Shown here in pieces: positions 1-28,859 of a stretch of 28,859 nucleotides of DNA; positions within the stretch are counted from its first letter, which is position 1; every line of letters begins with the position of its first letter. A program made the translations under genes and the position numbers. The notes under the pieces were generated by a model. The model did no database searches. It saw only the letters and a list, made by a program, of their open reading frames with translations, and was not told the origin of the DNA. The DNA is from a virus. The stretch spans positions 1 to 28,859 of IMG/VR virus record IMGVR_UViG_3300043436_002236; one strand, given 5' to 3'.

Positions 1-120
1 GTACTAGCAGTTGCAGCAGGCATTGTAGTAGGCTCAGGTATCATTTTGGGAGCCTGGCTACTGCAATACCTGGATGAAGTTAGCCTGCGCTGGCAGCAAA
101 AGCGCACGAAACAAAAATAA
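1..120 (+). CDS. C-terminal part of a small membrane protein (5' end cut by window)
   Basis: Frame 1 is open from the first base to a TAA at 118-120 and has no internal Met, so the start lies outside the window. The 39 visible residues begin with a glycine/alanine-rich hydrophobic stretch of about 22 residues (a single membrane helix ending in AWLLQYL). A basic tail follows, ending RTKQK, which suggests a cytoplasmic C-terminus by the positive-inside rule. A strong terminator follows at 165-197, so this is the last gene of its transcript. Read as a circle, it continues in frame from the partial gene at 28740-28859. I do not recognise the family. A holin-like or other inner-membrane role is possible but unsupported. 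Confidence 0.6.
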   Translation, partial: VLAVAAGIVVGSGIILGAWLLQYLDEVSLRWQQKRTKQK

Positions 121-126
121 AGACAG

Positions 127-134
127 TACATTTG
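127..134 (+). promoter_or_regulatory. Possible -7 box TACATTTG
   Basis: TACATTTG matches the Bacteroidota -7 consensus TAnnTTTG. Initiation would fall near 138-140 and the transcript would run into the terminator at 165-197 after about 58 nt, giving a very short RNA. No convincing -33 TTTG is seen upstream, so this is weak. The same box occurs at 8460-8467. Confidence 0.3.
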
Positions 135-164
135 CAGCAGTTTTAAGTGTTGAAGAATGTTTTT

Positions 165-197
165 AGCGCTCGGGGGTGATAGCCTGGGCGCTTTTTT
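165..197 (+). terminator. Intrinsic terminator
   Basis: AGCGCTCGGG (165-174) pairs with CCTGGGCGCT (183-192) over 10 bp with two wobbles around the loop GGTGATAG, and runs into a T tract at 192-197. It ends the transcript of the gene at 1-120 and insulates the promoter at 254-261. Confidence 0.75.
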
Positions 198-206
198 ATT
201 ACCTAC

Positions 207-261
207 TTTTAAAAATAGTTTTAAAAATGTTTTTAAAATAAAGAGCTGTACCTTATCTTTG
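207..261 (+). promoter_or_regulatory. Promoter with three 12-bp-phased TTTTAAAA sites (copy 1)
   Basis: Three TTTTAAAA palindromes are centred at 210/211, 222/223 and 234/235, exactly 12 bp apart. The -7 box TATCTTTG is at 254-261. A leader with ACATTCAACAAC (266-277) leads to the ATG at 289. The same arrangement recurs before 6110, 12318, 24353 and 25164. The palindromes could be operators for a phage repressor or an AT-rich UP element. Confidence 0.7.
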
Positions 262-288
262 CCCTACATTCAACAACATTATCTAACT

Positions 289-561
289 ATGTCACACAAA
301 AAAAAGCTTTTAAATGAGCTGCAATACATTTTTGCGGATAACCCGCGAGCGTTGCAGCTGCTTGCAGAGGCAAGCGAAGGCCGAAAGACTGCCTGCCCAG
401 TACAGGCAGCCGTAAAAGGTACATTCTACTGGGTCGTGGAGCGCTGCTGGTGGGCGCTCTTTCAAGGGGAAGAACGGCAACAAATAGCGGTTCAATACCT
501 AAGAAGGCAGCGTTACAAAAGGGGCGATCAATACCCGCCCAAACCTTTACTTAAAAAATAG
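289..561 (+). CDS. Small phage protein of unknown function (90 aa)
   Basis: The start is the ATG at 289, because the promoter box at 254-261 lies inside any longer reading of the frame. The product is basic, with a Lys-rich N-terminus (SHKKK) and a basic C-terminus. The middle has an aromatic segment (residues about 45-56, FYWVVERCWWALF) that looks like an amphipathic or buried helix. It is the first gene downstream of a strong early-type promoter and lies 23 bp before the SSB-like gene, so an early role in takeover or replication is plausible. I do not recognise the family. Confidence 0.65.
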   Translation: MSHKKKLLNELQYIFADNPRALQLLAEASEGRKTACPVQAAVKGTFYWVVERCWWALFQGEERQQIAVQYLRRQRYKRGDQYPPKPLLKK

Positions 562-584
562 TTTAACCTTTTAAATTTTTTACG

Positions 585-1538
585 ATGTTTGAACAACCAA
601 GCGAGCAGCCAAAAAGCGCTGCATCATTAAGCCCTATTAAATATTGGGGCGAGTATCGGCCAGGCAAAATACCTGGGCAGTTTTTAAAAAACAGTAACCC
701 GAACGAAGATGACAAGATTGGCTTTAGCTACTATGACAAAGAGCTGAAGCAGCGTATCAAGCTGCACGCCTTTACCGGATGGTTCGTCGGTCTTTACTCC
801 CAAGTAGCAGGAGCCGTACAGGTAGGCTCTTCCTTTTACAACTTCACCACCAACTTGGTGGCAGATACCCGCACCGACATAATGTCCCTCAAAGATGTTG
901 CTAAAGGTCGGGAAATGGTCCGCGGTACGTATGCTGAGGTAAAGATCTGGTTAAGCGCCAACCCTGATATGGCCGGTGTTCGCTACACTAAAGTAGTTCT
1001 GCTTTACGTGGATGAACTTGAAGCTGTAGTAGCTTTCAATGTCAGCCAAAAGTTAGAGCAGGGTTTTAGGGAAGCGGTAGCCGTTGCCAGCAACACCAAG
1101 CCCGAAAAGATTAACCTTTTCAACTTAGGTAGCTTAACTTCTGAAACATGGGGCTTCCGGTTCGATGGCAAGTACAAAGCAGTGGACCGGGAAGGGCAGC
1201 CTTTTGCAGGCAAAGGTGAGTTTAGCTATGTGCCTGAGCTGACCTCAGGTGTAATAAAAATAAACGGAGCGAACGCTCAGAAATTCGCCATGCTGTCAGA
1301 CCTTACAAGCATGGCCACATTGTACGTAGAAGGCGCTCAGGCACACTTGCAGTCGTCAAACATACAAAGACAGGAGCAAGGCGCTGCGATGCAGTACGCG
1401 GGCAATGTAGAGCCACAGCAGCCAGCAAGCGTACCGTTCGAGCAACCACAGCAGAAGAGCAACCCGCAAATGCAGCAAGCTAAAGAGATACTAGAGCAGC
1501 GGGGCTGGAACGCAACAGCAGATGATCTGCCTTTTTAG
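585..1538 (+). CDS. Candidate phage single-stranded-DNA-binding protein with SSB-type tail (317 aa)
   Basis: The product has a globular N-terminal region of about 250 residues, a Gln/Pro-rich flexible linker (about 255-300), and the extreme C-terminus ADDLPF. In bacterial SSB proteins an acidic tip ending DDIPF or similar is the docking site for partner proteins such as RecQ, PriA and Exo I; that part is established knowledge. The fold of the N-terminal region cannot be read directly, and 317 residues is much longer than a typical 110-180-residue SSB, so an OB-fold is an inference. Its position in the early operon, upstream of the replication genes, fits a role in replication or recombination. 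Alternatively it is an unrelated DNA-metabolism protein that has acquired the same docking tip. Confidence 0.5.
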   Translation: MFEQPSEQPKSAASLSPIKYWGEYRPGKIPGQFLKNSNPNEDDKIGFSYYDKELKQRIKLHAFTGWFVGLYSQVAGAVQVGSSFYNFTTNLVADTRTDIMSLKDVAKGREMVRGTYAEVKIWLSANPDMAGVRYTKVVLLYVDELEAVVAFNVSQKLEQGFREAVAVASNTKPEKINLFNLGSLTSETWGFRFDGKYKAVDREGQPFAGKGEFSYVPELTSGVIKINGANAQKFAMLSDLTSMATLYVEGAQAHLQSSNIQRQEQGAAMQYAGNVEPQQPASVPFEQPQQKSNPQMQQAKEILEQRGWNATADDLPF

Positions 1539-1570
1539 GAAGTTTTAGTGATTGATTGATAATTTAACCA

Positions 1571-1599
1571 GGCCGGGCAGCCGCAATGGTCGCCCGGCT
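1571..1599 (+). repeat. GYAA-loop hairpin family, copy 1
   Basis: GCCGGGC (1572-1578) pairs with GCCCGGC (1592-1598). Inside, GCC pairs with GGT around the loop GCAAT (1583-1587). There is no T tract, so it is not a standard terminator. It lies between the SSB-like gene and the HTH gene, and the transcript reading into 1616 would carry it. Confidence 0.6.
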
Positions 1600-1615
1600 T
1601 ACAAAGCAAATAGTA

Positions 1616-1822
1616 ATGAAACTACAAACAAAAATTGAATTAATTAAGGCTGGTATTTCTCAGCGGGAAATTGCAAAGGAAGCAGGTGTATCAAACACAA
1701 GTGTCAGTTGCTACCTAACAGGCAGCGTCGATCTATCAGAGCGCATGCAGGGAAGGATTGAGGCAGCTATCACGAAGCTACTAAACCGCGAGAACCAGCC
1801 GCTAAAACAACAAACAACATGA
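1616..1822 (+). CDS. Small helix-turn-helix DNA-binding protein (68 aa)
   Basis: The ATG at 1616 is preferred over one at 1586, because 1586 lies in the loop of the hairpin at 1571-1599. Residues 13-36 (GISQREIAKEAGVSNTSVS, then YLTG) form a textbook helix-turn-helix of the XRE or LacI N-terminal type. The rest is a short helical tail. It has no dimerisation or ligand domain, so it is about the size of a Cro-like or accessory repressor. It is the best visible candidate to bind the TTTTAAAA operator sites, but that is inference. Its stop overlaps the next ATG (ATGA), which suggests translational coupling. Confidence 0.75.
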   Translation: MKLQTKIELIKAGISQREIAKEAGVSNTSVSCYLTGSVDLSERMQGRIEAAITKLLNRENQPLKQQTT

Positions 1823-1923
1823 CAAAACAAGAGCAAAGAACAAGCGACACAGCAGCCGTTATAATTGTATTTATAGCCGTTTTGGTAGCTGCTTTTATTA
1901 AACACTTCAACATTCACTTTTAA
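1819..1923 (+). CDS. 34-residue single-span membrane protein
   Basis: The ATG at 1819 overlaps the stop of the HTH gene (ATGA). The product has a polar N-terminus of about 13 residues (TKQEQRTSDT), then a hydrophobic helix (about residues 14-27, VIIVFIAVLVAAFI) and a short basic end. Its length, overlap and clean membrane helix support a real microprotein, though no homology can be claimed. Phage microproteins of this type can be holin accessories or superinfection factors; nothing here decides between them. Confidence 0.45.
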   Translation: MTKQEQRTSDTAAVIIVFIAVLVAAFIKHFNIHF

Positions 1924-1935
1924 ACATTCAACAAC

Positions 1936-2328
1936 ATGACACAACACATTAAAACATTAATGCTGGTACTAGTTGCCAGCACCATCCAGGCTCAGACCAC
2001 AGTCAGTTGGGAGGAACTAATGAAGCCCTACCCTGTAGGCTCGCAGCACCAGGGCAAACTACTAAAAGTAGAGTACGGTGAAAGGGAGATGTTTATTAAA
2101 GACAAGCAGTCACAGCGAGCTACAGCAGTAGAGGCGCTAACAACTGCTTGGGCCGTTATCGCAGCGGACACCGTTCCGATCTTTATAGATGCCCGCATTG
2201 CTCAGCACTTGCAGAAAGGGCAGGCGATCTATTTAAAGTCGTTTCTAGTAGCGGACCAAGCTGAGTACGAAGGTGTACCAGGTTTAATTCTAACAGGCAT
2301 TAAAACCCACAAGTACGGAGATGAATAA
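1936..2328 (+). CDS. Exported protein of unknown function (130 aa)
   Basis: Residues 1-20 form a Sec signal peptide: a short N-region with a Lys, the hydrophobic core TLMLVLVAS, and a QAQ-T cleavage region. The mature part of about 110 residues is soluble and lacks Cys, so it is not a lipoprotein. The leader AACATTCAACAAC directly before the ATG copies the leader found after the phage promoters, although no -7 box is seen here. The protein would act in the periplasm or at the surface. Superinfection exclusion or lysis control are guesses only. Confidence 0.65.
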   Translation: MTQHIKTLMLVLVASTIQAQTTVSWEELMKPYPVGSQHQGKLLKVEYGEREMFIKDKQSQRATAVEALTTAWAVIAADTVPIFIDARIAQHLQKGQAIYLKSFLVADQAEYEGVPGLILTGIKTHKYGDE

Positions 2329-2656
2329 TAGAGAATCAAACGCAAAGGAGCTGCACTTCGGTGCGGCTCTTAACCTCATAGCGCCAGCAGCTCAAACAGA
2401 ACCCTGGTTCCTGACTATCGATAACAGTATAAGCTTTCCGATACTTGGCAGTCAGGGCATGGGCCGGGCAGAGGTGATTGTACTTCTTTTCTCAGCCATT
2501 CAGATACTCGGTATTGCAGACCGCTTTACAGATGAAGCCACGAAGAACGGTGAGCCGGTAGGGGAAATGAAGCCTATTTGCAATAGCTATTACGAATTGA
2601 TGCAAAAAGTAGCTGAGCGGATACAAATTCTTGAAACCAAACCTTCTGATAATTGA
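2321..2656 (+). CDS. Unknown phage protein (111 aa)
   Basis: The ATG at 2321 overlaps the preceding gene by 8 bp, which suggests coupling. The product is soluble and mixed in composition, with a moderately hydrophobic helix around residues 47-66 (GMGRAEVIVLLFSAIQILGIAD) that is too short and interrupted to be a sure membrane span. No motif is recognised. It belongs to the run of small early genes between the HTH gene and the candidate RNA at 3158-3305. Confidence 0.6.
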   Translation: MNNRESNAKELHFGAALNLIAPAAQTEPWFLTIDNSISFPILGSQGMGRAEVIVLLFSAIQILGIADRFTDEATKNGEPVGEMKPICNSYYELMQKVAERIQILETKPSDN

Positions 2657-2659
2657 ACT

Positions 2660-2938
2660 ATGAAAAAATCTAATGTACTGCCAGCTTTGGCCTTTATAAT
2701 TTCCTTTGCTTTGCCTTTTCTTGTTATTTGGTACAAGATAGACTATATGCCTTTTGTGTGGGCCGGAGCAAGTATTTGTTTATTTGTAGTATCTTTTGCA
2801 CTCTATCAGACTGCTTCAGAGATATGGGTGATTAAAGACGATGGGTATATTGGGCTTTTTATTGCCGCGATGCTTATGGCTTCTGCTGCTGCTTTTACTT
2901 TTTCGGTAACACTTAAAAGCTTTTATGATTCACTTTAG
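2660..2938 (+). CDS. Three-helix integral membrane protein (92 aa)
   Basis: Three hydrophobic segments are visible at about residues 6-24, 31-50 and 64-86, with short loops and a basic N-terminus (MKK). The size and topology fit a class I holin-like or membrane-stress protein, but the M15 endolysin lies 5.5 kb away. It starts 3 bp after the previous stop. Function is not recognised; holin is one possibility and an immunity protein is another. Confidence 0.6.
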   Translation: MKKSNVLPALAFIISFALPFLVIWYKIDYMPFVWAGASICLFVVSFALYQTASEIWVIKDDGYIGLFIAAMLMASAAAFTFSVTLKSFYDSL

Positions 2939-2944
2939 TAGACG

Positions 2945-3154
2945 ATGAAAAAGCTAAGTAAAGCGGACATACCGAAGGGCTATAAATACGCAGCGGTGAA
3001 CCTTGACGGCAAGGCTTATGCCTACAAAACCAAACCAATATCGTGTTTTGGTTACTCTTGGCGACCGATCAATGATGATGAAGAGTTTAAGCGAATTAAG
3101 GGCAATTTTGATTGGGAAGACTGGCAAAATTCCCTTGTTAGTGTCGAAGATTAA
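2945..3154 (+). CDS. Small protein related to the N-terminal domain of the gene at 6991 (69 aa)
   Basis: The whole product aligns with the first ~65 residues of the protein at 6991-7494. Both open with a K-x-L/T-K-x-DIP-x-GY pattern, followed by YAAV, DG, AYK-x-KP, a Trp-rich middle, and the end W-x-xSLVS. The two are therefore paralogues within one genome. Here the domain stands alone, while at 6991 it is fused to a second domain. Function is unknown. It lies just upstream of the promoter at 3135-3165 and closes the early cluster. Confidence 0.65.
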   Translation: MKKLSKADIPKGYKYAAVNLDGKAYAYKTKPISCFGYSWRPINDDEEFKRIKGNFDWEDWQNSLVSVED

Positions 3155-3165
3155 CCGTATTTTTG
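3135..3165 (+). promoter_or_regulatory. Promoter for candidate small RNA (-33 TTG, -7 TATTTTTG)
   Basis: TTG at 3135-3137 and TATTTTTG at 3158-3165 are separated by 20 bp, matching the Bacteroidota spacing. The predicted start is near 3170. The promoter overlaps the 3' end of the gene at 2945 and faces no ORF until 3316, past a terminator. Confidence 0.6.
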
Positions 3166-3169
3166 CAAT

Positions 3170-3305
3170 GTCGTAGGACACAGCCGGCAAGCTGTTTAAT
3201 AGGTTTTTAAATATGCCTTCGGGCGCTGTGGAGTGGTTTACCTATACACTCTTTATTGTATGCCTTTGCCGGGGCCTGCAAGCAGCGACCGAAGGCATTT
3301 TTTTT
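3170..3305 (+). ncRNA. Candidate structured small RNA, about 135 nt, ending in a terminator
   Basis: The RNA would start about 5 nt after the -7 box at 3158-3165 and end in the T8 tract at 3298-3305. Its 3' part folds on itself: ATGCCTTCGG (3213-3222) pairs with CCGAAGGCAT (3289-3298), one G/A mismatch follows, then CGCTG (3224-3228) pairs with CAGCG (3283-3287). Inside, ATACA (3244-3248) pairs with TGTAT (3257-3261). A long closed rod ending in poly-T is unlike a simple attenuator. It sits just before the replication initiator gene. It might instead be that gene's leader, or an antisense or sponge RNA. No Rfam family is recognised. Confidence 0.45.
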
Positions 3306-3315
3306 ATGTATTTTT

Positions 3316-4272
3316 ATGATAAACTTAGATGATCGAATCTTAGATGGCTCAGTAAGTGAGTCAGAAATGTGGCTACTGCTGCACATTACTAGATTTCTTG
3401 GTAAAAACATGACCTGCTGGCCGAGTAACAAAACACTGCTAGAGCGAACCGGCTGGAGTATGGGTAAGTTGCAGGCGGTTAAAAAGAGTTTGCAGGACAA
3501 AAGCATACTAGAAATAAGTATTAGAAATGATGGCAAAGGTCAAACGTCTAACATTTACAAATTAAAAACTAACTACCTTTCTGTTTTTGTTAGTGTAGGC
3601 GATAAAGACTTTACAGAGGAAAATTATACCCCTGCTAAAAATCGAGTAGGGGGTGCAGAAATGCCTATACCCCTGCCAAAAAACGAGTATGCCCCCCTAT
3701 CAAAAATTGAGTACGGGCCCTATCAAAAATCGAGCAACGAAGTATTAATCAATGAAGTATTAATCAATGAAGTATTAATCAATAATAATAGCGCTAACGC
3801 GCATTTTTCTTCCTTTCAAAATGAAGTTGAAAAAAATTCTGCTACTCAAAAAGCTGAGCCAACTACTCCTAAAGGAAGAAAAAAGAACGAGGATGTACAC
3901 CGGGCCGACGCATTACAAAAATCTTTAACATATACTAAAGAAGAGTTTTTGCAGCATCTGGAGCAAAGGGGCGTATTGACTTTTTACGATTCTTTCAAAA
4001 TGGTTTGGGCTGACTATGTCGAACACAGAAGGGAGCTAAGGAAACCTTACAAGAGCGCAAAAAGTGCAGCGCTTGGCTTTAAGGAGCTTTTAGAAAAGTC
4101 AGACTACAAACTAGATGCAGCAACGCGCTTAGTTGAGCGGACTATCGCATACGGATACCAAGGCCTGCATCCTGAAAAGGAGCAAAAACAAACAATTAAA
4201 AACAAGGTCCAAGAGCAGCATGAAGACCTTGTATCTTTCGTAATGCAAAAAAGAACTTTATTAAATGGATAA
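3316..4272 (+). CDS. Replication initiator-like protein with N-terminal winged helix (318 aa)
   Basis: The ATG at 3316 (MINLDDR) is used, because an earlier in-frame ATG lies inside the terminator hairpin. Residues about 1-95 resemble the winged-helix start of phage replication proteins: an INLDDRIL opening, WPSNKTLLERTGW as the recognition region, and SNIYKL at the wing. Residues about 105-175 are a low-complexity linker encoded by repeated DNA (see 3634-3783), and the C-terminal 150 residues are helical and charged. By analogy with lambda O, the protein would bind the repeats in its own gene and hand over to a helicase loader. The next gene overlaps by 8 bp. Function is inferred from architecture and position. 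Confidence 0.6.
   Translation: MINLDDRILDGSVSESEMWLLLHITRFLGKNMTCWPSNKTLLERTGWSMGKLQAVKKSLQDKSILEISIRNDGKGQTSNIYKLKTNYLSVFVSVGDKDFTEENYTPAKNRVGGAEMPIPLPKNEYAPLSKIEYGPYQKSSNEVLINEVLINEVLINNNSANAHFSSFQNEVEKNSATQKAEPTTPKGRKKNEDVHRADALQKSLTYTKEEFLQHLEQRGVLTFYDSFKMVWADYVEHRRELRKPYKSAKSAALGFKELLEKSDYKLDAATRLVERTIAYGYQGLHPEKEQKQTIKNKVQEQHEDLVSFVMQKRTLLNG
3634..3737 (+). repeat. Four imperfect iteron-like repeats inside the initiator gene
   Basis: A 16-bp motif close to ATCAAAAATCGAGTAC occurs at 3634-3649, 3675-3690, 3699-3714 and 3722-3737, all in the same orientation. The last three are spaced 23-24 bp apart, about two helical turns. They lie in the linker-coding part of a putative initiator, as lambda iterons do. 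They are candidate initiator-binding sites. Confidence 0.5.
3739..3783 (+). repeat. Three perfect tandem 15-bp AT-rich repeats
   Basis: GAAGTATTAATCAAT is repeated exactly at 3739-3753, 3754-3768 and 3769-3783, encoding NEVLI three times. The repeats follow directly on the iteron-like set and lead into an AT-rich stretch. This is the expected layout of an origin with a DNA-unwinding region. A chance microduplication in a linker is the alternative. Confidence 0.65.
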
Positions 4273-5008
4273 CAAATTACAGATTACCTACAACTTGTCA
4301 GCGGCAACACTTCAACGCTGGGAGCAAATAAAATCAGCAACACCGGCAAAGTTTAACCAAACAACCGCTTTGAGTTGTGTAGACATGATTGCTATTTGGC
4401 CGCAAATTAAGCCGACAACGTATGAGCAAGCCATTAAGGAAGAAACACCCACAATAGGTGCAATGGCCTTCTACATGGGCGAAGACCAAGCTGTGCAAAT
4501 ACTGTCTGAAATGATAACAGCAGCAGCGATCTTGCTAAATGTGGGTAAGGGCCTACAAAAGCATCAACTAGAACCAATTGCTGAACTCCTGTACTCAGAG
4601 TTCAAGCTGCTAACTGTAGCAGATTTCCGGGCCTGTTTCCGGATGGCGGCCTTGGGTAAGTTCGGTCAGGTATATGATCGCCTGGATGCGGAGGTGATAG
4701 CCGGATGGTGTACGCAGTACAGAGATGGCAAATTAGCGCACTGCGAGCAGGTGAACGCCCGGAAGCATGCGAACGCAGGTAAAGAGCAAAACGCACAGAA
4801 TGGCTCTACAATGCCGGATTTTTTTAAGGAGTATATTAGACAGCGCGAGGTGGGTAAAATGCGCACACAGGCCGAATGGCAGCCCGACGCAGCTATTCTA
4901 CAGCTATGGCAGCAGGAGTACGAGCGCATACCGGAGGATAACCGCCCGGACTGGTCCGTTTTTGTCAAATATCAGACTGCAAAAATGCAGTCTAGGCTGA
5001 AAAAGTAG
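4265..5008 (+). CDS. DUF6633-like protein in helicase-loader position (247 aa)
   Basis: The ATG at 4265 overlaps the initiator gene by 8 bp, so the two are probably co-translated. The product is soluble. A helical core (about residues 80-160, including LLYSEFKLLTVADFRACFR and GKFGQVYDRLDAEVIAGW) matches my memory of a protein family common in Bacteroidota prophages (DUF6633). A Lys/Gln linker and a Trp-rich C-terminal part (about 195-247) follow. Direct pairing with an initiator suggests a role like lambda P or DnaC-type loaders, but no AAA+ Walker motif is present. The role is therefore inference from position. Confidence 0.5.
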   Translation: MDNKLQITYNLSAATLQRWEQIKSATPAKFNQTTALSCVDMIAIWPQIKPTTYEQAIKEETPTIGAMAFYMGEDQAVQILSEMITAAAILLNVGKGLQKHQLEPIAELLYSEFKLLTVADFRACFRMAALGKFGQVYDRLDAEVIAGWCTQYRDGKLAHCEQVNARKHANAGKEQNAQNGSTMPDFFKEYIRQREVGKMRTQAEWQPDAAILQLWQQEYERIPEDNRPDWSVFVKYQTAKMQSRLKK

Positions 5009-5011
5009 GCT

Positions 5012-6013
5012 ATGAAACATATATCTTTATTTAGCGGTATTGGTGGTTTTGATTTGGCAGCAGAATGGGCAGGATGGACAAACGTGGCATCCTGCGAAAT
5101 AAATAACTTTGGGAACAAGGTTTTAGAATATTATTGGCCACAGGCATACCACCACCGCGACATTCACACACTAACCGGACAAATTTTAAACGATGAAATA
5201 CAACAAAGATTTGGATCAGATTGGAAAGCAGATGGAACTATTCTTACAGGGGGGTTCCCATGTCAACCATACTCCACAGCAGGAAGACGACTTGGAAAAG
5301 AAGACGAGCGCCATCTTTGGCCCGAAATGCTTAGAATTATTCGGGAGGTTCAACCGGAATGGATTGTGGGCGAGAACGTTCGCGGCCTTGTTAGTTGGTC
5401 AGCAGGGTTGGTATTCGAGGAGGTGTGGGCTGACTTGGAGGCTATTGGGTACGAAGTACAACCGTTTATACTTCCAGCTGCAAGCGTCAACGCACCACAC
5501 AAACGAGAGCGGGTTTGGTTTGTTGCTTACGCCAACAACCAGAGAGGAAATACAGGATTTAGACAAGTTCAAGCAAAGGATGGAGAAATATCCAAACGGA
5601 ACAACTATGCCAAATTTAGCTACTCAGGTATTTTCGATGCTGCCTACTCCGATAGCTGGCGATTGGAAAGGACAAAAAAGGAGCGATGGAACAGCGAGTA
5701 TGTTAAGCGGAGTAGTAGCGTTGATGCTACCAACGCCAACTACGCGGGATTGGAAGGGAGCAAGGAGCAGCGAAGCGCTGGAAGCAGCGGGCCGAACCAA
5801 TGCAAACAGCCTTCCGGATTTTTACGCTCAGACTGGACAAACTTCCCAACTAAACCCGCAGTTTGTTCTCGAAATGATGGGTTTTCCGAGCGATTGGTGT
5901 CTATTACCTTTCCAAAATGGAGAAACGAAAGTATTAAAGCAGCAGGAAACGCAATAGTACCACAAGTGGCCTATCAAATTTTTAAGGCCATTAATGAGTA
6001 CAGGAGCTTATAA
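5012..6013 (+). CDS. dcm: DNA C5-cytosine methyltransferase (333 aa)
   Basis: This enzyme transfers a methyl group from SAM to C5 of cytosine in DNA. Motif I FSGIGGFDLA is at residues 7-16; motif IV GGFPCQPYS has the catalytic Cys at about 84; motif VI ENV is at 121-123; motif VIII has RER at about 165-167; the late GNAIVP motif is at about 312. All core motifs are present, so the enzyme should be active. The target-recognition region (about 172-290) is Ser/Asn/Lys-rich and low in complexity. That same DNA encodes a long second frame (5193-5957), which may constrain it. It starts 3 bp after the previous gene. No cognate restriction enzyme is visible, so it probably protects phage DNA or mimics host methylation. 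Confidence 0.93.
   Translation: MKHISLFSGIGGFDLAAEWAGWTNVASCEINNFGNKVLEYYWPQAYHHRDIHTLTGQILNDEIQQRFGSDWKADGTILTGGFPCQPYSTAGRRLGKEDERHLWPEMLRIIREVQPEWIVGENVRGLVSWSAGLVFEEVWADLEAIGYEVQPFILPAASVNAPHKRERVWFVAYANNQRGNTGFRQVQAKDGEISKRNNYAKFSYSGIFDAAYSDSWRLERTKKERWNSEYVKRSSSVDATNANYAGLEGSKEQRSAGSSGPNQCKQPSGFLRSDWTNFPTKPAVCSRNDGFSERLVSITFPKWRNESIKAAGNAIVPQVAYQIFKAINEYRSL
5193..5957 (+). CDS. Out-of-frame (+1) overlapping gene inside dcm (254 aa)
   Basis: A 254-codon ATG-started frame lies wholly within dcm, shifted +1. Its translation looks like a real protein: CGLTWRLLGTKYNRLYFQLQ, then two copies of LPTP-x-x-x-DWKG (with MLPTPIAGDWKG and MLPTPTTRDWKG), and near the end LNPQFVLEMMGFPSDW. I recognise these LPTP...DWKG and LNP-x-FV-x-x-MGFP-x-x-W motifs from phage proteins that accompany cytosine methyltransferases. 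That recognition is from memory and was not searched. A chance frame would not carry such periodic, family-like motifs. Both frames therefore appear to code. Function is unknown; a companion or specificity role for the methyltransferase is inference. Confidence 0.6.
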   Translation: MKYNKDLDQIGKQMELFLQGGSHVNHTPQQEDDLEKKTSAIFGPKCLELFGRFNRNGLWARTFAALLVGQQGWYSRRCGLTWRLLGTKYNRLYFQLQASTHHTNESGFGLLLTPTTREEIQDLDKFKQRMEKYPNGTTMPNLATQVFSMLPTPIAGDWKGQKRSDGTASMLSGVVALMLPTPTTRDWKGARSSEALEAAGRTNANSLPDFYAQTGQTSQLNPQFVLEMMGFPSDWCLLPFQNGETKVLKQQETQ

Positions 6014-6024
6014 AATTAACACCG

Positions 6025-6080
6025 TTTAAAATTATTTTTAAAAAATGTTTGCAAATATGCAAGGCGCTGTTTTATCTTTG
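6025..6080 (+). promoter_or_regulatory. Promoter with three 12-bp-phased palindromes (copy 2)
   Basis: Centres are at 6027/6028 (TTTAAA), 6039/6040 (TTTTTAAAAA) and 6051/6052 (TTTGCAAA), again exactly 12 bp apart. The -7 box TATCTTTG is at 6073-6080, followed by the leader ACATTCACAC (6085-6094). The third site is an intact palindrome despite a changed sequence, which argues for selection on symmetry. It drives the operon from 6110. Confidence 0.7.
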
Positions 6081-6109
6081 CTGAACATTCACACTTAAAA
6101 TACTTTACC

Positions 6110-6412
6110 ATGAGTAAGACAAACGAGCTTTACCTGTACAAATTCATTTTTCAGTACGATGGCAAGCAGGTAACAAACGCGCAGATAATACGCGAAGAGC
6201 CGTACCATCCAGACGATCTTTTAACAACAGACAGGGAGTTTATTATAGTTCATAGGGTAATTACTGAGCCTGGTGTTATAGATCTTTATTTCGATTTGAT
6301 GGAAGACGCAAACCTGTATTTTGCTTTTGTCGCTTCTCCTAACTGGAGCCTTGCAAAAGAATTTGTCAAAGATTGGCAGCTTGAGTGCAGCTACACACCA
6401 CTATCGCTATGA
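6110..6412 (+). CDS. Unknown phage protein (100 aa)
   Basis: First gene after promoter copy 2, with a 20-30 nt leader. The product is soluble, acidic and rich in aromatic residues, with an alternating pattern that suggests beta strands (LYLYKFIFQYDGK, EFIIVHRVI, NLYFAFVAS). It has the look of small host-takeover or anti-defence proteins, but no family is recognised. Its stop overlaps the next start as ATGA at 6409-6412. Confidence 0.65.
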   Translation: MSKTNELYLYKFIFQYDGKQVTNAQIIREEPYHPDDLLTTDREFIIVHRVITEPGVIDLYFDLMEDANLYFAFVASPNWSLAKEFVKDWQLECSYTPLSL

Positions 6413-6654
6413 GCCAGGCCTTTACCGATCAGTTAAAGCAGGTTGTATCCGAGTTTGAAACGCTCGGGTACAACCACACAAAAAAGGCAGCAGAGCAGGT
6501 ACGCATCGTTTGTGAGCTACATAACTGGAGCAAGAAAAACCTGCAAACATTGCAGTGCGACTTGGTTATTTGGCGCGCTTGGTGCAGCTTGCATAAAGAA
6601 AAAGCCCTGATAAACAGGATTGATAGATTATTACACGACCATTTTGACAACTAA
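6409..6654 (+). CDS. Unknown helical phage protein (81 aa)
   Basis: The ATG at 6409 forms an ATGA overlap with the upstream stop and is preferred over an in-frame ATG at 6385. The product is predicted all-helical, basic and soluble, with three Trp residues in the middle and a His/Asp-rich C-terminus (LLHDHFDN). No motif is recognised. It is coupled upstream to 6110 and downstream to the nuclease gene, so all three probably share one transcript from the promoter at 6073-6080. Confidence 0.6.
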   Translation: MSQAFTDQLKQVVSEFETLGYNHTKKAAEQVRIVCELHNWSKKNLQTLQCDLVIWRAWCSLHKEKALINRIDRLLHDHFDN

Positions 6655-6994
6655 ACCCGAGACAGCCAACAGGATTACCGCAAACATTTTGCGGATAGTA
6701 AACCTTCAGCCTTCGTGCTGCGCAGCTCGCATTAATACTGTAGGCGTGTGGGATGCTGCCAAAGGTGTACACCGGAAAGGTGGTAGCACAAAAGGCGTGG
6801 AGGATATTATCTGCATCGTGATGGGGCGGTATGTCGGGATCGAGGTGAAGGCCGGTAAAGACCGGCAGAGTGAAGACCAAAAGAAACGACAGTTTGAGGT
6901 AGAGCGGGCTGGTGGCACTTATTTGCTAGTTCGCTCTACGGATGACTTTATTGAACAGTTTAACCGCCTGATGGCAGAACGTTTTAAGAAATGA
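6644..6994 (+). CDS. VRR-NUC domain nuclease (about 116 aa, non-ATG start)
   Basis: The domain has the VRR-NUC signature of the PD-(D/E)XK superfamily. GVWDAAKGVHRKGGSTKG is followed by VEDIICIVMGRYVGIEVKAGKD, giving the catalytic Asp (ED), the E-V-K pair, and then QSEDQKK and YLLVRS. Members cut structured or recombining DNA in phages. No ATG exists upstream of the catalytic core, so the start must be TTG, either at 6644 or at 6620. 6644 overlaps the previous stop by 11 bp. It is a stand-alone minimal nuclease, likely for recombination or genome processing. Confidence 0.8.
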   Translation: MTTKPETANRITANILRIVNLQPSCCAARINTVGVWDAAKGVHRKGGSTKGVEDIICIVMGRYVGIEVKAGKDRQSEDQKKRQFEVERAGGTYLLVRSTDDFIEQFNRLMAERFKK

Positions 6995-7494
6995 AAAGAT
7001 TAACTAAAGAAGATATACCTGGCGGTTATTTATACGCTGCGGTAGATAGTGATGGTTTTGCACATGCCTATAAAAGCAAGCCATACCTTAGTTCATGGGA
7101 TGACATAGACTGGTCCTGCAATGGCGAATTTTATAAGCTTGGTAGAGGTTGGGATGCTTCAAGCTGGCGATATAGTTTAGTAAGTAATGAAACTGAAAAA
7201 CCGGAAGCCCAAAAAGAAACTGCCAACAAACCCAGCTTCGCTGAGATAGATCCGGAGTTTCTACTTGCTATGGCTGAGCGAATGACAGCCAACAAAGAAA
7301 AGTATGAGCCATTCAACTGGCAAAAGCCATGCGACATTAACCTGCTACTAGATGCAGCTCAGCGGCATTTGCTTGCCTTGCGTATGCCTCAGCAGGCAGG
7401 AGCAGAAGAAACGCATTTAGATCATGCGGTTGCACTAGCCCTAAATGCAATGATTATTCACTACCAACTACGTCACAATGAGCGCACACCCTAA
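6991..7494 (+). CDS. Fusion of a duplicated small domain to a dATP/dGTP diphosphohydrolase-like domain (167 aa)
   Basis: Residues 1-65 are paralogous to the whole protein at 2945-3154. Residues about 85-160 (KYEPFNWQKP, LLDAAQRHLLAL, then LDHAVALALNAMI) match the pattern of the N-terminal domain of phage dATP/dGTP diphosphohydrolases (DUF5664-type). That domain typically shows NW-K, LDAA-RHL and a late H-AHAA-N motif. The family is named from memory. The enzyme side would act on purine deoxynucleotides; the paralogous domain is unknown. The start overlaps the nuclease stop (ATGA). A MazG-like gene follows two genes later. Confidence 0.6.
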   Translation: MKRLTKEDIPGGYLYAAVDSDGFAHAYKSKPYLSSWDDIDWSCNGEFYKLGRGWDASSWRYSLVSNETEKPEAQKETANKPSFAEIDPEFLLAMAERMTANKEKYEPFNWQKPCDINLLLDAAQRHLLALRMPQQAGAEETHLDHAVALALNAMIIHYQLRHNERTP

Positions 7495-7867
7495 CAGCCT
7501 AGAGGCACTGGCCTTTAATGAGCAGCACCGGCCAACTCAGCTTGTGCAATTGCTGCAGCTGCTTACCGAGCAGGAATTGACAGCGCATGAATTGGCAGCT
7601 TTAACCGGGATACAAAAAAGCATTGTACATGCCCGAATTTGCGACCTGTATAAAGGGTTCTTTTATCAGGGAATTATGTACAAGGTACAACAGTCAGGTG
7701 TTACGGTAGTGGATGGGCGTAAAGTTAGCTTGTTTAAAGCAGTGCAAGGGGCTGAAAGCCTGAAGGATTGGAACCGGAGGGTAAGAAAGCTAGAGCAGCG
7801 CATTAAAAGGCAGGCCAACGAGCTAGAATATTTACTTAACCTAATAAAGGCCCACGAGGCAAAATAG
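7478..7867 (+). CDS. Winged-helix-like protein with C-terminal coiled coil (129 aa)
   Basis: The gene overlaps the previous one by 17 bp. Residues about 20-60 (QLVQLLQLLTEQELTAHELAALTGIQKSIVHARICDLYK) have the spacing of a winged-helix DNA-binding unit, with IQKSIVHARICDL as recognition helix and a short wing after it. Residues about 95-128 form a charged heptad-like helix suited to dimerisation. It may be a transcription factor for the late genes, or a structural DNA-binding protein. No named family is claimed. Confidence 0.55.
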   Translation: MSAHPNSLEALAFNEQHRPTQLVQLLQLLTEQELTAHELAALTGIQKSIVHARICDLYKGFFYQGIMYKVQQSGVTVVDGRKVSLFKAVQGAESLKDWNRRVRKLEQRIKRQANELEYLLNLIKAHEAK

Positions 7868-7871
7868 CATC

Positions 7872-8456
7872 ATGAAATACATTTTTGACAAAGTAAAGGA
7901 ATTTAACAAAGCCTTTGGCATTGACATAAAGGCGCAAAGCAAGGAGCTTCGGTATGATCTATTTAAGGAGGAAGCAGACGAGTACCTAAACGCTTTAAAT
8001 GACGTGGACCGGGCGGATGCGATAGCAGATATGCTTTATATTTGGGTAGGTACGGTGCTGAAGCATAAGATGGAAAATATATACATATCTGGAGATTACG
8101 AAATTGAAGTTGAAGACATTGAGGATGAAAGCATTTATAGTATCCACAGGGATCTTACTATTTATAATCAGGATTATGAATTACTTTGTGATGACTCAGA
8201 TTGCGAAGAAGCTTTATTTTTTCTGCTTGTTGTGATTACTTACGCAATACATAAACACAACTTGCAAGACAAAATAGAAGCTATCTTTGATGCAGTACAC
8301 AAAAGCAACATGGCAAAGTTAGGCCCGGATGGTAAACCTATCATTAACGGACAAAACGGAGTACTGTACCCTGGTAAGCCCTTGAACAAAGTGATGAAGC
8401 CTGAAGGGTGGAAAGATCCTAAGGAAAATATTTTTAAAATTCTTTCGGAAAATTAG
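7872..8456 (+). CDS. MazG/HisE-like NTP pyrophosphohydrolase (194 aa)
   Basis: All-alpha NTP pyrophosphatases hydrolyse (d)NTPs to monophosphates using an E-x-x-E...D-x-x-D metal site. Here LRYDLFKEEADEYLNA supplies the glutamates (about residues 27-42) and DRADAIADMLYIWVGT the aspartates (about 46-61). The end, KSNMAKLGPDGKP followed by PGKPLNKVMKPEGWKDP, is the typical tail of phage members. An acidic insertion of about 60 residues (about 70-130) splits the domain and is unusual. It works beside the diphosphohydrolase-like protein at 6991, suggesting control of the nucleotide pool or removal of modified or alarm nucleotides. Confidence 0.75.
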   Translation: MKYIFDKVKEFNKAFGIDIKAQSKELRYDLFKEEADEYLNALNDVDRADAIADMLYIWVGTVLKHKMENIYISGDYEIEVEDIEDESIYSIHRDLTIYNQDYELLCDDSDCEEALFFLLVVITYAIHKHNLQDKIEAIFDAVHKSNMAKLGPDGKPIINGQNGVLYPGKPLNKVMKPEGWKDPKENIFKILSEN

Positions 8457-8459
8457 TAT

Positions 8460-8467
8460 TACATTTG
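8460..8467 (+). promoter_or_regulatory. -7 box TACATTTG placed for a leaderless or near-leaderless transcript
   Basis: TACATTTG fits TAnnTTTG and ends 4 bp before the endolysin ATG at 8472. In Bacteroidota the start site lies a few bases after this box, so transcription would begin at or within a base or two of the ATG. A TTTTTAAAA site lies upstream at 8431-8439. The -33 element is weak. Confidence 0.5.
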
Positions 8468-8471
8468 CAGT

Positions 8472-8924
8472 ATGAAACTGAGCAAGTACTTTACACTAGA
8501 TGAAATGACAAGAAGCCAAACGGCTTCGCAGCGGAACATTTTAAACGTTCCAAACGATACGCAGATAGAAAACTTAATAGAGCTTTGTATTTGTGTGCTG
8601 GATCGGATACGTGAAACGGTTAGCCGGCCTGTTATGGTAACTTCCGGTTATCGGTCCAACCTACTTAATAAAGCGGTTGGGGGTAGCCGTACCAGTCAGC
8701 ACTTGCAAGGACAGGCAGCAGATATACAGGTTAAAGGCATGAAGACTGAGCAGCTTTTTCAGTTGATTTTGAAGTCTGGTATAGAGTTTGACCAGTGTAT
8801 TCAAGAGTTTGACACTTGGGTGCATATCAGCTTTAATGAAGGCGACAACCGCAACCAGGCACTAAGAGCGATAAAGCGGAATGGTCAAACAGTATTTATA
8901 CCTGTGCGATATGGAAACAAGTAA
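8472..8924 (+). CDS. M15 family peptidase, probable endolysin (150 aa)
   Basis: The protein cleaves D-Ala-containing peptidoglycan cross-links. The MKLSKYFTLDEMTRSQTA opening is typical of phage M15A peptidases and fixes the start. Zinc ligands and catalytic residues are visible: VTSGYRS (about 57-62), SQHLQGQAADI with His77 and Asp84, and WVHISF with His118. The single catalytic domain of 150 residues is the normal family length. No signal peptide or cell-wall-binding domain is present, so it needs a holin. It has its own promoter at 8460, which could time lysis separately. Confidence 0.9.
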   Translation: MKLSKYFTLDEMTRSQTASQRNILNVPNDTQIENLIELCICVLDRIRETVSRPVMVTSGYRSNLLNKAVGGSRTSQHLQGQAADIQVKGMKTEQLFQLILKSGIEFDQCIQEFDTWVHISFNEGDNRNQALRAIKRNGQTVFIPVRYGNK

Positions 8925-9102
8925 ACAGTTTACACGAACGGAGTTTTGCCGCAGGTGGATTGCCGAGAACAGTACAGTTAAAGAGCGGAAGACAATGGCG
9001 CAGGCCGAGCAGCATTTTTGTAAGCTGGTAGAGCAGGGAGTGATAGAAGAGGTAGGACCGATTGGTATAGCGCAAGAAGTTATGATGTATAGACAACGTT
9101 AA
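8911..9102 (+). CDS. Small basic protein of unknown function (63 aa)
   Basis: The ATG at 8911 overlaps the endolysin gene by 14 bp and is chosen over an in-frame ATG at 8881, which would extend the overlap without adding a plausible N-terminus. The product is basic, with FTRTEFCRRWIAEN and a central helix (AQAEQHFCKLVEQGVIEEV) resembling a short winged-helix or replication-helper fold. It may regulate lysis or late transcription. No family is recognised. Confidence 0.55.
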   Translation: METSKQFTRTEFCRRWIAENSTVKERKTMAQAEQHFCKLVEQGVIEEVGPIGIAQEVMMYRQR

Positions 9103-9122
9103 AAAGTGGTAAAGTGTTTATC

Positions 9123-9151
9123 GGCCGGGCTGCTGCAACAGTCGCCCGGCT
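9123..9151 (+). repeat. GYAA-loop hairpin family, copy 2
   Basis: GCCGGGC (9124-9130) pairs with GCCCGGC (9144-9150). Inside, GCT pairs with AGT around the loop GCAAC (9135-9139). The outer stem is identical to copy 1, whereas the inner triplet changed from GCC/GGT to GCT/AGT, a compensatory change. It opens the 567-bp gene-free stretch after 9102. Confidence 0.6.
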
Positions 9152-9229
9152 CACAAAAGCAGCACACACACCAGAGCAAAAGAGCGCTGGGACAACATAG
9201 TAACCGATAACATGTGAAATGGGTTTTTT

Positions 9230-9259
9230 CTAGGCGGCTGCAATAGTTGCCTAGTTTTT
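9230..9259 (+). terminator. GYAA-loop hairpin family, copy 3, terminator-like
   Basis: CTAGGC (9230-9235) pairs with GCCTAG (9249-9254). The inner triplet GCT/AGT closes the loop GCAAT (9240-9244). T5 follows at 9255-9259. It can act as an intrinsic terminator for the endolysin transcript. Confidence 0.6.
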
Positions 9260-9265
9260 GAAAAA

Positions 9266-9519
9266 CAGGGTAACGGTTCAGCGGTTTATCTCTCACACCT
9301 GAGAAGTATTTTTCGCCCGCTGGCTGGTTCGATTCCAGCGCCTTTGACAAAATCAGCCGCAAGAGGATTGGCGTTGAGTTGTTGCAACTAAACAAGACGC
9401 AAGCGGACAAATTTTGACAGAAGGCCTTTTGAGGCTACTGGAGAATTGCTTGTTAGGATGCTCGCGGGTCCGACCGAAAACAGAAGCAAGCAAAGCGGGT
9501 TCGATTCCTGCGCCTCAGC
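9266..9519 (+). ncRNA. Candidate structured RNA with two tRNA-like T-arms
   Basis: Two perfect T-arms are present: GCTGG-TTCGATT-CCAGC (9323-9339) and GCGGG-TTCGATT-CCTGC (9495-9511, one GU). The second is enclosed by a 7-bp acceptor-like stem TTGAGGC (9429-9435)/GCCTCAG (9512-9518). It has TA and GG where U8, A9 and the D-loop GG belong, and a 7-bp inner stem TTGCTTG (9446-9452)/CAAGCAA (9487-9493). There is no D stem and no anticodon arm, the shape of a tmRNA tRNA-like domain. The first has an inner stem CAGCGG (9279-9284)/CCGCTG (9317-9322) but only a weak acceptor. Between them, nested helices join 9340-9353 with 9411-9425. No CCA is encoded. The whole may be one RNA or two. Confidence 0.45.
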
Positions 9520-9546
9520 TAAGTTTTTTGGAGTTCGTGTATTAAG

Positions 9547-9565
9547 TGCAGTCGTAATGGCTGCA
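9547..9565 (+). repeat. GYAA-loop hairpin family, copy 4
   Basis: TGCA (9547-9550) pairs with TGCA (9562-9565), and GTC pairs with GGC around the loop GTAAT (9554-9558). It has the shortest stem of the family and no clear T tract beside it. It lies about 28 bp after the second tRNA-like element, past a T6 tract. Confidence 0.45.
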
Positions 9566-9623
9566 TCCTATTTTGAAAGTTGAAGACAAGAAATAAAAGA
9601 ACCTAATATGAGATGTTTGTCGC

Positions 9624-9657
9624 AGGGTCAGCCGTTGTAAAATCGCTACCCTTTTTT
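9624..9657 (+). terminator. GYAA-loop hairpin family, copy 5, terminator
   Basis: AGGGT (9624-9628) pairs with ACCCT (9648-9652), AGC pairs with GCT, and GTT pairs with AAT around a GTAA tetraloop (9637-9640). T6 follows at 9652-9657. It closes the gene-free stretch and lies just before the ParB-like gene at 9670. Confidence 0.65.
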
Positions 9658-9669
9658 AAAAACTAAACT

Positions 9670-10215
9670 ATGCAACTGAAACTAAACAAAATAAAACCTA
9701 ACCCGGCCAACCCGCGCACGATACGTGACGAGCAGTTTAAGAAACTGAAGGCAAGCCTTATCGAGTTTCCTCAGATGCTTGAAAAACGGCCTATTGCAGT
9801 TACCAGGGAGGGCGATGGATATGTAGCTTTAGGTGGCAACCAACGCTTGCGGGCCATGCTTGACATACAGTCGGAAATAGGTGATGCAGACTTTGAAAGC
9901 CGGTACAAAGTGCAGCCGGCTGAGATGGAAACTCTACTAAGCTACTTTGCAAAGGGTGTGCCTGTCGTGGACTGCACCGAGCTGACACCCGCTCAGCAAA
10001 AGCGCTTTATTATAGCAGATAATATTCCGTTTGGGGAGTGGGATTGGGAGGCGCTGGCGAACGAGTGGGATGTGGAGGAACTCCAGGACTGGGGGATGCA
10101 GATACCGCACGTAGGCAGAGCAGGAGAGGAGGAAAAGGAAGCGGAGGAAAGCGAGGGCAAAACAGAAGCAGAACTAGTACAGTGTCCAAATTGTAAACAC
10201 GAATTTAAAATATAA
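9670..10215 (+). CDS. ParB-like nuclease-domain protein with C-terminal zinc ribbon (181 aa)
   Basis: The N-terminal 100 residues carry the ParB/sulfiredoxin fold: the opening KLNKIKPNPANPRTI, PIAV, and the box GGNQRLRAM (about residues 55-63), with ELTPAQQKRFIIADN afterwards. The C-terminus has an acidic Glu-rich linker and CPNCKHEF, half of a zinc-binding ribbon. Such proteins are commonly found next to terminase genes in phages. They may process DNA ends or bind CTP; their precise role is not established. It starts the packaging operon, and its stop overlaps the next start (TAATG). Confidence 0.8.
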   Translation: MQLKLNKIKPNPANPRTIRDEQFKKLKASLIEFPQMLEKRPIAVTREGDGYVALGGNQRLRAMLDIQSEIGDADFESRYKVQPAEMETLLSYFAKGVPVVDCTELTPAQQKRFIIADNIPFGEWDWEALANEWDVEELQDWGMQIPHVGRAGEEEKEAEESEGKTEAELVQCPNCKHEFKI

Positions 10216-10430
10216 TGAAAGAAGAAACTTTTTTAGACAGATTAATTATTGAAAGAAACGCGCTCAATGCAAAAGTGGAGGCGCTTAGCTTATTTATTGA
10301 CAGCGATAAATATACTGCACTACCTAAAATCCAAATAGAATTATTGGGCAAACAGTTTATAGCAATGGTTGCTTATCTTGAGTGTTTAGATTTGCGGTTG
10401 GCAGACCTGCAAAGCGCAGAAAAACAGTAA
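10215..10430 (+). CDS. Small helical protein resembling crAss001_48-related proteins (71 aa)
   Basis: The ATG overlaps the preceding stop as TAATG. The pattern is two helices separated by FIDSDKY: an N-terminal LIIERNALNAKVEALSLFI and a C-terminal LGKQFIAMVAYLECLDLRLADL. It matches a small protein family spread over many Bacteroidota phages, which I recall from crAss-like phage annotation. Function is unknown. It lies between a ParB-like gene and the small terminase, so a packaging-accessory role is possible. Confidence 0.55.
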   Translation: MKEETFLDRLIIERNALNAKVEALSLFIDSDKYTALPKIQIELLGKQFIAMVAYLECLDLRLADLQSAEKQ

Positions 10431-10440
10431 AAAAACAGTT

Positions 10441-10818
10441 ATGGCAAAAAAGCCGCCAAAGCAATTAGAGGAACACCTATTTAAGCCCGGCCAAAGCGGC
10501 AACCCGAACGGCAGGCCGCGCAAATTGCCGCACCTTGATGAGATACTTGCCAATGTTTTAGGGCAGGAAAAGGAAGTCAACGGTGAGCAGATCACCGCAG
10601 CCGAAGCGATTATACGTAGCTTGCTGGCTCAGGCAGCCAAAGGCAATATACAAGCTGCAAAGCTGCTGCTAGAGCGCGGGTACGGCTTGAGCAAACAAAC
10701 GATAGATTTAAAAGGTGACTTGCAGACCGGGCCTAAAATGGACACCTCAAAACTAAATGCTGAGGAAAAGCGGCAACTACTAGAACTATATCGTAAAGCT
10801 ATACCAGATGCGGAGTGA
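10441..10818 (+). CDS. Small terminase-like protein with DUF5681 N-terminus (125 aa)
   Basis: The opening LFKPGQSGNPNGRPRKLP (about residues 13-30) is the DUF5681 signature, which is common immediately upstream of phage large terminases. It is followed by a helical region (AAEAIIRSLLAQAAKGNIQAAKLLLERGYG) suited to oligomerisation, and a C-terminal LNAEEKRQLLELYRKAI helix. By position it should be the DNA-recognition subunit of the packaging motor. It lies 6 bp before terL. The functional name is inferred from gene order. Confidence 0.7.
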   Translation: MAKKPPKQLEEHLFKPGQSGNPNGRPRKLPHLDEILANVLGQEKEVNGEQITAAEAIIRSLLAQAAKGNIQAAKLLLERGYGLSKQTIDLKGDLQTGPKMDTSKLNAEEKRQLLELYRKAIPDAE

Positions 10819-10824
10819 TGAGGC

Positions 10825-12216
10825 ATGATAACAGCGGAGCAATACAAACAGCTAAGGCAGGAACTATGCCGGGATAGCTTTTACGACTTTATACGTGAAC
10901 TAGCGCCCGGCTACCAGTTCAATTTTCACCACTTACTACTTATACAAGCGCTGCAATATTTAGCAGATGGGCAAATAAGGCAGTTGCTTGTAATGATGCC
11001 GCCCAGGCATGGAAAGTCGGAGCTTGTTTCTAGGCTCTTCCCAGCTTGGATGTTAGCCCGCAACCCAACGGAACAAATAATAGCTGCTAGCTACTCCGCA
11101 GACCTAGCCGGAGCGATGTCGCGCGATTGTCAGCGCGTTATGAGTAGCGAAGCCTACAAAGATGTATTTCCAAAAACAAAGCTAGCAGAGGCGAAGGATG
11201 CCGGAGCGATAAGGACCAGTAAAAGGTTTGACATTGTGGGCGGTAAAGGCTACTACCTAAGCGCTGGTGTTGGTGGAGGTATTACAGGTGCCGGTTGTAC
11301 GGTTGCCATTATTGATGATCCAGTAAAAAATGCAGAGGAGGCGGATTCAGCTACTTACAGAAACCGCGCGTGGGAGTGGTACACCACTACTTTCAAAACG
11401 CGCTTTGAGCCGGGATGCGTAGAGGTTATTTGCCAAACGCGCTGGCACGAAGATGACCTGACCGGTAGAGTACTGCAAACGGATGTGCCCGGTAGGGTGG
11501 TGTTAAGTATGCCGGCTCTAGCTGAAGCAGACGACCAGTACAGGCAGACAGGTGAGGCACTATGGGAGGCGAAGTACAACAGGGAGCAGCTATTGACGAT
11601 ACAAAAAACTATTGGTACCCGAGCCTGGAACGCTCTGTACCAGCAGCGGCCCGCAGCTCAGGAAGGCGACATATTAAAGCGTTCTTGGTTTGAGCAGTAC
11701 GACCAACGCACGCTACAACTGGATGGCGTGGTAAACTTCTACTTTGATACAGCCTATACAGACAGCGAGAAAAACGATCCCACCGCTGGTATCGCTTACT
11801 TGGTGCGGGGCAATGACTATTTTATACTTGAATGCTCAGCCGAGTACCTTGACTTTAACGCAGCGGTCCGCTGGATACAGGCATTTGCCAAGCGCAACGG
11901 CTATACTAGGCAGTCAGTAATAAGGGTGGAGCCTAAAGCGTCGGGTAAGTCGCTAGTTCAGGTGCTGAAGGCAAACACAGACCTAAACATAAGGGAAGCG
12001 CCTGTACCAAAAGGCGACAAAGTGGCGCGGGTGAATAGTGTGTCTGCCATTATCGAAGCGGGCCGGGTATTTGTTCCCTCCGGTATGGTCTGGGTAAATG
12101 ACTTCCTTGAAGAGGTGGCTACCTTCCCGAATGGAGCGCATGACGACCGGGTAGACTGCCTGTCCGGAATGTTAATAAGCGAGGCGAAGCGGGGCGGGCT
12201 GATAGCCAGCGGATAG
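10825..12216 (+). CDS. terL: Terminase large subunit (463 aa)
   Basis: This is the ATP-driven DNA packaging motor and genome-cutting nuclease. Walker A MPPRHGKSE is at residues 58-66. The Walker B region CTVAIIDDP is at about 158-166. TRWHEDDLTGR (about 205-215) is the conserved coupling segment. The RNase H-like nuclease starts at YFDTAYTD (Asp308) and ends with HDDRVDCLSGM (about 443-453). It is complete and of normal length. A run of T9 follows the stop at 12217-12225, and a new promoter at 12233-12286 then starts a separate cassette. Portal and capsid genes would be expected next but are not there. Confidence 0.93.
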   Translation: MITAEQYKQLRQELCRDSFYDFIRELAPGYQFNFHHLLLIQALQYLADGQIRQLLVMMPPRHGKSELVSRLFPAWMLARNPTEQIIAASYSADLAGAMSRDCQRVMSSEAYKDVFPKTKLAEAKDAGAIRTSKRFDIVGGKGYYLSAGVGGGITGAGCTVAIIDDPVKNAEEADSATYRNRAWEWYTTTFKTRFEPGCVEVICQTRWHEDDLTGRVLQTDVPGRVVLSMPALAEADDQYRQTGEALWEAKYNREQLLTIQKTIGTRAWNALYQQRPAAQEGDILKRSWFEQYDQRTLQLDGVVNFYFDTAYTDSEKNDPTAGIAYLVRGNDYFILECSAEYLDFNAAVRWIQAFAKRNGYTRQSVIRVEPKASGKSLVQVLKANTDLNIREAPVPKGDKVARVNSVSAIIEAGRVFVPSGMVWVNDFLEEVATFPNGAHDDRVDCLSGMLISEAKRGGLIASG

Positions 12217-12232
12217 TTTTTTTTTACTTTGC

Positions 12233-12286
12233 TTTAAAAATAGTTTTAAAAATGTTTTTAAAATAGCTTGAAAGGTTAGATCTTTG
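12233..12286 (+). promoter_or_regulatory. Promoter with three 12-bp-phased TTTTAAAA sites (copy 3)
   Basis: Centres are at 12235/12236, 12247/12248 and 12259/12260. About 30 bp is nearly identical to copy 1. The -7 box is GATCTTTG at 12279-12286, with the first T replaced by G, so it may be weaker. A leader with AATTCACAC leads to the ATG at 12318. It drives only the ibrB/ibrA-like pair. Confidence 0.65.
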
Positions 12287-12317
12287 CCCTATCAATTCAC
12301 ACTTTTAAACTTTTTTT

Positions 12318-13448
12318 ATGAAAAACACCGATCTAATTAGGCAGCTAATAACAGATGACGTTAGCTCGCTTGAATTGCCACAATTGGTTGATTATATCAA
12401 CGAGTTGAGGTATTTTATTCATCAATATTCACCTTTTAAAACAGAACCAGTAGATTATGTAAAATGGGTATGGAATGAAAAAGTAGTATCTAACGACTAC
12501 AATCCAAATAAAGTAGCTCCTCCGGAGATGGAACTACTTGAAATATCCATCATGAACGATGGCTACACGCAACCAATTGTTACGTGGCCGCATTCTAACA
12601 AAATAGAAGTTATTGATGGTTTTCACCGTTCAAGAGTTGGTAAAGAATCTAAGATTGTAAAAAACAGGGTGATGGGATTTTTACCAACTGTTATTATTAG
12701 AAAAGAGCAGGAAGACAAAAATGATCGCATAGCTTCTACTATCAGGCACAACCGCGCAAGAGGCAAACACCAAATTGACGCAATGTCTGAAATAGTTATT
12801 GAGCTTAAAAACCGTAACTGGAAAAATGAACGTATAGCGCGAGAACTTGGCATGGACGAGGATGAAGTTTTAAGATTGTGCCAAATTACCGGTCTTGAAC
12901 ATTTGTTTACTGATAATGACTTTTCTATGTCGTGGGAAGCGTCAGATAGCGCAACGGATGACGATTTTGAGCCGCTAACAGACGATGTAGAAGGAGATTT
13001 TGGCCGAACCGTTAATACATCGGATCAGGAAAGAGTTTTTTACACCTACGATAAATGGGAGTGCCACAAAGCCGGTTTTTACGCATCAAAATTTGAAGGA
13101 CTAACAAAAACAGAAGCGGAGCAAGGTTTTGCAGATTTATTAAAAGATAGTGCCGCGTTTGAGTCTGCCTTAAATGGAGTTATAAATGATTGGTATTATA
13201 GCTGCCAGCACTATTTAACAAATAAGGCAATGAATAGAATTGCCTGGTTAGGTCAAGCGGCCGTTTGTTATGCTACAGGAATACCAAGTACTTACTCTGC
13301 CGGATGGAATTTACTTACAGAGGAAGAACAAAGTACAGCTAATTTAATAGCGCTTAAATACTTGAACATTTGGAGGGCTAATAATAACAAATCGGAATTA
13401 AGCCTTGAAGAGGCATTATCAGTAGGAAGACAAGTAAACATTTACTAA
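12318..13448 (+). CDS. IbrB-like ParB-domain protein (376 aa)
   Basis: Residues about 55-140 form a ParB-type domain: YNPNKVAPPEMELLEISI, GYTQPIVTW, and the box VIDGFHRSRV (about 98-107). A KorB-like helical region follows (AMSEIVIELKNRNWKNERIARELGMDEDEVLRLCQITGL, about 155-195). The C-terminal 180 residues are acidic and unassigned. The pairing with a PAPS-reductase-family gene 2 bp downstream is the IbrB-IbrA arrangement known from E. coli prophage-like regulators. Base composition is visibly richer in A+T than the flanking terminase and tail genes, suggesting a moron acquired as a unit. Confidence 0.75.
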   Translation: MKNTDLIRQLITDDVSSLELPQLVDYINELRYFIHQYSPFKTEPVDYVKWVWNEKVVSNDYNPNKVAPPEMELLEISIMNDGYTQPIVTWPHSNKIEVIDGFHRSRVGKESKIVKNRVMGFLPTVIIRKEQEDKNDRIASTIRHNRARGKHQIDAMSEIVIELKNRNWKNERIARELGMDEDEVLRLCQITGLEHLFTDNDFSMSWEASDSATDDDFEPLTDDVEGDFGRTVNTSDQERVFYTYDKWECHKAGFYASKFEGLTKTEAEQGFADLLKDSAAFESALNGVINDWYYSCQHYLTNKAMNRIAWLGQAAVCYATGIPSTYSAGWNLLTEEEQSTANLIALKYLNIWRANNNKSELSLEEALSVGRQVNIY

Positions 13449-13450
13449 TT

Positions 13451-14662
13451 ATGGCAACTAAAATTTATCAGGATATAACAGTTTTACAGGCGGCAAAAAA
13501 TAGAATATCAAAAGTATTTGACGATTTTAGCCGCATTTATATCAGTTTTTCAGGCGGTAAGGATAGTACCGTAATGTCGCATTTAGTTTTAGAAGAAGCT
13601 AAAAAACGTAATGTAAAAGTTGGCTTTCTTATTATTGACTTGGAGGCACAATACACGGACACTATCAAGCATATTGAAAACATGGTTGAAATGTATAAAG
13701 ATTATATTGACCTTCATTGGTTTTGTGGTGAGCTTTTACTTCGTAATGCGGTAAGTAATTACGAGCCAAGATGGGTGTGTTGGGATGAGGATAAAAAATC
13801 TACTTGGGTGCGCGAAAAGCCAAAACTTGCTGCTGATTTATCCCAGTACGATTTTTACGTTCCAAAAATGGAATTTGAAGAACTGATGGTAATTTTTGGC
13901 GACTGGTATTCAAGAGGCGAAAAAACCGCTGCATTTATTGGTATCAGGGCGGATGAAAGTTTGCACCGCTACCGGGCAATAGTAAGCAGGAAAGAGGGTC
14001 TAACGCATAAGGGATACAAATGGACAACAAAGGCTACACCGAACTTATTTAACGTTTATCCAATTTACGACTGGAGAACAGAAGATATTTGGGTTTATCA
14101 TGGCAAAAACAAGCATTTGCCGCACAATAGAATTTACGATCAAATGACCAAAGCAGGCGTAAAGCTAAGTCAACAGCGTTTATGTCAGCCTTATGGCGAC
14201 GATCAAAGGCGCGGCCTTTGGCTTTATCATATTATTGAGCCTGATACATGGTATAAATTAGTATCAAGGGTTAATGGCGTTAATTCCGGAGCGCTTTATA
14301 TTCAAGAGAACGGAAACATGACCGGATACCACTCAATAACAAAACCGGATGGGCATACTTGGGAAAGCTTTTGTAATTTACTTTTAAAAACTATGCCGAA
14401 AAAAACGCGCGACCATTACAGATTTAGGTTTTCTAAATTTATTGCAAGCTGGCAGGATAGAGGCTACGACAAAATACCAGACGAAGCTCCACACGATTTG
14501 GAAATTAAATGCTGGGCGCCTTCTTGGCGTAGAATGTGCAGGGTTATTTTGCGAAACGACTACTGGTGCAAAGGCTTGGGTCAGTCGCAACCATTGTCAG
14601 ATGCTTATCAAAAGTTCAAGGATATAAAAACAAAAAGAAAAATAGCTGAGCAAATCGGATAA
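13451..14662 (+). CDS. IbrA-like PAPS-reductase-family protein, DUF3440 type (403 aa)
   Basis: The PP-loop ISFSGGKDST (about residues 31-40) is the ATP-pyrophosphatase signature of the PAPS reductase/DndC superfamily. Later, GIRADESLHRYRAI (about 160-173) and YPIYDWRTEDIWVYHGKNK (about 205-225) are typical of the group. The C-terminal third has the DUF3440 pattern, including CQPYGDDQRRGLWLYH and CWAPSWRRMC. Known relatives activate a substrate by adenylation; the substrate for IbrA is not established. It starts 2 bp after the ParB-like partner and is closed by a terminator at 14692-14724, so the two form one isolated cassette. A link to DNA sulfur modification is speculative. Confidence 0.8.
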   Translation: MATKIYQDITVLQAAKNRISKVFDDFSRIYISFSGGKDSTVMSHLVLEEAKKRNVKVGFLIIDLEAQYTDTIKHIENMVEMYKDYIDLHWFCGELLLRNAVSNYEPRWVCWDEDKKSTWVREKPKLAADLSQYDFYVPKMEFEELMVIFGDWYSRGEKTAAFIGIRADESLHRYRAIVSRKEGLTHKGYKWTTKATPNLFNVYPIYDWRTEDIWVYHGKNKHLPHNRIYDQMTKAGVKLSQQRLCQPYGDDQRRGLWLYHIIEPDTWYKLVSRVNGVNSGALYIQENGNMTGYHSITKPDGHTWESFCNLLLKTMPKKTRDHYRFRFSKFIASWQDRGYDKIPDEAPHDLEIKCWAPSWRRMCRVILRNDYWCKGLGQSQPLSDAYQKFKDIKTKRKIAEQIG

Positions 14663-14691
14663 GATATGTAGATTGGTTTTTCATAGCGGTT

Positions 14692-14724
14692 AGGCGTTGC
14701 GTTGTAATAATGCAGCGCCTTTTT
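14692..14724 (+). terminator. GYAA-loop hairpin family, copy 6, terminator
   Basis: AGGCGTTGC (14692-14700) pairs with GCAGCGCCT (14712-14720) over 9 bp. GTT pairs with AAT around the loop GTAAT (14704-14708). A T tract follows. It ends the ibrB/ibrA-like transcript. Confidence 0.75.
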
Positions 14725-14792
14725 GCCGCCTATTTCACCTATAAAACCGATATTTGGCAGGTAATTTGTAGTAATTAAATAAAAATATCTAT

Positions 14793-15239
14793 ATGACTAA
14801 GAACTATCAAGAGCGCACAGACGCAGTATTTCAACAGCTTGACCAGCTCAGGCAGGAAGTAAACCAAATTATCGGGGATGCCCGCAAAGAAGGAGCCTAC
14901 ATTGTAGGGTACAGGAAGTTAAGCACTGTAAAAGCCTTTTTAAGTCGTATGTCCGGTAACGTTACCCAGCAGCGGCACGCATCGGATGCAGCAGCACCCA
15001 ATTTATTTAAGCGCTCAGGCAGTGCGGCTAACGAGCCGCGAAAGAACCCACCAGCACCAGACTTTTTTTCAAAGTACAGGCAGACAGATGCGGTACAACA
15101 AGCAGAAACGCTGGACTTTTATGAAGTTCAAGCAACGGACACGGCTGCGCAAACAAAAAGAAGCAGGAGCCGTAAAAAATCTACGGAAAATCAGGTCGTA
15201 CTAGCTACGAACGCAACACAAACAGAGGAGGAGGATTAA
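14793..15239 (+). CDS. Unknown protein at the head of the tail module (148 aa)
   Basis: The N-terminal 60 residues are helical and charged (ERTDAVFQQLDQLRQEVNQII). The rest is low complexity: Pro/Ala/Ser with two FK/FFSKYR-like segments, then a basic RSRSRKK patch and an acidic end EEED. This pattern suggests a disordered, interaction-type protein such as a chaperone or assembly helper. It begins 131 bp after the cassette terminator; a near-match to a -7 box (TAATTTG, one base short) precedes it. Its stop overlaps the next start as TAATG. Confidence 0.55.
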   Translation: MTKNYQERTDAVFQQLDQLRQEVNQIIGDARKEGAYIVGYRKLSTVKAFLSRMSGNVTQQRHASDAAAPNLFKRSGSAANEPRKNPPAPDFFSKYRQTDAVQQAETLDFYEVQATDTAAQTKRSRSRKKSTENQVVLATNATQTEEED

Positions 15240-15970
15240 TGGCAGCTATCATAAACATAAACGGTACCAGGTACCGGCTGCCTTTGGAGATTGCAGACAT
15301 TACCCTACGTCGGCACTTGGCTATCGTGGAAGCAGAAGCAACCGCGCCAAAAGCGTACCTTGATCTTTTCAACGAACAAGATCCGATCCGCTCAGCGGAA
15401 AATATAGGGTTGATTACCGAAAAGGTGTACATAGGTAAGCTAATACCCTACTTTGCTCGGGTAATCGAGGCAGCTACAGACATACCGGCTGAACTTCTGC
15501 TTGGTAAAGGAAAGCATGAAGGCGCACCGCCTGCAATGATAGAAAGCTGGTACCATCGTATTCAGCAAAACTACCTAGATTATCAGGAGATAAAGGATGA
15601 CTACGTTAGTGAGTGGGAAATAGATGGACAAATATGGGCGCTACCTGAAAAGCACATGAGCAAAGCGACGTTTGGCGAATATGCAGAGGCAGCGCAGTAC
15701 GAAGAAAGCGTGAACGATTTGAAGCAAGGCAAATGGGCTGCCATGCCTTACGTGATGGCGGTACTACTACGACCTAAAGGTGAGAAGTTTGATCCTGATA
15801 CGTTTGATGCGATAGTTGAAGAACGGAAAGAATTTATGTTGGAGTTGGGTATGGATGTAGTTTTGCAGACCGCTTTTTTTTTGCAGAGGCTCAACGACAA
15901 ATCCGCACCCGATTTGCTAATCTATACAACAGCTCGGGAGGTGGTTCGTCAAAGGCAGCGAATGAACTAA
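15239..15970 (+). CDS. Tail assembly chaperone, short form (243 aa)
   Basis: Position upstream of the tape measure, and the frameshift extension beginning at the T9 tract (15874-15882), identify this as the G-type chaperone. The product opens with a small beta-rich unit (AAIININGTRYRLPLEIADITL), then a mostly helical body. It ends QTAFFLQRLNDKSAPD in frame 0. In lambda-like phages the short form coats the tape measure during tail assembly and a fraction is extended by -1 frameshifting. The sequence family is typical of Bacteroidota prophage tail modules. Confidence 0.65.
   Translation: MAAIININGTRYRLPLEIADITLRRHLAIVEAEATAPKAYLDLFNEQDPIRSAENIGLITEKVYIGKLIPYFARVIEAATDIPAELLLGKGKHEGAPPAMIESWYHRIQQNYLDYQEIKDDYVSEWEIDGQIWALPEKHMSKATFGEYAEAAQYEESVNDLKQGKWAAMPYVMAVLLRPKGEKFDPDTFDAIVEERKEFMLELGMDVVLQTAFFLQRLNDKSAPDLLIYTTAREVVRQRQRMN
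15874..15882 (+). promoter_or_regulatory. T9 slippery site for programmed -1 frameshift
   Basis: Nine T residues are read in frame 0 as GCT TTT TTT TTG. This contains T-TTT-TTT, an ideal -1 slippery heptamer in the right phase. Downstream the -1 frame is open to 16158, while frame 0 stops at 15970. It is the classic G/GT arrangement. Confidence 0.75.
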
Positions 15971-16158
15971 AGCCCTTCGGATGGTATCTAACCTTAAAGC
16001 AGCTAGCTGAAAGCGGGGTGTTTAACTTGACAGGATACACACCGCTCCAAAGCGCACAACGAGCAAACCTATATGAAGCATTTTTTTACCTCAGTGCTAA
16101 AAAGGCTGAGGCTAAGTACCTGGAGAAACTACAAAAAGAACAACTTAAAAAACAGTAA
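15880..16158 (+). CDS. Frameshift-encoded C-terminal extension of the tail assembly chaperone
   Basis: The -1 frame is open from a TGA near 15816-15818 to the TAA at 16156-16158, yet contains no ATG, so it is probably reached only by frameshifting from the gene at 15239. It gives about 92 residues: a Gly/Ser linker (NSSGGGSSKAANE), then ELKPFGWYLTLKQLAESGVF, NLTGYTPLQSAQ, and a basic helical end rich in Lys (AKKAEAKYLEKLQKEQLKKQ). The fused product would be about 306 residues. The T domain is expected to bind the tape measure. The next gene starts 2 bp after this stop, which supports real use of this frame. Confidence 0.75.
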   Translation, partial: FAEAQRQIRTRFANLYNSSGGGSSKAANELKPFGWYLTLKQLAESGVFNLTGYTPLQSAQRANLYEAFFYLSAKKAEAKYLEKLQKEQLKKQ

Positions 16159-16159
16159 T

Positions 16160-16519
16160 ATGTCAGAACAACAAATTGGAGTAAAAGAAACGCGAGAAGC
16201 AGTAGACTTCTTCGCCACATTAATCACCTCAGTGGTAGATACCGTTGGCGATGGAAAGGTGAACTGGTACGAATTTGCCAAGTTCACCGAAGCTGCGCGA
16301 AAACTGCCAGCGGCCGTTGGCAACTACAAAGCCATTCCTGCTGAGATTGACGATCTAGATGACGCAGAAATTCAGGAGTTGATTAAAACGTTTAGCGAGG
16401 CGCTTAAGCTGGAGGATATTCAGCTAGAGTTGTTTGCTGAGCGCGGTGTGTCGATAGCGATTGCCATCACTGCCTTTATCGCAGATATTGTGCAGTACCG
16501 ACGTTCTAAGGAAGGCTAA
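16160..16519 (+). CDS. Unknown tail-module protein with an EF-hand-like loop (119 aa)
   Basis: The ATG at 16160 follows the frameshift stop by 1 bp and is preferred over an in-frame ATG at 16073 inside the extension. Residues about 27-39 (DTVGDGKVNWYEF) match an EF-hand calcium loop at positions 1, 5, 6, 8, 12 and 13, but position 3 is Val instead of Asp/Asn. The C-terminus has a hydrophobic helix (GVSIAIAITAFIADI) that may be membrane-associated or buried. The family seems to belong to Bacteroidota prophage tail regions; its role is unknown. Confidence 0.6.
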   Translation: MSEQQIGVKETREAVDFFATLITSVVDTVGDGKVNWYEFAKFTEAARKLPAAVGNYKAIPAEIDDLDDAEIQELIKTFSEALKLEDIQLELFAERGVSIAIAITAFIADIVQYRRSKEG

Positions 16520-16563
16520 ACAGTAGTGCAAATAGGTTTCTTTTCATGATGCAACAGGGTTGT

Positions 16564-16589
16564 CCCGCTTGGCGTAAGAGCTGAGCGGG
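16564..16589 (+). repeat. GYAA-loop hairpin family, copy 7
   Basis: CCCGCT (16564-16569) pairs with AGCGGG (16584-16589). After a T/G pair, GGC pairs with GCT around the loop GTAAGA (16574-16579). It lacks a strong T tract and lies between two tail genes, so it may act as an attenuator or RNA-protection element. Confidence 0.5.
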
Positions 16590-16611
16590 CAATTTAGTAA
16601 AAGACAAAGCG

Positions 16612-17163
16612 ATGCAATTAACTAAAATTAGTAACCTGTTTTGCCGACTAGCTGAGCAAAGTACGTTTTTCAAAAACTACCATTTCGGCTACCATTCGGA
16701 CATAAACACAAACATCATAAATAAGTTTAACCCGGATGGGGCCGTTGGTACGCTGTTTCCGCTGGTCCTTTGGGCTGCTCCTATAGAGGGCAACCTGTCA
16801 GCGCTGAACGGCAAACGCGGTACTAATAACATTCAGGTATCACTATATTTCTACGACCTGCAAGGCAGGGACCAGCAAGGCAACACGACACAGGAAAGTC
16901 TGCTAACAGTTTGGGACCGGCTGCACACGCACGCACTGGAGTACTTTAACGCAGCGCTCAGAAGCAACGCATATACGGTGCAAAATAAAAGCCTGAACTG
17001 GTTTGTAGATGCGAACACACATAATGACCGCCTGGTATGCGTGGGGCTTGACTTTACAATAGAGCTGCCTTATGCGTGCGAGGATTACGAAGTAGAGGGA
17101 CTGCAGCCTGTAGAAGGATGCGAGCTGCCTACGCTTGACATGGAACAAACATTCAACTCCTAA
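16612..17163 (+). CDS. Putative tail completion or neck protein (183 aa)
   Basis: The product is soluble and rich in beta-type segments (NNIQVSLYFYDLQGRD, RLVCVGLDFTIELPY). Proteins of this size just upstream of an HK97-gp10-like gene usually belong to the tail terminator or tail completion group, but the usual order relative to the tape measure is not kept here. No catalytic motif is present. It follows the hairpin at 16564-16589 and overlaps the next gene by one base (TAATG), so it is translationally coupled to it. Confidence 0.5.
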   Translation: MQLTKISNLFCRLAEQSTFFKNYHFGYHSDINTNIINKFNPDGAVGTLFPLVLWAAPIEGNLSALNGKRGTNNIQVSLYFYDLQGRDQQGNTTQESLLTVWDRLHTHALEYFNAALRSNAYTVQNKSLNWFVDANTHNDRLVCVGLDFTIELPYACEDYEVEGLQPVEGCELPTLDMEQTFNS

Positions 17164-17681
17164 TGATAAGCGAGAAAGTAGGCAGATCAATAAGCAACTG
17201 GCTAAAGGTGCGCTTGGCTCAGGAACTAAAAGACCAGGGTCACAACCTAACAGGCTCTTTAATCAGCAGCCTAGAAGAAAAAGTTAGCATCACCGGAGGC
17301 CGTATGATTATTGAAATGCTGGGCAATGACTATGGCGATCCTTTAAATACAGGCGTACCTGCTAGCCGTATACCCTACACGCCCGGCCAAAGCAGGGGCG
17401 CTACTTCTAAGTATATTGAAGGTTTGATCCGCTTCGCTGAGCGTCGCTTTGGCCTGCGCGGTAAAGAAGCTACTTCTGCAGCCTTTGCTATCGCCCGCAA
17501 GCATAAGCGGGAAGGTATGCCCACGCAAGGCTCCTACCGTTACAGCTCCAACGGTAGGCGAACTGGCTGGATAGATGTAATACTAGCAGACAATGACCAG
17601 GAATTAACGAACTACGTGGAGGAATGGGTAGGGCAGGAAGTGACTATATTAATAACTAACTTTAGTAAAGCAAGGATATAA
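17163..17681 (+). CDS. HK97 gp10-like tail or neck protein (172 aa)
   Basis: The opening VGRSISNWLKVRLAQELKDQGHNLTGSLISSLE has the look of HK97-gp10/tail-completion proteins, where an N-terminal helix is followed by an LTGSL turn. The middle contains RIPYTPGQSRG and TSAAFAIARKHKREGMP, basic and partly disordered. The C-terminus returns to beta strands. It would sit at the head-tail joint or tail tip. The start overlaps the upstream stop as TAATG, and its own stop overlaps the next start in the same way. The family call is moderate. Confidence 0.5.
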   Translation: MISEKVGRSISNWLKVRLAQELKDQGHNLTGSLISSLEEKVSITGGRMIIEMLGNDYGDPLNTGVPASRIPYTPGQSRGATSKYIEGLIRFAERRFGLRGKEATSAAFAIARKHKREGMPTQGSYRYSSNGRRTGWIDVILADNDQELTNYVEEWVGQEVTILITNFSKARI

Positions 17682-18964
17682 TGGCAACAGTAAACAGTGC
17701 GCCCACAGTGGCTGTATCAGCATACGAACCAGCAAAATACATTGTAACTTCTATTACTACAGCTTCGCAAATTGAAAAAATAGTTGTCAATGTGCGCTCA
17801 GCCGCCAGCGGTGGAGGTGTTTTGCTGGGTACACTCTATAAAGACTGGAGGCGAAGAGTATTTGTCGCTGGCAGTTCTTATACCTATGAATTTGAGGTTG
17901 ATATTAGCGGGCTGCTTCAGTCACTTTTAGCGCCTGCAAGCAATGCAAGAAGCAGGCAGTTTCTTTTACCAACTACCCAAAATATAGACTGTAATACTTC
18001 GTACTTGCAGTACTTTATGGAGTTTAGGTTCTTGTTTCGCGATCCTGCCACAAATACACTTGCAGACCTGGGCGACCTTGAGCGTATAAATACAGGCGTA
18101 ACAGCTTTTAATGTGATACGGCCTAATAGAACTATTCTACAGGTATTTAAGGATAGCCTTTATAGGTTATATAACGTTCCGCCTTTAAACCAAAAGCTTT
18201 ACAATTATTTCACAGGCACTCAGATACCTATTAAATTTAGTGATCATTACCAGCTTGTTTTTAATGCTAATACATTTTGGTTCGTTGAAATAGTAGAAAC
18301 TTTAGCTAACGGCACAACGCATTCAAGTTATTATAGCTTAGGCACAACCATTAGGACAACGTCTACAAAGACATACTCAGTCAATATTGGGCCTAATTAC
18401 CTGAAGGCTTTAGCTTCCTCAAATTATGATGGAGGTATAAAACCTTTATTTACTACAACAGTTAGTTATACTATATGTCTAACAGCTTCGGCAAAAAACC
18501 AGCTAACTGAAAAGCTAACCTTTCAGGTAATGCCTGAATGTCAGTCAGGCCTACGCCTTGCTTGGCTTAATCAGTTAAGCGGTGTAGATATGTACACCTT
18601 TGATGCAAGGGTAGTGACAGGTGTGGAAGGCAAAAGCGAAATAGGTATCCGGCCCAATGTTTGGGCAAGCGCTACTGAAGTAGCACTGCCTGACAGCAGG
18701 GGTAGCTACAAGCCATTCACGCAGCGCGATGAATACTACGAGGTAGAAACGCGCATTGTGCGGGCTGAATTAGCCGAGTTCCTAAGCCAAATACTTACTA
18801 GTTCAGAGGTGTATATTTACGACACAACTATATCAACCACCAACCCTTACCGCTCGGTTATTATTGCAGATGGAAGCATAGAAGTGTCGGACACAGAAGA
18901 GATTGGATTGATACTAAAGTTCAAGGTTTACCCAGCCAACCAAACACCAACCCACGTACAGTAA
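17681..18964 (+). CDS. Tail structural protein, probably distal tail (427 aa)
   Basis: The protein is long and beta-rich, with repeated Thr/Ser strands. Motifs QSGLRLAWLNQLSGVDMYTFDARVVTGVEGK and EVSDTEEIGLILKFKVYP resemble distal-tail proteins of Bacteroidota phages. There is no signal peptide or membrane span. It lies between the gp10-like gene and another large tail gene, all joined by TAATG overlaps. It could instead be a major tail-tube or adhesin-type protein; capsid protein is unlikely from sequence and position. Confidence 0.55.
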   Translation: MATVNSAPTVAVSAYEPAKYIVTSITTASQIEKIVVNVRSAASGGGVLLGTLYKDWRRRVFVAGSSYTYEFEVDISGLLQSLLAPASNARSRQFLLPTTQNIDCNTSYLQYFMEFRFLFRDPATNTLADLGDLERINTGVTAFNVIRPNRTILQVFKDSLYRLYNVPPLNQKLYNYFTGTQIPIKFSDHYQLVFNANTFWFVEIVETLANGTTHSSYYSLGTTIRTTSTKTYSVNIGPNYLKALASSNYDGGIKPLFTTTVSYTICLTASAKNQLTEKLTFQVMPECQSGLRLAWLNQLSGVDMYTFDARVVTGVEGKSEIGIRPNVWASATEVALPDSRGSYKPFTQRDEYYEVETRIVRAELAEFLSQILTSSEVYIYDTTISTTNPYRSVIIADGSIEVSDTEEIGLILKFKVYPANQTPTHVQ

Positions 18965-21051
18965 TGCCTAGAACGGAAATATACATAGATAATCAGTTGA
19001 TAAATCAGGTGGAAGGAGCGCAGCCAATGGCGCTAACCCTTCGCCTAGATGCGCAAGAAGCACCCGGACAAATTAGCGGCTATTTCGCCAAGCGGCCTAT
19101 CACCATACCAGCTGACAAGCAAACGCTGGCTGTATTTGGCGATTGGATAGATGGTGATCCAAACCTTGCAGTACTAAACCGCAAGCCCTGCCGCATTGAC
19201 GTGGATGGGGTTTCTGTTTTTAGGGGTGTCGCTCAGCTAGACAGCGTTTTTGTCGGTAATGGCTCCCACCGTAGAAACGCCCGCAGGATGGAGGCAGTAC
19301 TGACTGCAAACAATGCTGCCTGGTTTGGGCAGATGAAAACCATACTTGTAAAGGATATTGTTAGTACGTACATAGCAGCCGGCACTATTTGGAACGATAC
19401 GTTTGTAGCAGCTAACGACAACAAAGTGCCGGCTTCTAGTGCTTGGTGTTTATTTTTAGGAAAGGTAAAGGACTGGAGCAATGCAGATACGATTGAGTAC
19501 ACAGACCTAACCTTTGGTGTGTTTCTGACGCAGCTAATTACAAAGGCGTTTAATCTTTGCGGCTACGCAGTTGATAGCACATGGTTTACTCATGCTGAAG
19601 TGCAACGGTACATACTTCCGCTACCATCCAGGCCCTTTCCGGTTGAGTTTGGGGCTACATGGGAGCTAAGGATTAAGGATAACACAAACCCTCAGATAAT
19701 TGTACCAGCTGCAACGCCCACTATAATTATTTTAGATGCAAGCCAAGAGTACAGGGATCCTAGCACACTGTACGACTTTGGAACCGGTGAGTATACGGTA
19801 CAGTACACCGGAGAATACGAGATAACGTATGGAGGCATAAATACTGGCGGTGATTTCTACTACGTTGCTGACAACCCGACGACATATAGCACGACACCGA
19901 TTACAGGCGCATCCGGTGAATACATAGAAGCAACTGAAACTATTTTTTTAAATACAGGGGATAAAGTAGCGCTTTGGTTTATAGGCGCAGCACCTAACAG
20001 CGCTCCAGCGGTTTTCACGCTTTTAATTACGCCTAAATTTAGCTTTAAGGCAGGCTATGAAATAAACTTAGGCGTACTAACTCCTGATACCTGGAGCATG
20101 GCCGACCTGCTTTTAGGTTTTACCCGCGCTTTTAATCTGCAACTTAGCACGAACCTAGACACAGGCCGAGTAAGGATAGAGCCGCAGGATGGCTACTATA
20201 TTGGATCTACTTTTTACGAAGGCTTCTACCAAGATACTACTCGGGTAGATTTTACCACTAAAATAGACCTGAGCAAGGAAGCAGAACACAAAGCAAACAA
20301 CGAGCAAGCGCTTAAACTCAGGCTGCAATGGGCAACGGATAGTGGTGATGCAAATGCGGAGCAGGTAGACCGTAATAGTTTGCTACCTTCCTTCTCCGCT
20401 GCCTACAACTACCCGACAGACCGTTTTGAGGATGGAGAAAACGTGGTAACTATACCCTTCTTCTCTAAATCAATAATGTACAACGCCAATGAGATAAGGC
20501 ATCCGGTTTTTGGTGGTGCTAAAACACCGCTCCTTCCTATTCTGCAACTCACGCTACTAGATACAGATCCAGTCGTAGAGGGCGAGGACACCGGACCGCG
20601 CATCCTGTACTACGCAGGCAGAAGGGCCGGCCTAGATGGCTATGTTGCGCGTGGGCTTGGTTCGCCTTACGACTATCCAGCAGCTTGGTTCTTTAACTAT
20701 AACGACGCAGCAGGCAGCAGTCCTTCTTTGAGCTTCTCAGATGAAACGCCAAACGCCTACGGCTCAGCCACGCTTGGACTAGCTTCCCGGTACTGGCTGC
20801 AACGCATAGGGCGTACGGAGTGGGGCGAAACGGTTAAGGAGTGGGTATTCTGGAAGACAACAGACATTTTAAACCTTGACTTTCGCAAAAAACTGCTAAT
20901 AGATGGGCGTATCTACATTCTAAAGGAAATAGATGGATACCTACCTGGCTACACAGGCAGCCGTAAAACTGTACTTGAGGCAGATTATATCCTGCCTGCA
21001 AGCAGGGTGAGCGCACTTGAAAACACTAACATACAAGGACTTCTAAGGTAA
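18964..21051 (+). CDS. Large tail protein, tail-tip or baseplate-like (695 aa)
   Basis: The product starts PRTEIYIDNQLINQVEGAQP, and a segment with DVDGVSVFRGVAQLDSVFVGNG looks like a tail-tip or distal-tail beta barrel. A central beta-rich region (about 230-330, with YTVQYTGEYEITYGGINTGG) is carbohydrate-binding-like in appearance. The C-terminus contains GRIYILKEIDGYLPG. It overlaps the genes on both sides by TAATG. The role is inferred from size, composition and place immediately before the tape measure; that placement is itself unusual, since tip proteins normally follow it. Confidence 0.5.
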   Translation: MPRTEIYIDNQLINQVEGAQPMALTLRLDAQEAPGQISGYFAKRPITIPADKQTLAVFGDWIDGDPNLAVLNRKPCRIDVDGVSVFRGVAQLDSVFVGNGSHRRNARRMEAVLTANNAAWFGQMKTILVKDIVSTYIAAGTIWNDTFVAANDNKVPASSAWCLFLGKVKDWSNADTIEYTDLTFGVFLTQLITKAFNLCGYAVDSTWFTHAEVQRYILPLPSRPFPVEFGATWELRIKDNTNPQIIVPAATPTIIILDASQEYRDPSTLYDFGTGEYTVQYTGEYEITYGGINTGGDFYYVADNPTTYSTTPITGASGEYIEATETIFLNTGDKVALWFIGAAPNSAPAVFTLLITPKFSFKAGYEINLGVLTPDTWSMADLLLGFTRAFNLQLSTNLDTGRVRIEPQDGYYIGSTFYEGFYQDTTRVDFTTKIDLSKEAEHKANNEQALKLRLQWATDSGDANAEQVDRNSLLPSFSAAYNYPTDRFEDGENVVTIPFFSKSIMYNANEIRHPVFGGAKTPLLPILQLTLLDTDPVVEGEDTGPRILYYAGRRAGLDGYVARGLGSPYDYPAAWFFNYNDAAGSSPSLSFSDETPNAYGSATLGLASRYWLQRIGRTEWGETVKEWVFWKTTDILNLDFRKKLLIDGRIYILKEIDGYLPGYTGSRKTVLEADYILPASRVSALENTNIQGLLR

Positions 21052-24000
21052 TGGCAACTAAAAAGATATTATTTCAGGTCGAAATAGAAGGATCTGAGCA
21101 AATTATACGCACACAAAAGCAGCTAGCTGAAGCAATTAAGGCTACCAATGAGCAGCTGAAGCAAACGGAGCTAGGAACGGAGGAGTACAGGAAACTGGAG
21201 GCTGAGCTTGGGAAGCTAAAGAACGCTCAGAAAGATGTGGCAGACAGCCAACGAGCGGTGCAGCGCGAACTGGAAGTACAGGCATCAGGGGGCGCACGTA
21301 CTTACCGCGCACTTAATGCAGAGTTGGTAAACCTTCGCAGTCTTTACAAGGAGCTGACTGAAGTAGAAAGGAACTCCCAAATAGGGGTTGAAATGCGAAA
21401 GCAGATACAGCTACTAGATGCAGAACTAAAGGATATTGACGCAAGTATAGGGCAGTTTCAACGAAACGTGGGCAACTACTCCCAAGCGTTTGAGCCTTTA
21501 AAGGGGTTGCTATCCTCCTCCGTTCCGGGCTTCTCACAGCTAGCAGGGGCAGCAGATGCAGCCCGCACAGGCATAGGCCAGGTGGGACAGGCTGCCACGC
21601 TCAGCGGCAAAGCCATAACTAGTATGTTCGTGGGTTTTCAAGCTATCAGCTTAATACTAGAAGGGGTGCAGGCTATTAGGGAGTTTGCGGCAGAAACTAA
21701 CAAGCTACGAGGGGAGATACAGCGGCTTGGCAATGAAACAACGGATCAGGCAGCAGCAGCCACGAGCAAGATCATAGCGTTGGGGAACACTTTTAAGGCA
21801 GATCAGGAAGAATTGCTGAGGGCCACGAACGCGGTGGCTCAAAACTTTGGTATCAGCTACGAAGAGGCACTAAAGAAAATTGAAACAGGCTACTTGGCTG
21901 GAGCCGATGCCAACGGTAAATTTTTGGATGCGCTGACAGAGTTTGCACCGAAGGCAAAAGGGGCCGGCGCGAGTGCGGATCAGCTTTTTGTTTCCCTTAC
22001 TCAGGCAGGGCAGGCAGGATTGGAAGAGGAAGAAGTACTAGAGAAAATCATTCAAAAGTCGGACCAGCTTACTACTAGCCTGGAAAGTTTAGTAGATCAA
22101 AACGATGAACTAACCAAAAAGCAAACCGAGCAGTTAAAGGTAGAGGAAGAAATAGCGGCTAATAAAGTGGCGCTATCTGAGAACATCACAAAGCTATTTG
22201 GAACACAGTCTGGCTTTTTATCTTACCTGCAAAACACAGGGCTTAAGGTCCTAAATAGTTGGCTTGGCTTTGTACAAAAAGTGTTTGGGGCCTACAATGG
22301 CTTATATGAGGCGGGCAAATTGCTTCTGGGCGGTGAATTTTCCATCACGAAGCTGACTGAAGCGTTTAATAAAGGCGTATCGGACAGTTTAGCATCCGGT
22401 GAAAAAGCATTGGAGCAACAAAAGGAAGCAGCAGAAAACCAAGCACTACTTGAGGCGCAACGCATAGCAGCAGAAGCAAAGCAGGAAGAGCTAGACAGGA
22501 AGGCAGGCGAACGGCTAAAGCAAGGGGAAGCAGCAAAGAAAGCGCAGGAAGCACAGGCGAAACTAAACGAGGAAGCCATAAAGGCTCAGGAAGCCTACGG
22601 TGAGCAGCGCATTCAACTGCTAAACGAGCTGACAAAAAAGCTGGCAGATGTAACCATCGAGGGCATACAAAATGAAACGGCTAAAGAAATAGCGGAGGAG
22701 CAGCAGCGGTTTGAGCTAGTAAAGGCTGAGTTAGCGAAGCAGGAAGTGGAGCTGGTAAAAGCGCAGGAGGAAGCAAGGCAGGCAATTATAGAAGCTAAAG
22801 GTAAAACGTCTGACGAAGTCAAGGCATTTGACCGCCAAGCAGATGCAGATGTAGAAGCGCAACGAAAGCAAACCAACGCTATCCTAGAGCAGGAAGAGCA
22901 GCAGCACCAGCTAAGGCTTCAGCAGATCAGGAACGACGCAAGGAAGCAGGAAGCGACAGACCGCCTTCAGGCAATTAGCGCAAATATTAAAGCAGTTCAG
23001 GAAGGCTACAAACAGCAGGCAACAGCAGCAGCGATTGAACTAAATGAGGCGATAACCGAGGCTCTACAAAGTGGGGAGGATGCCGGCACGCTAACGGTGC
23101 AAATAAAGGCGGAGTATGATAAGGCAGCAGCGCAGCGAGCTATCCAGGAAGCCGAACAACAAATAGCAACCATACAGGCAGCGCTCACCCGCTTGGCGGA
23201 GGATGACACGATAACAAATGCAAGTATTGAAGAATACCAGCTCTTAACTTCACAGCTGGATGCCTACCAGTTAGCGCGTACTGAAGCGGAGAAGCAATAC
23301 ACACAGATCGTAACGACTGAGGAAAAGAAAAGAGATGGCGAGCGCAAAAAAGGTGTTGAATTTGCATTGGAAACTTTAGGTACAGTCGCTTCTGTATTCG
23401 ATCAATTCCAGGCAGCAGCAGCACAACGCGAGCAGAATGCACTAGACGAAAGAGCGCAGCAGCAGGCAGAGCGGATCGAAAACATAGAGAAGCAGTTGGA
23501 AACGGCATCCGGTGCGCAAAAGAAGCGATTGGAAGCGCAACTTAAGTCTGAAATAGCGGCTGCCGAACGGATAGACAAAGAGAAAGAGCAACTAGAAAAG
23601 GAGGAAGCGCGTAGGGCAAAGGCATTTGCAGTAGTACAGGCAATTATAAACACTGCCTTAGCTGTTACACGCGCTCTTGCTACTTCCGGTCCGGTTGGTG
23701 CGGTGCTTGCTGCTGCTTTAGGTGCTGCCCAGATTGCTGCTATTACAGCGCAACCGGCTGCCGAAGGTGGCTTAATGGGTGCGGATGTACCACAAATGAA
23801 GGATGGCTTGGTCGTTACTAAGCAGAACATACCCACAATGCGTAACGGTGACAACGTCTTAGCAACGGTGAAGCGCGGGGAAGTAGTGTTAAATAAAAGG
23901 CAGCAGGCAGCACTAGGAGGGCCGGCCACATTTAGGAAAATTGGTGTACCTGGTTTTGCGGATGGCGGTCTAGTAGGAGGTGCACCTCGGATCGCAGACG

Positions 24001-24167
24001 TTACAAGCGAAACGCTAACGAAGTTAGAGCAGGGGCAGGCGCTACTGGCGCAATACATACAGGCAACAAACCAGCGGATAGACCGGATACAGACGTACGT
24101 CGTAACTGAGGACATAGTGACAGAGGTGAACACCGGTAACCGAGTCCGGACCGCTGCCATACTTTAG
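21051..24167 (+). CDS. Tape measure protein (1038 aa)
   Basis: It sets tail length and is ejected with the DNA. The N-terminal ~140 residues and residues about 440-860 are long Ala/Glu/Gln/Lys coiled coils. A hydrophobic helical stretch lies at about 180-205. Another, Ala-rich and strongly hydrophobic, is at about 855-905. The C-terminus has the recognisable pattern RNGDNVLATVKRGEVVLNKRQQAALGG (quoted in part), followed by GVPGFADGGLVGG, common in Bacteroidota tape measures. At roughly 0.15 nm per residue a tail near 150 nm is expected; that is inference. Terminator copy 8 of the hairpin family closes the operon. Confidence 0.85.
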   Translation: MATKKILFQVEIEGSEQIIRTQKQLAEAIKATNEQLKQTELGTEEYRKLEAELGKLKNAQKDVADSQRAVQRELEVQASGGARTYRALNAELVNLRSLYKELTEVERNSQIGVEMRKQIQLLDAELKDIDASIGQFQRNVGNYSQAFEPLKGLLSSSVPGFSQLAGAADAARTGIGQVGQAATLSGKAITSMFVGFQAISLILEGVQAIREFAAETNKLRGEIQRLGNETTDQAAAATSKIIALGNTFKADQEELLRATNAVAQNFGISYEEALKKIETGYLAGADANGKFLDALTEFAPKAKGAGASADQLFVSLTQAGQAGLEEEEVLEKIIQKSDQLTTSLESLVDQNDELTKKQTEQLKVEEEIAANKVALSENITKLFGTQSGFLSYLQNTGLKVLNSWLGFVQKVFGAYNGLYEAGKLLLGGEFSITKLTEAFNKGVSDSLASGEKALEQQKEAAENQALLEAQRIAAEAKQEELDRKAGERLKQGEAAKKAQEAQAKLNEEAIKAQEAYGEQRIQLLNELTKKLADVTIEGIQNETAKEIAEEQQRFELVKAELAKQEVELVKAQEEARQAIIEAKGKTSDEVKAFDRQADADVEAQRKQTNAILEQEEQQHQLRLQQIRNDARKQEATDRLQAISANIKAVQEGYKQQATAAAIELNEAITEALQSGEDAGTLTVQIKAEYDKAAAQRAIQEAEQQIATIQAALTRLAEDDTITNASIEEYQLLTSQLDAYQLARTEAEKQYTQIVTTEEKKRDGERKKGVEFALETLGTVASVFDQFQAAAAQREQNALDERAQQQAERIENIEKQLETASGAQKKRLEAQLKSEIAAAERIDKEKEQLEKEEARRAKAFAVVQAIINTALAVTRALATSGPVGAVLAAALGAAQIAAITAQPAAEGGLMGADVPQMKDGLVVTKQNIPTMRNGDNVLATVKRGEVVLNKRQQAALGGPATFRKIGVPGFADGGLVGGAPRIADVTSETLTKLEQGQALLAQYIQATNQRIDRIQTYVVTEDIVTEVNTGNRVRTAAIL

Positions 24168-24201
24168 GCTGAGTTTCTTTGATTGATAATTGAGTAGGAT
24201 G

Positions 24202-24230
24202 CCCGCTGCTGTAATAGTGGCGGGTTTTTT
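24202..24230 (+). terminator. GYAA-loop hairpin family, copy 8, terminator of the tail operon
   Basis: CCCGC (24202-24206) pairs with GCGGG (24220-24224). After a T/G pair, GCT pairs with AGT around the loop GTAAT (24211-24215). T6 follows at 24225-24230. It is preceded by GATTGATAATT, as is copy 1 at 1571. Confidence 0.75.
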
Positions 24231-24243
24231 GTTCTTTTTTCAG

Positions 24244-24302
24244 TTTTTTAAAATTATTTTTAAAAATAGTTTTGAAATATGAAAGCCAAAGTATTATCTT
24301 TG
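24244..24302 (+). promoter_or_regulatory. Promoter with three 12-bp-phased sites (copy 4)
   Basis: Centres are at 24249/24250, 24261/24262 and 24273/24274 (TTTTGAAA). The -7 box TATCTTTG is at 24295-24302. The spacing from the last site to the box equals that of copy 2. It drives the gene at 24353. Confidence 0.7.
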
Positions 24303-24352
24303 CCTAACAATTAACGCACAACACATTTTTAACACTTAAAAATTTTACGATC

Positions 24353-24838
24353 ATGACACACGCAACAGCAACAGCATCATTAAAAGCAGGATTCGCAGAG
24401 TACCTTTCTTTGTGCGGAGTAGAACAGTTCTTAACTGGCGAAAATAGCGCCCTTTCAATGGCAGCTCAATACGACGAAGTAGACGAGCTTAACGGCTTAA
24501 CTATTGAAGAGGCTGCTGAGATTATGCAGGCTCAAATAAGCGCAACCGTAGATATTTTAGTTTCGTCTAATGTAACTTCTATTGTAAAGGCAATTAATAC
24601 ACCTCCTACTGCAAAAGCATTTGTTGAAACTTTTGTAAAATTTGACGAAAACGGAAAAGCAAGATCAATAGACTACGGTCTTCTTACCCTTTCAGGTTGG
24701 GGAGTTAAGCGAAACTCGACATTAAAAGAGTTTGACGCCTACGAAGATATAGTTATACATTCTCGGACTGGCAAACCTTTTAAAATCGTCACCACCTGTA
24801 GCCCTGATGGCAATGAGGTGTCAGTATATGAAATTTAA
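24353..24838 (+). CDS. Unknown protein with its own promoter and terminator (161 aa)
   Basis: The product starts THATATASLKAGF and is soluble and acidic, mostly helical in the first 100 residues (TIEEAAEIMQAQISATVDIL), then beta-rich (YGLLTLSGWGVKR, PFKIVTTCSPDGNEVSVYEI). The DNA is richer in A+T than the tail genes. It is bracketed by promoter copy 4 and a 9-bp hairpin at 24846-24872, so it is an independent unit. This is typical of a moron expressed in the lysogen or early. The function is not recognised. Anti-defence or exclusion is a guess. Confidence 0.65.
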   Translation: MTHATATASLKAGFAEYLSLCGVEQFLTGENSALSMAAQYDEVDELNGLTIEEAAEIMQAQISATVDILVSSNVTSIVKAINTPPTAKAFVETFVKFDENGKARSIDYGLLTLSGWGVKRNSTLKEFDAYEDIVIHSRTGKPFKIVTTCSPDGNEVSVYEI

Positions 24839-24845
24839 TTCTAAC

Positions 24846-24872
24846 GCCCTGCTAACTAACAACTAGCAGGGC
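24846..24872 (+). terminator. Perfect 9-bp hairpin after the 24353 gene
   Basis: GCCCTGCTA (24846-24854) pairs perfectly with TAGCAGGGC (24864-24872) around the loop ACTAACAAC. It is followed by CTTTT only, so it is a moderate terminator or attenuator before the gene at 24887. It does not share the GYAA loop of the other hairpins. Confidence 0.55.
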
Positions 24873-24886
24873 TAAACTTTTATACC

Positions 24887-25114
24887 ATGCAGACCTTACC
24901 TAAAAAAGACATAACAACAACGCCAGCCGGCAACGGCATGCACTACATTACAATTAAAGAAACCGGAGCGCGGTTAAATTTTAACCACATGATGGATGCC
25001 ACGCTTACAGCTAACAAATACCGGGACCTACTCGGCCAGGATGTTACAGTACTTATGCACGTCACACTAATTGATGTGCCTCTTTTTTACTTGTTAGTTC
25101 AAAATAAATTTTAA
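24887..25114 (+). CDS. Small unknown protein (75 aa)
   Basis: The gene follows the hairpin at 24846-24872 without a promoter of its own, so it is probably read through from 24295. The protein is soluble, with a beta-type middle (MHYITIKETGARLNF) and a hydrophobic C-terminal segment (DVTVLMHVTLIDVPLFYLLVQ) that could be membrane-seeking. Its last bases overlap the AT-rich operator of the next promoter. No family is recognised. Confidence 0.5.
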   Translation: MQTLPKKDITTTPAGNGMHYITIKETGARLNFNHMMDATLTANKYRDLLGQDVTVLMHVTLIDVPLFYLLVQNKF

Positions 25115-25140
25115 AAATCATTTTCAAAATATTACCTTTG
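25098..25140 (+). promoter_or_regulatory. Promoter with 12-bp-phased sites (copy 5)
   Basis: Centres are at about 25100/25101, 25112/25113 and 25124/25125, 12 bp apart. The -7 box TACCTTTG is at 25133-25140, followed by the leader ACATTCAACAC (25145-25155). The last site lies closer to the -7 box than in other copies, as if the array were shifted by one unit. It drives the operon starting at 25164. Confidence 0.65.
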
Positions 25141-25163
25141 CTAAACATTCAACACTTTATAAT

Positions 25164-25379
25164 ATGAAACCTTTACTTTTCTTTTTCGCGCTGCTTCCTG
25201 CCTTCGGCATGGCTCAGACACAGCAGCAGCCACAAACAAAAAAGCCGCCTGTTTTGTCGGCTCCAGTTCGCCCAACGGAGGCGCAATGCGTACAAATGCC
25301 GGTTGCTAAGCCGGTTATTAATGACACCACTTTAACCGCTCAACCACTTTACTACAATGACCGCAAACGAAGCAATTAA
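25164..25379 (+). CDS. Small exported protein (71 aa)
   Basis: The N-terminus MKPLLFFFALLPAFGMAQT is a clear Sec signal peptide with a cleavage site near MAQ-T. The remaining ~52 residues are Gln/Pro/Lys-rich and probably disordered, with one Cys. It is the first gene after promoter copy 5. Its 3' end overlaps the nuclease gene by 23 bp. The function is unknown; a periplasmic partner in superinfection exclusion is possible. Confidence 0.6.
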   Translation: MKPLLFFFALLPAFGMAQTQQQPQTKKPPVLSAPVRPTEAQCVQMPVAKPVINDTTLTAQPLYYNDRKRSN

Positions 25380-26190
25380 TCAGCTTTTAACTGAGCAGAA
25401 ACTTTCATTTAGCGCCCTAAATGCTTTCGCGACTTCACCACGCGCACTACTGCAATACAAAATGGCAGCCTTTGAGCCTTCAGAGTCTATGGTGATAGGC
25501 CAAATGGTACACACCTACACTTTAGAACCTAATGAGGCGGACAGCCGGTATTTGATACTGCCTGATGTGAATGGCGCTACAAAGGAAGGAAAGCAAGCCT
25601 GGTATAACCTGTACTGTCACTATGTAGAGCAGGTACCGGAGGATGGATTCAAGATGAAAATAGACGACATTAAAGATTCTATCCTAAGCAGTACCGGCCT
25701 TCAGCCAGTTAGCGCCAAAATGGTGGAAGCAGCTAAGTACATGTCTGACGCCATAAAAGAAAACAGTCAAAGCAGTGTTTTTCTTGCTTATGGTGTGCCT
25801 GAGCTAGCGTTTGCAACTTTTATTGAAGGTGTACAGTTCTCGGGCCGTGCTGATTTGGTTAATAAGCCAGACAATTATATTGCAGACATTAAGACGATGT
25901 CAGATGCAAGCCGCAACGCAGCAGCGCGGGACATTATTAAAAAGCGCTATCACTGGCAGGCGGCAATATACATGCAGGCATTTGACGTAGAAGACTTCTA
26001 CTTTCTTTGTGTTGACAACAAAGGCGAAGTGTCTGTACATTCTATTAGCGAGGCACTACGCCATCAGGCTATGAGCGAAATAAAAAGCTATGTGCAGCGG
26101 TTTAAAGAGTGCCTACAGGAACCCGAACTTTTCACCCAGTCGCAGGAGTTTTACTGTGGCGTAAACGTTCTAGATGTCTATGTTAAATGA
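25357..26190 (+). CDS. RecE/exonuclease VIII-like PD-(D/E)XK nuclease (277 aa)
   Basis: This group degrades one strand of double-stranded DNA to start annealing recombination. Visible motifs are VIGQMVHTYTLEP with His52, GRADLV with Asp166, YIADIKTM with Asp177 and Lys179, and YHWQAAIYMQAF with Gln201 and Tyr205. Together these give the PD-(D/E)XK active site of the DUF3799/RecE C-terminal type, at full length. No RecT-like annealing protein is next to it, so the SSB-like protein at 585 or a host protein may serve. The start at 25357 overlaps the signal-peptide gene. Confidence 0.8.
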   Translation: MTANEAINQLLTEQKLSFSALNAFATSPRALLQYKMAAFEPSESMVIGQMVHTYTLEPNEADSRYLILPDVNGATKEGKQAWYNLYCHYVEQVPEDGFKMKIDDIKDSILSSTGLQPVSAKMVEAAKYMSDAIKENSQSSVFLAYGVPELAFATFIEGVQFSGRADLVNKPDNYIADIKTMSDASRNAAARDIIKKRYHWQAAIYMQAFDVEDFYFLCVDNKGEVSVHSISEALRHQAMSEIKSYVQRFKECLQEPELFTQSQEFYCGVNVLDVYVK

Positions 26191-26431
26191 TGGCCTATAC
26201 CAGGTAAGCGGTGATAAGAAAGCCGCATACATTAAAAAGAAAGGCGCTCAGATACTTATTATGGAGAAGGAAGGCCAACTAGCTAACCGCGACAAAATAG
26301 TACCTGGTTCTTTAAACGATGTAGACGAAAGCGCAGGATTTAGGGTGTACCCAAGCAAGTACAGTCCGGGCGACACGATAATAGAAGCCTTCGCAGCTTT
26401 TGAGCAAAAACGGAAGCCGCGATGGAAGTAA
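26174..26431 (+). CDS. Small unknown protein (85 aa)
   Basis: The ATG at 26174 overlaps the nuclease gene by 17 bp; an in-frame ATG at 26180 is equally possible. The product is basic and soluble, with a beta-type pattern (GLYQVSGDKKAAYIKKKGAQILIMEKEGQL, quoted in part) suggestive of a small nucleic-acid-binding barrel. It is coupled to the exonuclease upstream and overlaps the SPOR gene downstream. It may assist the nuclease. No family is recognised. Confidence 0.5.
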   Translation: MSMLNDGLYQVSGDKKAAYIKKKGAQILIMEKEGQLANRDKIVPGSLNDVDESAGFRVYPSKYSPGDTIIEAFAAFEQKRKPRWK

Positions 26432-26781
26432 AGTTTAAGTGGGCGCTGGTGTTACTATCCAGCGCCCTGTTTTTGAAGTTTGGCTACATGAAGCACTGCC
26501 AGCACCAAGAGCGGCCTGAGCCTGCACCGCTTTACGATATTGCGGAAGTACCTGGCAGCTTTGTAGTGATAGCAGGCAATTTTGAAAGCGTAGAAAATGC
26601 TACTCCTTCAGTGCTTCGCCTTCGGCTAATCGGCTACAAATATGCCTGTGCTATGAAGTATGGCGAAAGGTACAGAGTAGTGGTAAGCAGACACGAAACA
26701 CTAGAGGAGGCACACGCAGTAGAGGCCGATCTAGAAACATACAGCATTGATTCATTCACAGCTAAAGTAAAACAACAATGA
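26422..26781 (+). CDS. Membrane-anchored SPOR-domain protein (119 aa)
   Basis: An N-terminal hydrophobic helix (about residues 7-20, ALVLLSSALFLKF) forms a signal anchor. Residues about 45-118 match the SPOR pattern: GSFVVIAGNFES, ENATPSVLRLRLIGY, YRVVVSRHETLEEAHAVEADL, and a final SFTAKVK. SPOR domains bind septal peptidoglycan that lacks stem peptides; that is established for the family. In a phage this places the protein at the division site or cell wall, perhaps blocking division or aiding lysis. The start overlaps the previous gene by 10 bp and the stop overlaps the next ATG. Confidence 0.7.
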   Translation: MEVKFKWALVLLSSALFLKFGYMKHCQHQERPEPAPLYDIAEVPGSFVVIAGNFESVENATPSVLRLRLIGYKYACAMKYGERYRVVVSRHETLEEAHAVEADLETYSIDSFTAKVKQQ

Positions 26782-27056
26782 AAAAGGAAATATCACTACC
26801 AAAACCTAAAAGAGGCACGCAGCCAATAAGTGAAGCGCGAGCCAGGCAATATGAACGCAACAGGCTAAACAAACAGACGTACCACCTCCGCAAAATGTCT
26901 AACATGAGCCTTTGGCGCACTGGCGAGGATGGCGTTGTTTATTACAACAGCGACACGTTCCTGAACCCAATCACCGGGTTCTATATTAAAGACAATACAT
27001 TAAACCCACGATACGCATGTCAAGACACCATCAAATTACCATACCGGACCAAGTAA
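26778..27056 (+). CDS. Small basic unknown protein (92 aa)
   Basis: The ATG overlaps the SPOR gene stop (ATGA). The product is strongly basic in its first half (SEARARQYERNRLNKQTYHLRK, quoted in part), which suggests nucleic-acid binding. The second half is richer in Asn and Tyr (YYNSDTFLNPITGFYIKDNT). It overlaps the next gene by 40 bp in a different frame. No family is recognised. Confidence 0.5.
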   Translation: MKKEISLPKPKRGTQPISEARARQYERNRLNKQTYHLRKMSNMSLWRTGEDGVVYYNSDTFLNPITGFYIKDNTLNPRYACQDTIKLPYRTK

Positions 27057-27235
27057 GGGATGTAGTACTGAGAACAATGCGGCAGGCGGACTTTACTTGG
27101 CCTGACCTGCAACTTATGTTTGACTACTGGAACACCAACTACCCGAACGACAGGCAGGATATTAACTGCCGAGGCTGCCGTACTAGGGTAGTCAGCAAAC
27201 TGAGATACTATGTACAGCAAGAAGGAGATAAGTAG
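27017..27235 (+). CDS. Small unknown protein with helix-turn-helix look (72 aa)
   Basis: It overlaps the preceding gene by 40 bp and the next by 26 bp, and both overlaps are in different frames. The sequence VLRTMRQADFTWPDLQLMFDYWNT has the size of a helix-turn-helix unit, and RGCRTRVVSKLRYYVQQ gives a basic C-terminal helix. It may bind DNA and regulate the protease or head genes. An earlier start is excluded by the reading frame of the upstream gene only weakly, so the exact start is uncertain. Confidence 0.45.
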   Translation: MSRHHQITIPDQVRDVVLRTMRQADFTWPDLQLMFDYWNTNYPNDRQDINCRGCRTRVVSKLRYYVQQEGDK

Positions 27236-27542
27236 TGCGCACAAGCGCTTTGCAGCCTTAATTGTTCAGCGCTATCAAATGAGGTGCAGTAGGCAGGAGA
27301 AGGAAGCAACTATGGAGGGCCTAGTACTATACCTTATCGGCCAGTATTGCATCCGGTGGCCGAACTTGATTCAATACATGGTGATAGAGCTTTTCCCGGA
27401 ATACCTGTACAGGGCGGATGGAGAAAAAACCAAAGCCGTAAAGGCGATGGAAGCTGAGCTACCTGTGACAGATCGCACCATTTGGTCCACGCTTAACAAG
27501 ATAGGCCGAACGCGCTTGATGCGTAAAAAGCACCCTTACTAG
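27210..27542 (+). CDS. Small basic helical protein (110 aa)
   Basis: The ATG overlaps the previous gene by 26 bp. The product is basic, Arg/Lys-rich and all-helical in appearance (AHKRFAALIVQRYQMRC, EKEATMEGLVLYLIGQYCI). VTDRTIWSTLNKIGRTRLM near the C-terminus resembles a DNA-recognition helix. It could be a late regulator acting just upstream of the protease gene. The family is unknown. A 36-bp gap and a long hairpin at 27578-27602 follow. Confidence 0.5.
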   Translation: MYSKKEISSAHKRFAALIVQRYQMRCSRQEKEATMEGLVLYLIGQYCIRWPNLIQYMVIELFPEYLYRADGEKTKAVKAMEAELPVTDRTIWSTLNKIGRTRLMRKKHPY

Positions 27543-27577
27543 TACATTATCAGCAAAAAAAGGCCGAAATTTTCAGC

Positions 27578-27602
27578 GGTGCGCCTAGACAATGGGCGCA
27601 CC
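27578..27602 (+). promoter_or_regulatory. Strong hairpin with a boxB-like GACAA loop before the protease gene
   Basis: GGTGCGCC (27578-27585) pairs with GGCGCACC (27595-27602), then T/G and A/T pairs close a GACAA pentaloop (27588-27592). GACAA is also the loop of the P22 boxB element. CACCTTTG at 27599-27606 is close to a -7 box and lies 7 bp before the ATG at 27614. Confidence 0.55.
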
Positions 27603-27613
27603 TTTGTGCGTAT

Positions 27614-28738
27614 ATGGATGCAGGAACTATATTAGCACGCAAATCTGAACACTACGCAATACAAGCCCAGGCGGCTGGTGAGCGTACAATAGATATATTT
27701 AACGAAATTAGTGACTGGTGGGGGTATGGCTTGGCGATGCTTCAGGAAGACCTGGGAGGCTACAAAGGTCCGGTCCGCGTTCGTGTAAACTCGGTAGGCG
27801 GTGACTACCTGCAGGGCGTTGCCATCATGAACTACCTTAAAGAGTTTGCACCAACCGTAGAAATAATCGGGCTAGCTGCCAGCAGCGCCACGATAATCGC
27901 ATCAGCCGGGCGATGGGTGCAGATACACGAAGGAGCCTTTTACATGATCCATAACCCAATGACTTCTTGGGGCGGTAATGCTAACGAGCTGGAAGCGGAC
28001 CTGTCTATCCTTCGCAAGATGGAAGCAGATATGCGCTCAGTCTATTCAGCTGGCATACGTCGCAGGGGCAAGATGGAGCAGCTGACCGATGCAGAGCTAG
28101 ACGTAAAGGTCAAAGAGTGGATGGATGCAGAAACTTGGTTCACAGCAGCCGAAGCGGTGGAGTACGGCTTTGCGGATGAGGTTTTGAAAAGTGAAACAGG
28201 CCGCAAGAACGTAGAAGCGGCAGCAAAAACAAGGTATTTTGCGCAGGCTAATTTTAAGAACGCGCCAGCGCTTGACATAACAAACAAAAAAACAGAGATG
28301 AGTAAAAACACATTAACCAGTTTCCTTGATGGGTTGAAAAACTTAATCAGTCAAACGGAAGTAGAGCTGCCAAAAACAGAGGCGGCAGCGGAAGAAACAG
28401 CGCCTACAGAGGTTGCGGCTGCAACAGAAGCAGAAATCGCAGCAGCCATTCAGCTACTAACAGACTTGGGCTATTCGGTAGAAGCGCCTGAGGAAGAGGT
28501 AGTAGTAGAGCCAGCACTAGTCGAAGAGGCAAAGAAAGACAAAGAGCCTACAATGACAGTTGCTGAAGTAGAAGCGTTAGTAACTGCGCGTGTAGAAGCT
28601 GCGATGAAAGCGACTCAGGCAGCGAAGGCGGTTACAAAAACAGCAACAGCGCCAGCCAAAGCGGTAACAAAGCGCGAAGAGTTGGCAGCAGAGGCAGCAA
28701 AGGCCCTAAATTCCTTAACCAAAAAAATGACAAAGTAA
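27614..28738 (+). CDS. ClpP-like prohead protease fused to a scaffold-like C-terminus (374 aa)
   Basis: Residues about 25-195 form a ClpP-fold serine protease: VRVRVNSVGGDYLQGVA (57-70), then GLAASSATIIASAG with the catalytic Ser at 90/91, and FYMIHNPMT with the catalytic His at 113. ELTDAELDVKVKEW and EAVEYGFADEVL finish the domain. Residues 229-374 are Ala/Glu/Lys-rich, low complexity and helical, like a scaffold. This domain order is typical of siphovirus head proteases that cut the scaffold during capsid maturation. Portal and capsid genes should adjoin it but are not in the window. Confidence 0.85.
   Translation: MDAGTILARKSEHYAIQAQAAGERTIDIFNEISDWWGYGLAMLQEDLGGYKGPVRVRVNSVGGDYLQGVAIMNYLKEFAPTVEIIGLAASSATIIASAGRWVQIHEGAFYMIHNPMTSWGGNANELEADLSILRKMEADMRSVYSAGIRRRGKMEQLTDAELDVKVKEWMDAETWFTAAEAVEYGFADEVLKSETGRKNVEAAAKTRYFAQANFKNAPALDITNKKTEMSKNTLTSFLDGLKNLISQTEVELPKTEAAAEETAPTEVAAATEAEIAAAIQLLTDLGYSVEAPEEEVVVEPALVEEAKKDKEPTMTVAEVEALVTARVEAAMKATQAAKAVTKTATAPAKAVTKREELAAEAAKALNSLTKKMTK
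28298..28738 (+). CDS. Putative nested in-frame scaffold gene (146 aa)
   Basis: An in-frame ATG at 28298 is preceded by the very A-rich stretch ACAAACAAAAAAACAGAG, the translation-start context favoured in Bacteroidota. The predicted N-terminus MSKNTLTSFLDGLKNLISQ looks like a natural start at exactly the boundary between protease and scaffold. A nested scaffold made from an internal start is known for lambda (C and Nu3). That this happens here is inference. Confidence 0.45.
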   Translation: MSKNTLTSFLDGLKNLISQTEVELPKTEAAAEETAPTEVAAATEAEIAAAIQLLTDLGYSVEAPEEEVVVEPALVEEAKKDKEPTMTVAEVEALVTARVEAAMKATQAAKAVTKTATAPAKAVTKREELAAEAAKALNSLTKKMTK

Positions 28739-28739
28739 A

Positions 28740-28859
28740 ATGCCATTAGATCCAATGACCGACGGCCTGAGCCGCACAAACCCAAACGCACACCAGCCTG
28801 AAAACGCTATACAGCTTTATGGCGTTAAGAAGTTAGGCTGCTGCGATTACGCAGGTACT
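28740..28859 (+). CDS. N-terminal part of a small protein (3' end cut by window)
   Basis: The ATG at 28740 begins 1 bp after the protease stop. The 40 visible codons run to the last base of the window without a stop: MPLDPMTDGLSRTNPNAHQP, then ENAIQLYGVKKLGCCDYAGT. This part is polar with a Cys pair. If the window is a closed circle, the frame continues without interruption into position 1, giving a 79-residue protein with one membrane helix. If not, the gene continues outside. No family is recognised. Confidence 0.6.
   Translation, partial: MPLDPMTDGLSRTNPNAHQPENAIQLYGVKKLGCCDYAGT

Follow-up and report, generated by a model that had tools for sequence, protein, structure and literature searches.

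The dcm-like C5-cytosine methyltransferase gene of this virus encloses a second gene, P2, in its +1 reading frame, and the two frames very likely specify the alpha and beta subunits of a single split cytosine-C5 methyltransferase, P2 being the beta subunit. Judged from the sequences, both frames are open, conserved and under selection, the methyltransferase motifs are divided between them, and P2 shares homology with the C-terminal portion of methyltransferases in split or fused form. A preliminary description of this DNA had recorded the nested gene and assigned no function to it; our results favour a role as the beta subunit of a methyltransferase.

In the proposed enzyme, the alpha subunit (5012-6013) would supply the SAM-binding and catalytic motifs I-VIII as well as motif X, and the nested beta subunit (5193-5957), probably translated from the ATG at 5193, would supply motif IX. 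The LPTP-repeat part of the beta subunit may serve in target recognition, a task that ordinary single-chain enzymes assign to the region separating motif VIII from motif IX. From motif VIII to motif X, the alpha frame would then chiefly encode a linker whose sequence is moulded by the beta frame. Alpha and beta would form a heterodimer, the active enzyme, which would methylate the phage DNA and most likely protect it from host restriction.

The locus and its two reading frames

The window, which is the whole stretch of 28,859 nt that was analysed (positions 1 to 28,859 of the IMG/VR virus record IMGVR_UViG_3300043436_002236), holds terminase, endolysin and replication genes. No restriction gene was recognised among the neighbouring genes of the window that were checked. 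Downstream of the terminase, a ParB-like partition/nuclease gene adjoins a phosphoadenosine phosphosulfate reductase gene (12318-14662).

The dcm gene (5012-6013; this and all features below are on the plus strand) encodes a protein of 333 amino acids with motifs I-VIII and X, the proposed alpha subunit. P2 (5193-5957) starts with ATG and encodes 254 amino acids, and its codons begin at codon position 2 of dcm. The two translations were searched separately against protein families. The dcm protein matched PF00145 (E=5.9e-45), phrog_363 (E=1.2e-70) and TIGR00675 (E=3.2e-40). P2 matched phrog_1008, which is labelled 'DNA methyltransferase' (E=1.2e-24), and gave no match in Pfam or NCBIfam. The preliminary description, which had linked the P2 motifs to proteins that accompany phage methyltransferases, was right in this respect.

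In the dcm frame, motif I (FSGIGG, 5030-5047) lies outside the overlap, and motif IV with the catalytic cysteine (GFPCQP, 5252-5269) and motif VI (GENV, 5369-5380) lie inside it. Motif VIII (KRERVW, 5501-5518) is the final motif ahead of the variable region, and motif X (GNAIVP) follows at 5945-5962. The catalytic and cofactor motifs are conserved in the dcm alignment (A6), where the PCQ of motif IV is invariant. The P2 frame contains a degenerate first copy of the LPTP-type repeat (LLTP, 5523-5534), the repeats LPTPIAGDWKG (5640-5672) and LPTPTTRDWKG (5727-5759), and the motif IX-like sequence LNPQFVLEMMGFPSDW (5850-5897), whose Met-Met-Gly codons are read as Asn-Asp-Gly in the dcm frame. All the motifs quoted in the preliminary description, namely two LPTP-x-x-x-DWKG repeats, the ending LNPQFVLEMMGFPSDW and GNAIVP, were thereby located. 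Its placing of the overlap in the dcm recognition region holds, with the minor correction that the overlap already takes in motifs IV, VI and VIII of dcm.

Openness and selection in the second frame

When the codons of the window gene were shuffled synonymously with the dcm protein fixed, 7.3 stops were expected in the P2 frame, and the probability of an open frame was about 5e-5. Relatives of P2 were drawn from isolated phages, IMG/VR contigs and bacterial genomes (mostly Bacteroidota). In this set, whose loci were chosen by P2 itself, P2 overlaps a dcm in 317 of 317 loci and does so in the same phase in 308; no stand-alone P2 distant from any dcm was present among these first 317 loci. A second and unbiased sample comprised 80 relatives picked by dcm residues 1-60 alone, which lie outside the overlap. 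P2 is present in phase +1 in all 80, and the median open run is 252 codons in phase +1 as against 41 in phase +2. These results confirm the claim of a 254-codon gene in the +1 frame of a cytosine methyltransferase gene. The same description had called such an overlap rare, which is wrong, as nearly all members of this methyltransferase family have the layout.

Synonymous sites of dcm are constrained where P2 overlaps them. Among relatives, the divergence at fourfold sites falls from 0.47 ahead of the overlap to 0.25 across motifs IV-VIII and 0.11 in the recognition region, and it returns to 0.37 after the end of P2. In 109 pairs of relatives, the third codon position of dcm takes 66% of the changes ahead of the overlap, a share that drops to 56% across motifs IV-VIII and to 33% within the recognition region; there, the third position of P2 changes fastest. 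Constraint on the recognition region is stronger in the P2 frame than in the dcm frame, which bears out the earlier suggestion that it is shaped by the other frame.

The nonsynonymous/synonymous ratio of P2 is 0.51 [0.44-0.58] in its second, recognition-region half and 0.63 [0.57-0.69] in its N-terminal half. In the same phase, control frames gave 0.74 [0.69-0.78] for neighbouring genes and 0.85 for the N-terminus of dcm itself. Because the control genes give 0.74 and not 1, the raw ratio in the +1 frame was set aside as sole evidence. The second half of P2 is clearly below both controls, whereas the N-terminal half is just modestly below 0.74 and therefore leans more on the fourfold-site test. 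Purifying selection was thus found in both frames, as is expected of an overlapping pair of protein-coding genes, and the earlier view that both frames are coding is upheld.

It is hardly credible that P2 is a mere shadow, that is, a +1 frame kept open and seemingly conserved by dcm conservation together with base composition. Chance open frames are plentiful in GC-rich relatives, and the relation between the frames makes some residues mirror each other; however, many loci have only 42-50% GC, the shuffled window gene would be expected to carry 7.3 stops, and fourfold sites in the recognition region are suppressed about four times. Moreover, the P2 motif is kept in relatives of the split layout (see below) despite many stops in their dcm frame, and because of this the conserved dcm residues at Asn-Asp-Gly are best interpreted as a side effect of P2. 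The shadow reading is contradicted by the tests that were run, and a chance open frame was ruled out by the synonymous shuffle, the unbiased sampling, and the fourfold-site and codon-position tests.

Nested, split and fused layouts

The same parts occur in three layouts, which we call nested (the type of the window), split and fused. In the nested layout, dcm carries motifs I-VIII and X, and P2 carries the LPTP repeats and LNPxFVxxMMGFPxxW. Among 308 distinct nested loci, a pattern test found the core of motif IX in 277 P2 frames and 2 dcm frames, and motif X in 286 dcm frames and 2 P2 frames. Counted from one frame to the other, motifs IX and X are a median of 18.7 codons apart.

In the 45 split loci, the alpha ORF has a median length of 199 amino acids and ends a median of 6 nt past motif VIII. 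P2 shares about 230 nt with it and continues as the principal open frame, which carries the repeats, a IX-like motif and motif X; past the end of alpha, the median number of stops in the alpha frame is 23. In the 29 fused loci, which are mostly GC-rich, a single ORF comprises motifs I-VIII, the repeats, IX and X. Homologues of P2 beyond dcm-overlapping frames were accordingly found, as 45 loci with the C-terminal half past the end of dcm and 29 fused loci.

A profile HMM of nested P2, which was trained solely on the first locus set (L001-L087), matched 45 of the 45 split loci with E values of 9e-33 to 2e-16. In hhalign comparisons, P2 aligned to the split beta proteins with a probability of 98.6 and to the fused enzymes with 95.5, and QLNPQFVLEMMGFPSDW of P2 was aligned with LRAEFVEWMMGLPEGW; in the profile alignment, QLNPQFVLEMMGFPSDW falls on motif IX of the fused enzymes. 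PHROG 1008 is also matched by the split and fused proteins, with E values of 1e-59 to 4e-62 for split beta. The pattern used for motif IX is loose and was written after the family had been seen, and a stricter one was found in 4 of the 45 split and 15 of the 29 fused loci. The split alignment retains the core F-x-E-W-M-M-G-x-P-x-G-W, and Pfam gave a weak methyltransferase signal for 2 of 28 split beta proteins (best E=3.5e-4).

In the split and fused loci too, for which few pairs were compared, fourfold divergence drops over the region of the N-terminal half of P2, though less strongly. In fused one-chain enzymes (within L419-L498), the +1 frame still matches the N-terminal half of P2, with some synonymous suppression.

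P2 might instead act separately, as a regulator, inhibitor or partner that does not complete the active site, its likeness to a methyltransferase C-terminus being ancestral only. We consider this unlikely. Its conserved N-terminal half, which runs over motifs IV-VIII and is foreign to a classical methyltransferase, would fit such a role, as would two kinds of loci in which P2 outlasts dcm. In L078 (2808-4500) and L079, the variable region of dcm is closed and P2 remains open, and in L410 (1335-2130), P2 is intact despite a premature dcm stop. Against this, motif IX is absent from alpha and lies in P2 in 277 of the 308 nested loci at a near-constant distance from motif X, and the same parts form one enzyme in the split and fused relatives.

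A single chain made by ribosomal frameshifting, in which a chain begun with alpha motifs I-VIII passes into the P2 frame and then either regains the alpha frame or ends at the P2 stop, is more improbable still. One-ORF fused enzymes do occur, and in three virus contigs (L025, L027 and L039) the N-terminus of dcm is fused in frame to P2 just past motif VI; these contigs, however, may carry indel errors. P2 is open and constrained upstream of any such site, across motifs IV-VIII, an ATG stands ahead of the conserved core in 341 of 346 P2 frames, and motif X could be reached only by two opposite shifts.

Several individual loci deviate from the three layouts or extend them. In L078 and L079, a stop closes the dcm frame after motif VIII, the variable region has many stops, and motif X later returns in the dcm frame; P2 is open there over 476 codons and has numerous WPTP repeats, a pattern that also counts in favour of the two-subunit reading. 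The joins of dcm and P2 in L025 (2144-2944), L027 (2793-3593) and L039 (2733-3797) adjoin a glycine-rich (G-rich) stretch and may reflect slippage, mutation or sequencing error; several virus contigs with frame breaks may represent sequencing errors. In an E. coli prophage, the P2 frame is open across essentially the whole 245-codon dcm gene (L417:2898-3635), and the +1 frame of a second, different dcm gene of the same prophage (L417:1-926) is likewise long and contains WPTP and LNPAHSRWLMGLP motifs. L418 (2874-3635) has one internal stop in each frame at the same place.

The number of LPTP repeats in P2 relatives is mostly 1-8. We raise, as a doubtful though conceivable extension, that these LPTP-x-x-x-D-W-K-G repeats, usually 1-8 in number and both gained and lost, are a new modular DNA-recognition unit. 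The beta subunit would then be an exchangeable specificity subunit, phages could shift their methylation targets by adding or dropping repeats in a frame concealed within the catalytic gene, and the N-terminal half may have an extra function.

When two conserved genes overlap at length on the same strand, the overlap is commonly put down to faulty annotation or regarded as a curiosity. In hundreds of methyltransferase genes from phages and prophages, the nested overlap is a standard arrangement, and several of these genes are annotated with one protein only. If the two-subunit reading is true, many phage methyltransferases now recorded as single proteins would show no activity when produced without their partner, and the enzyme would be lost if alpha were cloned or synonymously recoded. 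Together, the three layouts (fused, split and nested) make up a natural series for dividing one protein between two frames of one gene.

Comparison with known methyltransferases

The alpha chain has motifs I, IV (PCQ), VI (ENV), VIII and X of a C5-cytosine DNA methyltransferase, and motif IX is in the alpha chain in only 2 of the 308 loci. Compared with the monomeric enzymes M.HhaI and M.HaeIII, alpha aligns over motifs I-VIII but is without motif IX; the alignment with M.HhaI in the PDB (E=1e-16) stops at motif VIII. The AlphaFold model of one fused enzyme (pLDDT 82, pTM 0.77) resembles the structure of M.HhaI, which was its best PDB match in Foldseek (E=6e-16). The model of P2 alone was poor (pLDDT 58, pTM 0.26) and thus lends no independent fold support to the beta-subunit reading, and a comparison of the P2 C-terminus profile with the PDB found no methyltransferase. 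PHROG 1008 includes both the window P2 and the split beta proteins, under a family label that states neither a subunit role nor an overlap.

In M.EcoHK31I, a two-polypeptide C5-methyltransferase that recognises YGGCCR, the gene of the small subunit is nested in another frame of the gene of the large subunit. An EcoHK31I-like restriction-modification locus was sought in E. coli genomes, where prophage copies only were found. A literature search found no paper on this phage overlap, most subscription papers being outside the search.

M.AquI has motifs I-VIII on its alpha chain and IX-X on its beta chain (PMC3404938), a layout that equals that of the 45 split relatives and is seen only there. In the window, by contrast, motif X remains on alpha and the beta frame lies wholly inside the alpha gene. 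M.EcoHK31I is naturally split (PMC3439449), with motifs I-VIII and X on the large subunit and motif IX alone on the small one (PMC3404938). Likened by this described motif layout, alpha and P2 show the same division, with IX on the small chain in 277 of 308 loci, X on the large chain in 286 of 308, and P2 placed on motif IX in the profile alignment with the fused enzymes. The window pair differs in belonging to a phage, in having no recognised restriction gene among the adjacent genes that were checked, and in that P2 is longer (254 amino acids), with LPTP repeats and a conserved N-terminal half. Within the literature searched, the breadth of this arrangement in phages as a nested frame, the LPTP repeats and the nested, split and fused series appear undescribed, and a methyltransferase split with motif IX on a second chain is an already known concept.
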